From assembly GCA_026400835.1 (NCBI GenBank), contig JAPLOA010000084.1, positions 124,001-188,000 on the forward strand: a DNA stretch of 64,000 bases, given 5' to 3'. The position numbers were made by a program, and so were the translations under genes. Shown here piece after piece: positions 1-64,000 of the stretch. Within the stretch, counting starts at the first letter, position 1. Each line of letters begins with the position of its first letter. The stretch comes from Planctomycetales bacterium (lineage in GTDB: Bacteria > Planctomycetota > Planctomycetia > Planctomycetales > Planctomycetaceae). The notes under the pieces are model-generated. The model saw nothing but the letters and a program-made list of their open reading frames with translations, was not told the origin of the DNA and did no database searches.

Positions 1-243
1 GTTATCGATGCGATTCCCATCCAGAATGACTTCGCCGACATCCGGCGAGTCCAGCAGCCCCATCACATGCAGCAGCGTGCTCTTGCCTGACCCGCTCTGG
101 CCGATGACGGAGATAAACTCACCGCGATGAGCAGTCAGGCCGGCTCCCTGAAGAACCGGAACCTTATGCTCGCCCCTGAAGTACGACTTCGTAATCGCTT
201 CGGCGGAAATCAGGGGACGATTCATTTTCAGAGTCTCTGCCAT
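1..243 (-). CDS. lolD: ABC transporter ATP-binding protein, LolD-like (partial)
   Basis: The first 81 residues of an ABC ATPase run off the left edge of the window. The Walker A motif GQSGSGKST is visible near residue 48, and the sequence then reads LLHVMGLLDSPD, as in LolD/MacB-type ATPases. The LolC/E-type permease gene lies 57 bp upstream on the same strand. The pair would form a lipoprotein-releasing or MacB-like transporter in the inner membrane. An alternative ATG lies at 225. The Walker B and signature motifs are outside the window, so the family is assigned from Walker A context and neighbour only. Confidence 0.85.
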   Translation of the reverse strand, partial: MAETLKMNRPLISAEAITKSYFRGEHKVPVLQGAGLTAHRGEFISVIGQSGSGKSTLLHVMGLLDSPDVGEVILDGNRIDN

Positions 244-300
244 GGCAAGATTCTTTGACTGAGAGAAAGCAAAGCAAACGGAACTTCGTCCGACAACCAA

Positions 301-1899
301 CTACTCAAATCGCAATGCGCGGACCGGATGCAGCCTGGCTGCTCGACGAGCAGGCAGGATACTGGCCAGCACGGCGATACTGATGGCACCAAAGGCGACG
401 GCGATCACCATCATCGGGCTGACACTGGTTGGGATCTCAAAGAAGTAATAAATCTTTTCGTCGAAAACCTTGCGTCCCGTGATCCAGCTCAGGCCATCCT
501 CAATCTGATTAATATATCTCACAAACAGCAGACCGATCGCGACGCCAGCCAGGCTGCCCACGATCCCCAGTCCAAGACCATAAGACAGAAAGATTGACAT
601 CACTCCATTTGAACTGGCTCCGAGCGATTTCAGAATGCCGATGTCTCGTGTCTTCTCCACAACGATCATGTAGAAGATTGCGAGAATGCCAAAACCCGCA
701 ACGGTGATGATCAGAAACAACAGGACATTCAGGATCGCTGTTTCAACTTCGACGGCGGACAACAGCAGTCCCTGTTTCTCTTCCCATGTTTTGATGGAAA
801 CCTGCCCCGGAGGAAACGAACGCTCCAGAGCAGCAATCACTTTCGGAGCATCAGCGTAATCTTTCAGCTTGATATGGATTGATGTGATCGAATTATCCAG
901 ATGCATGCCTCGGCTTTTCTGCAGCTCATTGATATTCATCAGGACGATGCTGGTGTCGTATTCGTTCATACCACTTCTGAACATGTCAACGACAGTCGCG
1001 TTAATTCGCACAGGCTCTGGAGGTCTTCCGGCAGTCACCGTGCTGACGATGACATCATCACCCGGGTTCACCATCATCACTTTTTCCAGCTTGCCGGTCT
1101 CCGGGTTCTTTGCCTGAAAGCTGACCAGTCCTTCACCAAGAAAGATTCGAGCAGGAAACGGCTCTGTGCGAACAGTGCTTTCGATCGGAGGCTCGGGAAG
1201 TTCATTCAGAAAACTGTCCTGAATAATCCCATCCTTGATGACAGCATCTTCTGCGGCCGGTGTTTCATTTGCAGCGGATTCACTGTCAAACTCAGGCGTG
1301 TCCGTTTCTTTGGTCGCATCCACAGTTGCTGGCACCATCTCATCAACAGAAGGCTCCTCCGGCAGATACAGTGATCTCTGTTCCAGGACCGCCTTACGGT
1401 ATTCGGTCGCTTCCGGAGTCAGTTCCCACGCCACCGGCGTTTCGCGACTGCGCAATGCTTCGCGAATAACAACACCGTCTTCGATAACAGGATTGAAGCT
1501 GTCGAGGTAATCTCTCAGCGGTCCGACAGACGACTTGCCCTCAGGATCGATACCCTGAATCTGCACGGCCGAAGTGTAGCTTTCGCCGGTATACGGATCC
1601 CGGAAGCTGATCATGCCGGGGATCTCGATGGTCGGAGTCATCGCCGCGATGTATTGACCAGCGGCTCCTTCCACGAGCTCCATCTGCGCCCGAGCATTCT
1701 CGACGCCCGACATACTGCGGGATTCGATCACAATGTCGGCAATGAAGTTGTGCAGGCGGTCACGCATTTCTGTTGTGAAGCCAGCCATAACGCTGTTCAC
1801 AACAATCATCGTCGCAACACCCAGCATGACGCTGATAATGCACGCCAGAGCGATGTATTTGGTTCGCAGATAACGAACACACAGCAACAACTTGTACAT
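301..1899 (-). CDS. LolC/LolE-type ABC transporter permease
   Basis: A 532-residue permease of the LolC/LolE/MacB class (MacB_PCD plus FtsX domains). One membrane segment lies near the N terminus (about residues 17-40), followed by a long periplasmic part. Three membrane segments follow in the last 150 residues (around FLIITVAGFGILAIFYMIVV, a Gly-rich helix and a final helix). The end LPARRAARLHPVRALRFE is typical of the family. The periplasmic part carries a Glu/Pro/Thr-rich low-complexity stretch of about 80 residues, which makes it longer than E. coli LolC (about 400). The ATG at 1899 has a GGAG about 8 nt upstream and was preferred over an earlier start at 1965. It lies downstream of lysS and upstream of the LolD-like ATPase, probably in one operon. 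Confidence 0.9.
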   Translation of the reverse strand: MYKLLLCVRYLRTKYIALACIISVMLGVATMIVVNSVMAGFTTEMRDRLHNFIADIVIESRSMSGVENARAQMELVEGAAGQYIAAMTPTIEIPGMISFRDPYTGESYTSAVQIQGIDPEGKSSVGPLRDYLDSFNPVIEDGVVIREALRSRETPVAWELTPEATEYRKAVLEQRSLYLPEEPSVDEMVPATVDATKETDTPEFDSESAANETPAAEDAVIKDGIIQDSFLNELPEPPIESTVRTEPFPARIFLGEGLVSFQAKNPETGKLEKVMMVNPGDDVIVSTVTAGRPPEPVRINATVVDMFRSGMNEYDTSIVLMNINELQKSRGMHLDNSITSIHIKLKDYADAPKVIAALERSFPPGQVSIKTWEEKQGLLLSAVEVETAILNVLLFLIITVAGFGILAIFYMIVVEKTRDIGILKSLGASSNGVMSIFLSYGLGLGIVGSLAGVAIGLLFVRYINQIEDGLSWITGRKVFDEKIYYFFEIPTSVSPMMVIAVAFGAISIAVLASILPARRAARLHPVRALRFE

Positions 1900-2000
1900 C
1901 GAACGCACTCCGTTGCGGACGGGAACTTTCAACCCAACCAATTGTAGAACCGTGACAGGCCTCACCCTTTGAGGATTCGCCCTGTCAAACTTTCAGACTC

Positions 2001-3524
2001 TCAGCCTTCCTGCTGTGCAGTCTTTTCCTTACCTGTTTTCTTCTCAACCGGAACCTGATCTTCGTGACGAGTCAACGGGAAGAAAATGACATCCTTGATC
2101 GCATGACTGTTCGTCAGCAACATCACGAGGCGATCAATCCCGATCCCGAGACCTCCAGCGGGTGGCATTCCGACCTTCAGTGCTTTGACGAAATCATGAT
2201 CCATTTTGGCCATGGAGTCTTCAGCGGCCAAGCCCGCAAGCTGAGTCCTGAACAACTCTTCCTGCAGCCGTGGATCGTTCAATTCCGTGTACGCATTCGC
2301 CAGTTCCATCCCCCGAATGTAAAGCTCGAAGCGTTCGGCAATCGATGGATCACTCTGCTTTCGCTTTGTCAGGGGACAAATGGACGCCGGATAATCGATG
2401 ACAAACACCGGGCCGCTGAGGTGATCTTCAACGGTCTTCTCGAAGACTTCGTTGATAATTACATCCGGATGGACGCCCGCTGTTTCGATCCCGAACTTTG
2501 TGGCGACAGCTTCTACAGCAGCCGCATCGCTCATATCGCAACCCGCATGCTCACGAAACAGATCGGCATACTTGCGGCGAGGCCATGGCGGGGTCAGATC
2601 AATCTGATCGCCGGCTTCTCCCCAGGGAATAATGAGACTGTTTCCAATCGCTTTCAGCGCGTTGACGACGATCTGTTCGGTCAGATCCATCATCGTTTCG
2701 TAGTCACCGTAGGCCTGATAAATCTCGATCATCGTGAATTCAGGATTGTGAGTCGCATCGACTCCTTCATTCCGGAAGACGCGACCAATCTCATAGACTC
2801 GTTCGATGCCGCCCACCATCAACCGCTTGAGGTGTAATTCAAGGGCGATGCGGAGGTACAGTTCCATGTCCATTGCGTTGTGATGAGTCACAAACGGCCG
2901 GGCCGCAGCTCCCCCGGCAACCGCGTGCAGAACCGGCGTCTCAACTTCGTGAAACCGGTTTGTTCTCAGTGTCTGCCGAATAGAATCGATAATAGTGGAT
3001 CGCTTCAGCATGCGTTCCAACACGCCGTCGGTATAAATCAGATCGAGGTATCGCTGTCGGATAAGGATCTCTTCGTCCTTCAAACCGTGGAATTTCTCCG
3101 GCGGCTGGGTGAGCGACTTGCAGAGCACCGTCAGCTCTTTGACGAAGATTGATTTCTCGCCGGTATTCGTCAATCGCAGTGGACCGTCGGCTCCGATCAG
3201 GTCTCCGTCATCCAGAGCGCTGACCAGTTCCCATTGAGGTTCTGTCATGTCGCCGCGAGAAAACAGCAGCTGGATTCGACCAGTCTGGTCCTGCAGATCG
3301 ATAAATCGCAGCTTTCCGGCCTTGCGACGACCGCGAATTCGCCCCGCAACGCGAACCGTATCGCCATCAACTCCTGACTCCGCCGGGCAACGTTCTCTGA
3401 CGCTGGAAATGCCTTCGTGATTATCAAATCTCTGACCCCAGGGGTCATGCCCCAGAGACTGGATTTTCTCCAGCTTCTCTAGTCGAGCGATTTCGAAACG
3501 ATCCGGTGGTGAGCCTGTGGTCAT
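2001..3524 (-). CDS. lysS: Lysyl-tRNA synthetase, class II
   Basis: The gene encodes 507 residues, the normal length for class II LysRS, which charges tRNA-Lys in the cytoplasm. An N-terminal OB-fold (about residues 55-165, with [20 protein letters not shown]) binds the anticodon. The class II catalytic core follows, with motif 2 [18 protein letters not shown] and motif 3 [11 protein letters not shown] near the C terminus. A Lys/Glu-rich tail of about 20 residues ends the protein. The ATG at 3524 is preferred; a GTG two codons earlier (3530) is also possible. The permease gene begins about 100 bp downstream on the same strand, so co-transcription is possible. Confidence 0.97.
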
Positions 3525-3956
3525 GAACACACGTTAACCAAAGCTGGCAAAAACCGCGGAAAAGACGCGGTTTGCACAGAGTTCAGAGAGTTGAGAGACA
3601 CTGAGGTTTTCCGGCAATTTTCATCTGCCGAAGAGAGTGGACCGGCGGATCTTGCTGGAAAACCGGACTTTGGTCAATGCCAGCCTCATACGCATGAAAT
3701 GTAAACCGCAGCCGCTAAACTCCCGTACGACTCAGCAACGGGAAGAATACGACTCAAACTGACTGTTGTTGCGACAGACCGGTAATGTCCCTCAGCGGGC
3801 ATCTGCACCCAAATGCAGGGGTCTAGTCGAGGATCATTGTCAATTTGGGTCCTTTCTGGGGGACTCATCTTTCCCCACATTTCTTGTCGAGGAATTAGCC
3901 CATTTTGGTTGCGACCTTGAAGAATCCATCGCGAAGAATCCTGCGATTCAACCCGG

Positions 3957-4192
3957 TACGGGTTTTACAACAAAGCCTGGGGTCGCCGCCTTGCGGCGCA
4001 CCCCAGGTACCGGACCAGGGAGTGTCCAGAACCCTGATGGGGCTCCACAGCACGGACATCATTCTTTAATCAAGTATTGCAGCAGCAGCGAATTGTGGAA
4101 CCCCGTTGGGGTTCGAATCGCAAGGCAAATTTTCCCGGGGTGCGCCGTTGTCACGGCGACCCCAGGCTTCGTTGTAAAACCCCGTTGGGGTT
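3957..4192. repeat. Large imperfect inverted repeat with AACCCC-GTT-GGGGTT palindromes
   Basis: The block at about 3961-4010 (GTTTTACAACAAAGCCTGGG and onward) returns in inverted orientation at about 4135-4182. The arms are roughly 45 bp with small differences and are separated by about 125 bp. Each arm has an internal hairpin around GGTCGCCG/CGGCGCACC. A 15-bp palindrome, AACCCCGTTGGGGTT, occurs at 4099-4113 and again at 4178-4192. The whole could fold into one long cruciform. The rest of 3531-4666 has no convincing gene. Confidence 0.7.
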
Positions 4193-4494
4193 GAGATGCC
4201 TCTAGCTCCCAAACCAGCGGTCCGCCGGGTTGGGGCCGAGACTCGCGTGCCGTCCCTCTGTCGCTCGTAATCCCGAGATCGACTTGACGATGGACGGCTG
4301 TGTGATTAAGAACGATTTGCTGAGAGGATGGGGGTAATGATGAGCCCGGCAGGCAGGACCTGCAGAATTCCGTGAATGCCCCCAAATACAGGGATTCATC
4401 GTCTGGAATTGCGTTCAAAACCGGAAACAACCAAACTCAGCGAGTCTGTCTCACAGTCAACGAAGGAAGAGTCCAGAAATAATCTCCGTATATA

Positions 4495-4560
4495 CCAACC
4501 CGACGCGTCAGCGAGGGATTGAGTTGTTGTGCAGAATCCCTCACTGGCGTTTCGGGTTGG
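4495..4560. repeat. REP-like palindrome, copy 1
   Basis: Two 26-nt arms (4495-4520 and 4535-4560), each based on CCAACCCG and GAGGGATT, face each other across a 14-nt loop with few mismatches. A clearly related element lies at about 20007-20082. This makes it a dispersed repeat, not a terminator; no T-tract follows. Confidence 0.75.
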
Positions 4561-4666
4561 GATTTTCAGACATGGAGACATCTGGAAGTTATTTCGGCAC
4601 TGTTCCTAAGTCGTCAATTTCTATTTCAATATCGTCTAGAACCAAATAACACGGACCCCGACAGCA

Positions 4667-6604
4667 ATGAACCCCAAGCAGGATCCCTGTCAGCTCGAAC
4701 GCTTGCGATGCACGATTTTTGCAAACTCCAAAGAAGCTGCGCGCAAGGTCGCGACGGAGATCGCTTCTCTGATTCGAATTCGTAAGGCGGAAGGCAAGAA
4801 CTGTGTTCTGGGTCTGGCCACGGGCTCAACGCCGACCGGTATTTACGCCGAACTGGTCCGCATGCATCGCGAAGAGGGACTTTCCTTCTCCAACGTGATC
4901 TCGTTCAACCTTGACGAATATTATCCGATGCAACCAGAGGACGTGCAGAGTTACGTCCGTTTCATGCGTGAGCATCTTTTCAACCACATCGACATCAAGC
5001 CGGAGAACGCCAACGTTCCTGATGGAACCTGGCCTGCCGAAAAAGTGGCCGACTACTGCCGCGACTATGAAGCTCGTATTACGGCCGCCGGTGGCATCGA
5101 TATCCAGATTCTGGGGATCGGGCGAACGGGCCATATTGGTTTTAATGAGCCGGGTTCAGACCAGACAACTCGGACCCGTATGATTACGCTGGACACGGTC
5201 ACTCGCATTGATGCGGCCAGTGATTTCTTCGGCACAGAAAACGTTCCTCGCCGTGCAATCACGATGGGCGTGGGAACGATTCTGGAAGCTCGCAAGGTCT
5301 TCATCCTTGCGTTTGGCGAAAACAAATCGGGGATCGTGGCGAAGACTGTCGAAGGCGAAATGACGCCCTCGATTCCTGCGACTTATCTCCAGCGACATCC
5401 GAACGTCGAGATGCTGCTTGATCAGGCTGCCACCGCTGGCCTGACTCGCATGCGACTTCCGTGGCTGGTCGGTAACGTGAAGTGGGACGACGCGATCATC
5501 CGCCGCGCCGTGATCTGGCTGTCGGAAAAGATGAACAAAGCCATCCTGAAGCTGACCGATTCCGACTACAACGAAGAAGGTCTTCAGGACCTTTTGGCCG
5601 AGTATGGATCAGCCTACGAAATCAACCTGAATGTGTTCCGACATCTGCAGAGCACGATTGTCGGCTGGCCTGCGGGTAAGCCGGCTCATGCCAAGCGTCC
5701 TGGCGACCGACCCCAGCCGTTCGATCACATTTTCCCCAAGCGAGTTCTGTGCTTTTCACCGCATCCTGATGACGATGTCATTTCGATGGGTGGCACGTTG
5801 ATCCGACTTGCCGATCAGGAGCATGAAGTTCATGTCGCCTATCAGACATCCGGCAACATTGCGGTGTTCGATGACGATACGCTGCGATTCACAGAGTTTG
5901 TGTCTGATTATTGTGCTGCGTTTGGCCTGATGTCAGATCGGCTTACGTCTCTGGAAGAACACGTCGAAGAGTTCCTCAAGCACAAACAGCCAGGGCAGGT
6001 CGACAGCAAAGAGATCCAGCAGATCAAGGGCCTGATTCGTCAGGGGGAAGCTCGAGCCGGAGCACGATGCTGCGGCATCCCGAATGAACGACTGCACTTC
6101 CTGAATATGCCGTTTTATGAAACGGGTGGAGTGAAAAAGAAGCCGATCGGGCCAGATGACATCAACATCATCACGGAGCTCTTGAGAAAACTTAAGCCCC
6201 ACCAGATTTATGCAGCCGGCGACCTGACCGATCCTCACGGCACACACCGAGTTTGCCTGAAGGCCATCTTCCATGCCTGTGACGTTTGCCGTCATGATGA
6301 GTGGTTTAAAGAGTGCGAAGTCTGGCTGTATCGCGGTGCATGGCAGGAGTGGCCGGTCCATCAGGTTGAGATGGCGGTGCCGCTGAGTCCTCAGGAAGTG
6401 AAGCAAAAGCGTAACGCGATCTTCAAGCATGAATCACAGAAGGACCGTGCTCTGTTTCCAGGAGCTGATATGCGAGAATTCTGGCAGCGAGCAGAAGCTC
6501 GCAACGCAGACACCGCTCGTCGCTACGACAAGCTGGGTTTGGCTGAGTACGAAGCGATCGAAGGCTTCGTGAAGTGGGACGGCACCTGGGGCCTGAACGA
6601 CTAA
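4667..6604 (+). CDS. nagB: NagB-like sugar isomerase/deaminase fused to PIG-L (LmbE) deacetylase
   Basis: The 645-residue protein has two enzyme domains. Residues about 15-265 match glucosamine-6-phosphate deaminase/isomerase, with LGLATGSTPTGIYAELVRMH, FNLDEYYPM and GIGRTGHIGFNEPGS. Residues about 355-610 match the PIG-L/LmbE zinc deacetylase family, with FSPHPDDDVISMGGTL and a later DPHGTHRVC. The fusion is known from Bacteroidetes and planctomycetes, where it is annotated glucosamine-6-phosphate deaminase-like. In E. coli NagB the sequence is GxGxDGHIAFNEP with catalytic Asp141; here Thr occupies the Asp position while His and Glu are kept. The likely substrate is an amino-sugar phosphate, so the fusion may couple deacetylation and deamination (inference). 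A strong terminator follows directly. Confidence 0.92.
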   Translation: MNPKQDPCQLERLRCTIFANSKEAARKVATEIASLIRIRKAEGKNCVLGLATGSTPTGIYAELVRMHREEGLSFSNVISFNLDEYYPMQPEDVQSYVRFMREHLFNHIDIKPENANVPDGTWPAEKVADYCRDYEARITAAGGIDIQILGIGRTGHIGFNEPGSDQTTRTRMITLDTVTRIDAASDFFGTENVPRRAITMGVGTILEARKVFILAFGENKSGIVAKTVEGEMTPSIPATYLQRHPNVEMLLDQAATAGLTRMRLPWLVGNVKWDDAIIRRAVIWLSEKMNKAILKLTDSDYNEEGLQDLLAEYGSAYEINLNVFRHLQSTIVGWPAGKPAHAKRPGDRPQPFDHIFPKRVLCFSPHPDDDVISMGGTLIRLADQEHEVHVAYQTSGNIAVFDDDTLRFTEFVSDYCAAFGLMSDRLTSLEEHVEEFLKHKQPGQVDSKEIQQIKGLIRQGEARAGARCCGIPNERLHFLNMPFYETGGVKKKPIGPDDINIITELLRKLKPHQIYAAGDLTDPHGTHRVCLKAIFHACDVCRHDEWFKECEVWLYRGAWQEWPVHQVEMAVPLSPQEVKQKRNAIFKHESQKDRALFPGADMREFWQRAEARNADTARRYDKLGLAEYEAIEGFVKWDGTWGLND

Positions 6605-6631
6605 GAATTGCTTTAATCCGTAAATCAGAAG

Positions 6632-6660
6632 TCCCGTCGATCTCTCGACGGGATTTTTTT
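6632..6660 (+). terminator. Rho-independent terminator after the NagB/PIG-L gene
   Basis: An 8-bp perfect stem CCCGTCGA/TCGACGGG with a TCTC loop is followed by A and seven T. It lies 28 bp after the stop codon. Confidence 0.9.
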
Positions 6661-6783
6661 ATGCAGTGTCATGTTGATGATCTCAGTCTGTCGTGAATAA
6701 ACACCCGCCTGTGCTGGCCGGAGCGTAGCGGGCGGGAGGCTCTGCATTTGACAGGCTGAACCCTGCGTTCCCACAATAGCCCG

Positions 6784-7686
6784 ATGACCCCAGAGGAACT
6801 CAAAGAGCACGTCCGCCAAATCACCGTCTGGAAGCGAGGCGAGCAGCGAGCACCGCACAAGCCTCTGTTGCTCCTGTATGCACTTGGTCGATGTCTCAAT
6901 GACCACGAGCGATTACTGCCATATTCCGAGGTAGATCGCGAGCTGAGTCCCTTGCTGATGGAGTATGGCCCCGAGCGAAAATCCTGTCACACAGAGTATC
7001 CGTTTCAGCGGCTCACCAACGACGGAATCTGGGAGCTTCAAAACGCTGATCGACTGCAACAGCGAGCCAGCAATTCGGACATGAAGAAATCCGAACTCCT
7101 CAAACACAACGTCGCAGGCGGATTCACACCGGAGGTTTTTGAGACTCTGCGTTCTCATCCGGCCTTGGTCTCGGAGCTGGCCCTTGAGATTCTGAACCTG
7201 CACTTTCCGCAGACGTTCTATGCGGATCTGCTCGATGCTGTCGGACTGGAGATTCAATTCGAGCAAACACTTCGCCGCCGTCGCGATCCGGCGTTTAGAG
7301 AACGTGTGCTCATGGCTTATCAGTATCGCTGTGCGGTCTGTGGCTACGATCTTCGACTGGGGTCAGTTCAGGTAGCCCTCGAAGCCGCTCACATCAAATG
7401 GCATCAGGCCGGCGGCCCGGATCTGGAAACCAACGGCCTCGCCCTCTGCAGCATGCACCACAAACTCTTCGACCGCGGTGCGTTTACCCTGACTGACGAA
7501 CTGCACCTCTGCGTCTCGCAAAAAGCCAACGGCTCCACCGGCCTCAGCGAATGGCTAACCTCCTTCCACGGTCTGCCACTGAAGGCTCCGCAGTCTAGTG
7601 AATACATGCCGCTGAACGAACATCTCGAGTGGCATCGGAAAGAAGTTTTCCACGGGCCGGGGAGGTCGTCTTCCCGCGTTGTCTGA
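6784..7686 (+). CDS. Phosphorothioate-DNA-binding HNH endonuclease (ScoMcrA-like), copy 1
   Basis: The 300-residue protein has an N-terminal sulfur-binding-domain signature (RAPHKPLLLLYAL near residue 23, then YPFQRLTNDGIWEL) and a C-terminal HNH nuclease. The HNH part shows CAVCGYDLR, AAHIKWHQAGGPD and GLALCSMHHKLFDRGAF, with zinc-binding Cys pairs and the catalytic His. Members of this family act as Type IV-like restriction enzymes that recognise phosphorothioate-modified DNA (family knowledge from ScoMcrA and relatives). The length fits the short SBD-HNH form. It starts the plus-strand defence-like cluster and is a divergent paralogue of the gene at 9715. No dndABCDE modification genes are nearby except the DndD remnant at 11212. 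Confidence 0.85.
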   Translation: MTPEELKEHVRQITVWKRGEQRAPHKPLLLLYALGRCLNDHERLLPYSEVDRELSPLLMEYGPERKSCHTEYPFQRLTNDGIWELQNADRLQQRASNSDMKKSELLKHNVAGGFTPEVFETLRSHPALVSELALEILNLHFPQTFYADLLDAVGLEIQFEQTLRRRRDPAFRERVLMAYQYRCAVCGYDLRLGSVQVALEAAHIKWHQAGGPDLETNGLALCSMHHKLFDRGAFTLTDELHLCVSQKANGSTGLSEWLTSFHGLPLKAPQSSEYMPLNEHLEWHRKEVFHGPGRSSSRVV

Positions 7687-7845
7687 AGTGGAGAAGGGGC
7701 TGGATTGGCCAGTACATGCCGTAATGCTCCACTGTCGCGCGCTTTCTTCTGTGTTTGTTTACTCACAGCAAGATTTCGCGAATGATTACAAATTCTTAGA
7801 CAGACAGAACACTCAGTGGGCCATCTTCAGACGCAGGCACACAAA

Positions 7846-8622
7846 ATGGAACACAAGAACCTTATTGGTATGCTCGTGGGCTACTACCTGTCTCGTTTTG
7901 ATAAGGATGCCTACCGGCGATTTTCAGTAGGCTCACAGTCAGCAGTTCACAAGTACCTTGCGGACCGAATTGGTGTCAGAGTTTCTTCAGTAAAACTCTG
8001 GCGCGATGAATTCGACCCGATACATGCGAACTCTCGCCAAGGTTGGCACAAACGAAAGATGGCTCCTTCGCGGCTTCGAATGGCGGCAATGTTGGCAACT
8101 GTATCTGAAGTCGGTGTTCTTAGATTGCTGGTTCATTGTATGTCGAATCCCGACACAGATGTCTTTGAGTTACTTCAGGAAATGAATGCAAGGATTGAAG
8201 AGCCTGATGAAATTGTTTCGACCCGTTCACTCACTGGGGGGCTCGAAGAGAAACATTTTATGACCTGGTTTGAGACAGGAAAGTCTTTATTCACAGCTCC
8301 ACTGGGCGATTGCCGCCTACTGCGATGTGGGTATGACTTTGAAGCCACCTATGACGACGTCCCTGCATATACTGAAGTCAAGGGCCTGAAGGATAGTCGC
8401 GGTGGAGTGCTCATGACCGACAAAAAATGGACTACTTGTAACGAGCACGGAGAACGTTACTTCCTTATCCTTATTCGGTCAGTCGAGTCAATGCGGCCGC
8501 CAACCGAGGTCTATCGAAATCCAGCGGTTACTCTCCCGACTCGACAAAATGTAGCGACCGTCATTCAAGTGTCGTGGTCGATTCCTACGTTAAATTCTTC
8601 CCTTGCTGTTTGGTCAAACTGA
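7846..8622 (+). CDS. DUF3883 (protein NO VEIN C-terminal)-domain protein
   Basis: A 258-residue protein starts at ATG 7846. The C-terminal third carries a DUF3883-like fold: CGYDFEATYDDVPAYTEVKG followed by LMTDKKWTTCNEHGERYFLI. The D...E-V-K spacing resembles the PD-(D/E)XK nuclease core, as in many restriction-associated DUF3883 proteins. The N-terminal half (LIGMLVGYYLSRFDKDAYRR, then VKLWRDEFDPIHANSRQGWH) matches my recollection of the N-terminal part of such proteins and may bind DNA. It sits between two SBD-HNH endonuclease genes, which supports a role in defence. Catalytic activity and target are not shown by the sequence. Confidence 0.7.
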   Translation: MEHKNLIGMLVGYYLSRFDKDAYRRFSVGSQSAVHKYLADRIGVRVSSVKLWRDEFDPIHANSRQGWHKRKMAPSRLRMAAMLATVSEVGVLRLLVHCMSNPDTDVFELLQEMNARIEEPDEIVSTRSLTGGLEEKHFMTWFETGKSLFTAPLGDCRLLRCGYDFEATYDDVPAYTEVKGLKDSRGGVLMTDKKWTTCNEHGERYFLILIRSVESMRPPTEVYRNPAVTLPTRQNVATVIQVSWSIPTLNSSLAVWSN

Positions 8623-8648
8623 AAAGAGCTTTCAAGGATCGCCCCTCA

Positions 8649-9638
8649 ATGGGCCAACTTGCCCGTTACCTTCAAGACCAGTTCATGGCACGAACACCGC
8701 GGGGGTGGTCGTGTGAGGTCGAGACGCGGGTTTTGGATACTCGGTTCGAGCGGTTGCTAGGGTATGCGCCGCAGGCGGATGTGTTGTTGGCGTCGAATGA
8801 CGGATTGCATCGACTGTGGATTGAGTTTGAAGTGAGTCGTGCAGATCCCGTCGCAAATCATGCGAAGTTTGCGACGGCTCATTTATTTCAGCCGCAGAGG
8901 CCCACCGACACGTTTGTTTCGATGATGAGTTCTCACGTGGCTCGTGGTCGTCGGAATCTGGCGGCGAATACTGTGCTGCTGATGCGGCGGATCGGGATGA
9001 AAGCTTTTCAGACGGTGCTGCTTCCGTCGGTCGCTCCAGACGAGATCAAGCGGCTCAACAGTGGTGATGATCAATCAGCGTCACTTCGATCGCTCGACGT
9101 GGATGCGGAGATTGATCGAGCATTGTCCATTGCTCGGCCGTGCTTTGATTCGCCTCAAAATCAGATTCACTTTGTCGGCGAGCCTCTGGATGTGGCCTGC
9201 AACATCGCTACATGGAATCGCGAGATGGAGACGGAGGACGGCCGCAGTCTCTGGGGACGTCGACGAGTTCGTTATTTTGCTTTTGACCCCTCCAGCGGCG
9301 AATTTGGGCCTTCGAAGTTTTGTGCCTTCCTGAACGCCCGGCATGGAACCATTTTGGATGCCGAGAAACTCGCCTTACCAATGACGATGGAGCTATATGT
9401 TTCGCTGGATGAGTCCGAACCGCGATTCGACGGCAATCGAGCGCAGCGGCATCTGACAAGAAAGCTCGGCATGGTCGCCGTGAATCTTGATGAGACGTCG
9501 GCCGACGAATCGCTCATGGTTGCCGAAGAAAGACGCTTGTCTGTCTTGTTTAATTACTGGCTCGCGAGGCATAAAGATGCGATCCAGGTTGATTCCAAAG
9601 GACCTGTCATCCTCCGGCCTCCGGTGTGGTATCAGTAG
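8649..9638 (+). CDS. Unknown protein of the defence island, possible nuclease
   Basis: The 329-residue protein starts at ATG 8649, with AAGGA about 11 nt upstream and 26 bp after the DUF3883 gene. I do not recognise the family with confidence. The N-terminal region has ADVLLASNDG...LWIEFEVSRADP, an acidic residue on one strand and E-x-E on the next. That layout recalls a restriction-endonuclease-like core, but without the usual E-x-K. The middle is Arg-rich and the C terminus is LRPPVWYQ. No membrane segments are visible. A longer start at 8574 would overlap the upstream gene. Close packing with the neighbours suggests co-transcription with them. Confidence 0.65.
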   Translation: MGQLARYLQDQFMARTPRGWSCEVETRVLDTRFERLLGYAPQADVLLASNDGLHRLWIEFEVSRADPVANHAKFATAHLFQPQRPTDTFVSMMSSHVARGRRNLAANTVLLMRRIGMKAFQTVLLPSVAPDEIKRLNSGDDQSASLRSLDVDAEIDRALSIARPCFDSPQNQIHFVGEPLDVACNIATWNREMETEDGRSLWGRRRVRYFAFDPSSGEFGPSKFCAFLNARHGTILDAEKLALPMTMELYVSLDESEPRFDGNRAQRHLTRKLGMVAVNLDETSADESLMVAEERRLSVLFNYWLARHKDAIQVDSKGPVILRPPVWYQ

Positions 9639-9714
9639 CTGATTGAGCAGTTGCCCGTCTCCAGCGTCGATGGAGTTCGAAGTCATTTCACCCGTGATCG
9701 GAGGCTCCAGCCTT

Positions 9715-10593
9715 ATGGCATTCGAACGATGGTTGTCAGAACTGCGTGATGTGAATCCGAGCGGTGAGGCGCCGCATAAGCCGTTGTTACTGCTGACGGT
9801 GCTAAAGGCTGCCGAACGGGATGGGGAATTGCCGGAGGTCGTGTTGCTGTCGCCGGAACTGGTTTATCAGTTCAAATTGTTTGAACATATCGTGGCTCAT
9901 CGGCGAAAGCAGAAGCTCGATATTCGTATGCCGTTCCATCATCTGAAATCATCCGGTGTTTGGATGCCGCTCGATAAACATGGCGAGCCGTCGACTCATC
10001 GGTCCGTGACAACGTGCGTGCGACTCGATCCGGAATTTCGAGCTGCGTGTCTGGATGCCGAGTTTCGCCAACGGGCCGCAACGATTCTTATTGAGACGTA
10101 CTTTCGACCCGAGGAAAAGATTGCTCTGCGTGAAATGCTGGGGCTGCCCGCTGACGTTGTTATTCCCGAATCGGAGTCCGATGAAACACCGGAACAGGAA
10201 GCTCGTTCCGAAGGCCGCAGCGCGAGGTTTCGCCTGGATGTGGTTCCCGCCTACAACTACACCTGCGCGTTGACTGGTTATCGCATCATCACCGTCGATC
10301 GAGGCACCATCGTTGATGCGGCGCATATTGCTCCGTTTCGCAGTTCGAAGAACAATGATGTGCGAAATGGCTTGTCGCTCTGCAAGAACGCCCACTGGTT
10401 GTTCGATGTTGGCCTGTGGTCACTGGACGACGATTATCGCGTGATCGTGGCAGAGTCGGCGTTCGATGAAGATTCTCCCGATCAGACTCCGCTGAAGCAG
10501 ATGGTTGGCCGGCGTATTCGACTTCCCCGCGAGGAACGGCATTGGCCGTTGACGGGGAATCTGGCGGCGCATCGAAGGTTACATGGGTTTTGA
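9715..10593 (+). CDS. Phosphorothioate-DNA-binding HNH endonuclease (ScoMcrA-like), copy 2
   Basis: The 292-residue protein has the same architecture as the gene at 6784: sulfur-binding-domain motif EAPHKPLLLLTVL, then MPFHHLKSSGVWMPL, and a C-terminal HNH domain with CALTGYRI, VDAAHIAPF and GLSLCKNAHWLFDVGLWSL. The second Cys of the first zinc pair is replaced (CALTGY in place of CxxC), so zinc binding may differ from copy 1. The ATG at 9715 has a GGAGG about 9 nt upstream and was preferred over the ATG at 9643. The predicted role is cleavage of phosphorothioate-marked or otherwise modified DNA. Two divergent copies in one island suggest different sequence-context specificity (inference). 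Confidence 0.83.
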   Translation: MAFERWLSELRDVNPSGEAPHKPLLLLTVLKAAERDGELPEVVLLSPELVYQFKLFEHIVAHRRKQKLDIRMPFHHLKSSGVWMPLDKHGEPSTHRSVTTCVRLDPEFRAACLDAEFRQRAATILIETYFRPEEKIALREMLGLPADVVIPESESDETPEQEARSEGRSARFRLDVVPAYNYTCALTGYRIITVDRGTIVDAAHIAPFRSSKNNDVRNGLSLCKNAHWLFDVGLWSLDDDYRVIVAESAFDEDSPDQTPLKQMVGRRIRLPREERHWPLTGNLAAHRRLHGF

Positions 10594-10635
10594 AGAGAGT
10601 TTTCAGTGTTCAGGGAATCGCAGAACGCAAAGTCC

Positions 10636-10710
10636 TGTAGGTTGGACATTCTTGTCCGACTTACAATTGAAGGAGAACACGACGGGCAGGAATGCCCATC
10701 CTGCTTTTTT
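10636..10710. repeat. Dispersed hairpin repeat (TGTAGGTTGGACATT family), copy 1
   Basis: TGTAGGTTGGACA...TGTCCGACTTACA at 10636-10665 forms a near-perfect hairpin. It is followed by GACGGGCAGGAATGCCCATC at 10681-10700. Both parts recur together, inverted, at about 23013-23090. Confidence 0.7.
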
Positions 10711-10877
10711 AGGTCTGAAACCTTACGTCCGGTGAGTGATTGAGGCTGCTTCGACTTGGTTCTTGGTGCTTGGTTGGGAATCGCAAGGCGAGCGGTTGGG
10801 CGTGAGCCCTCCGAGTGCGATTTCGGCGGTGTCGTTCAACCGCAAACCCTCGCAAAGTCATCTGGCCATTTCTACCG

Positions 10878-11011
10878 CCCTTCTCCCCCTCGAGGGAGAA
10901 GGTGGCCGGAGGCCGGTTGAGGGGGCATTACAGGGCAGATAACGAATGAAAACAGAATCGCAAAAGCACAACCCCCTCACCCTGGCCCTCTCCTCCAGGC
11001 GGGCGAGGGGA
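10878..11011. repeat. Two copies of a CCCCCTC/GAGGGGG-type repeat
   Basis: The first copy at 10878-10926 reads CCTTCTCCCCCTCGAGGGAG then AAGGTGGCCGGAGGCCGG and GAGGGGG. A second, inverted and diverged copy is at about 10971-11011. A third copy lies at 43477-43523. This is a common dispersed intergenic repeat with internal hairpins. Confidence 0.6.
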
Positions 11012-11211
11012 CAGTCGCAGGCACAGTTGCAAAACGCAGAATCCTGTCAGCTGAGCGACAGGTCTATGGTAAACACGTCGCTCCGCCGACGGGAATTGCT
11101 TCCGCGATACCCTGAACGCTGAACCCTGAACGCTGAACGCTGAAAACCGAAAACCCAAAAGAATCGTACTCGGAGGGCTTACGCCACTCCGCTCGCCGGA
11201 AAGAACAACTC

Positions 11212-12234
11212 GTGATCATTAACGAACTCAAACTGACAAACTTCTGCATCTACCGGGGCGAGCATGAGTTCAATCTGGCTCCGACCGTTGTGCGAGGAAA
11301 GTCGAAGCCCGTCGTTCTCTTCGGAGGCATGAACGGTGGCGGCAAGACGACCATTCTCGATTCCGTGCAGTTGGTGCTCTATGGCAAACGAGCGAAGTGC
11401 TCGAAACGAGGTGAAAAATCTTACGAGGATTTCCTGCGAAGCTGCATTAATCACCAAGTTGATCCGCAAATGGGGGCCTCAATCGGACTGACGTTTAAGT
11501 ACGCATCCGAAGGCACGGAGAACATCTACGAAGTGCAACGGATGTGGGCGGCGGGATCCGGCGGTGCCATTCACGAACGTGTGCTGATCCTGAAAGATGG
11601 CAATCCGGATCACTGGATGGCGGAAAACTGGAATCAACTGGTTGATGATCTGATTCCGTTCGGAGTCGCTCAGTTATGTTTCTTCGACGCGGAGAAAATT
11701 CGATTCCTCGCCGAGGACGAAACCAGCAACGTGGCGCTTGGTGATGCCATCAAGGCTCTATTGGGACTCAATCTGGCAGAGCGGCTGGTGGCCGATTCGA
11801 CCGTACTGGAAGGGCGACTGGCGAAGATGTCTCACGACCAGAATGCCCGCGTCGGTGCTTTGGTGCGGAGGACTCATGACGCCATGCGAGAATTCCTGCG
11901 TCGTGCGACCGAACGGAAGATAGCTCGTTTGTCTGATCTGGTCACGACGTCGTTTCGGTATCTCCTGCGAAAACAGAAGCTGGTTGAGCGAGTGGTGATC
12001 GATCCAACGGACTTCTCAATCACGCTTGTCGATCAGTCTGGCGCTGTGTTGCCCATTGAACGGCTCAGTGAGGGCGAAAAGCAGATCTTTACAATCAGCG
12101 TGTTGTGGGGATTGTCTCACGCCACAGCGTCGAGAATCAGCATTCCTGTGCTTCAAAGAGCAAGCACTTTAGCCAACTACCAGACGGCAAGTATCGCCCG
12201 ATCAAGTAATTGGCGTTGCTGCGATTCGATTTAA
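11212..12234 (+). pseudogene. dndD: Shortened dndD-like SMC-type ATPase gene (likely decayed)
   Basis: The 340-residue product begins like DndD, the ATPase of phosphorothioate DNA modification: IINELKLTNFCIYRGEHEF, Walker A GGMNGGGKTT near residue 40, and LCFFDAEKIRFLAED near residue 160. It then jumps at about residues 205-215 to the C-terminal part RLSEGEKQIFTISVLWGLSH (ABC signature). Full DndD is about 650-700 residues; here most of the central coiled coil is missing. The end also lacks the expected Walker B/D-loop segment (IIDTPxxRLD-like) and is replaced by unrelated sequence from about 12150. Without Walker B it should not hydrolyse ATP. The reading frame is still open, so a short product could be made. 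It is the only modification-type dnd gene visible beside the two sulfur-binding endonucleases. Confidence 0.75.
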
Positions 12235-12307
12235 TCCGTTGCAAGTCGGGTTGTCTTCGGTGGACTGAAGTCGGCTCCTCGAACGAAACCGACAGCCCAC
12301 TTGCAGA

Positions 12308-13468
12308 CTAACCCAGCGCCTGTTTCAGGTCGGCGATCAGGTCTTCGGAGTGCTCCAGACCCACGGATACGCGAACGGTCTTTTCTGAGATGCCGGCGGC
12401 GGCTCGGGCTTCGGGAGTCATCGACGCATGGCTCATTGTGACCGGGAATGAGATCAGCGATTCAATTCCGCCCAATGATTCGGCCACATCAAACAGTCGA
12501 GTCTTCATACAGACTCGTTCCGCGACGCTGCGGCCATCTTTCGTATCGAATGACAGCATGGCTCCAAAGCCACGTTGCTGAGTTTTCGCCAGTTCGTGCT
12601 GCGGATGTGTCTCAAGTCCCGGATAGTAAACTCGTTCGATCAGCGGATGAGCATCCAGGAATCGAGCAATCTTCATGGCGTTGCTTTGTTGAGCATCCAT
12701 GCGGCAGCCCAGGGTCTTGATGCCTCGCAGTACGAGCCACGCATCAAATGGTGAGCAGGCCAGACCCAGAGCATTGCAGATCCACGCAATCTTCTTCGCG
12801 TGCTCCGGTGACTTTGAAACAACGCATCCACCAACGACATCAGAATGCCCGTTGATGTATTTAGTCGTGGAGTGCATCACGATGTCGACGCCGAAATCCA
12901 GCGGTCGCTGGAGATAAGGAGACAGAAACGTGTTGTCACAAATTGTGATCGCGTTGTGTTTGCGAGCCAACTGCACGACGCCAGCCAGATCGATGACTTT
13001 CAACAGAGGGTTGCTTGGTGTCTCAATCCAGACTCCGCGAGTGGCTGGAGTAAACGCGGCCGCCACCTTTCCCAAATCTGTCATGTCGACAAACGTCAAC
13101 GAGATTCCTTTTTCCTTCAGAAACTTGTCGAACAGACGAAAGGTACCACCATACAAGTCGGCCGGGGCAACAATGTGATCACCGGGGGAAAACAAAGCCA
13201 TCGCACAATGCACGGCTGACATGCCAGTTGATGTCGCAACGCAGCCAACGCCGCCTTCAAGGGCTGTGATGTTTTCTTCCAGGGCCTTGCGAGTCGGATT
13301 GCCGGAACGCGTGTAATCGTAGCCCGAATTGCTCTCGAGGCTGTTCCAGTAGAACGTGGATGTTGGATAAATCGGAGTCGTCACGCTGTTGTATTGCTGG
13401 TCTTTGTGAACTCCGCCATGAATGCATAGGGTTTCGAAATGCAGAGGCGATTCTTCCGGTGTCGACAT
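12308..13468 (-). CDS. metB: Trans-sulfuration PLP enzyme (cystathionine gamma-synthase/lyase family)
   Basis: The 386-residue enzyme belongs to the Cys/Met metabolism PLP family. It shows FETLCIHGGVHKDQQYNSV at the N terminus, YDYTRSGNPTRKALE, and the PLP-lysine region IVMHSTTKYINGHSDVVGG; SFDTKDGRSVAE and LISFPVTMSHASM lie towards the C terminus. Members make cystathionine from activated homoserine and cysteine, or cleave it. The sequence alone does not settle synthase versus lyase. An upstream in-frame start at 13573 would add 35 Cys/Asn-rich residues without family similarity, so ATG 13468 is preferred. It is convergent with the DndD remnant and divergent from the kinase gene. Confidence 0.9.
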   Translation of the reverse strand: MSTPEESPLHFETLCIHGGVHKDQQYNSVTTPIYPTSTFYWNSLESNSGYDYTRSGNPTRKALEENITALEGGVGCVATSTGMSAVHCAMALFSPGDHIVAPADLYGGTFRLFDKFLKEKGISLTFVDMTDLGKVAAAFTPATRGVWIETPSNPLLKVIDLAGVVQLARKHNAITICDNTFLSPYLQRPLDFGVDIVMHSTTKYINGHSDVVGGCVVSKSPEHAKKIAWICNALGLACSPFDAWLVLRGIKTLGCRMDAQQSNAMKIARFLDAHPLIERVYYPGLETHPQHELAKTQQRGFGAMLSFDTKDGRSVAERVCMKTRLFDVAESLGGIESLISFPVTMSHASMTPEARAAAGISEKTVRVSVGLEHSEDLIADLKQALG

Positions 13469-13947
13469 GAGTGATCCGTCAGGTAGAAAACAGACTGGGA
13501 TTGAGTTGCGATCCAGATCGATCGCATTTGATTTGTTGCAATGACACGGTTTCTTCGTGTCTGTTGCGGGCATTCTGCGAGAACTCCGGAAGATTGCAAA
13601 CCTGCCGCGTCAGAGAACGAAACCGAAGAACGCCGCGTGAGGCATCCTGCTCATAAGTACCTCCCGGTCACGAAATGCCCCGTTGTTTCTGCTCATTGCC
13701 AGAATTGATCCGTTGGTTCACAGGCCATTGTGCGAAACCTCTAATCCCCGGGAATTCGTTCATAAGTTCTTCCTTCCGGCCAAAGAACCACCCGCGGGAA
13801 CAGCTCTCAGCTCAGGTTGAAAGGAATGTCGCGGTCCGTTTGCGGCAGGCTTTGTGGTCTCGTGGCGGAAAACAGTTGTTCAGTGTCCCGAAAATCGCGA
13901 TACTGCCACGCTGCCATGTTTTTCTGCATTTTAGGTGGAAGATTCCC
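13469..13947. other. Divergent intergenic region between metB-type gene and kinase gene
   Basis: This 479-bp gap lies between two divergently transcribed genes and must hold both promoters. I see no RNA gene, riboswitch or convincing short gene. Open frames that extend the neighbours into it lack family similarity. Confidence 0.5.
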
Positions 13948-15459
13948 TTGTCAGACGACGCACAGAATCAAAAGTCTTCAGGCGGAAGCAAGGTTCAGCA
14001 ACTCGGGGACTTTGAGCTGAAAAAGAAGCTGGGCAAAGGTGGTATGGGCGAGGTTTTTCTTGCCCGCCAGATCAGCCTCGATCGCATGGTCGCGTTAAAG
14101 ACTCTGACAAAAGAGCTCGCCAGGAAAGCCGACTTCGTTGCTCGATTTGAGCGAGAAGCAAAGTCGATGGCGAGAATAGATCATCCGAATGTCGTGAAGA
14201 TCTACGCGGTCGATTCGTACAAAGGCATTCACTTTGCCGCGATCGAATACATTGATGGCCAAAGCGTACAGAAGTGGCTGGACCATCTTGGCAAGTTCTC
14301 GGTCGCGGACTCTGTTCACATCGCCATGGTCTGCGCTGAAGCGCTGAAGCATGCTCATGCGGAGAACATGGTTCATCGTGACATTAAGCCTGACAACATG
14401 CTCATTACGAAAAAGGGCATTGTCAAAGTGGCCGACTTTGGCCTCGCGAAAGTCATGGACGAAGATGTTTCCATGACCCAAAGCGGCACGGGACTCGGTA
14501 CGCCACTTTACATGGCACCGGAACAAGCTCGCAACGCCAAGTACGTCGATCATCGCAGTGATATTTATGCGTTGGGGGCAACTCTGTATCACATGTTGAC
14601 CGGTAAGCTTCCATTCACCGGCAATACGGCTCTTGAACTCATTTTGGGAAAAGAGAAAGGGATCTATCCCCAGGCTCGAACGCTGCGTCCTGAAGTTCCG
14701 GAGCGGCTTGATCTGATCATCGACAAGATGATGGCCAAGGATGCGAATCACAGATACAAGTCCTGTGACGAAGTCGTCAAAGACCTGGCCGGTCTGGGGC
14801 TGCATGGAGAAACGATCAGCTTTATCGAAGGCGCGGAACCCGTCGGCCCCAGTCGTGGCGGTGCGACAACCTTTGCATCGACCAGTGCCAACTCACCCGT
14901 CAGGAAAACGGTCGCGGCAACGCAGGCGATTGCCGGCGATACCGCTTCAAATTCGACGCGCATCTGGTATGTTCAGTTTGAAGACGCCAAAGGCAAAATG
15001 GTTGTCGAGAAGCACTCGACGGGTCGAATTCTGAAGATGCTGGCAGCCGGCCAACTGAATGCAAAGGCCAGGACGAAGGCATCCTCGGACGGGTCCTATT
15101 ATCCGCTGGCACAGTTCCCTGAATTCACAAAAGCTGTCGAGGATAGCCTGGCGAAAAAGACGGCCACAGTTCGCAAAGAGGACATGAACAGCCTCTATAA
15201 AAAGGTCGAGAAGGAGCAGAAGAATTTTTACCTGAAGCGAAGGGTGAAAGACTTCTTTCGTAACACGTTTGGAATCATCAAGTTGATCATCCTGCTGGTC
15301 GTTATCGGCGGTGCCTGCTGGTGGGTGATTCCTCGATTAAAGCAAATCCCTGCGTTCATTGCGGAGAAAGTTGGCATGGGCGAAAAGAAGCCCGAGGATG
15401 CGGCGAACAGTTCTCCCGCTGCACCCGTCGACCCCTCAAATCCCGGCATCACCCCTTGA
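13948..15459 (+). CDS. Membrane-anchored Ser/Thr protein kinase
   Basis: The kinase domain has the Gly loop LGKGGMGEVFLARQ, catalytic loop HRDIKPDNMLI, DFGLAKVMD, and activation segment GTPLYMAPEQA, all in canonical form, so it should be active. After a linker, a domain of about 65 residues (WYVQFEDAKGKMVVEKHSTG... YYPLAQFPEF) resembles GYF_2 domains. A membrane segment (IIKLIILLVVIGGACWWVIP) follows near the C terminus, with a short Pro/Ala-rich tail outside. I chose a TTG at 13948 (503 residues) because GGTGGAAG lies about 7 nt upstream. The only in-frame ATG is at 13675 and adds 91 residues with no kinase similarity. Substrates are unknown. Confidence 0.9.
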   Translation: MSDDAQNQKSSGGSKVQQLGDFELKKKLGKGGMGEVFLARQISLDRMVALKTLTKELARKADFVARFEREAKSMARIDHPNVVKIYAVDSYKGIHFAAIEYIDGQSVQKWLDHLGKFSVADSVHIAMVCAEALKHAHAENMVHRDIKPDNMLITKKGIVKVADFGLAKVMDEDVSMTQSGTGLGTPLYMAPEQARNAKYVDHRSDIYALGATLYHMLTGKLPFTGNTALELILGKEKGIYPQARTLRPEVPERLDLIIDKMMAKDANHRYKSCDEVVKDLAGLGLHGETISFIEGAEPVGPSRGGATTFASTSANSPVRKTVAATQAIAGDTASNSTRIWYVQFEDAKGKMVVEKHSTGRILKMLAAGQLNAKARTKASSDGSYYPLAQFPEFTKAVEDSLAKKTATVRKEDMNSLYKKVEKEQKNFYLKRRVKDFFRNTFGIIKLIILLVVIGGACWWVIPRLKQIPAFIAEKVGMGEKKPEDAANSSPAAPVDPSNPGITP

Positions 15460-15561
15460 AGAAGTTGTGACACAGTCTCGCGGGAGAGTTTGGTGTTCTG
15501 GATCGAGGTGTCTCGCAATTCCATTGATCAGGTCTTGATTTCACCCTGAGAACCTCTCCTC

Positions 15562-16938
15562 ATGAATCATCTTGCCGCCATTCTGTTCCTGTCCTGCCTG
15601 TCTATCGCTGCGACTGCGACTGCGGACGAAAGAGTTCTGCTGGAATATGCTCCCGGGCCTGTTGCGAATCCGCTGAAAGGGCTGGTGCCATACGCGGGTG
15701 ATGAGAACGTGCATTTCCCGCATTCACTGGAATTCAATTATGTTGGGTTCGCGGACCTGGTCAAAGGCTATGAAGAATTCGATTGGCAACCTCTGGAGGA
15801 GCTGCTTAACGAAATCTCTGGCCGTGGTCATCAGGCCGTTTTTCGGATTTATCTGGAGTATCCAGAGAAGACAAACGTCATTCCGAAGTTCCTGCTTGAT
15901 GATGGTCTGAAGGTGCATCAGTACCTCAATACGAATACTCAGCCGCTACCGCCGGCGAAAGTGGAAACGCCCGACTACGAAGATAAGAATCTCCGCAGAG
16001 CACTGAAGAACTTTATCGCTGCCTTCGGAAAGAAGTACGATGGTGATCCTCGGATCGGTTTCATCACCGCGGGACTCCTTGGAACCTGGGGCGAATGGCA
16101 TACGTATCCGAAGGAAGAACTGTTCGCTTCAAAAACGGTACAAGTAGAAGTGATGGATGCGTATTCTGCGGCATTCAAGGTCACACCCGTCCTGCTTCGC
16201 TATCCGGCCGGTGAAGAGACGTGGGGCAAAGCTTCGAACGCGGAGCGACCATTCGGATATCATGACGATTCCTTTGCCTGGGCAACGCTCGACACCGGTA
16301 AAGAAAAGGATGACTGGTTCTACATGCCTGCATTGAAGCAAGCGGGCTCCGCTGCGTTGGAGAAATGGAAGATACATCCGATTGGTGGAGAGATTCGACC
16401 AGAGGCGTGGGGGAAAGTTTTTGACGCAAAGCCTGGCGACAAGAGAATTCAGGACTTTCGGGAATGCGTTGACCAGACACACGTCTCGTGGCTGATGGAT
16501 TCCGGAATGTTCGAAAAGAAACCTCGCAAAGATCGCAAGCTGCGAGCGGAGACCGAGGTGCGACGCATGGGCTACGATTTCCATGTTTCGGCAGTCAATG
16601 TTGCGTCACAGCAGAACAACCTGAAGGTTACGCTGGAACTGGAGAATCGAGGCGTCGCTCCGTTCTACTATGACTGGAACGCAGAATACGGATTACTCCT
16701 TGATGGCAAAGTTGTGACGACCATCGTCTCCAGTGGAAAACTCACAGGGCTCTTACCCGGCGATAAGCCTCGCGAGTGGACCGACACGCTTGATCTTTCC
16801 AACGTGCCGCCAGGCAAGTACACGCTTGCTGTGCGAGTCCCCAACACTCTGCCCAATGGATTGCCACTGCGATTTGCGAATGCGACACAGGATCGCGACA
16901 TCGACGGCTGGTTATCGTTGACAACGATTGAGCGTTAG
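15562..16938 (+). CDS. Secreted DUF4874/DUF4832 protein
   Basis: The 458-residue protein starts with a signal peptide (hydrophobic residues about 4-21, cleavage near TATA-DE). It continues with NPLKGLVPYAGDE and a (beta/alpha)-like region containing IGFITAGLLGTWGEWHTYP, as in DUF4874. The C-terminal half has a beta-rich domain (DUF4832-like, YDFHVSAVNV...LDLSNVPPGKYTLAVRV). Members are predicted exported glycoside-hydrolase-like proteins of unknown activity. It follows the kinase gene by about 100 bp and converges on psd. Confidence 0.82.
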   Translation: MNHLAAILFLSCLSIAATATADERVLLEYAPGPVANPLKGLVPYAGDENVHFPHSLEFNYVGFADLVKGYEEFDWQPLEELLNEISGRGHQAVFRIYLEYPEKTNVIPKFLLDDGLKVHQYLNTNTQPLPPAKVETPDYEDKNLRRALKNFIAAFGKKYDGDPRIGFITAGLLGTWGEWHTYPKEELFASKTVQVEVMDAYSAAFKVTPVLLRYPAGEETWGKASNAERPFGYHDDSFAWATLDTGKEKDDWFYMPALKQAGSAALEKWKIHPIGGEIRPEAWGKVFDAKPGDKRIQDFRECVDQTHVSWLMDSGMFEKKPRKDRKLRAETEVRRMGYDFHVSAVNVASQQNNLKVTLELENRGVAPFYYDWNAEYGLLLDGKVVTTIVSSGKLTGLLPGDKPREWTDTLDLSNVPPGKYTLAVRVPNTLPNGLPLRFANATQDRDIDGWLSLTTIER

Positions 16939-16997
16939 TTAAGCATAAGTCGAGTCGGCAGTCAGGAGAGCTTTTCAACAACAGATTTCGTGAACGT

Positions 16998-17906
16998 CTA
17001 AACCGACGAACCCATTCGGTCAGCAACTCGTGCGTAGAGTTCTCGATGTTGCTTTGAATTGTCCACCAGATCCTGATCAAAACGGACACGGCCCGGCTCG
17101 AAAATCGTAATCGTTGAAGAGCCGCCAAAGCGAAAGTAGCCTTTCTCGCTGCCCTTGGAAACAGCCTGTCCCGCCGTATAAGTTTGACAAATACTACCAA
17201 CGCAGGTCGCACCAATCTCAAGAAGCAGCACTTTCCCGAAAGCCTCCGTCTGTACTTCGGTCACGCACCGCTTGTTGGTTGCCAGAATGTGAATGTTCTG
17301 ACAAAGCGCAATGGGGTTGACGGAATAAAGAGGTCCGTTGATCAGCCGCGTTGCTCCTGGCGTTCCCGCTGCCGGAAAGTGAAACCGGTGATAATCGACC
17401 GGGCACAATCGCGACAGCAACAGACTGCCTCGAGCATACTGATCGGCCAGTTTCTGGTCCTGCAGCAATTCCGACAGGCTGAACATTTCGCCTTTCACAA
17501 ACAAGCCGTCGCACTGTGAAAGATCCGGTACGCACAAATGGCGACCGTCCGCCGGAAACACGACGGACGCCGGCTCAGAATCGACGGGTCTCGCATCTGG
17601 CTTAAGTTCTCGAAAGAAGAACTCATTGAAGCTTGCGAAGTCATCCACCTTGCGCCGGAATTCGGATGGATCGAGCTCATACTGTTTGATGAACGGCGCA
17701 ATTTTCTCTCGTGTCGAGGGCTTATCCATCCTCCAGCCATACCAATGAGAAAAGATCGCGCGCTTAACCAGTATGTGAAGCGACATGCGACCGGCCAAAG
17801 TTCCATAGGTCCAGCGCAGGGCTTTGTCGCCGTAGACTTTCTCCACGCATGTGGAATTCTTGTAGCGGTCGAAATAAACAATGTCGTCCATGAGTTCACT
17901 TGTCAT
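16998..17906 (-). CDS. psd: Phosphatidylserine decarboxylase
   Basis: The protein is about 302 residues and matches the Psd family that makes phosphatidylethanolamine at the membrane. It has FNEFFFRELKPDARPVD, VSPADG-like VFPADGRH, PVDYHRFHFPAAG, and the self-cleavage/pyruvoyl region FRFGGSSTITIF near the C terminus, where the family motif is usually LGST/LGSS. The start is uncertain: ATG 17906 or 17891 fits the family better than ATG 17963, and none has a strong ribosome-binding site. The VWA protein gene lies upstream on the same strand. Confidence 0.9.
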   Translation of the reverse strand: MTSELMDDIVYFDRYKNSTCVEKVYGDKALRWTYGTLAGRMSLHILVKRAIFSHWYGWRMDKPSTREKIAPFIKQYELDPSEFRRKVDDFASFNEFFFRELKPDARPVDSEPASVVFPADGRHLCVPDLSQCDGLFVKGEMFSLSELLQDQKLADQYARGSLLLSRLCPVDYHRFHFPAAGTPGATRLINGPLYSVNPIALCQNIHILATNKRCVTEVQTEAFGKVLLLEIGATCVGSICQTYTAGQAVSKGSEKGYFRFGGSSTITIFEPGRVRFDQDLVDNSKQHRELYARVADRMGSSV

Positions 17907-18015
17907 CAGAACTGGAAAGCGGTCAGTCCGCTGAATGTTCCAAAAACTGACGACTGGTGTCATGTGTCAGCGATACAGAATTGCCAACTCCGACGTTCAA
18001 TTCCAGCAAATTGCT

Positions 18016-19731
18016 CTACCCAATGATCTCTCGTCTCTGATTGACATAGTCCCAGACGACATAGCGATCCAGATCTTTGCCGGCCGTGAAGAAGACTCGC
18101 CCGCCGGTGCTTTCTGCCAATCGATGAGCAAACTGAACGTCTTCATGCGTCTGAGACCAGCTTGGCAGCAGAAAGATGTTGATCGTAATTCCTTCGCGTT
18201 TACACAGCATTCCTTCACGCTTTGTGGCTTCCTCCGTCAACGGATCCGGCGGGTAAAGCATGTAGAGCAAGCTACCTTCAAAGTGCGCTGTCGGAAGCCC
18301 ATCCGTGATCAGAATCACCTGACGGTTGGGAGTATCCTGCACCGACAACATCTGACGAGCCAGCATCAGGCCATGCTGGATATTCGTAAAGTGCGGTGGA
18401 ATATGCACCTCCGTGACATCCTCTCGACTCATGTCTGCGCGAAGACGCACCACAGGAGTTGTAATGGTCGGAATTTTGGGCATCAACGAAATCAGTTCGC
18501 CCGGAGGCACCACTTTGGCAAACGTATGGACATCAATGAAACGCAAAAAGTCACCGGGATACTCCGATGAGATCAAACCATTCAGCGCCAGGGCCATTCG
18601 CTTGACGTTGATGTACTGACCGTCGTAACGCATCGAGCCGCTCATATCCATCAGCACCATCGTGGCGCATTTCGGATTGTTGCGAGTTTGGTGAATCTCG
18701 ATGTCACGCTGATCCAATCGCAGAGGACGAGTATTCCCCTGACGCAGCATGGCGTTCATCAGCGTCGACGGAATGTCCATCTGGCCCACAGAATCGCCAA
18801 ATTCATAAGGCTTAGTCCGCTGCATCTCGACAACGCCTTCGCCATCAATTGGTCCCTGATGCCGACCAGATCGTGACGCCTGCAGATTGCTGAAAATCGT
18901 TTGCAGCAGACGTCCCTGAAACAGCTTGTAAGCCTTTGGAGACAATTGAACCCGGCCGTCCTGATTCGCCAGTCCCTGATTCTCCATCATGTCCTTGAGG
19001 TACTGCTGCACTTGTTCCTGAAACTTGTTCAGATTCGCGATAGCCTCCGGGTCCGCGAACTCGCTGAGGTCTTCAAGGTCAATGATGGCCAGTTGAGCAT
19101 TCTCTTTGGCGTTTTCGAGTTGCTTCAGAAGCTCGTCAATCTTCCGCAGTTCTTCAAGAATCTCGATCGCCTCGGGAACGGTCATCGATTCACGACCCGT
19201 GAACGGATACTTCGCCGCGAGATGGTCGACCTGATACTTGTCGCCTAACGTCTCCATGAGCCCGACGAGTTTGGAAGCAAAGTCCGGATCCGTCCTCTCG
19301 GCACGATACCAGAGACTTTCCATGGGATAGATTTGCTCTTCCTTGACTGCCTGCCAGAACGATTTCGAATACTTGGCGGGCGGGCGACACTTTTTCGCAT
19401 CATCAGCAAATTGCCGCAGAGCTTTCTTCTGTACCGTGTTTGTTTCGTAGGTACTGAGAATCTTTTCCTTTCGCTCCTGCAACATGCGAATCAGAGCATC
19501 CAGGCTTGGTCCTAGTCCCGCGAACTGACCGGGATCGAGCTTGATCGCTTTCGCCAGTTCCTCCTCGGTGAACTCACGCATGGAGCCGTAGGTCAGCATG
19601 TGCTCAAACGCGGGCGAAACCAGATCCGGAGGCGGCGAGCTCGGCGACGGAAACGATTTCGGATCATACTGCTGATAAGTATGAATGACGCCGCCGCGAT
19701 GCCGATTCGGTGATTCGTTGGACTGAGTCAT
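18016..19731 (-). CDS. VWA-domain protein
   Basis: The 571-residue cytoplasmic-looking protein has a C-terminal von Willebrand factor A domain with the MIDAS motif DMSGSM near residue 365 and ILITDGLPTAHFEG later. The N-terminal two thirds is helical, rich in Glu/Lys/Leu, with a predicted coiled coil around EELRKIDELLKQLENAKENA. Such proteins are often paired with a MoxR-type AAA ATPase, but none is next to it here. It lies just upstream of psd on the same strand. Function is not known. Confidence 0.8.
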   Translation of the reverse strand: MTQSNESPNRHRGGVIHTYQQYDPKSFPSPSSPPPDLVSPAFEHMLTYGSMREFTEEELAKAIKLDPGQFAGLGPSLDALIRMLQERKEKILSTYETNTVQKKALRQFADDAKKCRPPAKYSKSFWQAVKEEQIYPMESLWYRAERTDPDFASKLVGLMETLGDKYQVDHLAAKYPFTGRESMTVPEAIEILEELRKIDELLKQLENAKENAQLAIIDLEDLSEFADPEAIANLNKFQEQVQQYLKDMMENQGLANQDGRVQLSPKAYKLFQGRLLQTIFSNLQASRSGRHQGPIDGEGVVEMQRTKPYEFGDSVGQMDIPSTLMNAMLRQGNTRPLRLDQRDIEIHQTRNNPKCATMVLMDMSGSMRYDGQYINVKRMALALNGLISSEYPGDFLRFIDVHTFAKVVPPGELISLMPKIPTITTPVVRLRADMSREDVTEVHIPPHFTNIQHGLMLARQMLSVQDTPNRQVILITDGLPTAHFEGSLLYMLYPPDPLTEEATKREGMLCKREGITINIFLLPSWSQTHEDVQFAHRLAESTGGRVFFTAGKDLDRYVVWDYVNQRREIIG

Positions 19732-20240
19732 GATAAGCGGTTTCCGGCATCCTTGATGTCGCCAGACCTGTCATGACAATGACAAGATCCGCACATCGAA
19801 CTCTTTGATTATGTCCTCATTCGACTTGTTGGCAACCAACTTTCCGGCGCATTGGGGAGCTTGCGTTCAGGTAAAAGCCACCAAAATCTTTTAACGGCAA
19901 GCCGCAGGCGACAGTGGCTTCCTTAGTAATTTCCCTTGTCATCTCCGCTCACGTCAGGAGATAGAGCAGTAATTTGCCCATCGCCGGGCAGCCTGTTGAT
20001 TTAATCCCAACCCGCTGCGTCCGAGAGGGATTGTTACTGAAAACGCGGTAACCTTCATCCCTCACTGACGTATCGGGTTGTGAAAACCCAGTAAATGAAT
20101 AGCCTGCCTGATGCTGGAGTTGTTCCCGGAAGATTCTGGCAGGATAGTTTTCGAGACGACCCAAAGTCGCAACACTTAGGGCGGTGAACCCATTCCGGCT
20201 GATTCATAGACCGGCTGATTCACAGACTGGAGAATTCATA
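19732..20240. repeat. Intergenic region with REP-like palindrome, copy 2
   Basis: Arms at about 20007-20032 and 20057-20082 share CCAACCCG, GAGGGATT and the inverted ATCCCTCACTGACGTATCGG with the palindrome at 4495. The loop is longer (24 nt) and more mismatches have accumulated. The rest of the gap shows no gene. Confidence 0.7.
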
Positions 20241-22181
20241 ATGTCCCGGATTGTCATGAGAATACTTTCGAGTGTTCTGCTGTTGGCTTCGACGGCCGTT
20301 TCGGCAACAGGTAATGAGCCGGCCGATGCCATCACGAAAGCTTTGCAGGTTTCCATTTTGGCTCCGCAGCAGACATTAGATGAAACTCGCCGCTTTGCAG
20401 CCGCTCGTATTCCCGAAGTGCCGAAGTTCAAGACGGCCGAGGAGTGGCAGCAGTATGCCGATGCAACTCGCAAGGCCGCTCTTGAGCGAGTCGTGTTTCG
20501 CGGTGCCGCTGAAGAGTGGAGGAAAGCGTGGACCAAAGTGGAACGGCTGGATGTCATTGAAGGCGGGCCTGGCTACAAGATTCAGAAGCTTCGACTCGAA
20601 GTGTTACCGGAACTCTGGATTCCCGCTCTGCTCTATCTGCCTGACACTGTTGCCCGGAAGGCCCCTGTCTTTCTGAATGTTAATGGTCACGACCCGCTTG
20701 GTAAGGCCGCGGAATACAAACAGGCTCGCTGTATTCACATGGCGCGGAATGGCATCATCGCGTTGAATCTTGAATGGTTTGGCATGGGGCAACTGCGAAC
20801 TCCTGGGTTTGTTCATGGTCGCATGAATCAGCTCGATCTCTGCGGCGCCGCCGGGATTGCTCCGTTTTACCTCGCGATGTCACGATCCGTGGATTTTCTG
20901 CTGAGCCTTGAAAATGCCGACAGCACTCGCGTGGGAGTCGCAGGTCTTTCCGGTGGTGGCTGGCAGACGATTTTTATCAGCTCGCTGGATACACGAGTCA
21001 CCCTTTGCAATCCCGTCGCCGGATACTCCAGCTTTCGCACACGAATCGATCATTTCTCTGACCTTGGCGATTCTGAACAGACGCCGGTAGATCTCGGAAT
21101 CACTTCCGATTACGCACAGTTGACGGCCATGCTGGCTCCACGAGCCGCGTTGTTGACATTCAATGAAAAGGATAACTGCTGTTTCGCATCGGGACATGCC
21201 CTGGAGCCTCTCGTACAGGCCGCTTCACCCACCTATGCGCTGTTCAATCAGGAGGCTCGATTGAGAACACACGTCAACAGCGATCCGGGCGATCATAATT
21301 TTCTGCTCGACAATCGTCAGACGCTCTATCGGATGATTCGGGATCAGTGGTACGACGGAGATGAACAGGCATTTGCCACCGAAGAAATGCCGGTTGAAAA
21401 AGAGCTGAAGAATGCGGAGCAGCTTCAATTCGCCATGCCACCCATGAATCAGGATTTTCATACTCTGGCTGTCAAACTTTCTGAATCGCTTCCTCACACG
21501 GTGGCACGACCTTCAGCGAAGTCTGCAGTGGAGCAGTGGCGAAAAGTTGAGCAGGAAAAAATCCGAGCGGTCGTCCATCCGATCTCCGGAACTGTCACCG
21601 GAGAAAAATTAACCTGCTCGATGGAAGGCGCGACCACAGTGACTCAGTGGAAGCTGAAGATCGGCAACGAATGGAACCTGCCGGCTGTCGAATTCTCTAC
21701 AGACGATTCCACGAAATGGGCGATCGTGATCAACGACGAGGGCCGAAAGCAAAGTGCGGACAAGATTCGAGAGTTGCTGCTACAAGGCTATAGGGTTCTC
21801 GCGGTTGATCCATTTTACTTCGGAGAAGCCTCGTTCGCTGAACTCGGCTATCTTTGGGCTCTGATGGTTTCTACCGTTGGAGAAAGGCCGCTGGGAGTTC
21901 AGGCCGGACAAATTCTGTCCATCACGGAATGGATTCATCAGGAGTTTCGTCCGACCTCGGTTTCGCTTGTGACTGCAGGACCGAGGACGGGAGTCATTGG
22001 ATTGGTCGCAAGAGCACTCAACCCGCAGCAGATCGCAGGCGTCGAAGAGAACCAGTCTTTGGGAAGTCTGAAGGACGTCATCCACGGGAATTATGCCATC
22101 GAACAGGCCCCGGAGCTGTTCTGTGCAGGACTGCTGGAAGTCACCGACCTGCCGCAGCTTCGAGATCTGGCGAATCCCTGA
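20241..22181 (+). CDS. Secreted alpha/beta-hydrolase (acetyl-xylan-esterase-like)
   Basis: The 646-residue protein starts at ATG 20241 with GGAGA about 8 nt upstream and a signal peptide (MSRIVMRILSSVLLLASTAV). The first alpha/beta-hydrolase half has the nucleophile elbow GLSGGGW (VGVAGLSGGGWQTIF) and PVFLNVNGHDPLGKA, as in the acetyl-xylan-esterase/Abhydrolase_7 group. The second half is also hydrolase-like (VLAVDPFYFGEASF, SVSLVTAGPRTG) but has no serine elbow, so it is probably structural. The likely role is deacylation of a polysaccharide in the periplasm or outside. Neighbours give no substrate clue. Confidence 0.8.
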   Translation: MSRIVMRILSSVLLLASTAVSATGNEPADAITKALQVSILAPQQTLDETRRFAAARIPEVPKFKTAEEWQQYADATRKAALERVVFRGAAEEWRKAWTKVERLDVIEGGPGYKIQKLRLEVLPELWIPALLYLPDTVARKAPVFLNVNGHDPLGKAAEYKQARCIHMARNGIIALNLEWFGMGQLRTPGFVHGRMNQLDLCGAAGIAPFYLAMSRSVDFLLSLENADSTRVGVAGLSGGGWQTIFISSLDTRVTLCNPVAGYSSFRTRIDHFSDLGDSEQTPVDLGITSDYAQLTAMLAPRAALLTFNEKDNCCFASGHALEPLVQAASPTYALFNQEARLRTHVNSDPGDHNFLLDNRQTLYRMIRDQWYDGDEQAFATEEMPVEKELKNAEQLQFAMPPMNQDFHTLAVKLSESLPHTVARPSAKSAVEQWRKVEQEKIRAVVHPISGTVTGEKLTCSMEGATTVTQWKLKIGNEWNLPAVEFSTDDSTKWAIVINDEGRKQSADKIRELLLQGYRVLAVDPFYFGEASFAELGYLWALMVSTVGERPLGVQAGQILSITEWIHQEFRPTSVSLVTAGPRTGVIGLVARALNPQQIAGVEENQSLGSLKDVIHGNYAIEQAPELFCAGLLEVTDLPQLRDLANP

Positions 22182-22429
22182 ACCCCCACTTGCTGGACGT
22201 GATAGGTTCTGATTTTGGGGTGGGAACGGTTGAATTCGATTACGGCGGCACTTGAGCTGCGGTGGAATCGCTTTCGCCGTTGTGCCACATGCTTTAACAT
22301 TCCCGGAATGAACATCGCCGAGAAGTCACCCTTCTCTGCCGGATTCAATCGTTTGATGCCCGCAAAGCCCTGAAGTCCCGGCTTTGTGGCAATTTATAGA
22401 ACACCAGAACTACAGACAGGGAGCATGAC

Positions 22430-22990
22430 ATGGACCAGGACGAGATCCTGATGGACGCGGAAGAGCGTATGGAAAAGGCCGTCAATGTACTCGGCAACGC
22501 CTTGAAGGGAATTCGCACCGGGCGCGCTAACCCGGGGCTCGTGGATTCTGTGCGAGTCGAGTTTTACGGATCGCCTACGCCGCTGAAGCAGATTGCGAAT
22601 ATCAGCGTTCCTGAGCCGCAGCAGATCATGATTCGCCCGTTTGACATGACAACTTTGGATGCCATTTCCAAAGCCATTATCGCCAGTGAGCTGGGAATGG
22701 CTCCTAACAATGACGGACGCGTCATTCGGCTGAACGTACCACCGCTGTCCACCGAGCGTCGTAAGCAGATGGCCAGCCGCATCAAAGAACTGGCTGAAGA
22801 AGCTCGCGTCGCAATTCGCAACGTGCGCCGTGACGCCAACAAGCATGCCGACACGGCCGAAAAAGAAAAAACGCTGTCGGAAGACGACTGCAAACAAACC
22901 AAGGATCAGGTTCAGGAGTTGACGAAGAAGTACGAAGGTCTTGTGAACGACCGAGCGGCTTCGAAAGAGCAGGAAGTCATGGAGAACTAG
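22430..22990 (+). CDS. frr: Ribosome recycling factor
   Basis: The 186-residue protein is of full normal length and carries the RRF signatures GIRTGRANPGLVD and RVEFYGSPTPLKQIANISVP. It splits post-termination ribosomes together with EF-G. The ATG at 22430 has GGAG about 9 nt upstream. In many bacteria frr follows pyrH directly; here pyrH lies 15 kb away on the other strand, and frr is convergent with cdsA. Confidence 0.97.
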   Translation: MDQDEILMDAEERMEKAVNVLGNALKGIRTGRANPGLVDSVRVEFYGSPTPLKQIANISVPEPQQIMIRPFDMTTLDAISKAIIASELGMAPNNDGRVIRLNVPPLSTERRKQMASRIKELAEEARVAIRNVRRDANKHADTAEKEKTLSEDDCKQTKDQVQELTKKYEGLVNDRAASKEQEVMEN

Positions 22991-23012
22991 TGCTGCGTCA
23001 GGTCTTCATTTT

Positions 23013-23090
23013 AGAGTAGAATGGGTAATCTTGCCCGTCGCAGGTTTGTCGGACAAGGCCGGTTCGTGTGACAAGAATGTTCAACCTACG
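23013..23090. repeat. Dispersed hairpin repeat (TGTAGGTTGGACATT family), copy 2
   Basis: This is the inverted, diverged counterpart of 10636-10710. On the minus strand it reads CGTAGGTTGAACATTCTTGT, then GTCCGACAAACCTG and CGACGGGCAAGATTACCCAT. Confidence 0.65.
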
Positions 23091-23142
23091 TTTTGTGGGG
23101 CTGAGATCAGACGAGTTCAGGCTTTCTGCGATTCAACTTCAA

Positions 23143-23176
23143 GTGGCCAGCATCTTCAGGGTGCTGGCTATTTTTT
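23143..23176 (+). terminator. Terminator downstream of frr
   Basis: The stem GCCAGCA/TGCTGGC closes a 9-10 nt loop and is followed by ATTTTTTATT. It lies about 150 bp after frr and just before the end of the convergent cdsA gene. Confidence 0.75.
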
Positions 23177-23182
23177 ATTGAT

Positions 23183-24088
23183 TCAGTTTCCCACGATGGC
23201 TGGTGGCAGCAACTGCCACCATAGCAAAGCAAACGGGCCAGCGAAAAGTGGGCTGTCCAGCAGGTCCAATAAACCTCCAAAGCCGGGCATCAGCGCCGCG
23301 GAGTCCTTCTTTTGAACATCTCGCTTGATCAGCGATTCGCAAAGATCGCCGATAAGTCCGATGAGGCCAATCGACGCAGAATACGCCAGCACAATCCAGA
23401 GTGCAGCAGGACGCGGATTCGATGCAAACAACGGCCCCGCAAAAGTCAGCCACAGCCATCCACCCAGAGTGCTCCCGACGATCGCTCCGACGAGTCCCAT
23501 CCCTGTCTTTCCCGGACTGAGCTTCGGCGCCATTTTGCGTTTGCCCCACAGTCGCCCAAAGGTGTAGGCAAACGTATCACCGGCTTTGACGCAGATGACC
23601 ATTGATGCAATGACAAAGTAGCCAATTTGTGAGTTCGGAAACCAGCGAAGCTGCGATGTCAACGCCATCAAACCGCCGGCATAAAATACTGTGATCAGAT
23701 TGCAGCCAAGCGATTCCATCGATTGCCCTGGCTGCTCGTAGCAAAACGCTTCCCAGGCCAGCAACAGGCAAAATCCAATCCCCAACATCCCGCCCTGAAA
23801 TCCGAGAGAAACGAGCAGCTCGGATTTTCCAACCCAATGGGAAGGAAGCCAGGTATGAGCCCATCCCGCCAGCACAACACCGAGGCTCAGAATGAGAGTC
23901 AACGGGAACGACGGTTTTATGCAGCGGACGCGCATTAAGTCCGTCAGTTCGTAGGAGTTTCGGAACGCCACAAACAGAGAAAAAACCAGCAGAACCCACG
24001 CGGAATCACCAATCCGATGATCGAGCCAGAACAACCCGATGACGGAGGGCACCAGAATCGCGGACATCAACAATCGCCAGCCCAGCAT
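23183..24088 (-). CDS. cdsA: Phosphatidate cytidylyltransferase
   Basis: The 301-residue integral membrane enzyme makes CDP-diacylglycerol from phosphatidic acid and CTP. About seven or eight hydrophobic segments are visible. The family signature region reads KLSPGKTGMGLVGAIVGSTL, and the C-terminal end has GDLCESLIKRDVQKKDSAAL and PGFGGLLDLLDSPLFAGP with the acidic residues of the CDP-alcohol site. It feeds the same phospholipid pathway as psd at 17 kb, but the two are not in one operon. Confidence 0.95.
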   Translation of the reverse strand: MLGWRLLMSAILVPSVIGLFWLDHRIGDSAWVLLVFSLFVAFRNSYELTDLMRVRCIKPSFPLTLILSLGVVLAGWAHTWLPSHWVGKSELLVSLGFQGGMLGIGFCLLLAWEAFCYEQPGQSMESLGCNLITVFYAGGLMALTSQLRWFPNSQIGYFVIASMVICVKAGDTFAYTFGRLWGKRKMAPKLSPGKTGMGLVGAIVGSTLGGWLWLTFAGPLFASNPRPAALWIVLAYSASIGLIGLIGDLCESLIKRDVQKKDSAALMPGFGGLLDLLDSPLFAGPFALLWWQLLPPAIVGN

Positions 24089-24180
24089 TAACTCAATTCC
24101 TCATTCGTCCGGGCGTTGGCCATAGATTCCGGATCGGTTGCGATTTTTTTCGAAACAACTCTGTTCCGAAAGCAGTGGAC

Positions 24181-25482
24181 TTATTTCGTTTTCATCGGCA
24201 CATACGGCTGAATCCAGGCCCGTTCAAACTCACCCGCTTCTGATGGATTGGGATGAACTCGTGATGACGTCACAACGGCTCGCACGTACAATTCAGTCCC
24301 ATCCAATTCGTAGTCAGCTTCGGCACCGCTAACCGTCTTCAGAATTGCTCCGATCTGATCGGAGTACCTGCGTGTCAGATCTTCTGCTGTTGCCGGGTCA
24401 TCCGAGGCCGGAGTTGATGTCTCGTCGAACCCCTTTCGAGTTCCGATGAAGTCAATGCGATAAGTCACTCCGTCATCTGCTGCGACCGCGACATGCATTT
24501 TTCGATCCTTCACTTGAATCTCGCTGAGGACGACGCCTGACGATGAGTAGAACTGCCCGGATTCAAGAGCGGTCACCAGACTATCCGGATCCAGAGATTT
24601 CGTCAGCACCTGCACCCAGCCGCGGCCCGGCTGCGCGCCTTTGCCCGGTGCCTCTTCAAAGTAGTTATGGCCGTCGTCTGTTCCCAGACCATACATCACA
24701 GGTAAGTCGAGTTTCGCAATGCGAAACGTATTGATGATGTCCCACATTCGCTCCGTGGATGCATGAGTTTTATCGCCGGAGTTATGGACAGTTGGGTGCC
24801 CATTGTAGACTTCAAAGAAATTCTCCCCATTGACCTGCATCAACTGTTCGGCAGTAATGGCATAGCCAAAATTGGGATGATTCAGATGCACCAGTGTCTG
24901 AACGCCGGATCGTTCCCGGCGAGACCTGGCGGCGTCGATGTTTCGCTGCATAACATCCACGACACTGTCGCCACCAGTCGGAGGAATCAGTTCGTTCGTG
25001 TTGGTGGCACAAAGATGAATAGGCTTCTTCTGAAACTTGTCCGTGATCTCTTCTCCCTGGATCAAAAGGTACTGCTGCGGCACGGCAAACTTCGTAAAGA
25101 CCTCGTCGAAAGTTTTGAGACGGACTTCGTCCTTTCCCTCTGACTTGCGAGAGACAATCCAGTCTGCCGGAAATGCGGCCTGAAGTGCAGCGAGCGACTT
25201 TCGGCCTTCTTTGGCCTTGTCGACGTCGATCCATTTTTCGTTCTGATGCAGGGTGTTGTGGTCTGTGAACACGAGAAAGTGATAAGACCGCTCTTTGTAC
25301 CAGGCCGCGATCATTTCGGGATAATTATCACCGTCACTCCAGTATGAATGAGTGTGCATATTTCCCTTACGCCACTGCAACTCGCCGCTGGCCTTCAGAG
25401 ACATTTCCTGCCCGGATGCTGACGTCAGAAATGACGCGGTAAAAAGAATCGTCGCAACAAAAGATCGCAATGTGGCAGGCAT
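24181..25482 (-). CDS. Secreted PHP-domain (metallophosphoesterase-like) protein
   Basis: The 433-residue protein has a signal peptide (hydrophobic about residues 7-22, cleavage near SASG-QE). A PHP domain follows: KGNMHTHSYWSDGDNYPEMI, then FLVFTDHNTL, with the metal-binding His and Asp residues of the superfamily, and LVHLNHPNFGY and GLGTDDGHNYF further on. The last 100 residues form a beta-rich region. PHP proteins hydrolyse phosphoesters or serve as nucleases; this secreted subgroup has no defined substrate that I know of. Confidence 0.8.
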   Translation of the reverse strand: MPATLRSFVATILFTASFLTSASGQEMSLKASGELQWRKGNMHTHSYWSDGDNYPEMIAAWYKERSYHFLVFTDHNTLHQNEKWIDVDKAKEGRKSLAALQAAFPADWIVSRKSEGKDEVRLKTFDEVFTKFAVPQQYLLIQGEEITDKFQKKPIHLCATNTNELIPPTGGDSVVDVMQRNIDAARSRRERSGVQTLVHLNHPNFGYAITAEQLMQVNGENFFEVYNGHPTVHNSGDKTHASTERMWDIINTFRIAKLDLPVMYGLGTDDGHNYFEEAPGKGAQPGRGWVQVLTKSLDPDSLVTALESGQFYSSSGVVLSEIQVKDRKMHVAVAADDGVTYRIDFIGTRKGFDETSTPASDDPATAEDLTRRYSDQIGAILKTVSGAEADYELDGTELYVRAVVTSSRVHPNPSEAGEFERAWIQPYVPMKTK

Positions 25483-25640
25483 CGTTTACTCCGCAGGGAC
25501 AAAGCAGTCACGGGCTCGAGTTCAAATTTTGTAATCATCTGCCAACGAAAACCTTGGGCAGTGATGTGTCGAAATCGTTCCACGCGAGGGAAGATCGGCC
25601 ACGCTAGCAGACAAATCGCCGCAGGGCAACCACGTGCTGC

Positions 25641-26666
25641 TCATTTCAACAACAGGATTCCATCCACATACAATTTTGATCCCTGAGGTGCGTTTGGCAT
25701 GAAAATGTTAAGATTTGTAACTCGCGTCAGGTCCATTGACCTTGTCTCCGGAGAACTGGCCACATCCTGAAGTTTGATCGCAATCATCCTGACTTCCTTA
25801 GGCATCAGTTTAACACTCCAGTTAAACCGATCTGAAGGCTCCCAAAGATGTAGCACATGGTCTTCATCTGAGATCGTAACTCCCACTGTGACTGCATTGG
25901 CCTCAGGATTGAACAGATCAAATTTCAAAGTGGAATAGTCGCTCCAATTCGGAACGGGCCAGACCATGACAGCTCCCGGTTGGCGGTCACCGAGCGATTC
26001 AATTCGCATGGACTGCGATCCCATGGATGCCCATGTTTTATCGCGTGTTGCGGTGGCGCCGTGGGGAGTCCACGCTGCGAGTTCAAGACTTCGCTCAAAG
26101 GAAGCGAGGAGAGGAAACTCCTGCCGCTGCCTTATACATTCAACCAACTCCTGCACATAAGTAATGCTGGGGTAAATAAGAATCAGCGTTGCCAGTGAGA
26201 TGCCGACCAGGCGATACCAGCGGTGACGAGTTCGCAGCGACAAACAGTACAGGGTTCCCGCCATCAGTCCTACGGAATTGGCGATGATATCGTCAGTAGA
26301 CGGGTGGCGATCCACAAACTTTTGAGCCACCTCGCAAGTGACTCCGCCGAGGAAAAGCAGCCCGCTGATCAACAGGAGCCGCCGAGGTGTCAAATGCAGC
26401 AATGCCCTCGAACTACCAGAACAACCGATCGACGCTGGGTCGAGAAACCCAGCGACCAGCAGGAAAATAAGGAAGAAAGCCGGGGCGTGAGCCAGATCAA
26501 AGACGGTATTCCAGTACCTTCCGGTCATCGGAAACGGAAAGACCAGCCCTGTGAGCAGGCCCAAACCACCAATGACAAGGATCAGCAAACGGCGCACAGG
26601 AAACGTCTGCGGACGATCTGATTCCGTTGTTGCACCCAATTGGTTTTCAGGTGTTTTGTGGACCAT
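25641..26666 (-). CDS. VanZ-like membrane protein with C-terminal beta-sandwich domain
   Basis: The protein is about 341 residues. The N-terminal half has four to five membrane helices and the VanZ-like signature KFVDRHPSTDDIIANSVGL. The C-terminal part (about residues 190-340) looks like a carbohydrate-binding or CIA30-like beta-sandwich: SMRIESLGDRQPGAVMVW, LKFDLFNPEANAVTVGV, ending in SKLYVDGILLLK. This would place a binding domain on one face of the membrane. ATG 26666 is preferred over GTG 26696. Function is unknown. Confidence 0.75.
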   Translation of the reverse strand: MVHKTPENQLGATTESDRPQTFPVRRLLILVIGGLGLLTGLVFPFPMTGRYWNTVFDLAHAPAFFLIFLLVAGFLDPASIGCSGSSRALLHLTPRRLLLISGLLFLGGVTCEVAQKFVDRHPSTDDIIANSVGLMAGTLYCLSLRTRHRWYRLVGISLATLILIYPSITYVQELVECIRQRQEFPLLASFERSLELAAWTPHGATATRDKTWASMGSQSMRIESLGDRQPGAVMVWPVPNWSDYSTLKFDLFNPEANAVTVGVTISDEDHVLHLWEPSDRFNWSVKLMPKEVRMIAIKLQDVASSPETRSMDLTRVTNLNIFMPNAPQGSKLYVDGILLLK

Positions 26667-27094
26667 GAAACGGTATTCCCAGGATCGGATTACCACTCAA
26701 TACACAAGATGTAGTGATGGAAGAGGAACTTTAGCACAAAATCGGCAATTTGATTTACAGGTGAACTGAGCTTGACTAAGGTTCCTCTCGTTGATGACGC
26801 AGTCCATTGGATGGAACTGCTCAACAACATCTGGAGGGGGTCTTCAGAGAACTCAGTTGTAGATCGTCACTTTGGTGGTCGTCGCAACTGCAGGACCGAA
26901 ATGAGTTCGGTTTTTAAAAGCAGAATGGATTCTGCCATGCCTGTCACTCGTCCCGCTGCTTCTTCAGCGGATGAATGTGGGCGTCGCATATGACGTCTGC
27001 ACGCAGAACCGTGACCAAGCCCCAATTTGTCAACTGGCGTCACTGTAACTTCACAGCCGCCCGTATGTGCTCAACCTGGGAGGGAACCTTAATT
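26667..27094. other. Intergenic region upstream of the PuuD-like gene
   Basis: About 430 bp lie between divergently transcribed genes. I see no RNA gene or repeat. The open frame extending the PuuD-like gene upstream to 26975 has no family similarity. Confidence 0.45.
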
Positions 27095-27874
27095 ATGAGC
27101 AAGCAGAAGCCAATCATCGCGATCACAGGCGATTTTCGTCCGGAACGTTACAACGGAGCAGCACTCAGCTGGTTCAACACTGGCTACTACGACAGCGTCA
27201 GCGCATCAGGCGGGCTGCCTATGCTGTTGGCTCCGGTTGAAAGTGACGATGATCTGCATCGCATGCTGGAGAATGTTGACGGCATCGTTTTGTCGGGCTG
27301 CAATCTGGATCTTGATCCAACTCGGATGAAAATGCATACACATCCATCAGTCAAAGTCATGCCCAGGCGTCGCGAAGATTTCGATCGCCGTGTTGCCGAG
27401 TATGCAATTCAGAAACGCATTCCAATCCTCGCGATTGGCTCAGGCATGCAGCTGGTGAATTTCCTTTGCGGTGGCACCCTGCTCCAGCATATTCCGGAAG
27501 ACGTGCCGCGAGCGATCCATCATCGTGACCCTGTAGAGCAGAACCTGCGACATGTTCTGGAGATCGTGCCAGGAACTCGACTCGATTCGATCTACGGCCC
27601 CGGCGAAGTTCGCGTCAACAGCGCTCATCATATGGCTGTGCGTGATCTTTCCTGTAAGTTCCGCGTCAGTGCGACATGCCCGGATGGTGTAATTGAAGCT
27701 TACGAATCCATTGAAGAAGACTGGTTCTGTGTCGGTGTACAGTGGCATCCGGAAAGCAATACCGCTTCTGCGCTCGACATGCAGATCTTTGAAGCCTTCA
27801 TTGAAGCTTCAGAGCAGCAGGAAGTTCCCGCCGACACGATCCCGATGACCGAAATGTTCCGCCGCGCAGCGTGA
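27095..27874 (+). CDS. PuuD/peptidase C26-like protein lacking the catalytic cysteine
   Basis: The 259-residue protein has the fold of gamma-glutamyl-GABA hydrolase (class I glutamine amidotransferase-like). The start at ATG 27095 has a strong GGGAGGGAA upstream. Conserved parts include IIAITGDFRPE, VDGIVLSGCNLDLDP, QLVNFLCGGTLLQHI, VNSAHHMAV and VQWHPESN (His218, Glu220). The nucleophile elbow, usually G-I-C-R-G-M-Q, reads A-I-G-S-G-M-Q here, with Gly115 in place of Cys (codon ggc). Hydrolysis through a thioester is therefore unlikely. It may be a binding protein or pseudoenzyme. A strong terminator follows. Confidence 0.85.
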   Translation: MSKQKPIIAITGDFRPERYNGAALSWFNTGYYDSVSASGGLPMLLAPVESDDDLHRMLENVDGIVLSGCNLDLDPTRMKMHTHPSVKVMPRRREDFDRRVAEYAIQKRIPILAIGSGMQLVNFLCGGTLLQHIPEDVPRAIHHRDPVEQNLRHVLEIVPGTRLDSIYGPGEVRVNSAHHMAVRDLSCKFRVSATCPDGVIEAYESIEEDWFCVGVQWHPESNTASALDMQIFEAFIEASEQQEVPADTIPMTEMFRRAA

Positions 27875-27905
27875 TCCGCGTTGCACTGAAGTCACAGATT
27901 TCATG

Positions 27906-27939
27906 AAGCCCGATGTCCCATGACATCGGGCTTTTTTTT
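27906..27939 (+). terminator. Rho-independent terminator after the PuuD-like gene
   Basis: The 12-bp perfect stem AAGCCCGATGTC/GACATCGGGCTT has a CCAT loop and an eight-T tract. Confidence 0.93.
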
Positions 27940-28167
27940 GGGCCGTTTCCCGGGGCAAACAGGCGGCAAAGTCTGTCGTGGAAGTCTTTTCCGCTGACGC
28001 AGAAGCCGAGATTTGTCATTCCACGAGGTAGCCTGAAGGAATCAACAGGAAATCGAACAGACGCTCCATCGAAGTTTTCGCGAAGACAGTTATCATACCG
28101 ATCACAGTGGAGGGATTGATTACACTGCGGTCGGCGACAAGCATCAGATTGTCGTCACCTTTCAAAA

Positions 28168-28241
28168 GTCTCGGTAGCTCAATTGGATAGAGCGTCGGCC
28201 TCCGAAGCCGAAGGTTGCAGGTTCGACCCCCGCCCGAGACA
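28168..28241 (+). tRNA. tRNA-Arg (anticodon CCG)
   Basis: The cloverleaf can be drawn directly: acceptor GTCTCGG/CCGAGAC, D-arm GCTC...GAGC, anticodon arm TCGGC-CTCCGAA-GCCGA with anticodon CCG, T-loop TTCGACC, discriminator A. CCA is not encoded. The T-stem has one A-C mismatch (GCAGG/CCCGC). The 3' part from the anticodon loop onward is the left attachment site of the integrated element and is repeated at 37662. Confidence 0.93.
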
Positions 28242-28244
28242 TTT
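28200..28244. other. attL (45-bp core in tRNA-Arg)
   Basis: The 45 bp from CTCCGAAGCCGAAGG to GAGACATTT are identical to 37662-37706. The core restores the 3' end of the tRNA after integration. Confidence 0.95.
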
Positions 28245-28291
28245 AAAAAAGCCAGTGTTTTACCGACTCAATCGGCAGCACTGGCTTTTTT
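28245..28291. terminator. Bidirectional hairpin terminator between tRNA and integrase
   Basis: AAAAAAGCCAGTG (28245-28257) pairs perfectly with CACTGGCTTTTTT (28279-28291). It can stop both tRNA-Arg and the convergent integrase transcript. Confidence 0.88.
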
Positions 28292-28300
28292 CGTTTCTGG

Positions 28301-28323
28301 TTGACACCAACAGTTGACACCAA
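28301..28323. repeat. TTGACACCAA direct repeats, left end (2 copies)
   Basis: TTGACACCAA lies at 28301-28310 and 28314-28323, a 13-bp period. The same 10-mer occurs three times at the right end of the element. These are probable integrase arm-type binding sites. Confidence 0.7.
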
Positions 28324-29478
28324 TCAGCTTTCCTCAGTGTCCTTCGGTGCGGTTTTCTTCATCATCGCAGCCAGCTTCTCAACCGCTTCGTTCTGAGCAT
28401 TCTGCAGCAGATGTGAGTATGTGTTGGCAGTCGTCGCGAAGTCCCGGTGTCCCAGCCGTTTTTGGATCACCTTGAGATCCACGCCAGATGCCAGCATGAG
28501 TGATGCCTGAGTGTGTCTCAGATCATGGAAGACGAAGGTATCCGCGACGCCAGCCGCTTTCCTGATTGGATACCAGACCCACCGATCAAAGTTTGAGCCA
28601 CGAAGATATCCGCCGCGTTCATTCGGAAACACCACCGGCACGTCTTCAGGCTCGAAGCCTTCGGCCTTTGCTTTCTTCAGCCTGCTCCTGAGTGCCTCTA
28701 CAGCAACAGGATCGAGCGAGACAACTCGTTTTCCGGCTGATGTCTTTGGCTCCTTCAGCGTCAACCCACGCAACTCCTGCAGCGTCTTACGAACAACCAC
28801 GACACCTTCATTCAGATTTACCGCGTTCCAGTTGAGTGCAAATAGCTCGCCCTTCCTGAGCCCCGTCATCGCCGCCAGGACGATCAGATCTCCGAGCCGG
28901 TGTGCTTTGCAAGCCGCAAAGAGATCCTGACACTGTTGTGGCTCCAATGGCGTGACTTCTTTTCGCGTCAATTTTGGCTTGTCCAATACGTTGCATGGAC
29001 TGAATGGAATCAGTCGCAACTTGACAGCTTTGTTGAGAGCCACGCTCAGCACCTTGATTGACCGATGCCGCATGTTGGGAGTGAAGCCTTTTTTCTTCAG
29101 CGTACCCTGCCACGCCACCAACTGCTCACCATCAAGTTTTGAAAGTTTGATGTGGCCAATGAAGGGCGAGATATACCGCCGGACCGTTGCTTCATATTCT
29201 TGGTGAGTCTTCCCCTCGCCATTGACTTCAACATCGTTCTCGATCCATCGCGTGAGATAACCCGCAACCGAATCCTTGCTGACAACAGACTTGGCGTTCG
29301 TGTCGCGCTGCTGTCTCAGGTTCTTCAGCTTCTCAACAACTTCGGCTTGCGTCGATCCGTAGACCGTCAACCGATGTGCTTTTCCGTCAACGTCCCGAGA
29401 TACGCTCAGACGCCCCATCCATCGCCCGTCAGATCGCTGCGTAACCGTACCTTCGCCGTCCGCTCTTTTGCGTGCCAT
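28324..29478 (-). CDS. int: Tyrosine integrase of the element
   Basis: The 384-residue protein is a lambda-type tyrosine recombinase. The N terminus (GEGTVTQRSDGRWMGRLSVS) is an arm-binding AP2-like domain. A SAM-like core-binding domain follows (about residues 65-150), then the catalytic domain with Arg in AAMTGLRKGELFAL, HDLRRTQ-like FHDLRHTQASLMLASG, and KRLGHRDFATTANTYSH with the nucleophile Tyr. All catalytic residues are present, so it should be active. The gene ends within 3 bp of the arm repeats and lies next to attL. A ribosome-binding site AAGGTGAA precedes ATG 29478. Confidence 0.95.
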   Translation of the reverse strand: MARKRADGEGTVTQRSDGRWMGRLSVSRDVDGKAHRLTVYGSTQAEVVEKLKNLRQQRDTNAKSVVSKDSVAGYLTRWIENDVEVNGEGKTHQEYEATVRRYISPFIGHIKLSKLDGEQLVAWQGTLKKKGFTPNMRHRSIKVLSVALNKAVKLRLIPFSPCNVLDKPKLTRKEVTPLEPQQCQDLFAACKAHRLGDLIVLAAMTGLRKGELFALNWNAVNLNEGVVVVRKTLQELRGLTLKEPKTSAGKRVVSLDPVAVEALRSRLKKAKAEGFEPEDVPVVFPNERGGYLRGSNFDRWVWYPIRKAAGVADTFVFHDLRHTQASLMLASGVDLKVIQKRLGHRDFATTANTYSHLLQNAQNEAVEKLAAMMKKTAPKDTEES

Positions 29479-29622
29479 TGCTTTTCACCTTCATCAGAAG
29501 TGATCATCGGATTGGAACGCGGGAAATCGAATGATGAGTTCGACTTGTCGGGGATCAGCCTATCCCGCAGAACACATTGTGCCATCATCGGCCCGGGATC
29601 TCAATCAACCACTGGCGAGCCG

Positions 29623-29685
29623 TTGGAAGTGACTAATTGACTTCCAACCACTTTGGAAGTGATCCGCCGACGGGATGACTTCCAC
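29623..29685. promoter_or_regulatory. Operator-like TTGGAAGT/ACTTCCAA inverted repeats upstream of int
   Basis: TTGGAAGT-N9-ACTTCCAA forms a perfect palindrome at 29623-29647. A second pair is at 29653-29660 and 29678-29685 with wider spacing. They lie about 145-205 bp upstream of the int start, in the gap that separates int from the capsid genes. They are likely binding sites for a repressor or activator of the element. Confidence 0.6.
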
Positions 29686-29693
29686 CACGCAAA

Positions 29694-29734
29694 AAAGCCC
29701 GCAGGTCTGTCCTCATGGACTCGCTGCGGGCTTT
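29694..29734. terminator. Terminator between the capsid operon and int
   Basis: AAAGCCCGCAG (29694-29704) pairs with CTGCGGGCTTT (29724-29734) with no mismatch. On the minus strand the AAAAAAG at 29691 gives a CTTTTTT tail, so it ends the operon coming from the right. Confidence 0.85.
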
Positions 29735-29774
29735 CTGTTGCGGGTAGGACCAACGAGGAACCCACAACAAAGAT

Positions 29775-30206
29775 TTATGCCGTGCCTTCAGCCGGTGCCA
29801 AATGTAGCTCCGCCGAAAGAACAGTTGTTGATTGCGTCACTGGTTCCGTTTTGGCCCCAGTCTGAATAGCGACCACGCCGTCAATCACGCCGTTTGCCGT
29901 TGCTGTAATCACAACCGGACGAACATAACGTTCCTGCGGGTTTGTGATTTCCAGAACAGCCAGTTTGTTGTCGTCCGCGTCGGTATAGGCAATTGCAGTG
30001 CCTTCCAGATCCGCGAATGAACTGTTGTCGGTGCTTTGCTGTGCTTTAATTGTAACAACGCCACTCGCTGAGATTGTCCCAATCGCCACGATGAACGTAA
30101 CGGCCTGGAAGCCTTTCATATCGACCGACGTGCAATTTGTCGTTGCCTGTCCTGCTGCCACCGCGTTTGACAGTCGCGATACTTTGCCAGATGTTGAAAG
30201 ATTCAT
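29775..30206 (-). CDS. Small accessory protein next to the capsid gene
   Basis: The 143-residue protein is rich in Thr, Ala and Val, with alternating beta-type stretches (FIVAIGTISASGVVTIKAQQ, VRPVVITATANGVIDGVVAI) and no Cys. It directly follows the major capsid gene, where phages often encode head decoration or fibre proteins. I do not recognise the family, so a head-decoration role is inference from position and composition. A GAGG-type ribosome-binding site precedes ATG 30206. Confidence 0.65.
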   Translation of the reverse strand: MNLSTSGKVSRLSNAVAAGQATTNCTSVDMKGFQAVTFIVAIGTISASGVVTIKAQQSTDNSSFADLEGTAIAYTDADDNKLAVLEITNPQERYVRPVVITATANGVIDGVVAIQTGAKTEPVTQSTTVLSAELHLAPAEGTA

Positions 30207-30273
30207 ATTTGAGATCCTCTGAGGATTGATTGAGAGAAAACAAGGGTGTCAATACTGCTGACACCCTTCGAAC

Positions 30274-31572
30274 TTACGCCGATGTGATTCCGGACAGAAC
30301 CGAGAACCACGCCGGACGCAAAAGAGCCACGTCAGCCCGCAGATGTGCAACGATGAATTTGCCCAACTGGCTAACCGCGTTGAAGTCATCGGTGCCATCG
30401 CTGACCGTGCCCGCATCCAGAACGCGAATAACGACACCGCTGGTTCGCATCCCGAATGCCAACTGCCGGAAGTCGCCGATAATGCTGGATGATTCCGCAC
30501 CCGCACCTTCGGTTTTCGGCAGTGCCGTTGTGCTGAATTGCTTCATGGCCGCGACCATCGGAGGTGCCGCCAATGGCTGATACGTTGAATCGGCCAGGCC
30601 TTGCCAGTTCGTCATATCCCGAGGATTCTGAACCCATGAAAGCTCAGAAGTCTGCCCCGGAAAATTCGCATCGAGAATGTTCTTAACGCCGGTCAAAACT
30701 TTGGCGTAAGTCGATGCCGATGCTGTTGGCGTTCCCACGCTGGTGACTGAGTTCGTGCCGCTGGCATACTTGATGCCGAGCGGTTCCGCTCCTGCACCGC
30801 TGCCGTACAATCCAGCCGCATCCAGCTTCTGACTCATTGCAGCAGTCAAAGCCGCCTCAATGATCGCTGGAGCATTGGCCGCATCTTCCAGCATCTCAAT
30901 CGACACTGGCACGATACACGCCAACGTGCGAGCCTTCAGATTGATCCGGTTGAACGTCAACTGCGATGAATTGACCGCCACCGATTCCGCTCGCCAGTAG
31001 CTCGTGGCATCTGCAGAAATCCCGGCAATGGCCAACTCTGACGTGGTCATTGGGATCGTGATTGCACCGGCCCGCATACAGACGGAAGCAGACCGTGCCA
31101 GATCAATGACCATCTCTGACAAGCCGGGATTCAGGATATACCCGCCAGCACTGTCAGTGCTTCCAACGTGAGCATTCTGCATGTCGCCACGCAAAATGTT
31201 GTGAATGGCCGAACCGAGTTCGCCCCGCAGATCCTGCTTTGCGAATCGCTCCTGCGAAGTCTTTGCGAAAATCTGCTGGCCTGTCGTCGCATCCATGAAG
31301 GCAGGACCACGCCCGCGATAATCGCCTGGCAGTTCATCGGATAGTGTTGCCGATGCCCCGGTTCCTGCGTTGCGGATCTTCGACATTGGCGAGCCATCGC
31401 CGCCGAGTGCTCGAATCTCGCCATCAATCCTGTCAACCAGATTGTGAATACCTTCAATCTGGCCATCGGCCTCAACAGACAATCCGCCCGATTCAATGGC
31501 TGAATCAAGAATTGATTGAGCCTGATCGAGTAAGTCGCCGCGTTTCGTTTTCAGTTCCTGAACAGTCTTCAT
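30274..31572 (-). CDS. HK97-type major capsid protein
   Basis: The 432-residue protein resembles HK97-fold capsid proteins. It has a helical N-terminal scaffold-like part (LKTKRGDLLDQAQSILDSAI, residues 1-60), a linker, then the capsid core with GSTDSAGGYILNP, MEMLEDA-like SIEMLEDAANAPAIIEAAL, GSGAGAEPLGIKY and the end VAHLRADVALLRPAWFSVL. The ATG overlaps the stop of the AlpA-like gene (ATGA). No prohead protease or portal gene is present in the element. The capsid could remodel a helper phage head, or be co-assembled with helper proteins (inference). Confidence 0.88.
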   Translation of the reverse strand: MKTVQELKTKRGDLLDQAQSILDSAIESGGLSVEADGQIEGIHNLVDRIDGEIRALGGDGSPMSKIRNAGTGASATLSDELPGDYRGRGPAFMDATTGQQIFAKTSQERFAKQDLRGELGSAIHNILRGDMQNAHVGSTDSAGGYILNPGLSEMVIDLARSASVCMRAGAITIPMTTSELAIAGISADATSYWRAESVAVNSSQLTFNRINLKARTLACIVPVSIEMLEDAANAPAIIEAALTAAMSQKLDAAGLYGSGAGAEPLGIKYASGTNSVTSVGTPTASASTYAKVLTGVKNILDANFPGQTSELSWVQNPRDMTNWQGLADSTYQPLAAPPMVAAMKQFSTTALPKTEGAGAESSSIIGDFRQLAFGMRTSGVVIRVLDAGTVSDGTDDFNAVSQLGKFIVAHLRADVALLRPAWFSVLSGITSA

Positions 31573-31796
31573 TGTGCTTTGCTTTCGTACAGTTCGGAAG
31601 TCGCTCGATTCTTCAACCAGTCTTCAACGTCTGTTTTTCGCCATCGGATAACGCGACCGAGTGACACTGGTGCCACAAACTCGCCACGCTGCCACATTCG
31701 GCGAACTGTCAAAGTTGAAATCTGGAGCAGGTCAGCCACTTGCCCGATTGTGAGTGTGATTGGTTCCAAAGTTTTCTCCTGGCTCATGCCTGACAC
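31569..31796 (-). CDS. AlpA/excisionase-like HTH protein 1
   Basis: The 75-residue protein has a winged-helix/MerR-like domain of the excisionase class: LTIGQVADLLQISTLTVRRM, then RGEFVAPVSLGRVIRWRKTD and VEDWLKNR. It is the second gene of this type in the element (the other is at 37028). Such proteins act as excisionases or as transcription activators of satellite genes. It overlaps the capsid gene start by 4 bp. ATG 31787 is an alternative start. Confidence 0.8.
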   Translation of the reverse strand: MSGMSQEKTLEPITLTIGQVADLLQISTLTVRRMWQRGEFVAPVSLGRVIRWRKTDVEDWLKNRATSELYESKAQ

Positions 31797-31827
31797 CGCT
31801 GCTCATGCCGCAATGTTTCCAGAAGTA

Positions 31828-32034
31828 TCACGCACGATCTGCAATCTGCACAGAACCTGTTCTCTTAAGCCGCCTGCGTTTGTACTGATCCACCTTCAAA
31901 ACTTCTTTGGCTTTGCATCCGCAACGCTTGCAGTTCAGATATCGAACATGGAAACCATGCCGCCCGTTGTACACGCCCACGGTTGACCACGTTCCGGACA
32001 GACACCGATTGCACTGCTGGCCGCTTGCTGGCAT
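31828..32034 (-). CDS. Small zinc-finger-like protein of the element
   Basis: The 68-residue basic protein has CNRCLSG and, 25 residues later, CKRCGCK, a CxxC...CxxC(xC) zinc-ribbon pattern. Its start overlaps the stop of the upstream gene by one base (TGATG), which supports translation. No further family is recognised. Confidence 0.65.
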   Translation of the reverse strand: MPASGQQCNRCLSGTWSTVGVYNGRHGFHVRYLNCKRCGCKAKEVLKVDQYKRRRLKRTGSVQIADRA

Positions 32035-32414
32035 CAGTTCATCTCCGCCGATGTCGCGATATCATAGGCTTCGAGCCGTGCACACAACTCCGTGCAGATG
32101 CATTGTCGAAGCAACCCGGCCCATTCTTCCGCCTTGCCGCTGACAGCCTTCAAGGCAATCTCGATTGCCAGTGAGCATTGGTAAGCCGAAATCACCTGCG
32201 TGTTGCTGAATTCTTCAAGCGGGAGCATTCGAGACGGCTTTGTTTTCAGCGCCTCAGTGTGTTCGATTTGCAGATCCGTTGCCGCCATGAGTACGCCCAT
32301 GAGTTCCGGGCAAATCCTGATCAACTTCATGTTCCGCCCGATCACGGCAATTGCCTTCAGATCGCGATTTGAAAGCCGGTCCCATGCTGCTGCGAATTCG
32401 TGTTGTGCTGACAT
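32034..32414 (-). CDS. Hypothetical helical protein of the element
   Basis: The 126-residue protein is mostly helical, with no membrane segment, and has EEWAGLLRQCICTELCARLE near the C terminus. ATG 32414 has GGAGAA about 8 nt upstream. It lies between the terminase small subunit gene and the zinc-finger-like gene with short spacing. Function is not recognised. Confidence 0.65.
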   Translation of the reverse strand: MSAQHEFAAAWDRLSNRDLKAIAVIGRNMKLIRICPELMGVLMAATDLQIEHTEALKTKPSRMLPLEEFSNTQVISAYQCSLAIEIALKAVSGKAEEWAGLLRQCICTELCARLEAYDIATSAEMN

Positions 32415-32462
32415 CGTTCATTCTCCAAAAATAGTAAGATTCAATGTGTTCTTCGTCTGTCA

Positions 32463-32924
32463 TCAGTCGTTCGTGCTGTTTCGATCTCGCCTCATTCGTT
32501 TCGGTGCCTGAGGTTCGCAATCAGGAATTCTCAGACGTGCCCCAGGCGTCAGGCTAAATTGTTGGCAGTGCTGTAGAAATTGCTTTTCCGCGACCGCTCG
32601 CATCTGCACCGCTGGATGTGGTTTCTGTACTCCGGTCGGACTGGTGACGATCACGCCTTTCGTCAGCATCTCGTCAAGCTCCGACAACTGAGCCCACAAG
32701 CAGCAGAGCCGAGTGAACGCCGCCGCATCTCGATCCGTCAGCAATCCAACGCTGTGCAGATCCTTTGCGTAACGCTTCCAGAACGCCGCTGCGGGCTTCG
32801 GCAGATTCTTTGGTGCCGTTGGTGGCTTTGACGTGTTAACCGCTGGCAGACGTGCCCCTGCGGTGTTTTGTCGCTTCGAAGTGCTGATGCTTCGAGGATT
32901 CGGAATTGGTCCAGTGCTTCCCAT
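32463..32924 (-). CDS. terS: Phage terminase small subunit, P27-like
   Basis: The 153-residue protein resembles P27-family terminase small subunits. It has a Pro/Lys-rich N terminus (KPPTAPKNLPKPAAAFWKRY), a helical core (LTDRDAAAFTRLCCLWAQL), and the typical HPAVQMRAVAEKQFLQHCQQFSLTPGARLRI end. TerS recognises pac/cos DNA and loads a large subunit. No terL gene is found in the element, so packaging would need a helper phage motor, as in satellites. AAGGA lies upstream of ATG 32924. Confidence 0.85.
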   Translation of the reverse strand: MGSTGPIPNPRSISTSKRQNTAGARLPAVNTSKPPTAPKNLPKPAAAFWKRYAKDLHSVGLLTDRDAAAFTRLCCLWAQLSELDEMLTKGVIVTSPTGVQKPHPAVQMRAVAEKQFLQHCQQFSLTPGARLRIPDCEPQAPKRMRRDRNSTND

Positions 32925-33004
32925 GTGTCAGTCCTTAAAAAATGCCTTGCAAACTCCTGCAAAAACCTGATCGAGAAAAGGGCGGTTCCCCAACTTTTTT
33001 GCGG

Positions 33005-33205
33005 CTAACTTCGGAAGCCCCTGCCTTCGTGATGCTCGCTGTAGTCCTCGCTGCTCATCTCCAGCCGCTCGCCATCACAGCGTTGATACTTTGGTCTCAG
33101 ATCCACTCGCAACCGCGACAGCTTCTCACGAGGCGACCACGTTGCTTGAATCAGCAGACATTCCGCTGCGATCTCGGTTGGTGTTGGTTCTCGTTTCTCT
33201 GCCAT
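33005..33205 (-). CDS. Small hypothetical protein of the element
   Basis: The 66-residue charged protein begins MAEKREPTPTEIAAECLLIQ and contains WSPREKLSRLRVDLRPKY. ATG 33205 has AAGGATC about 9 nt upstream and is preferred over ATG 33229. The start WSPREKLSRLR resembles short proteins found in planctomycete and phage contexts, but no function is known to me. Confidence 0.55.
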   Translation of the reverse strand: MAEKREPTPTEIAAECLLIQATWSPREKLSRLRVDLRPKYQRCDGERLEMSSEDYSEHHEGRGFRS

Positions 33206-33329
33206 GTGTGATCCTTGTTGTTCATTCAACGATGGTGGTGATGATGGTGGTGGTTAACCTAAAGGTATAACCAACCACCATCACACCCCCATGCTCGTTG
33301 GTCTTGGTTGGTCTTGGTTGCAACCAGCA
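33206..33329. other. Candidate replication origin of the element (CAACCA/TGGTTG iterons)
   Basis: The gap downstream of the helicase gene is packed with GATGGTGGT, TTGGTCTTGG and CAACCAACATCAACC repeats. Between about 33300 and 33350 TGGTTG elements face CAACCA elements across a centre at TTGCAA. Another inverted pair, GGTGGTTAACC/GGTATAACCAACCACC, lies at about 33249-33284. The position next to the primase-helicase genes fits a satellite ori. Confidence 0.5.
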
Positions 33330-34526
33330 TCAACCAACATCAACCACCATCTCTGATCTGTCATATTCTGGAACGTATTCATTCAGCAGATACCCCACTG
33401 GTTGAAGCCTGTTTTGGTTGTCCTTGTATGGCCGTTGCACCAGCGTCAGATCCTGAACCATTTCTGGAAAGACGCACCGAAAGTCAGCCTGAACCGCTCC
33501 GCAAGATTCTCGGATTGCGTTCTTAGACTGGGGTGTTTTGACGTTTCGAACAGCCTTGAGAATAAGTGCTCGTGCCCGTCCTCGTTTCTGTTCGTCAGCC
33601 TCACGACGAGCATCATCTCGCCGCTGTTGTTCATCGGCCTGAGCCTGCTCTGTATACTCGTGCCAGTGATCCACCTGGAACGTCCAATCATTCTCGTTAA
33701 ATAAGATCCTGCGACCGCCGCCCTGACCTTCGCGACCGCCGAATTGAACGCACAAGTCGTGCTTCCAGTCCCAGGCGTATTTCTCGTTTCGACCGACAAG
33801 CCACCACTGGCCGCAACTTTCAGCAATGCCAGCCCCAGTCATATCCTCCAACTGGGGAGGAGTGCCGTATTCACGCGCGGCAGATTTGACAACGTGATGA
33901 CTGAGCACCATACAAGCAGGAGCACAAGCAGCCTGGAACGATTTGATTGCATCGCCCATTTCACCGAGGCGAGCCGAATCGACTCCTGACAAGCCACGAT
34001 ATAGCGGATCGGCAATAACAACTTCGAATCCATGCGTCTCGATGTCTTTTCGAATTGCGTTCTGATCTGCAATCCGAGGTAGACACGGGAATTCGACCGC
34101 TTCAATCCGCAGATATCCTTTCAGGTCTTGAAAGTCGATGTCGCGAATACGACAAGCCTTTTCGATATGTTTCGCGATCCGCCTGTAATTGGCTTCGCCC
34201 GTGATGAACAGCACCTTGCGACGTTTGGGAACATCAAAGATATTCATCCACGGCGTACCACTGGCGACCGCAACCGCCATGTCAGTCAATTGCAACGTCT
34301 TGCAGCCTTTGGAACGAGCACCGACAAGCAACGGTTCATCAATCGTAAACGTATCTAGAACGAGCCAGTCGGGCTCCTGCGATGCGTAGGAGGTTAATTC
34401 CGATGCGTCGATGCCTGCGAATGATCTCGGTGGTGGCTCCGCCTCTTTACTAGGTTTTTCCCATCGAAGTCCAGCACGTTCAGCCGCCTGTTTTTCCGCC
34501 GCTTGATTCAGGGTAAGACTGCTCAT
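33330..34526 (-). CDS. RepA/DnaB-like helicase ATPase of the element (AAA_25-type)
   Basis: The 398-residue protein carries a RecA-type ATPase domain at residues about 55-270. A Walker A-like loop reads VGARSKGCKTLQLTD (GCKT in place of GKT/S). Then come RKVLFITGEANYRRIAKHIE, the Walker B strand EVVIADPLYRGLSGVD and CMVLSHHVVKS (sensor-like His). Such RepA-like proteins unwind DNA at plasmid or satellite origins. The changed Walker A (Cys before Lys) is seen in some AAA_25 proteins but deserves checking. ATG 34526 overlaps the primase stop (ATGA), so the two are translationally coupled. Confidence 0.78.
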   Translation of the reverse strand: MSSLTLNQAAEKQAAERAGLRWEKPSKEAEPPPRSFAGIDASELTSYASQEPDWLVLDTFTIDEPLLVGARSKGCKTLQLTDMAVAVASGTPWMNIFDVPKRRKVLFITGEANYRRIAKHIEKACRIRDIDFQDLKGYLRIEAVEFPCLPRIADQNAIRKDIETHGFEVVIADPLYRGLSGVDSARLGEMGDAIKSFQAACAPACMVLSHHVVKSAAREYGTPPQLEDMTGAGIAESCGQWWLVGRNEKYAWDWKHDLCVQFGGREGQGGGRRILFNENDWTFQVDHWHEYTEQAQADEQQRRDDARREADEQKRGRARALILKAVRNVKTPQSKNAIRESCGAVQADFRCVFPEMVQDLTLVQRPYKDNQNRLQPVGYLLNEYVPEYDRSEMVVDVG

Positions 34527-35578
34527 CGAATCCCCCCCTGCAGATATCGTTCTGCTGCTTCGCGTTGGGTTGCCGCTGTGTAACCAGACTGGAACAACCA
34601 GAAACGCCACTTGCCGAATGCTGCTCCAGACTCATCAGACTTTCTGTATTCTTCTACCGGCAGTCCTGCATTCTCGCTAAACACGTACAGCATCCCGTTG
34701 CCGTTATGGTCGAGCGTTGCCGATGTACCGAAGTCTTTGCCCGGCCGCGTCCAGAATTTTCCCTCACCATGCCAGCCGAAGTCGCGGAGTAAATCGGGCC
34801 ACGGGATGCTTTCAATATCCTCTTCGGCCTGCGTTACGCTGCCACCGTTCCCCGATGCAGGGCGATGTCTGTAAACCTTTGGTGGCGGCGGATCGGGCTT
34901 TCGATCAGGATCGAAGTCGCCCATGATGCCGAGAACATCAGGGCTGTTGGTCGGCAGGCTTAACATCAACTCGATTGATTCCTGAGCATCCAGCCATGCA
35001 GCATCGCCCCAGAATCGCGACACATGAGAACGCTTGTGATGATGGCCGGGAAGCCGCACCCCGTTGCCCCATGACTTGGCGGATCTCTGCTTCGGATTCG
35101 TCTCAATATCGTCGGCGGGATAATCACTTCGCAGAAACTTGGCGAAACGATATGCCGCGTCAATTGGTGCCGATGGATCGAACAGCACCCACAAGTGCAA
35201 TCCGCCCTGACCATCGGAATCTTCGAGAGCACAGATGATGCCCAGCTCCGTCAACGTGTTGAGGATGCCGGTCGCAATGTTCAGGTTCCGCTGCGCAACA
35301 TTGGGATCAGAATCGTGGTTATCGAAGTCCAGACATACCCACTTACATCGCCCTTCAGCGTTGTGGCTGTAAACCACGGTCGGGGCGAGACTGCGGCAGT
35401 TGCTCCGTAATCGGTCGGCAACATCCTCTTCAGCAGCCCGCCAACCGTCTGCAGTCCAGTACGTAGCCTGATCAGTCCGATTCACCATGTGGCGAATCTG
35501 CCAATCGGCAATATGTTTGGCGTTTGTCTGCCATGCCACTTTTGCGATTGTATGGTGGTGGTCTTCATGTAAAATCAT
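34523..35578 (-). CDS. Archaeo-eukaryotic-type primase (TOTE-type) of the element
   Basis: The protein is about 351 residues. It has the AEP core of TOTE-type primases: CKWVCLDFDNHDSDP with catalytic acidic residues, ALEDSDGQGGLHLWVLFDPS, ETNPKQ and SWGNGVRLPGHHHKRSH with the conserved His region. The rest is a helical, Gly-rich C-terminal part (about residues 240-350). It probably primes replication from the adjacent origin together with the helicase. ATG 35578 is preferred over TTG 35611. A hairpin of GCCGCT/AGCGGC sits just upstream at about 35600-35619. Confidence 0.8.
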   Translation of the reverse strand: MILHEDHHHTIAKVAWQTNAKHIADWQIRHMVNRTDQATYWTADGWRAAEEDVADRLRSNCRSLAPTVVYSHNAEGRCKWVCLDFDNHDSDPNVAQRNLNIATGILNTLTELGIICALEDSDGQGGLHLWVLFDPSAPIDAAYRFAKFLRSDYPADDIETNPKQRSAKSWGNGVRLPGHHHKRSHVSRFWGDAAWLDAQESIELMLSLPTNSPDVLGIMGDFDPDRKPDPPPPKVYRHRPASGNGGSVTQAEEDIESIPWPDLLRDFGWHGEGKFWTRPGKDFGTSATLDHNGNGMLYVFSENAGLPVEEYRKSDESGAAFGKWRFWLFQSGYTAATQREAAERYLQGGIR

Positions 35579-35653
35579 TTGTGTGTCCGTTCGTTGAAAG
35601 CCGCTCGCCAAAGCGGCTAAGTGATTGAAAATGTGTGTTGCAAGAAAGCTCGA

Positions 35654-36739
35654 TCAGCTTCCCAGTTGGTCGGGCTTTTCTTTTTTCATCATGTGATCAA
35701 CTGACGCATAGACCATGTCGCGCTCTTCTGGTGTCATGCTCAGGAGTTGCTTGCAGATCACCATTCCGCGATCTTGCAACGCGAGGCGATACAGTGCATC
35801 GTTCGCAATCTGCATCAGTTGCGGGTGGCGTTTCTTGTCCTTACCCATCTTGATCAACGTGTGTTGAATCTGAATGACGGAAGGAGTCTTCTTTTCCACC
35901 TCAGGTTCTGCCGTTGCAGTTTCTGGCTTCGTGGCCACCGCTGGCTTGACGGTCGCCACTGCTGCATTCAATGTGATCTCGCCACGTTCAACCGCTGCCA
36001 CGGTTTCAACCGTTGCCGTCTTACGGATCTTGCGAGCCTGTTGAACGCTGTCCACACTCACGTTCAGCATTGCAGCCGCTTCAGCTTGTGATGGTGGAGA
36101 TACAGGAATTCCTGTATCTGCTTTCTTCTCGCCTTGCTTCCGACTTGCCAGCTTGTCGGCAACCATTGATCGCTGTGCTGTCGTCAGATGCCGACGATGA
36201 AGATTATGGGAGACGACATACTGCCACGGATCAGTCTCATCCATGAGTTCAGCAATCTCTGGTTCAATGCCGAGTTCACGACAAGCCCTGAGACGATGCC
36301 GCCCGTCAATCAGTTGTCCTTGCCAGACAACGATATCTTCCCGCTGGCCATGTTCTCGGATGTCCTCTTTGAGCCCGAGGAATTCCGCTTCAGTCATCGG
36401 CGGAAAGAGTTCAGCCGCAGGATGGATCTTGAGTTCGGTATTGCCCTCCAGCATCTCAACCAGAACATCCCCGTGACACGCCGCAGGACAGCACCAGCAA
36501 AACAGAATCTTGCCTCTGAGTTCTTCCAGGGCGTTCATCAACTCTGGCTGATGTTTAATCCACTCACGGTAGGCCTCGATGACTTGTTCCCGAGTGCCGT
36601 CTTCACCGACTTTGAACGGGTTCGCCCACTTCGACTCCGCGACTTCATAGTTCTTGTTTGCACGTCCGATATAAACGTGGTCGGGATTGTTCTTGTCTAA
36701 GTCAACGCCCTTGATGTTTACGACTCTGGTTCTGCTCAT
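35654..36739 (-). CDS. DUF4326 plus ParB-like domain protein
   Basis: The protein is about 361 residues with two domains. Residues about 1-105 match DUF4326 (VVNIKGVDLDKNNPDHVYIG, SKWANPFKVG, CWCCPAACHGDVLVEML). From about 115 a ParB-like domain follows: QREDIVVWQGQLIDGRHRLR, VVSHNLHRRHLTTAQRSMVA, and a HTH around PSQAEAAAMLNVSVDSVQQA. The C-terminal half is Ala/Val-rich, then helical. Such proteins occur on phages and plasmids. The ATG overlaps the upstream stop (ATGA) and follows GGAGGGG. Confidence 0.78.
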   Translation of the reverse strand: MSRTRVVNIKGVDLDKNNPDHVYIGRANKNYEVAESKWANPFKVGEDGTREQVIEAYREWIKHQPELMNALEELRGKILFCWCCPAACHGDVLVEMLEGNTELKIHPAAELFPPMTEAEFLGLKEDIREHGQREDIVVWQGQLIDGRHRLRACRELGIEPEIAELMDETDPWQYVVSHNLHRRHLTTAQRSMVADKLASRKQGEKKADTGIPVSPPSQAEAAAMLNVSVDSVQQARKIRKTATVETVAAVERGEITLNAAVATVKPAVATKPETATAEPEVEKKTPSVIQIQHTLIKMGKDKKRHPQLMQIANDALYRLALQDRGMVICKQLLSMTPEERDMVYASVDHMMKKEKPDQLGS

Positions 36740-36942
36740 AACTGCCCCTCCAGTTTCTCGACCGCCCAAAGATCGGTCGTTGGTTCCGCGACCATGTTGG
36801 CCGATGACTTTGCTGGCAGGTTGAGCAACCGTCGCAACTCATCCGGATCGAATTGAGTTTTTGCCGCGACGATGTCAAAGTCCTCATGTCGAAGTGCTTC
36901 GCGGATTTCGCGTTCTGTTTCACCGTCGAGATAGCGTTTCAC
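36736..36942 (-). CDS. Small element protein (68 residues)
   Basis: I place the start at GTG 36942: the sequence upstream is AGGAGGTGGCAA-GTG, and GTGA overlaps the stop of the membrane peptide gene. ATG 36966 is possible but would read through the 30-residue gene. The product is charged (KRYLDGETEREIREALRHED) and likely helical, with a C-terminal helix DLWAVEKLEGQL. No family is recognised. Confidence 0.6.
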   Translation of the reverse strand: MKRYLDGETEREIREALRHEDFDIVAAKTQFDPDELRRLLNLPAKSSANMVAEPTTDLWAVEKLEGQL

Positions 36943-37031
36943 TTGCCACCTCCTGCAGTTGGCCAAGCCACAGAAACAGCCACCACAAGCCAGCCGATAA
37001 TCAGGATGGTGCCGAGTTGTTCAAGACTCAT
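36939..37031 (-). CDS. 30-residue single-pass membrane peptide
   Basis: ATG 37031 overlaps the stop of the upstream HTH gene (ATGA), and the stop overlaps the GTG start of the next gene. The product is MSLEQLGTILIIGWLVVAVS followed by VAWPTAGGGK: one hydrophobic helix of about 18 residues with a small N terminus and a Lys end. Coupling on both sides argues that it is translated. The function is unknown; a membrane anchor, a toxin-like or a holin-like peptide are possibilities. Confidence 0.55.
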   Translation of the reverse strand: MSLEQLGTILIIGWLVVAVSVAWPTAGGGK

Positions 37032-37231
37032 CGCGTCACCTCGCTGCTGTTTGAGGCAGATGCCTGAGCGTGAAGCCATTCCCACGGAATGCGAACAGAC
37101 CGCCCGAAACGCTTTGACGGGACTTCACCAGCATTGATCAACTGGTAGAGGTGATTTGCACTGACGGATAGAAACTTCGCCGCAACTGGAACGGCGGCTA
37201 AGCCTTGTTGTTCAGACTGTATTGCAGTCAT
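37028..37231 (-). CDS. AlpA/excisionase-like HTH protein 2 (first gene of element operon)
   Basis: The 67-residue protein has a MerR/excisionase-type HTH: VPVAAKFLSVSANHLYQLIN, then AGEVPSKRFGRSVRIPWEWL. It is the first gene of the leftward operon. Proteins of this type (AlpA) switch on satellite genes or act as excisionases. The stop overlaps the start of the membrane peptide gene. Confidence 0.8.
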   Translation of the reverse strand: MTAIQSEQQGLAAVPVAAKFLSVSANHLYQLINAGEVPSKRFGRSVRIPWEWLHAQASASNSSEVTR

Positions 37232-37461
37232 AACGGCAACCCTTGAAAGAGACTCATTTGCGGTCTCTTCGGTGCCGGAACACTCAGCGCGTAAAAAAAC
37301 GGCTCAGAAGAGACCGCCTTAGACGAACACCAGCCGCACTGCTCTTGCAGCGCTTGCCAGCTCGATTAAGACGAACACTTCTGAACCGATTAACCACTCA
37401 TGTGGGTGATTCAGACTCTGACTCATGTCAGGGCCACATTCCTTGGAATGCGACGCCCGTG

Positions 37462-37489
37462 AAGATATCACAACTTTTCATAGCGTCAA
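37462..37489 (-). promoter_or_regulatory. Candidate sigma70-type promoter of the element operon
   Basis: On the minus strand TTGACG is followed by 16 bp and TATCTT. It lies about 230 bp upstream of the first gene. The -35 is good and the -10 moderate. Confidence 0.35.
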
Positions 37490-37545
37490 GTTGTATTCCC
37501 CCGTTTTTGTTTTATGCCTGCCCCCGTCCTGAATAGCTCAGATGC

Positions 37546-37578
37546 TTGACACCAATTGACACCAACAGTTGACACCAA
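37546..37578. repeat. TTGACACCAA direct repeats, right end (3 copies)
   Basis: TTGACACCAA lies at 37546-37555, 37556-37565 and 37569-37578. The last two have the same 13-bp spacing as the left-end pair. They are probable integrase arm sites. Confidence 0.7.
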
Positions 37579-37661
37579 TCACGAAGAAACGGCATGGGTT
37601 TTATGTGTTAGAATCACTGGCTATGTGTGCTAAAATACAGGGATTAGTATTTATAGCACAA

Positions 37662-37706
37662 CTCCGAAGCCGAAGGTTGCAGGTTCGACCCCCGCCCGAG
37701 ACATTT
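37662..37706. other. attR (45-bp core)
   Basis: This is an exact copy of 28200-28244, the 3' part of tRNA-Arg from the anticodon loop to four bases past the acceptor. It marks the right end of the element. Confidence 0.95.
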
Positions 37707-37731
37707 GTTTAATGCCTTGCAGGCAATGATT

Positions 37732-38055
37732 TTAAAACCAAGAGTTCCTCAGCTGAATGCTGAAGAGCTTTTTTTGTTCTCCCGCTAATCCCCTCGTCAA
37801 TGCACGGCTATCGGTAAAGGGACTTGACCGGTCGTAAATTTTTTCGACTGCATTCTGAGCAGATCCTGCTGCACCGTAGTGCTTCTCTGTGGTCGCAAAA
37901 TTCTTCTGACGCATCACAACGTTCAGAGTCTCCGCTGACACGCCCATGTTGATCTGTCCCCTGGCCAACTCCGTCGGATGTCACGAAACGCTTGCATACT
38001 TGACCCGCTGGTGAGTGTCCGAGTCTTCTTCCTGTACAACGACAGTAGCCTTCTT
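37732..38055 (-). pseudogene. Remnant of a second tyrosine integrase (frameshifted)
   Basis: The C-terminal part of a tyrosine recombinase is spread over three frames. Reading order on the minus strand is VVVQEEDSDTHQRVKYAS (frame 1), AFRDIRRSW (frame 2, catalytic Arg region), then ELARGQINMGVSAETLNVVM and RQKNFATTEKHYG (frame 3, with the nucleophile Tyr). It lies just outside attR in the same position and orientation that int has beside attL. It is probably what is left of an older element at the same tRNA. A hairpin with a seven-T tract on the plus strand (37743-37775) overlaps its end. Confidence 0.78.
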
Positions 38056-38060
38056 TGCAA

Positions 38061-38810
38061 TCAGGCTGGCCGACCATCAGTGGAAACTCGAGTGCCAATG
38101 CGTTCTCCCGCGATCACTCGTGCGATGTTGCCGATCTTTTTGTAATTGAAAACGACGATGTCGATGTTGTGTTCCATACAGTGGTGCATCGCTTGTGCAT
38201 CCATGACCTGCAGGTTCTGAGCAAGCACATCGCGGAAGGAGATGTCGGTGTACCGAATCGCGTGAGGATTCTTCATTGGATCTTCGGAATAAACTCCGTC
38301 AACCTTGGTCCCCTTCAGAACAACGTCTGCATCCAGTTCGCGGGCTCGCAATGCGGCAGCGGTGTCTGTTGTTACGAAAGGACTACCTGTTCCTGCGGCC
38401 AGAATGACGACGCGACCCTTTTCCAGGTGCCGCAGGGCGCGACGACGAATGAATGGTTCAGCCACGCCCTCCATGCGAATCGCGCTTTGCAGGCGAGTAG
38501 GAACTCCTGCGCTTTCAAGAGCATCCTGCAGTGCGAGGCCATTGATGACAGTAGCCAGCATGCCCATGTAATGAGCCGTTGAAGGGACAATCTGCTGGCT
38601 GATATCGGCAAACTGTTTTCCTCGGAGGATATTGCCACCGCCGCAGACGATCGCGAGTTGAACTCCGTTCTTTACCACGTCACGAATCTGTTCCGCCACT
38701 GAAGCCAGTTCTGCCATAGCAATGCCCGATTCACCTTCGCGGCAAAAGCTCTCGCCGCTGATTTTCAGAAGCACGCGTTTGTAGGGCAGGCGAAGGCTGG
38801 GGGTGGACAT
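38061..38810 (-). CDS. pyrH: UMP kinase
   Basis: The 249-residue protein is the bacterial UMP kinase that makes UDP from UMP. Signatures include [48 protein letters not shown] and [15 protein letters not shown]. It is the third gene of a conserved rpsB-tsf-pyrH block. The expected downstream frr is not here but at 22.4 kb on the other strand. Confidence 0.97.
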
Positions 38811-38851
38811 TGAGCTATTCCCGAACGAAGTGATGTAAAAGATGAAGTCAG

Positions 38852-38886
38852 AGAAGCCCGGCTTCGCTTTGGAAAACCGGGCTTCT
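38852..38886 (-). terminator. Hairpin between tsf and pyrH
   Basis: AGAAGCCCGG/CCGGGCTTCT forms a 10-bp stem with a 15-nt loop. The T-tract on the minus strand is poor, so it may be an attenuator or a processing site. Confidence 0.5.
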
Positions 38887-38967
38887 GATGAAAACTATAG
38901 CGTGCAAACGGTTCTCGGTGGGCCTGAGAAAAAATCAGGCCCGCACCGATGAGGACCGCGGTCACAA

Positions 38968-39807
38968 TCAGGCTGATGCACCAACCTTCCAGCGATGGAA
39001 TGTTACAGCTTCGAGACCAGCTTCAGCCAACGCCTGGCTGACAGTCTTGCTGTCGTCCTTGGCGAAAGGCTGCATCGTCAGAACGCCCTGCTCGGCGTAG
39101 AAGACCTTCATACGGCCGTCCACCATCTTCTCGATAATGTTCTCAGGCTTCCTGGAAGCACGAGCTTCTGCGATCAGACGATCACGTTCAGCCTGAACCG
39201 TATCTGAGGCCAGTTGCGACGGCTGAGTTACTGCAGGGTTCAACGCTGCGATGTGCATCGCAACGTCCTTCATAACGTCAGCATTCTTTGCGGTGCCTGA
39301 GGCGATGAACAACACGCCGGTCTTGTAGTCGTGATGAACATAGCCAGCGACCGGGCCTGCAACTCGAGCAATTCGATTGACAACGATCTTTTCGCGGATC
39401 TTGTTGACGATCTCTTCGTACTGTTCCTGGAACGACTGAGTTGCTCCAGGTGCTTTCTGGCTCATCAGAGCCGCAGCATCAGCGGCGCCAGGGCCGGCCA
39501 GCAATGTATCAACCATGGCCTGACCAAACTGCTTCATCACTTCGCCAGTGGCGACTGGTGCTGATTCGCACTGGATTTCAACCATTGCGGCTTCTGAACC
39601 GTCCGGCTTGACAGCCAGGAAGACTCGGCCTTCCGCAGTAACATTGTCAGCTCGCTTATCCTGAACCTTCTTGAACATATCTTTCAGGATCTGAATCGCC
39701 TTGGCTTCATCGCCACCAGCTTCGGTGAGTGCCTTCTTGCACTCCATCATCGGGAGGTCTGTCTTTTTTCGCAGAGCGTTAACGGCTGCGGCTGTAATTT
39801 CTGCCAT
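38968..39807 (-). CDS. tsf: Elongation factor Ts
   Basis: The protein is about 279 residues and has the EF-Ts signatures MMECKKALTEAGGDEAKAIQ, VALVEIQCES-like AAMVEIQCESAPVA, VGPVAGYVHHDYKTGVLF and DVAMHIAALNPAV. It is the nucleotide exchange factor for EF-Tu. ATG 39807 has GGAG 6 nt upstream; the frame upstream to 39927 is not family sequence. It sits between rpsB and pyrH. Confidence 0.97.
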   Translation of the reverse strand: MAEITAAAVNALRKKTDLPMMECKKALTEAGGDEAKAIQILKDMFKKVQDKRADNVTAEGRVFLAVKPDGSEAAMVEIQCESAPVATGEVMKQFGQAMVDTLLAGPGAADAAALMSQKAPGATQSFQEQYEEIVNKIREKIVVNRIARVAGPVAGYVHHDYKTGVLFIASGTAKNADVMKDVAMHIAALNPAVTQPSQLASDTVQAERDRLIAEARASRKPENIIEKMVDGRMKVFYAEQGVLTMQPFAKDDSKTVSQALAEAGLEAVTFHRWKVGASA

Positions 39808-39981
39808 GAGAAACTCCTTGGAGCGATCCTTAATTTGTACATTCGCTGTGTCTGCGAATTGCCGGATCGTCTGTAAATCAGGGGATAGAAAACGTCGCGT
39901 CAGGGACCACAAAAAGGCAAGGGACACATCTCTGGCCGAGATGGTTCAATACACTGACGCGGCGCAGTTAAGAACGAAAGA

Positions 39982-40010
39982 AGACGACGGCCCCAAAGAA
40001 ACCGTCGTCT
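39982..40010 (-). terminator. Hairpin between rpsB and tsf
   Basis: AGACGACGG (39982-39990) pairs with CCGTCGTCT (40002-40010). On the minus strand it is followed by TCTTTCGTTCTT, so it may act as a weak terminator or attenuator. Confidence 0.55.
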
Positions 40011-40070
40011 AAGAGTTGTATATCGCTGATTTCATCCTGCCACGACTTTGTCAGCCATGGCTGACATAAC

Positions 40071-40823
40071 TCAGCGAATTGAAGGAACGGCTTTTGGCTC
40101 GTTCGGATCAATGTCTTCTTTCTTCTTGTGATCATCAGGACGCAAGCTGCGACCCTGCTTGATCGCATCTGACAGATGCTGAATCACAAGCCGAATAGAT
40201 CGCAGACTGTCATCGTTGCCCGGAATTGGCAGGTCGACCATGTCCGGATCAGAATCGGTATCGATCAAAGCCACAACCTTGATGCCCAGTGAGCGAGCTT
40301 CAAGGACGGCATTCTTTTCCTTGGTCGGGTCAACAATGACCAGACATTCCGGAAGGCGATTCATTTCTCGCATGCCGTTCAGGTTGCGATAGATCTTTGT
40401 GTACTCGCGAGTCAGCGTTGACTGCATCTTCTTCGAGTAATTTCGGATCTCACCTGTTTCACGCAGGTTCTCAAGTTCTTCGAGGCGTTTCAGACGAGTA
40501 CGAATGGTTCGGAAATTCGTCAGCGTACCACCCAGCCATCGCTCGGTGCAGTACGGCATCTTGCATTCCTGAGCCAGTTCTTCGATAGAAGCTGAAGCCT
40601 GACGCTTCGTGCCGACAAACAAAACAAGGCCACCCTGAGCGGCCACTTTCAGCAGATACTTTTTCGCTCGAATCAGGCCCCGAATGGTTTCCTTGATATC
40701 GATGATGTGAATCTGATTGCGACGACCGTAGATATACGGTCGCATTTTGGGGTTCCAACGACTGGATCTGTGTCCGTAATGAACACCAGCGTCCAGAATG
40801 TCTTTCACCACAATCTCAGCCAT
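40071..40823 (-). CDS. rpsB: 30S ribosomal protein S2
   Basis: The protein is 250 residues. It has the S2 signatures [53 protein letters not shown] and [19 protein letters not shown] 40823 has AGGAG about 8 nt upstream. It heads the rpsB-tsf-pyrH block. Confidence 0.97.
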
Positions 40824-41922
40824 TGCCGATCTCCTGTGATCTGCGGCGGCAAGCCGCAGCGAGCAACCATGATTGGGGCCCGCACAGAACAATTGTGTGA
40901 ATGCCGAAAAACGAAAATTCGAAATTCGACACGCAGCACGTCACCTTAACAATCCGAGGGTGACCACAACTCGGCGGGATCCACAAAGATCCCAGTAAAA
41001 TCGAAGCGGGGCAGGATATCGATGTGCAACGTGGCCGTCAAACGGCGTTTGCCGTCACCGTCCTCGATTTGCTCAGCTACTTCGCGTTCAATCCTCCCCA
41101 CAGGCGGTTACGAAGGTTTCGTCCGTTATAGCGAAAATTCCGCTCAGACTTAGCGAATCCTGCGTTTTTCTGCCCGAGATGGAGTCTGATGGCCCTCAAG
41201 TTTTCACTGGAAAGGCCGGCGATTTGACCCCGTGTTATCGGGATGTCTCGCCCTATTCCTGAATCAAAGAGCGGAGATTTGGGCGGGAATCGTCACAAGC
41301 CCCAAAGCTCCGTCGGGGAGAAAGTATTGGCGATCCTGTGTATGGATCACGTTCGAGCGACACTATTCAGGTCCGAAGCGGGCAGCCTTCGTCGGAGAAG
41401 CGGAAAACGAAGTGATTCGACCGAAAAATTTGGCTGACCGGAAGATGAAAGCAAATCACAGATCGAGGGGAGGAAGCTTTCGGCTATTAAATCTGTCGGA
41501 CCTCCCTTCGTCCTCTGAGAGACCGCAGTTTACTCAGCGGCTCCGCAACAAATCTGGAATGGCCTGCGGGTTGGGGTCGAACTGTCCGCTAATCTTCCTT
41601 TGCAGTATTTACAGGGCTGTGATCCACGTGATTGCAATTTTGTCAACGCCTTCAGGCTCCGTCGACATCTTTCCGACGTCAGGTGTGCTCACGCTGATGT
41701 CAAAAGTGGGAGCCAGTTGTAACTTTTGAACCGACTGAAGCAAAAAACGCGGCAAACACATTTTGTCGAGGTCGTGGCACGCTCTTCGCAATTCATTTAA
41801 AGCATGAACCGAGCGTTTCTGGTTTGGACTCGAAACGAGTTCGGTGGCAGCCAACATCCGACGATCGCGGAATTTGACAGCCTGAATCCTCAATCTGCTT
41901 TCCACAAAGGAATGGTGCTGTT
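40824..41922. other. Long intergenic region upstream of rpsB and the Cys-rich protein gene
   Basis: About 1.1 kb separates two divergent genes. The longest open frame here (41232-41729, plus) has no recognisable domain, unusual composition and a weak start, so I do not call it a gene. A sigma54-like site lies at 41775. No RNA gene is recognised. Confidence 0.45.
41775..41790 (+). promoter_or_regulatory. Candidate sigma54-type promoter upstream of the Cys-rich protein gene
   Basis: TGGCACGCTCTTCGCA keeps GG and GC exactly 10 bp apart and differs from the -24/-12 consensus at one important base. It lies 133 bp upstream of ATG 41923. Confidence 0.3.
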
Positions 41923-42693
41923 ATGAAGAACTCAACTCTGCTCACTGCCAGTCTTTATCTTGTTCTGATGTCACGTTCATTCACGGCTTCGGCTGCCGAT
42001 CCTCGATTTAACACAGGCTACAATGCCGCTCCCAACCGGGGATTGTTTGGTTTCCCAATGCCGCAGCAGTGGTCAGGGGCTCGCCCGACTGGAATGAACA
42101 ACGTCTCGAGCAACTATGGTTATCGCCAAACCGGATATGATCCGAACTGCCCTAACGGAAACTGCTCGACGGGGTTTCGTGGAGGGATGTCAAACTGTCC
42201 CGATGGGAAATGCTCAACGGGGGCTTGCCCCAATGGTCAGTGTCTGAACGGAGCTTGTGCGAATGGGAATTGTCCGAATGGTTGCTGTGTGGATGGACAG
42301 TGTACGACCGGTGCATGCCTCACAGGTGCCTATCGCGGAGGAAATTGCCCGAACGGAAACTGCAACACAGGTTCCTATACGAACAACCGATACCCGGCGG
42401 GAGCACAGGCAGGCTGGTCACCGCGCAGTTCCCGAACAGGTCTTGCTGATCCGTACCGAAGAGCCGATGAATTCGATGATCGTGGCGGTTGGACACAGCG
42501 AACCTCACGACCTGTGTTGGCACCGTTGGACGATGCGTTCAGCTCACGATACCGTCAGGATGATCTGAATCTACGAAACGAGTACTTCGGAAACGATCCT
42601 CGCTCAAGGATGAACTCCAACGAATTTAACCGTCCTTCAAGACGGTCTCTGGAGGCTCCAGCGAGCTCAAGCGGAAGTGTTGCTCGGTTCTAA
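41923..42693 (+). CDS. Secreted Cys-rich repeat protein (CPNGNC repeats)
   Basis: The 256-residue protein starts with a signal peptide (MKNSTLLTASLYLVLMSRSF, cleavage near ASA-AD). Residues about 70-145 hold roughly nine repeats of C-P-[ND]-G-[NQK]-C followed by [SLT]-[TN]-G, for example CPNGNCSTG, CPDGKCSTG, CPNGQCLNG and CANGNCPNGCC. The C-terminal 100 residues are Arg/Ser/Asp-rich. The paired cysteines in a Gly/Asn-rich frame could make disulfide-linked or metal-binding loops on the surface. No family is recognised. A terminator follows. Confidence 0.78.
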   Translation: MKNSTLLTASLYLVLMSRSFTASAADPRFNTGYNAAPNRGLFGFPMPQQWSGARPTGMNNVSSNYGYRQTGYDPNCPNGNCSTGFRGGMSNCPDGKCSTGACPNGQCLNGACANGNCPNGCCVDGQCTTGACLTGAYRGGNCPNGNCNTGSYTNNRYPAGAQAGWSPRSSRTGLADPYRRADEFDDRGGWTQRTSRPVLAPLDDAFSSRYRQDDLNLRNEYFGNDPRSRMNSNEFNRPSRRSLEAPASSSGSVARF

Positions 42694-42722
42694 GGGTGGT
42701 TTTCAAAAAGACAACTTACGAT

Positions 42723-42752
42723 ACGCCCGATCTGGAATAGGTCGGGCGTTTT
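42723..42752 (+). terminator. Terminator after the Cys-rich protein gene
   Basis: ACGCCCGA/TCGGGCGT forms a stem with an 11-nt loop, then TTTTTCG. Confidence 0.85.
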
Positions 42753-42828
42753 TCGTTTTTCGAGGAGTCTGACGATAGAACTCGCGATTTCCTCGGATAT
42801 GCCGAGATTACCGATGGCTGGAGGCACT

Positions 42829-43311
42829 TCAGAATTTCAGCAGAGGCAGCATCACGCTGGCAACAATAAATCCGACAGGCACGCCCATCACTACAATTAC
42901 GGCGCGCTCCAGAAGTTTGACCAGATCTTTCAATTGGCGCTCACCGTCCTCTTCGAAGTGGACCCCGATCAGGTCAAAGACTTCACCGAGCTTGCCGCTG
43001 CGTTCTGCGGTGATCACCATCTGAGCGGCACCTGGCGGAAGAAAGTGACACCGAGCCATGATTGGCCCGACCATGTGTCCGAGAGTTAATTCTTTCTCCA
43101 GTGTATCCATGAGATCACGGAACTGCAGCATGGAGACGGATCTGACGCATAGCTGCAGAAATTCCAACAAAGGAATTCCGCTGCTGAGCATCATCCCCAG
43201 CAGCCGAAATACACGCTCGGTGGCGAGGCTTCGTGCGGCTGATCTTGTCACCAGGCTGTTTAACCAGATCTTATCGAAGATTTTGGGGAATGTTGGTGTC
43301 TTTACAAACAA
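42829..43311 (-). pseudogene. 3' remnant of a GspF/PilC type II secretion membrane protein gene
   Basis: The 160-residue frame matches only the C-terminal T2SSF domain of GspF (full length about 400): ERVFRLLGMMLSSGIPLLEF, VITAERSGKLGEVFDLIGVH and a final hydrophobic helix VMGVPVGFIVASVMLPLLKF. Family-like residues LVKTAIVGAAL continue upstream of the first Met until a stop at about 43342. The N-terminal half is absent. No other type II secretion genes are nearby. Confidence 0.75.
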
Positions 43312-43476
43312 GGCTGCTCCGACGATGGCTGTCTTGACCAGTCAATTCCATCCCTGGGCTGCATGATCTCTGGCACTTACCGGGCTCAGTAAATCGGTCC
43401 TGATCTCGGTGCAATCAGCAGGCAGATTGAGCCTGCGATCAATCTCAATACTTGTCGCCAGTCGTTTCTGCATCAG

Positions 43477-43523
43477 GCCCCTTCGCCCCCTCGGGGAGAA
43501 GGTAGCCGACAGACCGGATGAGT
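43477..43523. repeat. Third copy of the CCCCCTC/GAGGGGG-type repeat
   Basis: CCCCTTCGCCCCCTCGGGGA, then GAAGGTAGCC and ACCGGATGAG, matches the element at 10878. It lies in the 467-bp gap between the GspF remnant and the next remnant. Confidence 0.6.
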
Positions 43524-43722
43524 GGGCTTTCGTGGGTGGCATGGCCCTGTCCAGCCAAGACGTTGATTGGGCAGATTGCTCGACCGCACGGCCTTACAGA
43601 AAAGATGACTCCAGACTCCTGCGCAATGTTGCTCCTGATCAACTCAAGTTCACATTTTGCAACGTGAAGTGCTGAACGCAGGTTTCTGTGAAATCCATGC
43701 GCTGGCAGACATCAAAAAAGAA

Positions 43723-43759
43723 GGACGCGAACCGGTCACGGTTCGCGTCCAGATTTTTT
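43723..43759. terminator. Bidirectional terminator
   Basis: GGACGCGAACC (43723-43733) pairs perfectly with GGTTCGCGTCC (43740-43750). T-tracts occur on both strands (AGATTTTTTA and TTCTTTTTTG). Confidence 0.88.
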
Positions 43760-43778
43760 ATGATGTTGGCTGTGGAAA

Positions 43779-43943
43779 CTACCAGGCAGAATATTCAGAG
43801 TTCGGATCGTTCATGTAGAACTTACCCGTGGACTGGTTGAGTGCCCAACCGTTGGTGTCACTGACAGTGAACGTCCCAGTGAAGCTTCGTACGCTGTTAT
43901 CGTCTACATGAGAGCCAACCGTTTCAATGGCGGTCAGGCTCGG
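43779..43943 (-). pseudogene. 3' fragment of an unrecognised gene
   Basis: An open stretch of 54 codons without a start begins after a stop codon and ends at 43779, directly before a strong terminator. It reads SFTGTFTVSDTNGWALNQST then GKFYMNDPNSEYSAW, a plausible C terminus of an exported protein. The rest of the gene is missing; the cytochrome/rhodanese gene begins right behind it. Confidence 0.4.
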
Positions 43944-43992
43944 TCACATCGAAACAGCAGGCAAATCCCTTACTGAACGCATGCAGTTACAT

Positions 43993-46900
43993 TCACTCTG
44001 CCTTCTTGAAGCCTGCTTCTATAAGTCGATCGTAACCCGCTTTCAGCGGTCGAATGTCATAGCCTTTGTTCTGGGCAATTTCGGCAAACATCAGCACTCG
44101 ACCGCCAGATCGACAATGAACATAGATGGGGCAATCTTTTGGCAGGGGAGCCAGAACCTCTGCAACGTTGCTTGCTTCCTTCAGCTTACTCAGCGGAATG
44201 AATTCAGCGTCGGCCAGGTGTCCAGCATCCCACTCCGCCTGTTCTCGCACATCAAGGATCACTGCTGATTTCTCTTGAACACTTTTTCTGACGACATCGA
44301 GTGAGTCAATCGTGTGACCAGCTTCGGTAAACATTGTTTTCTCCGGTTTAGTTGAAGTTGCTGCGGTCTTCTTCGTTCCCGCAAAGACAGGTGCATCCGG
44401 ATCGCCACCAGACTGCAAGTAGGCAATGAGATCCAGAATCTCATCTTTATTCAGTGTATTGATCAGGCCATTCGGCATCATTGACGTTTTGGAAACAAGA
44501 GTTTCTTCAATCTCTTCACGGTTGATAACGGTGAGATTGCCGGGCTCAAGCATGTTCTCGGAAACCATGATGGTGTCGTTGTTCAAGTTGACAACTCGTC
44601 CCACAACCTGCTTTCCGGTGTCGAGTACGAAGACATTGCCCTGATACTGATCAGAGATCACTTTGCTCGGTTCGATAATTGCTTCGAGCATCGTGCGAGC
44701 ATTGTAACGACGAGCAACCGCTGTCAGTTCGGGCCCAACGATTCCTCCATCTCCCGCAAAACGATGACACTTAAAGCAGGCTGTTACCTGAAACATCTTT
44801 CGGCCCGTGTCAAAATTTCGGCCGGTCAGGCCCGCTTCAACATCTGCCAGCAGATCATCAACAACCCATTCTTTGACAACTGGTCGAGCAGCTGCCTCCA
44901 CCAGAGGAATTCCTCCGGTCGGCTGAGCTTCCAGCACTTCCTTCAATGCAAGCTTTTGTTCTTCAGTCAGCTTGTCGATCGCTTCCTGGCGAATGTTCTT
45001 GATGAACCCGGAGAATGAATTGCCGCCTCGCAGAGTCGTTGATATCACGAACCACTGGAAGAATTCCTTTCTCTGATCCATCGTCCACTGATCCTTTAAT
45101 GCTCGCAGACAGTAGACGTAATGGATCTGCTCTTCCTGACTTGGGGCTTTGGCCAGAAGGTCCAGAGTTTTCGCAGCCACTTCACTGTCGTTGAGATACA
45201 CCAGTAGCCGACAGAGTTCTCGATTGAGACGCGGGCTCTTCGATGGATACGCTTGATTCAGTACAGCCGCAACATCACGAGCCGTTTGAGGCTCAGGCTC
45301 TCCCATGCGAATAAAACACAGTCCGAGAACTCGTAGTGCATCCAGCATCTGACTTTCTGTCAGTTTCGCTGAATTCAGTTCTGCCAACGACTGCAATAGC
45401 GGGCCCTGCAGATCCTTGCTGCCGCAGCGAGCGAGGCCAAGCAATGCCGTGATCTTTGCATCTGAATTCGTGTGGATTTTCAGCGCCTGATCCTGCCACT
45501 TTACAACAGGCTGATGTTCGAGTGCCGTGCGGGCCGCAAAGCGAATGCTGCGATCCGGATGGCCAAGTAATGGCATTGCTTTCGCAATGGCTCCTTCTGC
45601 CTCACCTGAATGCAACGCCTCCAATTCGTGTCGAATCTTCCGAAGCTCCTCGCCCCCATCCTTTTCAGGCGCCACGGCCGCAGTTGACTCGGTACCCTTG
45701 TAAGTGACACGGTACAGGCCAGATTGAGTTTTTCGTCCGCCGATCATGAAGTACATCGCTTCGTCAGCGGGATTGATCACCATGTCCGTTACGGGCAGAG
45801 GAGCTGCTGCAATAAATCGCTCAGCTTCACCGGTGTAGGTCGAACCGGAAGGTGACATGTGTACCGCGTAAATGACGCCATAGCTCCAGTCGCTGATGAA
45901 CAGAGCCTTCTGGTATTTCGCGGGGAATTTTGCTCCGGTTCCAAACGCGATACCCGTTGGCGAGCCTGGTCCGATGTCAACCACAGAGCCAAGGCTGTCC
46001 GGATAGTAGGCCGGCCACTTCCCTGTGCCCGATCGCCAGCCATACTCTGCACCGCTGGTGACATGGTTCACGCGAGTTGGGCGATACCACGGTGAGCCAA
46101 CGTCCCATTCCATGTCGGCGTCATAGGTAAACAGTTCACCGTCCGGGTTCAAGGCAATGTCGTACTCGTTGCGGAAGCCGCTGGCCAGCAATTGCCAGTC
46201 TTGTCCATCCGGACTGACTTGTGCAATCCAGCCACCAGGAGCCATGACTCCCACAGCATGTCCGCCTGCATCCCACATGCGAGGCAGCAGTTGATCTTCG
46301 TCCCAGATGCGTGGTACGCGAGACTGTGAAAAATCCGTAACCGGTGTGTGGTTTCCACAACAGACGTAGAGAGATTTCTTGTCCGGCGAAAGAATAACAG
46401 CATGTGGCCCATGCTCATTTCCTCCGTTGAGTTTTCGAATGTGCTCGCTGGTGTCGTATTGATCATCGCCATCGGTATCGCGAACGCGATGCAGGCCAAC
46501 ACGAGCTTCTTCACCGCTGTTCGTCATGACATACAAACTGTCGAATGCACACAGCAACCCCTGAGCCATACCGACATCTACGTTGATTGTTTCAATGCGA
46601 ATGTCATCCTTCGAACCTTTGGCGGGCGGAGTGACACGATACAGTTTTCCGTACTGATCAGAAACAATCAGTCGTCCTTTTGGATCCGGAGTCATGCAGA
46701 CCCACGATCCCATTTTGTCTCCAGCCACCGAGTAAAGGAGTTCCACATCGAACCCTTCGGCAATCTTCATATCTTTAACAGGAGTTGCCATCGGTTGTGG
46801 AGCTGAATCATCTGTCAGCACAATCGAATCGATAATCATGTCACCTTCGGCGCTCATCGGATCAATTCTGAGCGAAGTGACGGGCGAGGTTGTGGAAAAA

Positions 46901-47277
46901 TACAACTTCGCAGATCGGGTGTCGTTCTCTGATCCTTTCAGTTGTGCCTTGACGGACTTGTCTTCCGATAGTTGCGGTTCCGCCTCTGTTGTCCAGAACA
47001 CCTGAATATCGACATTGCCGCGAAATCTGGCGTTGATCACCAAAAGCTGGTCGCCAGCCTGACCTTCGACTTTACTGCTGAAATATGGGTCCGATCCTTT
47101 TGATTTCAAATGCAACGAACCATCCTTAACGGAAAGTTCCAATTGATCATTTGAAACCCAGCCGGAGGGATCCTTGTCGAACTCCCATTTGGCGATTTCG
47201 TCTGCAGAGAGATTTGCAGTCATCATGGCTGGGATCAAACCAAAGAGCGAGCAGAGCGTGATGAATTGGCGATGCAT
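43993..47277 (-). CDS. Secreted multidomain propeller / HEAT / cytochrome c / rhodanese protein
   Basis: The 1094-residue protein has a signal peptide (FITLCSLFGLIPAMMTANLS) and an N-terminal beta-sandwich domain. A sorbosone-dehydrogenase-like beta-propeller follows (WVCMTPDPKGRLIVSDQYGK, HGPHAVILSPDKKSLYVCCG), then HEAT-like helices (LGHPDRSIRFAARTALEHQ). A heme-binding CFKCHRF site lies near residue 865, and the C-terminal rhodanese domain has ILDVREQAEWDAGHL and IYVHCRSGGRVLMF with Cys as the active residue. The first three parts are typical of large planctomycete proteins; the terminal rhodanese makes an unusual ending. It probably acts in the periplasm in electron transfer or sulfur-linked oxidation. 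ATG 47277 is preferred over 47328. Confidence 0.87.
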   Translation of the reverse strand: MHRQFITLCSLFGLIPAMMTANLSADEIAKWEFDKDPSGWVSNDQLELSVKDGSLHLKSKGSDPYFSSKVEGQAGDQLLVINARFRGNVDIQVFWTTEAEPQLSEDKSVKAQLKGSENDTRSAKLYFSTTSPVTSLRIDPMSAEGDMIIDSIVLTDDSAPQPMATPVKDMKIAEGFDVELLYSVAGDKMGSWVCMTPDPKGRLIVSDQYGKLYRVTPPAKGSKDDIRIETINVDVGMAQGLLCAFDSLYVMTNSGEEARVGLHRVRDTDGDDQYDTSEHIRKLNGGNEHGPHAVILSPDKKSLYVCCGNHTPVTDFSQSRVPRIWDEDQLLPRMWDAGGHAVGVMAPGGWIAQVSPDGQDWQLLASGFRNEYDIALNPDGELFTYDADMEWDVGSPWYRPTRVNHVTSGAEYGWRSGTGKWPAYYPDSLGSVVDIGPGSPTGIAFGTGAKFPAKYQKALFISDWSYGVIYAVHMSPSGSTYTGEAERFIAAAPLPVTDMVINPADEAMYFMIGGRKTQSGLYRVTYKGTESTAAVAPEKDGGEELRKIRHELEALHSGEAEGAIAKAMPLLGHPDRSIRFAARTALEHQPVVKWQDQALKIHTNSDAKITALLGLARCGSKDLQGPLLQSLAELNSAKLTESQMLDALRVLGLCFIRMGEPEPQTARDVAAVLNQAYPSKSPRLNRELCRLLVYLNDSEVAAKTLDLLAKAPSQEEQIHYVYCLRALKDQWTMDQRKEFFQWFVISTTLRGGNSFSGFIKNIRQEAIDKLTEEQKLALKEVLEAQPTGGIPLVEAAARPVVKEWVVDDLLADVEAGLTGRNFDTGRKMFQVTACFKCHRFAGDGGIVGPELTAVARRYNARTMLEAIIEPSKVISDQYQGNVFVLDTGKQVVGRVVNLNNDTIMVSENMLEPGNLTVINREEIEETLVSKTSMMPNGLINTLNKDEILDLIAYLQSGGDPDAPVFAGTKKTAATSTKPEKTMFTEAGHTIDSLDVVRKSVQEKSAVILDVREQAEWDAGHLADAEFIPLSKLKEASNVAEVLAPLPKDCPIYVHCRSGGRVLMFAEIAQNKGYDIRPLKAGYDRLIEAGFKKAE

Positions 47278-47739
47278 AAAACAGAATCCGAAAGGCGATC
47301 GTACTGCGGCCACGAAACTGAGCCGCATTTTTCACTGAACGATCAGAACACGATGATAAGGGAAGAGATTTTGTAGAGCGTGATCGGGCCGCTTGTTCAG
47401 GGGGTGATAATTCAGCCCAAAATCAATGCAATCGAGGACAGCCAAAGTCTGTCAAGCAGTCGGGCGTGTCTTTAATTCTGCCCGACAGTCTGACGCCATC
47501 CGGTCCCGGATTCAAGGCATTGCTTTCGTCACGGACTCCAGTGCCGCCGAATGAATGTTTTCGGAATTCGAACATCTGGTTTCAGAGTCGCATCCAGGGC
47601 TGATTTCGTTATCCTTTAGCTGCAAACCGGAGGATCGTTTTGGACTGATTCCTGAATGCCGATTTTCCGTTGTTCAGTGGTGCTTTGCTCAATTCTCATT
47701 TTCTGGTTCTCAATCTGTTCTCGAAAAGTATGCGTCACG
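47278..47739. other. Intergenic region with promoters of two divergent genes
   Basis: This gap of 462 bp lies between the multidomain protein and the amidase gene. The plus-strand open frame from 47656 continues into the amidase but has no family sequence before 47740. No repeat or RNA gene is seen. Confidence 0.45.
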
Positions 47740-48618
47740 ATGTCAAAAAAGTCTGAAGTTAGAGTTGGTCTGGTCCAGATGATCTGCAGTGAATCGTCTG
47801 CAGTGAACCTGGAACGCTCGATTGAAAAGATCCGCTCCGCTGCTGCAAGTGGTGCTCAAGTCATCTGCCTGCAGGAAGTCTTCAATACTCAGTATCCATG
47901 TCAGGCCGAGGAGCATTCTCGCTTTGAACTGGCGGAACTGATTCCTGGCCCGACCACTGCGGCACTTCAGAAGATTGCGAAGGAGTTGAGCGTTGTTATC
48001 GTTGTTCCATTGTTCGAAAAGAGAACTCACGGGCTGTATCACAACTCCGCTGTGATCCTTGATGCCGATGGATCAATCGCGGGCCTCTATCGGAAAATGC
48101 ATATTCCGGATGATCCGCTCTATCTGGAGAAGTTCTATTTCACACCAGGAGACCTCGGGTTCCTCGCATTCCCCACGAAGTACGCGAAAGTCGGCGTCTG
48201 CATTTGTTGGGATCAATGGTATCCCGAAGCGGCTCGTCTGACCGCCATGCAGGGGGCGGAATTGCTGTTCTACCCAACGGCCATTGGCTGGATTCCTGGT
48301 GAACGAGAAACTTACGGAGCCAGTCAGTATTCCGCATGGCAAACAATGATGCGAAGTCATGCGATTGCTAACGGGCTCTTTGTCGGCGCGCCGAATCGTG
48401 TTGGAGTCGAAGGTGAGATTCAGTTCTGGGGTGGGAGTTTTCTGGCCGATCCTTATGGCAATGTTCTGCATCAGGCCGTTCACGAGGCGGAAGAGAATGT
48501 TGTTGTGAACTGTGATCTTTCTCTAATCAACACTGCTCGAACGCACTGGCCCTTCTTCCGCGACCGCCGAGTCGACGCATTCGCTGATTTGCAGAAACGT
48601 TGGATCGATCCCGCGTAA
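47740..48618 (+). CDS. aguB: N-carbamoylputrescine amidase-type nitrilase
   Basis: The 292-residue protein belongs to the nitrilase superfamily and is closest in pattern to AguB. The catalytic triad is visible as Glu in VICLQEVFNTQYPCQ, Lys in GLYRKMHIPDD and Cys in VGVCICWDQWYPE. The family feature FYFTPGDLGF and the long ending FFRDRRVDAFADLQKRW match AguB enzymes, which release putrescine from N-carbamoylputrescine. Arginine decarboxylase or AguA genes are not in the window. ATG 47740 is preferred over 47656. Confidence 0.88.
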   Translation: MSKKSEVRVGLVQMICSESSAVNLERSIEKIRSAAASGAQVICLQEVFNTQYPCQAEEHSRFELAELIPGPTTAALQKIAKELSVVIVVPLFEKRTHGLYHNSAVILDADGSIAGLYRKMHIPDDPLYLEKFYFTPGDLGFLAFPTKYAKVGVCICWDQWYPEAARLTAMQGAELLFYPTAIGWIPGERETYGASQYSAWQTMMRSHAIANGLFVGAPNRVGVEGEIQFWGGSFLADPYGNVLHQAVHEAEENVVVNCDLSLINTARTHWPFFRDRRVDAFADLQKRWIDPA

Positions 48619-48766
48619 TGCGGTTTGCTCGTCGCAATCGTTTACAAAGCCGTCGTCTACCACAGCCTATTCGTAATTGTGACATTCGCCGTTGATAACA
48701 ACTCGCGATCGGTTGGGCCTCGATGAGAATTGCATGCACTCACCGCGCGCATTGCGGCTCGATACG

Positions 48767-50317
48767 TCAGGAGTGGTGAGACTGCAATCTTCGCGATGAA
48801 ACGATCGCATCGAGAATTCCCTGCCAGGTGGAATTCCGGGCGATGCATTCAACCGTTAACCCACAGTCGTCTGCGGCTCTGGCTGTCACGCTGCTGATCG
48901 CAGCGATCTTTGTCGTCAACTCAGCCGGAGAAATCTTTGCCATCTTTAACAGTTGGGCAAACTGGCGCGCGATCGATGGACTGCTGAGTCCAACCCATTG
49001 CAATGTACCAGACTTCAGACGAGCAACGACATCCGAAGAAAATGCAGCGACATCACGGTTCTCGTAAACCACCAATTGCTCCAGATGAACTCCTGCATCC
49101 TGAAGCAACCCGGGAAGAACATCGCGTCCGCGACTGGCACGCACCCAAAGCACGTTCTGTCCCTGAGCACGTTCGGCGAGGGCCGTACCAAGCGCCTCTG
49201 CCCGAAACTCAGCGGGCACGAAGTCGGCCTGAATTCCAAACGATTTCAGCTTCAACGCTGTCGATGTTCCGATTGCAGCGATTGCTGCTGCATGCAATGC
49301 ACGAGCATCCCGGCCGGATGCCTGAAGGTGGCGAAAAAACTCACTGACTCCATTAACGCTGGTAAAGACAAGCCACTGAAACTCATGCAGGCGTTCGAAG
49401 GTTTCCTGAATCGCAGGTACTTCAGATTCCGCCACCGGACCGACTTCGATCATCGGCATAATGACTGGTTCGCCACCCAATCGCACAATCTGCGATGAGA
49501 CATCATCAGCCTGTTCATCAGGACGAGTCACCCCGATAGAGACCCCAAACAACGGCAACTGCTCATACCACGACAACTGAGCCCGCTGTTTAACACATTC
49601 GCCCACAACGATCAAAGACGGAGGTTTTAGTTGTCTCTTCGATGCCGCGTGGGGGATCGTAGCCAACGTGCCTTCAACGACCTGTTGTGTTGCCAGCGAT
49701 GCGTGACAAACTACCGCCGCAGGAGTCGTCTCCGGCATTCCGGCTGCGATCAAATGTCGACAGATTTCTGTCAGTCGATTCAATCCCATGTAGAACACAA
49801 GTGTTCCGGGAAATCTGGCCAATGCCTCGAAATCCAGTCGGCTGGCATCACGAGTTGGATCTTCATGACCAGTGACGAACGCGACTGCCGATGAAATCTC
49901 TCGATGAGTAAACGAGAACCCGGCATACTCGCCGGCCCCGGTTGCAGCCGTCACGCCTGGAATCACTTCAAAAGGAATTCCCGCCGCCTGCAGCGCAGCG
50001 GCCTCTTCGCTGCCGCGCCCAAAAATATAAGGATCTCCGCCTTTGAGACGTACCACAACTTTTCCCGCACGAGCCTCGGCAATCAATCGCTCATTGATCT
50101 CCTGCTGAGAAACAATCGTAGTGCCATCGCGGCGAGTTCGCGCGGTTCGTTCGCAGATTCCGCGAGTTCGACGCAGCAGCAACGGATTCACCAGACCGTC
50201 GTACAACACCAGGTCGGCTTCTGCCAGACATTCTGCCGCGCGAAGCGTAATCAGCCCCGGATCTCCGGGGCCAGCTCCGGCAAGGTAAACTTTTCCAGTA
50301 ACAGAAACGAATGGCAT
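48767..50317 (-). CDS. cobA-hemD: Uroporphyrinogen-III C-methyltransferase / synthase fusion (CobA-HemD)
   Basis: The 516-residue protein is bifunctional. The N-terminal SUMT domain (about residues 5-245) has VYLAGAGPGDPGLITLRAAE, VRLKGGDPYIFGRGSEEA, VIPGVTAATGAGEYAGF and LVFYMGLNRL. The C-terminal uroporphyrinogen-III synthase domain (about 260-505) has LFGVSIGVTRPDEQADDVSS, WLVFTSVNGVSEFFRHL and AAIGTSTALKLKSFGIQADF. It would turn hydroxymethylbilane into precorrin-2 for siroheme or cobalamin synthesis. The fusion is known in several bacteria. ATG 50317 has a plausible site. Confidence 0.93.
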   Translation of the reverse strand: MPFVSVTGKVYLAGAGPGDPGLITLRAAECLAEADLVLYDGLVNPLLLRRTRGICERTARTRRDGTTIVSQQEINERLIAEARAGKVVVRLKGGDPYIFGRGSEEAAALQAAGIPFEVIPGVTAATGAGEYAGFSFTHREISSAVAFVTGHEDPTRDASRLDFEALARFPGTLVFYMGLNRLTEICRHLIAAGMPETTPAAVVCHASLATQQVVEGTLATIPHAASKRQLKPPSLIVVGECVKQRAQLSWYEQLPLFGVSIGVTRPDEQADDVSSQIVRLGGEPVIMPMIEVGPVAESEVPAIQETFERLHEFQWLVFTSVNGVSEFFRHLQASGRDARALHAAAIAAIGTSTALKLKSFGIQADFVPAEFRAEALGTALAERAQGQNVLWVRASRGRDVLPGLLQDAGVHLEQLVVYENRDVAAFSSDVVARLKSGTLQWVGLSSPSIARQFAQLLKMAKISPAELTTKIAAISSVTARAADDCGLTVECIARNSTWQGILDAIVSSRRLQSHHS

Positions 50318-50605
50318 TGCTTGTTCGTGAGTCCTTGTTCAGGTCTGTTCCTGATACTCTGGCGTAGTTCATTGAGCGTTATCGTTAATGCGAGATTACA
50401 CGGGACGAGATGCTCGAAAGCAAGCGACGTCGATCTCGTGAGAGAACGTAAATCGCGATGCGGATGGCGGAAAAAAGAAATTCGGGGGCGAACCATATCA
50501 ACACTCTTTGTGTCTTTGGTCGCTGGGTTTGCTTTATCGATGACAGCTTAGCACAATCGAGCGCAGTGTGACCTTTTCAACGGTTCATCACAAAGGATCA
50601 GAATC

Positions 50606-51238
50606 ATGCGGACAGATTTGACAGACATTACGATGGTAATCGACCGTAGTGGATCCATGGAATCTATTCGCACGGATGCAGAAGGTGGCGTCAACACGTT
50701 TGTAGACTCGCAGAAATCGGAGCCCGGCGAAGCTCTGCTGACACTTGTGCAGTTTGACACAGCCTACGAGTTCGTCCACAAGGGAGTGCCGATCGGAAGT
50801 GTTCCTCGCTTCAAACTGGTGCCGCGTGGTTCCACTGCGTTGCTCGATGCCGTTGGGCGTGCCATCAATGAAACCGGGGCTCGTCTGGAGGCGATGGAGG
50901 AAACTCAGCGGCCAGGTCTGGTCGTGTTTGTGATCGTGACCGACGGGGCAGAAAACTCCAGCAAGGAGTTCACTCGGGAAAAGATCCGTCAGATGATTGA
51001 ACACCAGCAGTCCGTTTACAAATGGCAGTTCACTTTTCTGGCTGCGAATCAGGACGCTTTTGCAGAAGGCTCAACGCTGGGGATTGATCAGGCCGGGATC
51101 GCAAACTTTACGGCTGCCAACGTCGGCGAAGCATGGGGATCGGCAGCAAAGAAGATGTCCCGCATGCGAAAAGCCATGATCGATGGTAACACTGTGGATA
51201 ACAACTTCACCGAGGAAGAGCGGAAAGAAATGTTGTAG
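50606..51238 (+). CDS. Small VWA-domain protein
   Basis: The 210-residue protein is nearly only a VWA domain. It has MIDAS DRSGSM near residue 13 (ITMVIDRSGSMESIRTDAEG), GSTALLDAVGRAINETG and VVFVIVTDGAENSSKEF. No signal peptide or membrane segment is visible. It resembles tellurite-resistance-associated VWA proteins in size, but no ter genes are present. Function is unknown. Confidence 0.82.
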   Translation: MRTDLTDITMVIDRSGSMESIRTDAEGGVNTFVDSQKSEPGEALLTLVQFDTAYEFVHKGVPIGSVPRFKLVPRGSTALLDAVGRAINETGARLEAMEETQRPGLVVFVIVTDGAENSSKEFTREKIRQMIEHQQSVYKWQFTFLAANQDAFAEGSTLGIDQAGIANFTAANVGEAWGSAAKKMSRMRKAMIDGNTVDNNFTEEERKEML

Positions 51239-51295
51239 CCGACCAGGGAACCAGATACCACAGTCAGGATCGGAACTAACGCAGGTCAGCCCGAT

Positions 51296-52846
51296 TCACT
51301 TCAGTAACTCTTCCTGAAGTTTCTGACGCTGAAGTTCTGAAATCGAGGCGATGATCTGATCGCCTTCATGCAGGCCGGATTCAATGAGAACCTTCCCCTC
51401 AGAGACTTCCCCCGGGGTCACCTGGCAAGGAAGGAAGTCTTCACCGGATTTCATCAGGACCACATTCACACTCCCACAACGTGCCACCGCTTCTTTTGGA
51501 ACGCTGATCGCGCTGGTCCTGTCCAGCACCGTCACAATTCCTTCGGCTTCCATGCGAGGATGCAGGAACTCCTGTTGAGTCGCATCTGGCTTCAGGACCG
51601 CATTCAGGAAGTATTCCTTCAGGTCCGGAGCAAACGAACTTCGCACGACGGGATACGGTGAAATTCGAGTGATCTCAGCACGCACGTCTAATGTTTCAAA
51701 ACCCACGGGCCGGATCGTGATTTCGTTTCCGACAGCCACTTTCGTAATCAGAGATTCATTCAGCGGCAGGCTGATTTTCAAATGATCCTGGTCCGGGATT
51801 TCGAAGACGGGCTGCGAGAAATAAATCGATTTTCCTTCTTCGATCGTCTTGATCCCGCGACTTCGCAGATTCCAGTTATTGCAATGCAGGATCTGGCCGT
51901 CGCGAGGGGCTCGCAGGACACAGGCTTGGATACTGTCGGTCGCTGCTTTCGCATAACGCTCGTAAATCGCAAGTCGACGCTCGTCTGAAAGTTCAGCCAA
52001 TGCGGCTCTGGAAAGAGCCAGTGAATTCGCCAGTTCCGTACGGATCACGTTTAGTCGTGAGTTCGTTAGCTGATGCTTCATCAGAACATCCTGCCGCGGG
52101 TGAGTATACTGCTCCAGAAGATTCTTCTGAGCCTCCAGTCTCCGCAGTTGTTCTGATTGAGTCGTGGCTTTGAGTGACTCCGCAGCAACCTCGGGACGGC
52201 TTGCGTATCCCAGCATCCACATGCGTTCCGCAAACTGCAGGTCATACTCAACGGCCCGCAATCGATCAGCGTTGATACTGATATCATCGTCGAGTTTTCC
52301 GACCGCATTGGGATGAGTCCCGTTTGTGTACTCGAACAAATCCATCTCTGCGTTCTGCCGCTGATGTTCGGCCTCTGCAAGTCGGCGTTCGTTGGCTGCT
52401 CGGACGATCTCTTCCTGCTGTCGCGATGCTTCCAGAGACGACTGAGCTTTAATCAGGGAGACTTCGCGGGCTCGCCGGAACTCTTCAATCTCCGACGAGT
52501 CGAGAACGCAAACGATATCACCTTTTCGAACCCATGTGCCTTCGGGAACAAGGCTCAGAATCTGAACGGTCCACTGGCATTGCGAAATTACGCGTTCGGT
52601 TCGAAGAGGTTCAAGAGAGCCTCCCGTGGTGATCTCAATCCTGAACGGAGCTTTTTCTACAGTCAGTAATTGGGGCGGCACAGTCTCAGGGATTAAGGAC
52701 AGCGCACCGGCGACCATAGCGGTCAGCGACAATCCTATGACCGTCCAGCGAAGCCAGACGCGAAACGTCGTCCAGAATGTTGAAGAGTCATCGGATGGAA
52801 ATAGTGACGATTCAGCAGGGCTGTTCTTTGGGAAGCAGACAGACAT
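51296..52846 (-). CDS. HlyD-type periplasmic adaptor protein
   Basis: The 516-residue protein has one N-terminal membrane helix (WLRWTVIGLSLTAMVAGALS) followed by a biotinyl-lipoyl-like half (VPEGTWVRKGDIVCVLDSSE), and a long coiled-coil hairpin of about 200 residues. The second lipoyl half (ACVLRAPRDGQIL) and beta-barrel domains follow (KISLPLNESLITKVAVGNEI). The coiled coil is longer than in most RND adaptors. It would link an inner-membrane pump to an outer-membrane channel, but no pump gene is adjacent. The promoter region faces a 1.6-kb stretch without intact genes. Confidence 0.82.
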   Translation of the reverse strand: MSVCFPKNSPAESSLFPSDDSSTFWTTFRVWLRWTVIGLSLTAMVAGALSLIPETVPPQLLTVEKAPFRIEITTGGSLEPLRTERVISQCQWTVQILSLVPEGTWVRKGDIVCVLDSSEIEEFRRAREVSLIKAQSSLEASRQQEEIVRAANERRLAEAEHQRQNAEMDLFEYTNGTHPNAVGKLDDDISINADRLRAVEYDLQFAERMWMLGYASRPEVAAESLKATTQSEQLRRLEAQKNLLEQYTHPRQDVLMKHQLTNSRLNVIRTELANSLALSRAALAELSDERRLAIYERYAKAATDSIQACVLRAPRDGQILHCNNWNLRSRGIKTIEEGKSIYFSQPVFEIPDQDHLKISLPLNESLITKVAVGNEITIRPVGFETLDVRAEITRISPYPVVRSSFAPDLKEYFLNAVLKPDATQQEFLHPRMEAEGIVTVLDRTSAISVPKEAVARCGSVNVVLMKSGEDFLPCQVTPGEVSEGKVLIESGLHEGDQIIASISELQRQKLQEELLK

Positions 52847-53119
52847 GGGAACCTCGGCGGGGCCAAACTTCAGGGAGCCTGAACTCTGACCAAAGCTGGG
52901 GTGGGATTCTGAGTATTCGAGACCACGGAGGCTCGAAAATTCGGAAGGAATTTCAGGAGGGAAATGAGGCGAGAACTCAAGTCTAACACCTCCATCGGCT
53001 CCACCGCGCCAGCGAATTCTGCTAAATCCGTTGATTCCTCAATGTCTCGAAATCGCCGAAAAATATGGGAAAACAGACTTGAAACGGAGGCTTTTCGGGA
53101 GAGTTGGGCATTCCTGTTA
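52847..53119. other. Gene-free stretch upstream of the HlyD gene
   Basis: No convincing gene, repeat or RNA is seen. It leads into the decayed dehydrogenase gene. Confidence 0.4.
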
Positions 53120-53673
53120 ACTGGTACATTCCAGCAATTCCTGCCACTCGGCTGCCGATGTAAGTGTCACCGGGGCCGTTGCCGCATCATTTTGGCAATT
53201 CAATGCCCTGCCAACCTGACTCGTGAAACGGTGGAGTGGTCGAAAGACTATTCTTTGGGCGACATAAGTTGTGGCCGGTCTTTCGCGGTGTACGTCATTC
53301 CGATCAATACGTGAATCGTGCACGCGACCAGAACAATCGGCGAATGCGTTCCATGCCCGAACTGCAACTCGGACATTGATGATCCGAAGCGACCATGCAG
53401 CCAAGGCCGACGATTTCTCCGGACTTAAACTGCGTTACACCAGTCCCCACTTGTGTGACTCTGCCGACGATCTCATGGCCCGGAACGCACGGGTAAATTG
53501 TTGGCATCATGCTGTGCCATCTGTCGCGCGCCGTGTGTGAGGTCCGAGCGGCAGATAACGCAGAACAGGATTTCGATGTTAACACCGCGTTCGGTCTCAT
53601 CCCGACGCGAAATGGTGGTTCCGGCAAGAGCAGCGGTGGGACTTGAGGCAGCAAAGGCTTTGGCTATTGGCAT
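53120..53673 (-). pseudogene. Decayed zinc alcohol dehydrogenase (cinnamyl-alcohol type)
   Basis: Pieces of one NAD(P)-dependent zinc alcohol dehydrogenase are spread over three frames. MPIAKAFAASSPTAALAGTT then GVNIEILFCVICRSDL is in the first, IYPCVPGHEIVGRVTQVGTG then VGLGCMVASDHQCPSCSSG in the second, and TTYVAQRIVF with weaker similarity down to about 53120 in the third. The catalytic zinc Cys region reads VICRSD (family: GVCHSD), so His is lost. The NAD-binding domain and C terminus, about 200 residues, are missing. The gene cannot produce an active enzyme. Confidence 0.8.
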
Positions 53674-54421
53674 GCGAAATGATCCTTCAAAGGAAAATGT
53701 AGACCAACTGCAGGAGACGGTCAGGCGAATGTCATTAAGCGATCTGAATTGCTGCCGGCATGTCCACCTATGTTCACTGTACTGATCAGCTTCTCTGAAC
53801 CAGAGATAGCATTGACCGCACGTTTTTCATTAACGGCGAAAACCTGCCTCGGCCACATTGATTGCGGTATGAGCCTTGTGTTCATTCCTTTTTCGCGGCG
53901 GTCGAAGTGGGAGCGGCCAGCGTGTCATTTCCTGAGTGATGTGGGGCTTTGCTGGAAGGTCAATCTGTGGGGAGGATTCACGCAATCTGTTGGCAGAACA
54001 CAACGGTCGGCTGAATTTGTGATGATTTTCCGCTGGCAACAGCACGAGCAGGACTTGTGAGATTCAGGCCATCCAAACCGGGACATCGAATCAGCGGATT
54101 CTGTTCGCTTACGAATTCACCAGATAAAAGTTAATCTGGTCGGGAACTTTTTACGTTCTTATCCAGCCAACCCAATGAAATTGGATTCTTGCCTGAGTTC
54201 TTTGCAGGCCGTTTGCTTTACTCTCATTGGTGTCGCGACATTCGTAGCTCACTGGCTTCCCGGCGGGGAAAGTCTAAGATGTGTTCACATAGAACTACTT
54301 AGGGATTTTTTGGCCGAACTGATCTCCTGGTGAAATCTGTATCGTGCGTTTTTCTTCGTTCCGGGCGTTAGCTCGAGTTTGAGTCAAGGGCCTGTCCTGA
54401 CTGGGGTTGGGCATTTCGTCA
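53674..54421. other. Gene-free stretch upstream of the CorC/HlyC-type gene
   Basis: The longest frames (53749-54060 plus, 53830-54045 minus) show no domain and no good start. No repeat family of this window is present. Confidence 0.4.
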
Positions 54422-55942
54422 ATGACGTTCGTTTATTTGCTGGCGGCATTTTTTCTGGTGTTGCTGAACGGATTCTTCGTTCTCGCGGAATTCGCTGCGG
54501 TGAAGATGCGACCATCGCGCGTCCGTGAATTGCAGAACGATGGAGTCAGCGGCGCGGCAGCCGCAAGGCACGTCCAGGATCATCTCGATGAGTACCTTTC
54601 CGTTTGTCAGGTGGGCATTACGTTTACCTCAATCGGCCTGGGTTTTGTTGCAGAGCCCGCTGTCGTCCGACTGATTGAGCCTGTCATTATCTTCACCGGC
54701 CTTTTCTCCGAAAATGCCCGGCTGACTTTTCTGACGTCACATGCTATTGCATTTGCCCTCAGTTATCTGCTTGTCAGCTACGCTCATATTCTGCTGGGAG
54801 AACTTATCCCTAAATCAATGGCGATTCGACGGACAGACAAATCGGCTCTGGTAACGTCTCCGCCATTGCGGGTCTTTCGGACGATGTTTATGGTTCCGCT
54901 GTGGGTTCTGAATGGATCCGCTAATTTTTTGCTGGGACTGATGGGGCTCGGGAAATCCAAAGCTCATGACAGCCACAGCGAAGACGAATTACGAATTCTG
55001 CTGAACCAGTCGCAATCATCAGGGCTGATGTCGTTTCGTCGACTACTGTTCCTTGAGAACGTATTTGACCTCGGTGAACTGCTTGTTCGTGATGCAATGC
55101 GTCCTCGATCACAGGTCCGCTGCATGAGTACCGCCAGCTCGTGGGAAGAGAACCTGCAGATTGCTCGCAGATATCGCTTCAGCAGATATCCATTGTTCGA
55201 TGGTGATCAGGCAATTCCCGGTGGCATCATCCATCTGAAGGATTTGTTTCTCACAGGCGGACCGGATTCCGATCTGAAGGCAATTCTCCGGCCGGTGATC
55301 ACTGTTGATGAGACATCGCTGCTGGAAGCGGTATTGGCCGAGATGCAGCGTCGCCGCATTCACGTTGCTTTGGTGAAAGACGCTCGCGGCACCTGGACCG
55401 GATTTCTGACATTGGAAGATGTTATTGAAGAAATCGTCGGGACGATTCGAGATGAATTTGAAGATGAAGAACCAGTCCACCTTGCAGACGCGCTCCTTGA
55501 GGATCGCGTGCATCTGAACATCGAGGCTGAAAGTACGATTGAAGCCGTCCGCAAGGCGTTGTCTCAGATGAAGTCCGAATCCTTGCCCATTCCGCGAGAC
55601 GAGGTCATCAGGGCGGTTGAGGAGCGTGAGCGGCTGATCGAAACCTATCTGGGCCGTCATCTGGGGATGCCTCATGCTCGTCTGCATGGCCTGCAGAAAG
55701 CCATTGTGCTGGTCATTCGCTCTGAAGGCGGGATTCCCTATCGCGGTACCACGGAACGAGCCCACCTGCTGTTTGTGCTGCTGACTCCAACGGGCCAGCC
55801 TCGTGTGCATCAAAGACTGCAGGCGGTCATCGCGACGCTGCTGGATGAGAGCGAATTTATACCGGAACGTCTCCGGACTGCCAGTTCTGCGTCTGAAGTG
55901 CTTGAAATCCTGAGAACCGGTGAACAGGCCACTCTGGACTGA
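54422..55942 (+). CDS. CorC/HlyC-family transporter (DUF21-CBS)
   Basis: The 506-residue protein has a DUF21/CNNM membrane domain at residues about 1-190 (LLNGFFVLAEFAAVKMRPSR, then HILLGELIPKSMAIRRTDKS). Two CBS domains follow (SRYPLFDGDQAIPGGIIHL, IHVALVKDARGTWTGFLTLE, DVIEEIVGTIRDEFEDEEP). The C-terminal part departs from the usual CorC_HlyC domain: it has another acidic region and ends in a helical part (residues about 430-500). Family members are linked to magnesium or cobalt efflux. ATG 54422 is preferred over TTG 54407. Confidence 0.88.
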   Translation: MTFVYLLAAFFLVLLNGFFVLAEFAAVKMRPSRVRELQNDGVSGAAAARHVQDHLDEYLSVCQVGITFTSIGLGFVAEPAVVRLIEPVIIFTGLFSENARLTFLTSHAIAFALSYLLVSYAHILLGELIPKSMAIRRTDKSALVTSPPLRVFRTMFMVPLWVLNGSANFLLGLMGLGKSKAHDSHSEDELRILLNQSQSSGLMSFRRLLFLENVFDLGELLVRDAMRPRSQVRCMSTASSWEENLQIARRYRFSRYPLFDGDQAIPGGIIHLKDLFLTGGPDSDLKAILRPVITVDETSLLEAVLAEMQRRRIHVALVKDARGTWTGFLTLEDVIEEIVGTIRDEFEDEEPVHLADALLEDRVHLNIEAESTIEAVRKALSQMKSESLPIPRDEVIRAVEERERLIETYLGRHLGMPHARLHGLQKAIVLVIRSEGGIPYRGTTERAHLLFVLLTPTGQPRVHQRLQAVIATLLDESEFIPERLRTASSASEVLEILRTGEQATLD

Positions 55943-55991
55943 TTGGACGGTAACAACCGAACCGGGGTTTCTCGACGCTGAACTTTCGGGG

Positions 55992-56077
55992 CCGTTGAGC
56001 TTGTCGTGCTGGCTTCAGCCCGCATCCTCTTGTCAATCTGTGCAGCGATGCCGACTGAAGTTGACACTGCGATCGAC
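55992..56077. repeat. GCTTCAGCC/ACTGAAGT hairpin repeat, copy 1
   Basis: CGTTGAGCTTGTCGTGCTGG then CTTCAGCCCGCAT and, 24 bp later, GATGCCGACTGAAGTTGACA form an imperfect hairpin. The same arrangement recurs at 57212-57300. Confidence 0.65.
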
Positions 56078-56178
56078 ATCATCAGACCACTTTGTCAGGA
56101 CGTCGGCAGAAGAGTGACCTCTCAACGTGCCGCATGAGAGCTTTCTGCCAGCCGGCTCACATGGTCGTCGAATTCATC

Positions 56179-56538
56179 TTAACGACATACACATTCGGGC
56201 TGTTGAGCGCGTATTCGTTCCTCTTCTAATGCCGCCAATATGGCCTGCTCGATCCATTCTCGGCAGTGAGGATTGATCGGATGAGCAATGTCGGCAAACA
56301 TGCGGCTTCGACCGTTTGAGTGGTCCATTGGCGTAGAAGGTGGCGGAACAGCTCCGCAATGGGAACAATAGCGGGACTTAACGTCGTTCCTGGCGGAGCA
56401 CCGCACACATTTTTCCATGAGTTTCCGGCTGGGCATGGCAACGAAGTGGCCCCGCTGCCCCTCGCAAACTTTTAGATCACGAAGCAACTCTCGCCTTACC
56501 CTTTCCCGGCTTAAGGTGCCCTCATAGATCAGCGGCAA
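56179..56538 (-). CDS. spoVG: SpoVG-like protein with inserted zinc ribbon, N terminus degenerate
   Basis: The frame of 119 residues contains the two SpoVG core motifs RDLKVCEGQRGHFVAMPSRK and RMFADIAHPINPHCREWIEQ. Between them lies a zinc ribbon: CVRCSARNDVKSRYCSHCGA. Planctomycete SpoVG proteins carry this insertion. The usual first 40 residues (ITEVRIKL...ITFDDAFVV) are not present: the frame upstream of RDLK is unrelated, and the first start codon is TTG at 56538. This could be a truncated gene or a divergent paralogue. SpoVG proteins bind DNA or RNA and regulate many genes. Confidence 0.7.
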   Translation of the reverse strand: MPLIYEGTLSRERVRRELLRDLKVCEGQRGHFVAMPSRKLMEKCVRCSARNDVKSRYCSHCGAVPPPSTPMDHSNGRSRMFADIAHPINPHCREWIEQAILAALEEERIRAQQPECVCR

Positions 56539-56718
56539 ACGGAACCTGTCTTTGTTGGCGGCCCCTGGGGGGATCGACCTTCGCCACGATGTTTGACTCG
56601 AAAATGGTGTTTGCCGCGTAGCTTGTTGTCTTTGGCCAGGCTCGCACGTAGACTACTGGCGGTTTCGAGACCGTTTTTTCTGACGGCAATGTTTTCTGTT
56701 GAGTGTGGCAAAACGATA

Positions 56719-57195
56719 ATGGCTGAATCTAAAGTTCCCACTGGGACTCTCGCAACTCTGACGTCAGAGGCTCAGGTTGCTGCACCTCGCGGTAAACAGC
56801 TGTATGAAACAAGCCTTGCCAATGCTTTGGCAGCCGTTCATCTATGCGACCAACTGCGTGGTCAGAACATCGTCCTGCTGGACATGACGCCCGTCACGTC
56901 TATCGTGGATTTTTTCGTCATTGCCACGGCAACCAGCCAGCGGCAGGCTCATGCGATTGCAGATGAAGTCAATCGAAAGCTCAAGCACGAAGACGGCAAT
57001 CGACGCATCAGTATCGAAGGCTACCGAACTGAGGGAAACTGGATTCTGACCGACTATGGGGACGTCGTGCTGCACGTCTTTTCCCCTGAAGGTCGAGCCC
57101 TCTACGACCTCGAACGCCTCTGGGCCGACGCACCTCGCATTGAATGGCAAAAGCTTATCTCCGCCATCCCGGCTGACGCTGCACCGGCGTTGTAA
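56719..57195 (+). CDS. rsfS: Ribosome silencing factor RsfS
   Basis: The 158-residue protein has the RsfS (DUF143) core: NIVLLDMTPVTSIVDFFVIA, TATSQRQAHAIADEV, GNWILTDYGDVVLHVFSPEG and YDLERLWADAPRI. It binds L14 and blocks subunit joining in slow growth. An N-terminal extension of about 40 residues precedes the core. ATG 56719 is the most likely start; the frame to 56593 has no similarity. Confidence 0.93.
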   Translation: MAESKVPTGTLATLTSEAQVAAPRGKQLYETSLANALAAVHLCDQLRGQNIVLLDMTPVTSIVDFFVIATATSQRQAHAIADEVNRKLKHEDGNRRISIEGYRTEGNWILTDYGDVVLHVFSPEGRALYDLERLWADAPRIEWQKLISAIPADAAPAL

Positions 57196-57544
57196 GCCGT
57201 CTGCTGATTGAGTGGTCGTTGAGCTTGTAGTGCGGGCTTCAGCCGGCATTCGATCCTGAGTCTGAGTAGCAGCGCCGATTGAAGTCGGCACGTCGAACTC
57301 AATCAACAACTCGTAAACTGAATGCAGCAAATTCGCAGGCAATGACCTTGCTCTTCAGCGCAGGCTTTTTCGTGCCGCCTCTCAGCAGCAGACGACAGAT
57401 TGCCCGCAGAGCTCGACGACATCCAAACCGTGTATCGGCAGGTTTTGAGTCACCTGCTTTTTCGGGGAAGCTCCGGCGGTCACGTTGTTGTCTGTGATCA
57501 CGTCGGCACACGAACCTGCGTTGGCGTCAAACCGTTCGTGGCGA
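57196..57544. repeat. Intergenic region with GCTTCAGCC/ACTGAAGT hairpin repeat, copy 2
   Basis: CGTTGAGCTTGTAGTGCGGG then CTTCAGCCGGCAT and GCGCCGATTGAAGTCGGCAC at 57212-57300 match the copy at 55992. The hairpin GTGC(C/G)GGCTTCA/TGAAGTCGGCAC is better preserved here. The remaining 240 bp hold no gene I can support. Confidence 0.65.
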
Positions 57545-58471
57545 TCAGCCCTGAGCTTTTCTGACCATTTGCTCAAACACAAGTCGCTGCTCCGTAAGTG
57601 CCGCAACTTTGTCTGCTGGTTCTGTGCGAGCTTCCAGCAAAATCCAGCCGTCATATTTGTTCGCATGGAACAGGCTGATGAGCTGCTGGTAAGGGTAGTC
57701 GTCAATGTTCAGTTCACGCACATGCACGGTTTTTCCAAATCTCGATTTCACCAGATTGAAGTTGTACTCCAGCCCTTCACCCTTCAGATCTTCCCCATTC
57801 GAATTCCAGCAGACCGCCGCATTTGGATGATCAGCCACATCGAAGATGGCTTTGATCACAGGCAGCTCGCTGGTCCCTGGACCGTGAACTTCCACACGAA
57901 TCTGCTGGCCATGCTCCTGGCCGTAAGCAGCCACTTCGTTCAACGCTTTTCCGATTTGCTCGATTGTCTTCTCATGCTCGACGCCTTTGACAAAGCTGTT
58001 TGGCTTCACCTTAACGCCGCTGCCGCCGCAATCGTGCATCAATTGAATATACTGTTTGGTCAGTTCAATATTGGCTTTCAGTTTCGCTGGCTCGGCGTCA
58101 TGAAACTGAGCATTCGAACCATAGCCCACCAACTCCACCGGGCTGTCCTCGAACCGCTTGCGAACTTCCGCTCGCTGAACCTTTGAAAGTGACGGTTCCA
58201 CGGCATGTTTATGCTCTGTGCGAACCTCGATGCCGCCCAGACCGGACTTCTCACAGGACGAGATCAATGTGGGCAAATCCATGTCCTTGCCCCACAAGTA
58301 GGTCACCAGCCCAAACTTCATCTTTGATTCTGCAGCGACTGAGTTCGCCAGCACCGGGAACTTCTGCATCGCGCTGGCCATTCCTGCAGCCAGAGAAGCT
58401 TGAAGAAAGATTCGGCGGTCAACATTGCGCACGGCGGGCTCCTGCATGAGTTTCGCTGGAAACAGGATCAT
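57545..58471 (-). CDS. Tat-exported sugar phosphate isomerase/epimerase-like protein
   Basis: The 308-residue protein has a twin-Arg-like leader (NVDRRIFLQASLAAGMASAM) and a xylose-isomerase-like TIM barrel (AP_endonuc_2). Motifs include KFGLVTYLWGKDMDLPTLIS, GLGGIEVRTEHKH, EVHGPGTSELPVI, VCWNSNGEDLKGEG, LNIDDYPYQQLISLF and DGWILLEARTEP, with acidic metal ligands. Such exported barrels are abundant in planctomycetes. The substrate is unknown. ATG 58471 has GGAG about 9 nt upstream. Confidence 0.85.
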   Translation of the reverse strand: MILFPAKLMQEPAVRNVDRRIFLQASLAAGMASAMQKFPVLANSVAAESKMKFGLVTYLWGKDMDLPTLISSCEKSGLGGIEVRTEHKHAVEPSLSKVQRAEVRKRFEDSPVELVGYGSNAQFHDAEPAKLKANIELTKQYIQLMHDCGGSGVKVKPNSFVKGVEHEKTIEQIGKALNEVAAYGQEHGQQIRVEVHGPGTSELPVIKAIFDVADHPNAAVCWNSNGEDLKGEGLEYNFNLVKSRFGKTVHVRELNIDDYPYQQLISLFHANKYDGWILLEARTEPADKVAALTEQRLVFEQMVRKAQG

Positions 58472-58547
58472 CGGGTCACACTCCTGCCGCGATCATAGTT
58501 GCCGCACGCAGAGTTGCAAAGCAGGCAGAGCGGACCTTCAGTTTTTA

Positions 58548-60389
58548 CTACTGCCCGAAGCCCAGCTTACCGAGCCAGCGACGCGAGCCACTGCCGCGAC
58601 CGGCCTGATTCGGACCATGCACGATCGCTCCGTCCGCGTTGACGATCATTCCCATCTGTCGTGCATTTCGCTCCAGTAACTGGCGAGAATGCGCCAGTTG
58701 ATTCACCTGGCGAGCAATTCGGGCTCGTTCCAATGACAACTCCAGTTCGCCCATGCGAGCGAGGTCGTCCATTTGCATCAGTGTGTGACGAACCTGTTCG
58801 GCCAGTTTATCCGGAAGCTCTTCCGCAAGAGTCCGCAATTGGTCCGCAGACAATTGCCCCGTCGCGGATTCCTGCTGCCGACGAATTCTGGCAATCAACG
58901 TTGTAATGAATGCTTCCCGCTCTCGGAAAGCGTCTCGCAGTTCCTGATCTGAGACAACTTCCGGATCAATCGCCCTGGGGATCTCCAGTGACAGATCCTG
59001 CTCTGGCAGTCGAAAATGCCTGTCCGATGTGAGCTGAGCAACTTCCGGAAGTGCAGCCGCCGACTTCTGCGGCTTGCTTGCCGAAGAAGACTCCGTCAGT
59101 TCCGCCTTGTTCATCATCTCATTCTTAATCTGCTCCCACGATCGCGATACAGAACTCGCCGCGTTCTGCAGTTTCATCGGGCTCCCGTTCCCGGTTCGTG
59201 TTGCCACAGGTCCGAGAGATGTTGCAGCAGGAGAACTCTGAGTGGGAACTGCACTGCCTGCGATGCCTTCTATGCGAGACATGAGCCGCTCTTCCACTCC
59301 GGAGAAAGCTTTCTCAATCGCGTCCGCAGAGATGTCTCGGCTTCCGGCTGACTGAAACATGATCTCCGTCAGAGTTTTCAGGACTTCCGACTGCGCTGCA
59401 TTGGCTGCGGCCTGGCTGGCCTGCAGTGACTCAAGTGACTGACGAAACTCTTTGCGCAGAGTTTCCGTCAGCTCTTTCAGTTCGCTCTTCAGACTACCGC
59501 CAGAGGAATTCGAGCGGTCCGTCAGGGCCGGTTCAAAGTCCTGCTGCCGCACATTCAGATCAGTTGATGCACCAGGATCAGTTGATGGAATGCGGTGGAT
59601 ATCTTCCGTATCAACAGATTGGGCGAGAATCTCTACGGCCGCATCGATTGCCGAGATGGAACTTGAATGCAATGACTCGTGCTGAGAATCCTCGCCGAAA
59701 GTGTCTGCTTCGAAGGCTTCTTCGCCGACATCATCCGCATCTGGATCAGCGTCAAGTTCTTCAGCAGTGTCCCACTCGGCACTGACCGAGTCTTCCGTTT
59801 CAAATTCGTAAGCTGCGGCGTTCTCGACGAGTGGTTGCTCGAATTCAGGGCTTTCCTCAAAGCAACAGTCTTCGAGACTGATTTCATCCCATATCTCTGA
59901 TTCATTATCCCGAGTCTTCGCTGCATCATCCCGCGTCACTGACTCAGACGCTTTCAATTCCTGTAACACCGCGCAGGAGATGTCGGCATCAGTAGTGGCC
60001 CGAGCGGACGCGAGCTCTTCATCAGCAAAGATATTAGCCCCAAAGTCAGAGTCGAAATCGAACTCATCGTCTTCAGGTTCCGGCACCGCCGTGGCAGTGG
60101 CAACAGCGTTATCGCAGGGCACCTCTATCTCTTCGACCGAAAGCGGTGCCGTCGGCTGAAGCGACGACGGAGCCACAGACGCCGATTCGAGAATCTCTTT
60201 GTTCACATCGCCGTAATCAGAGAAAACTCCGTCGACTTCGCGGGCTGATGTGAGCGCCCCCGGCAGTTCCCTCGGAATACTGGCTGACTCCGAGGGCTGA
60301 ATAACCGCGAGACTGAGTGATCCGCCTCGAGAAGAAGGCGCCAACCTGGCTTTGTTCTTCGGATTTGTTGGATTCGACCGGCGAGACAT
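58548..60389 (-). CDS. Acidic coiled-coil protein of unknown function
   Basis: The 613-residue protein has a basic N-terminal 30 residues and then a very acidic stretch to about residue 300 (DDEFDFDSDFGANIFADEEL, AEELDADPDADDVGEEAFEA). A helical region of about 60 residues follows (GGSLKSELKELTETLRKEFR). A C-terminal helical part (EAFITTLIARIRRQQESATG) ends in a basic Gly/Arg tail (RGSGSRRWLGKLGFGQ). No membrane segment or enzyme motif is seen. ATG 60389 has AGAGGA upstream. It is divergent from the FHA-recJ-tsaB operon. A scaffold or signalling role is possible but unsupported. Confidence 0.75.
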   Translation of the reverse strand: MSRRSNPTNPKNKARLAPSSRGGSLSLAVIQPSESASIPRELPGALTSAREVDGVFSDYGDVNKEILESASVAPSSLQPTAPLSVEEIEVPCDNAVATATAVPEPEDDEFDFDSDFGANIFADEELASARATTDADISCAVLQELKASESVTRDDAAKTRDNESEIWDEISLEDCCFEESPEFEQPLVENAAAYEFETEDSVSAEWDTAEELDADPDADDVGEEAFEADTFGEDSQHESLHSSSISAIDAAVEILAQSVDTEDIHRIPSTDPGASTDLNVRQQDFEPALTDRSNSSGGSLKSELKELTETLRKEFRQSLESLQASQAAANAAQSEVLKTLTEIMFQSAGSRDISADAIEKAFSGVEERLMSRIEGIAGSAVPTQSSPAATSLGPVATRTGNGSPMKLQNAASSVSRSWEQIKNEMMNKAELTESSSASKPQKSAAALPEVAQLTSDRHFRLPEQDLSLEIPRAIDPEVVSDQELRDAFREREAFITTLIARIRRQQESATGQLSADQLRTLAEELPDKLAEQVRHTLMQMDDLARMGELELSLERARIARQVNQLAHSRQLLERNARQMGMIVNADGAIVHGPNQAGRGSGSRRWLGKLGFGQ

Positions 60390-60629
60390 GGCTTCCTCTG
60401 AGATGTGCGACAAGGCACTTCAAGATTTCAAGTGTCGCTCGAACCCTAGCTCTGAATATGACTGCTCGCGCGAGCCCGGCACGACCACGGAGGAAATTCC
60501 CGCATCCGGATTTGCAAATGATTCCAATTGTGCCGGTCAGGAGTACTTCTGATTGGCGGGGAATCTCCTATCATGCTCGGTTCGGAAGACGGCTTTTGCG
60601 ACCGCCGTGGGGAATTCGTGAGATTTGAG

Positions 60630-60992
60630 ATGTCTCGATTAACCTTGAAATCAGCGATCTTTTCTGATGGTTTCATTCAGCTCTCGATTGGAGATCTGCC
60701 TGTCACTATCGGACGCAGCCATCGAGCCGATATCGCGATCAATGATTTGCTGCTCAGTCGAATTCATGCCGAGATTCGTGCTTCAGAAAATGGTGAATTT
60801 GAACTGGTCGACAACGAGTCCACAAATCTGACGATCGTCAACGAACAGGATATCGATCGAGTCATCCTGAAGACGGGTGACAAAATTCTCCTGGGCGATA
60901 CCGAACTGATTGTGGAGATTGAGTTGGATCAGTCAAATCTGCACGAGCGGACGACTCGCGAAATCCCGTCTTTCAAACCTCCTGAGCCATAG
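60630..60992 (+). CDS. FHA-domain protein
   Basis: The 120-residue protein is a single FHA domain with VTIGRSHRADIAINDLLLSR and IHAEI; the Arg and Ser of the phosphopeptide pocket (GRS...SRIHAEI) are present. Such a protein would bind phosphothreonine peptides made by Ser/Thr kinases. It lies 55 bp upstream of recJ on the same strand. Start ATG 60630 is chosen because the upstream frame lacks similarity. Confidence 0.85.
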   Translation: MSRLTLKSAIFSDGFIQLSIGDLPVTIGRSHRADIAINDLLLSRIHAEIRASENGEFELVDNESTNLTIVNEQDIDRVILKTGDKILLGDTELIVEIELDQSNLHERTTREIPSFKPPEP

Positions 60993-61047
60993 TCAGCGAT
61001 CAACAATCATCGCTCAACTGGTTGTCGATTCGTCGGAGCATTCTTTC

Positions 61048-62814
61048 GTGTCAAGAAAATGGACATTTCAACCCCATAATGAATCTGCCATTCGCAGGCT
61101 TTGTGGCCAGCTGAAAATCTCTCCCCTGCTGGCTCAGGTGCTGATTGCACGAGGCTTCTCGGAGGCCGCTGCTGCGAGCAGTTTTCTGGATGCCCGGCTA
61201 AGCGATCTGCATGATCCATCACAGTTGCCGGGTATCGATCAGGCCGCTGACCTGATCCTCGCCGCCATCAAAGATCAACGACGTATCACCATCTACGGAG
61301 ATTATGACGTTGACGGCGTCACCGGGACCAGCATTCTCTGGCACTGCCTGCAGCTGAATCGCGCGAATGTGGATTACTATATCCCGTGTCGCATGGAAGA
61401 AGGCTACGGCATCAACAAGAACGCTCTTCAGCAGTTGTTTGAGGAAGACCCAAAGCGGCTCATCGTTTCTGTGGATTGCGGAATTGCCAGCGTCGAAGAA
61501 GCCGCATTTGCAAAATCCATCGGGCTCGACCTGATCATCACTGATCATCATCACATCGGCGAATCCTTGCCGGATGCTCTGGCCCTCGTGCATCCTCGCT
61601 TACCGGGAACCGAGTATCCTTTCGGTGAACTTTGTGGTGCCGGCGTTGCCTTTAAGCTGGCCTGGGCCATCTGTCAGCGACTGGGTGATGGCAGGAAAGC
61701 CTCGCCGCGAATGAAGGAGTTTCTTAAGCAGGCTGTTGGGCTTGCCGCCGTTGGTACTGTCGCGGATGTTGTACCGTTGATCGGCGAAAACCGAGTCATC
61801 GTACGGTATGGCTTACAAAGCCTTCGTGATCAGTCGACGCCCGGAATGAAAGCATTGCTGAAAGTTGCAGGGCTCACGGAGAAGCCGGAACTTCGCAGCG
61901 ACGATATGGGTTTCGCTCTTGGCCCGCGAATCAACGCCGCAGGACGACTTGGTCAGGCTCGACTGGCGGTCGAACTACTCACGACGGAGAACGTCGAACG
62001 AGCCGACCGGCTGGCTCAGTATCTCGATGAACTCAACGAAAACCGTAAGACTGTCGAACGTCGCATCTTCAAACAAGCCAAAGAAATGGTGGCGGAGAAT
62101 CCTGATTGGGAAAATCATAAGACGCTCGTTCTGGCGAATCATGACTGGCATCCCGGAGTCATCGGGATTGTGGCCAGTCGCATGACAGACGAATTCAGCA
62201 AGCCGACGATCCTGATCGCTCTTCGTGACGATGGAACGGGGACTGGATCTGGTCGCTCGTGGGCTGGCTTCGATTTGTACGCTGGGCTTGCGTCTTGTCG
62301 CGAGCATGTTAGCGGCTTCGGTGGCCATAAAGCGGCAGCCGGTGTGCGATTGAAAGCCACTGCGGTCGGCCTTGTACGCGATACTCTTGCGGCGTGGGCT
62401 GCCGAGAATTTTCACCCGACTCCGGAAGACACAGAACTGTCTATTGATGCGGAGGTGCTTCTCAAGGAAGTTAATCTCCGCGCGGTGCAGGAACTGGAGC
62501 GGCTGGGGCCGTTCGGTCAGGCAAATCCTCAACCGCGTTTTGTGGCCAATCGAGTCGATCTGGCCGAGCCACCGAAAACCATGGGCGAAGGTTCCCGACA
62601 TCTTTCACTTCAGGTTCGGCAACAGGGAACGATCATGCGAGCTGTGGCATGGGGACGCGGCGAATGGGCCGAGGAACTCGCCTCCGTCCGTGGACCATTC
62701 TCCATCAGTTTCGCGCCAGTGATTAATTCGTTTCGCGGATTCAATAAAGTGGAGTTGCAGTTGATCGACTGGAAACCAGCTTACGATCCTCAGCTTTCTG
62801 CCAACAACCTCTAA
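61048..62814 (+). CDS. recJ: Single-stranded-DNA-specific exonuclease RecJ
   Basis: The 588-residue protein has RecJ motifs: ITIYGDYDVDGVTGTSIL (motif I with Asp ligands), LIVSVDCGIASVEEA, IITDHHHIGESLPDALALVH (DHH), GPRINAAGRLGQARLAVELL, HPGVIGIVASRM, SGRSWAGFDLY and GFGGHKAAAGVRL (DHHA1). It degrades single-stranded DNA 5' to 3' in repair. The start is taken as GTG 61048, with GGAG about 12 nt upstream; ATG 60910 would overlap the FHA gene. tsaB begins 13 bp downstream. Confidence 0.95.
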   Translation: MSRKWTFQPHNESAIRRLCGQLKISPLLAQVLIARGFSEAAAASSFLDARLSDLHDPSQLPGIDQAADLILAAIKDQRRITIYGDYDVDGVTGTSILWHCLQLNRANVDYYIPCRMEEGYGINKNALQQLFEEDPKRLIVSVDCGIASVEEAAFAKSIGLDLIITDHHHIGESLPDALALVHPRLPGTEYPFGELCGAGVAFKLAWAICQRLGDGRKASPRMKEFLKQAVGLAAVGTVADVVPLIGENRVIVRYGLQSLRDQSTPGMKALLKVAGLTEKPELRSDDMGFALGPRINAAGRLGQARLAVELLTTENVERADRLAQYLDELNENRKTVERRIFKQAKEMVAENPDWENHKTLVLANHDWHPGVIGIVASRMTDEFSKPTILIALRDDGTGTGSGRSWAGFDLYAGLASCREHVSGFGGHKAAAGVRLKATAVGLVRDTLAAWAAENFHPTPEDTELSIDAEVLLKEVNLRAVQELERLGPFGQANPQPRFVANRVDLAEPPKTMGEGSRHLSLQVRQQGTIMRAVAWGRGEWAEELASVRGPFSISFAPVINSFRGFNKVELQLIDWKPAYDPQLSANNL

Positions 62815-62827
62815 TCAGAATCGTTCG

Positions 62828-63505
62828 ATGCTGCTCGCCGTTGAAACATCGGGATCATTGGGATCCATCGCCGTCACTGATGGTTCCAACCTGCTGGCCG
62901 AACGGGTTCTCGCGTCCGGAGGAGTTCGCCATGCGCAATCGCTTGTCACCGAGGTCGACAAACTCCTGCGTGAGCTAAGTCTCAAGCCAGCGGATATTCG
63001 CATGATTGCTGTCAGTATCGGCCCCGGAAGTTTTACGGGCCTGCGAGTCGGGCTCGTTTTTGCCAAGACATTCGCGTGGCTGAATCAGTCGCATCTGGTT
63101 GCGGTCGATACACTCCGCGCGATTGCCCAGCAGGCTCCTGATGAAGAAGCCCTCGTCACGGCTCTTGTGGATGCTCAGCGAGGAGAAGTGTTTGCCGGGA
63201 CTTATCAGGTTGACACCGTCTCCGGATGTCGGCAACTGATCGATCGGATTCATGTGACTGGCCAGGACACTTTGCCACAGGATCACATACTGACAGGGCC
63301 GGGACTGATCAAACTGCGTCCCGAATTAGCCACCCGTCACCGTCTAATGGCAGAGTCCTGCTGGCAGCCCCTAGCTTCCACGATTGCTCGATTGGGCATC
63401 GATATGGTCAGTCGAAAAGAGTTTTCGATCCCCGAAACTCTCGAACCCGTCTATGTGCGTCTCAGCTATGCCGAAGAAAAACGCGACCTTCGTCCCCCTT
63501 GTTAG
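62828..63505 (+). CDS. tsaB: tRNA threonylcarbamoyladenosine biosynthesis protein TsaB
   Basis: The 225-residue protein matches TsaB, partner of TsaD in t6A tRNA modification. It has MLLAVETSGSLGSIAVTDGS at the N terminus, HAQSLVTEVDKLLRE, and IAVSIGPGSFTGLRVGLVFA. It is co-oriented with recJ at 13-bp spacing, so it is probably in the FHA-recJ-tsaB operon. Confidence 0.95.
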   Translation: MLLAVETSGSLGSIAVTDGSNLLAERVLASGGVRHAQSLVTEVDKLLRELSLKPADIRMIAVSIGPGSFTGLRVGLVFAKTFAWLNQSHLVAVDTLRAIAQQAPDEEALVTALVDAQRGEVFAGTYQVDTVSGCRQLIDRIHVTGQDTLPQDHILTGPGLIKLRPELATRHRLMAESCWQPLASTIARLGIDMVSRKEFSIPETLEPVYVRLSYAEEKRDLRPPC

Positions 63506-63958
63506 CGTCCCCGACATTTTCTTTGTCGGATGATCGCGAGATCCGGAATCTATCGCGAGTGCCACAACGCGTTAAGCCGATCCGGCAAATCCGCGACTCA
63601 TTTCGAGTATAGCGCTGCGCACTGGTTCATCTGCGATTCATCATCGCTGCTCATTCCTGACTCTGCTGCCGCAGATCAGAGGCGGCTGCACTCACCGCTC
63701 GCAATGAGCTGTAATGCCGTATCCCGGTGTTCAATGTGACGGCTCATGCAGTATATCAACCTGCCATTTTGGAATGGACGATGCTCCGCAACAGTCCTTG
63801 TATTCCCGATGCGAACCGGGCATGAGCAATTGGCTGGATTGCTTATGGGCCTCTGAAACTGATACGCTTGGTCCACAGACGGTCCAATCGTACCTGAGGT
63901 TGCTGACTTGAGGGCCATCCGGACCAGTCGATCAAAATCCGGCGAGGGGAATTCCAGC
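63506..63958. other. Gene-free region downstream of tsaB
   Basis: A short hairpin CCGACA/TGTCGG lies at about 63513-63533, directly after tsaB, and could act as a weak terminator. The overlapping frames at 63676-63981 (minus) and 63714-63911 (plus) have no domain and are not called. Confidence 0.4.
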
Positions 63959-64000
63959 ATGCATTCTGTCGATGACTTCATGATAGCTGTTCGTACCGCC
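63959..64000 (+). CDS. Start of a gene running off the right edge (possible sigma-factor-like)
   Basis: ATG 63959 follows GCGAGGGGAATTCCAGC, a good ribosome-binding site, and opens MHSVDDFMIAVRTA to the window end. The first residues resemble planctomycete ECF sigma factor starts, but 14 residues cannot prove it. Confidence 0.35.
   Translation, partial: MHSVDDFMIAVRTA

What the first reader, a model, noticed from the sequence alone, without database searches (positions are those of the whole stretch)
6784..12234. Phosphorothioate-linked defence island that has lost its modification genes
Two SBD-HNH endonucleases of the ScoMcrA type, which are thought to cut phosphorothioate DNA, flank a DUF3883 protein and an unknown nuclease-like protein. 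The only modification-type dnd gene seen is a gutted dndD. A host that carries phosphorothioate marks would be attacked by these enzymes, so loss of Dnd modification may have been required for, or followed, their acquisition.
Basis: partly seen in the sequence, partly recalled or inferred. Interest (0 to 1): 0.75.

Follow-up and report, generated by a model that had tools for sequence, protein, structure and literature searches.

The report
Dnd island stripped to its nucleases
A planctomycete-like chromosome carries the ruins of a sulfur-marking DNA defence cluster in which the marking genes are gone or broken but two nucleases predicted to read sulfur marks survive; relatives keep such nucleases beside open marking genes, so the two are not simply incompatible.

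Summary
Two open SBD-HNH endonuclease genes flank a DUF3883 gene and a PD-(D/E)XK-like gene, followed by a dndD with a 278-codon in-frame internal deletion and no Walker B end. Genome searches found no DndC, DndB or SspD, and dndD pieces on two more contigs, so PT modification was very probably lost; both those contigs end inside dndD, leaving gaps.

The incompatibility argument is not supported. The second enzyme (SBD2) belongs to a clade in which 30 of 80 loci have Dnd genes within 6 kb (7 of 30 where 6 kb is held on both sides); 13 are tight, same-strand pairs with DndC. Relative G143 has open dndBCDE and both enzyme types; G075 a full cluster plus SBD2. Over 170 genomes of the order, SBD1-type enzymes and dndC co-occur slightly more than expected. 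Two near relatives have dndE, or an SBD2 relic, at this same site. Counter-cases exist: in G114, G216, L147 and G003 one partner is broken.

Best reading: a decayed Dnd island whose nuclease half outlived its modification half and now acts as orphan PT-dependent (type IV) restriction. SBD-HNH and Dnd-linked HNH nucleases are published; I did not find the DndC-paired two-domain clade in the text I saw.

The parts
6784..7686 (+). SBD1: SBD-HNH endonuclease, 300 aa, NF045808 type; APHK (23-26) and YP (72-73) pocket residues and HNH residues kept
   Evidence: dN/dS 0.061 to G117 and 0.100 to G130
7816..8622 (+). NOV_C/DUF3883 protein, 268 aa; a relative follows SBD1 in G117 (70% identity over 64 aa, cut by the contig end)
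8649..9638 (+). Protein without a family, 329 aa from the likely start at 8649; predicted PD-(D/E)XK-like, with D44 and E59-x-E61 invariant in 6 sequences; next to SBD2 also in G130 and in two Rhodopirellula records
   Evidence: dN/dS 0.060 to G130
9715..10593 (+). SBD2: divergent SBD-HNH endonuclease, 292 aa from the likely start at 9715 (ORF opens at 9643); APHK (19-22), MP (72-73) and HNH residues kept; no SRA domain in the Pfam scan
   Evidence: dN/dS 0.052 to G130
10594..11211 (.). Stretch without a listed ORF of 100 aa or more, with short pieces that recur in related genomes
11212..12122 (+). dndD remnant: N-lobe with Walker A and part of the C-lobe with the LSEGE signature; internal deletion; DTP motif (Walker B end) missing
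11825..11827 (+). In-frame deletion junction (834 nt, 278 codons, missing relative to C80), identical to the junction in the dndD copy on contig C86
12115..12234 (+). Tail sequence that follows dndE on C86 and in G131: a second deletion removed the end of dndD and all of dndE here
12308..13573 (-). Flanking gene, cystathionine gamma-synthase-type by my reading (not searched against a library), that anchors the shared site in G131 and G132

Best explanation
This is a decayed Dnd (phosphorothioation) island at a site shared by near relatives. Shown by sequence: no dndA, B, C or E gene matches in the window, dndD is gutted and loses its end, and two SBD-HNH genes, a DUF3883 gene and a PD-(D/E)XK-like gene remain open; the three that could be tested are under pairwise purifying selection. 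Shown by comparison: the SBD2 clade is a recurrent neighbour of Dnd modification genes, and dndE or an SBD2 relic sits at this very site in two near relatives. Inferred: SBD2, and less surely SBD1, belonged to the Dnd island and stayed when modification was lost, rather than arriving afterwards. Inferred: in the present PT-free host both act as orphan type IV enzymes, the SBD docking the Rp sulfur of incoming PT-DNA and the HNH domain cutting nearby. Inferred and weaker: in PT-marked relatives self-cutting is avoided because the enzyme reads other PT sequence contexts or needs a further cue, as the PT-sensing effectors SspE and DndI do.
For: No DndC in G000, no DndB (47), no SspD (70, controls ring in 7 of 14). 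dndD pieces on C72, C80 and C86, a dndE on C86. dndE at the same site in G131, SBD2 relic in G132. 30 of 80 SBD2-clade loci with Dnd genes within 6 kb; 20 of 22 linked DndC frames keep SGGKDS (37, 62). 17 of 17 aligned SBD2 proteins, 13 of them from Dnd-linked loci, keep APHK, P73 and the HNH residues. The SBD2 model matches PT-binding SBD structures. SBD2 has M where ScoMcrA has Y164, and Y164M strengthened PT binding (PMC6224610, passages). dN/dS: SBD1 0.061 and 0.100, SBD2 0.052, third protein 0.060.
Against: dN/dS is pairwise, with dS from 0.75 to 1.36, and cannot isolate the time after dnd loss; the DUF3883 gene could not be tested (63 codons, saturated). G132 keeps only an SBD2 relic, as neutral decay would give. 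Counting only loci with 6 kb held on both sides, linkage is 7 of 30 (79). By a pattern search 10 of 78 clade proteins lack PHK (62). Broken partners in G114, G216, L147 and G003 fit antagonism. Contigs C80 and C86 end inside dndD (11, 15), so an unassembled dndC is not strictly excluded. No biochemistry on these proteins.
Confidence: 0.6

Rival explanations
1. One reading: SBD-HNH enzymes kill a PT-marked cell, so loss of Dnd modification was needed for, or forced by, keeping them.
For: Published restriction of dnd+ DNA by SBD-HNH enzymes and SBD homologs (PMC7461809 passages; PMC6224610 passages). Broken partners: G114 (dndC without PP-loop), G216 (dndC cut short), L147 (DndC cut short), G003 (SBD2 pocket lost). 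The window itself.
Against: G143, G075, L100 and L114 have DndC with SGGKDS and SBD2 with pocket and HNH residues; G143 also has SBD1. Co-occurrence in the order is above expectation. dnd genes and SBD2 are old neighbours at this site.
Confidence: 0.2
2. Neutral decay: the whole island is dying and the nucleases have simply not broken yet; they do nothing in this host.
For: dndD and dndE decay here; the SBD2 relic in G132 has lost the HK motif; dndD pieces lie on three contigs of one genome.
Against: Four non-dnd genes of the island are still open over 3.8 kb while its dnd genes are broken or gone; low pairwise dN/dS, which however includes time before the loss.
Confidence: 0.25
3. The SBD domains of this pair read something other than PT, such as another phage modification.
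For: SBD2 is below the NF045808 cut-off and lacks the pocket tyrosine.
Against: APHK and the proline are invariant in the aligned sets; M at the tyrosine site strengthened PT binding in ScoMcrA; the closest solved fold is a PT-DNA complex; recurrent Dnd linkage.
Confidence: 0.1
4. The DndD without its middle part is a working small ATPase kept with DndE, not debris.
For: The same in-frame junction occurs in two copies that differ by 12% in DNA over 522 nt, with dN/dS 0.046; a dndE follows the C86 copy.
Against: The window copy lacks the DTP motif of Walker B. Trees of the two halves disagree on whether the C72 and C86 copies are sisters (support 0.16 in the one, C72 with C80 in the other), so the junction may have spread by recombination.
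Confidence: 0.1

Closest known systems
SBD-HNH type IV endonucleases (SprMcrA, EcoWI, Ksp11411I, Bsp305I)
   Same: Two-domain SBD-HNH build, pocket residues HK and YP (SBD1), HNH residues
   Different: SBD2 has MP, is below the NF045808 cut-off, and its clade is often next to dnd, whereas Lutz and others put fewer than 3.6% of predicted PT-dependent enzymes near a dnd cluster (PMC7461809, passages)
Dnd-locus wHTH(SBD)-SAD(SRA)-HNH nucleases of Rakesh, Aravind and Krishnan 2024
   Same: PT-reader HNH nuclease in Dnd modification loci, proposed there as a restriction component (PMC10853773, sections 16 and 17 read, passages of others)
   Different: No SRA domain in the Pfam scan of SBD2; in this genome the modification genes are gone
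SBD of Hga (PDB 8h0l)
   Same: Closest solved sulfur-binding domain to SBD2 by sequence and fold; LP at the pocket where SBD2 has MP
   Different: 16-20% identity in the fold match; its paper was not in the library, only PDB names were seen
DndI and SspE, PT-sensing effectors
   Same: Nucleases with a PT-sensing pocket that live with PT-marked self DNA (PMC11662687, passages; PMC9646914, start of abstract in the listing)
   Different: They have an NTPase domain; none was found in SBD2

Membership tests
PT-dependent SBD-HNH type IV endonuclease | Sulfur-binding domain with pocket H, K/R and P | tested here: met
   APHK and P in SBD1 and SBD2; SBD1 by sequence to ScoMcrA and SprMcrA; SBD2 model to 8h0l, E 2.9e-4
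PT-dependent SBD-HNH type IV endonuclease | SBD1: score over the curated NF045808 cut-off | tested here: met
   378.5 bits against 180
PT-dependent SBD-HNH type IV endonuclease | SBD2: score over the curated NF045808 cut-off | tested here: not met
   100.6 bits against 180: a divergent relative, not a member of that NCBI family
PT-dependent SBD-HNH type IV endonuclease | HNH catalytic residues | tested here: met
   AAH, NG and H..FD in both proteins and invariant in the aligned sets; catalytic roles recalled
PT-dependent SBD-HNH type IV endonuclease | Cuts PT-DNA in preference to plain DNA | not testable with these tools
   needs biochemistry
Dnd modification system | DndC with PP-loop in the genome | tested here: not met
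   0 matches at E<=0.001 in G000; gaps at contig ends remain
Dnd modification system | Intact DndD and DndE | tested here: not met
   dndD copies found are deleted or cut by contig ends; a full-length dndE frame was seen on C86 only; no genome-wide DndE search was run
Dnd modification system | DndA or a substitute cysteine desulfurase | not tested
   no match in the window; the genome was not searched
DndFGH restriction system | DndH present | tested here: inconclusive
   No match, but no control genome rang; a DndF piece on C80
Ssp modification system | SspD present | tested here: not met
   0 matches; controls ring in 7 of 14 genomes. The DUF4007 (SspB, by recall) search had no ringing control

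The most novel reading that the evidence does not exclude
A distinct clade of two-domain SBD-HNH nucleases is the restriction half of a PT-based system, often paired directly with DndC and, in L148, with a DndE-NTPase fusion and DndB but no DndD in the stretch held. In this genome that half has outlived the modification half. An enzyme tolerated both beside open PT-writing genes and in a PT-free host can be neither a simple cutter of all PT-DNA nor a simple cutter of unmarked DNA, so it should be a conditional or sequence-context-specific reader.
Probability: 0.4. Interest if true: 0.65.

Novelty: new member of a known kind. Interest (0 to 1): 0.48.

Why it matters
SBD-HNH enzymes are mostly seen as weapons against PT-marked DNA, which predicts that they avoid PT-marking hosts. 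Here one clade lives beside, and in tight pairs with, PT-writing genes, and one genome shows the state after the writer is gone. That gives direct test cases (G143- and G075-type hosts against the window's host) for how a PT reader with a nuclease domain spares its own cell.

Tried and rejected
Looked for a dnd or ssp set elsewhere in the genome: DndC, DndB (47), DndH (48), DUF4007 (49) and SspD (70) gave nothing. DndH and DUF4007 had no ringing control. DndA, DndE, DndF and DndG were not searched genome-wide, and two contigs end inside dndD.

Tested whether the shared gutted dndD junction marks one selected lineage: trees of the 5' and 3' segments conflict with weak support, so I do not claim it.

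Tested mutual exclusion across genomes. Order: 13 with SBD1 and 10 with dndC over cut-off of 170, both in 3; Fisher p 0.03 towards co-occurrence, 0.14 if G114 with its broken dndC is counted as without. G138, which has SBD1, has a DndC match below the cut-off (102 bits) that I did not count. Phylum sample: 11 and 7 of 392, both in 1, p 0.18; it overlaps the order. These are counts of species, not independent events.

The two linkage counts over the 80 loci (tblastn over the whole locus; ORF clusters within 6 kb) both give 30 but differ in one locus (L146 against L142). By tblastn 26 loci have a DndC match, one of them weak at 27%; I used the 22 of the ORF clusters. Some clustered frames are probably antisense (one each in L149 and L175); both loci are linked by other matches. 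ORF starts were taken mechanically, so overlaps in the 13 pairs are approximate.

The fold of the unnamed protein is low-confidence (mean pLDDT 50). Foldseek gave nothing under E 0.001. The second look listed many PD-(D/E)XK nucleases, Z up to 7.9, below the level that is safe on its own, mixed with unrelated folds. In the SBD2 model residues 150-224 are under pLDDT 50 save a few.

The SBDHga paper was not in the library.

The first tree script failed at the print step; the tree was redone with FastTree, with 9 of the 80 loci dropped as short or interrupted. That tree did not settle whether SBD1 is monophyletic.
Full report
What is there. The window is part of a 7.58 Mb genome in 112 contigs, 99.99% complete by the tool's estimate. 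Between a glucosamine-6-phosphate-deaminase-like gene (4667-6604) and a cystathionine gamma-synthase-type gene (12308-13573, minus strand; both names from my reading of the proteins, not from a search) lie five open frames on the plus strand. SBD1 (6784-7686) scores 378.5 bits to NF045808 with a cut-off of 180; SBD2 (9643-10593) scores 100.6, below it. Between them are a NOV_C/DUF3883 protein and a protein without a family. The last frame is DndD-like. Seventeen DndA-E type queries match nothing else in the window.

Both SBD-HNH proteins look intact. SBD1 has APHK and YP, SBD2 has APHK and MP; the HNH residues are present in both. In ScoMcrA the pocket tyrosine is not well conserved among homologs, and its change to methionine strengthened PT binding (PMC6224610, passages). 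In SprMcrA the cavity is formed by Y31, Q32, Y78, P79 and A82, and changing either tyrosine to alanine almost abolished binding (PMC7470945, passages). The SBD2 model (mean pLDDT 71, poor in residues 150-224) matches the Hga SBD-PT-DNA complex first (E 2.9e-4), then SprMcrA and ScoMcrA. Pairwise dN/dS is 0.061 and 0.100 for SBD1 (to G117 and G130), 0.052 for SBD2 and 0.060 for the unnamed protein (to G130). These values include time before dnd was lost; the DUF3883 gene was too short and saturated to test.

The dndD remnant. Relative to C80 the window copy lacks 834 nt in frame, removing DndD profile positions 207-479, which by recalled anatomy is the coiled-coil stretch. It then breaks off at 12122 into a tail which on contig C86 lies beyond dndE. 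Walker A and the LSEGE signature remain; the DTP motif of Walker B does not. C86 carries a dndD with the identical junction, a dndE and a 45-residue piece of SBD2. C80 carries a DndF piece followed by an ungutted dndD whose first 99 profile positions are missing. The copies differ by 10-15% in DNA over the compared segments. Whether the gutted form was selected cannot be told, because the trees of its halves conflict.

Is PT modification gone? DndC: no match at E<=0.001. DndB: none, controls ring in 2 of 14. SspD: none, controls ring in 7 of 14. DndH and DUF4007 searches were empty but without a ringing control. DndA, DndE, DndF and DndG were not searched genome-wide. C86 begins and C80 ends inside dndD. 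The longest exact match among the three dndD regions compared is 44 nt, so I do not know why the contigs break there, and real gaps remain.

The site. G131 and G132 share the CGS-type gene at 97-99% protein identity. Left of it G131 has dndE (98% to the C86 dndE) and the same tail, up to the contig start; G132 has a helicase-like frame (my reading) and an SBD2 relic in which HK has become QI. G131 and G132 have no DndC match and no NF045808 match. Of the 13 other same-genus genomes with this gene I fetched 11, and none has a dnd or SBD match in the stretches held. So Dnd/SBD2 genes lay at this site in this genome and in two near relatives, and the set is incomplete in all three.

Does SBD-HNH avoid dnd? 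In the order (170 genomes) SBD1-type scores over cut-off occur in 13, dndC over cut-off in 10, both in 3: G130, G114 and G143; Fisher p is 0.03 for co-occurrence. In the phylum sample (392) they occur in 11 and 7, both in 1 (G498). By neighbourhood, of the 12 SBD1-type loci of the order outside the window 2 have DndB-E matches on the fetched stretch (G114, G143). Of 6 SBD2-type loci outside the window 5 do: G075 and G003 with DndB-E, G143, G130 and G077 with DndB only, the last a 76-residue match; G004 has none. A short match in G062 was left out of this count. Stretches held ranged from 3.7 to 20 kb.

G143 is the cleanest counter-example. Contig C100 carries SBD2, SBD1, a DndB-like gene and a cysteine desulfurase-type gene; contig C69 starts with dndB, dndC, dndD, dndE, all open, DndC with its PP-loop. 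The order matches the single stretch of G075 (SBD2, DndB-like, desulfurase-type, dndB, dndC, dndD, dndE). That the two G143 contigs adjoin is an inference; its record is titled as a metagenome-assembled genome (L103).

Cases the other way. G114: dndC beside SBD1 has lost its N-terminal PP-loop. G216: a dndC cut to a 153-aa frame lies 87 bases from an SBD-HNH-like gene of 89 bits. G003: SBD2 has no APHK in any of three frames translated, near a DndC with SGGKD. L147: the DndC frame is 241 aa without the motif.

Wider survey. The SBD2 alignment found 88 relatives in species genomes, of which 80 were kept. Thirty of 80 have DndB, DndC, DndD or a DndE-NTPase gene within 6 kb; 22 have DndC; 20 of those 22 keep SGGKDS (L116 is cut by the contig start, L147 is shortened). 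In 13, L116 and L147 among them, the SBD2 frame starts between 82 bases before and 50 bases after the end of DndC on the same strand. Two such DndC proteins score 377 and 386 bits to TIGR03183, over its cut-off of 290. L148 adds a DndE-domain NTPase (Pfam E 8e-10; below the NCBIfam cut-off) and a DndB-type gene. With at least 3 kb held on both sides the share is 15 of 40, with 6 kb 7 of 30. By pattern 68 of 78 proteins have PHK; the second motif was read as LP in 28 and MP in 16. Linked loci are scattered over the SBD2 tree. Record titles include planctomycetes, verrucomicrobia and deltaproteobacteria.

How it most likely works. PT-dependent cutting by SBD-HNH enzymes is published (PMC7461809, passages). 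DndI and DndFGH are harmful in cells without PT (PMC11662687, passages). An intact SBD2 in a PT-free host therefore argues against an enzyme that cuts all unmarked DNA; its life beside DndC elsewhere argues against one that cuts all PT-DNA. Sequence context or a second cue is the simplest reconciliation; Lutz and others name inactive partners, lack of PT-dependence, or a different sequence context as possibilities for their unresolved cases. In this host both enzymes would act on incoming PT-DNA. This step is inference.

What is known. Lutz and others expected SBD-HNH genes not to co-occur with dnd clusters of the same specificity and found fewer than 3.6% that may be associated with one. Rakesh, Aravind and Krishnan report wHTH-SAD-HNH nucleases in the Dnd loci of 698 taxa and propose such enzymes as restriction parts; they also note that DndC is missing in about 30% of taxa with Dnd modification genes (PMC10853773, sections 16 and 17 read, passages of others). 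I found no statement on a two-domain, DndC-paired clade in those texts or in the listings; supplements were not open to me.

Verdict. Interest is moderate: the parts are known, but the coexistence puzzle becomes testable.

Noticed in passing
window 8649-9638; L089, L105, L107, L109, L114: A protein family without a Pfam, PADLOC or NCBIfam match in those scanned (window, L109; L114 not in PADLOC), predicted PD-(D/E)XK-like with an ExE motif, found near SBD2-type genes; in L109 the next gene is an HKD-SF2 helicase type IV-like enzyme, with a similar one in L105.
   Followed up: partly
L148:1217-6352: DndC, SBD2-HNH, a DndE domain fused to a P-loop NTPase, and a DndB-type gene in a row, with no DndD seen in the 6.9 kb held; genes like the DndE-NTPase also in L125, L142 and L175. 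Possibly an alternative PT-writing cluster.
   Followed up: partly
L213 (G137 C30): Another dndD with a different in-frame internal deletion by the HMM (profile 1-82 and 362-650 in one 420-aa frame), again followed by dndE, in a genome with only a weak DndC match.
   Followed up: no
L080 (G000 C86):2201-6347: Next to the gutted dndD-dndE pair lie a phage-type integrase and a DNA polymerase A gene on the minus strand, perhaps a mobile element.
   Followed up: no
window 10636-10700 and 10871-10926: Short sequences that recur in related genomes (G130, G118 and G117), possibly dispersed REP-like elements.
   Followed up: no
L081 (G114): dndB, dndD and dndE frames open, but dndC has lost its PP-loop N-terminus, beside an SBD1 gene with pocket and HNH residues.
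   Followed up: partly
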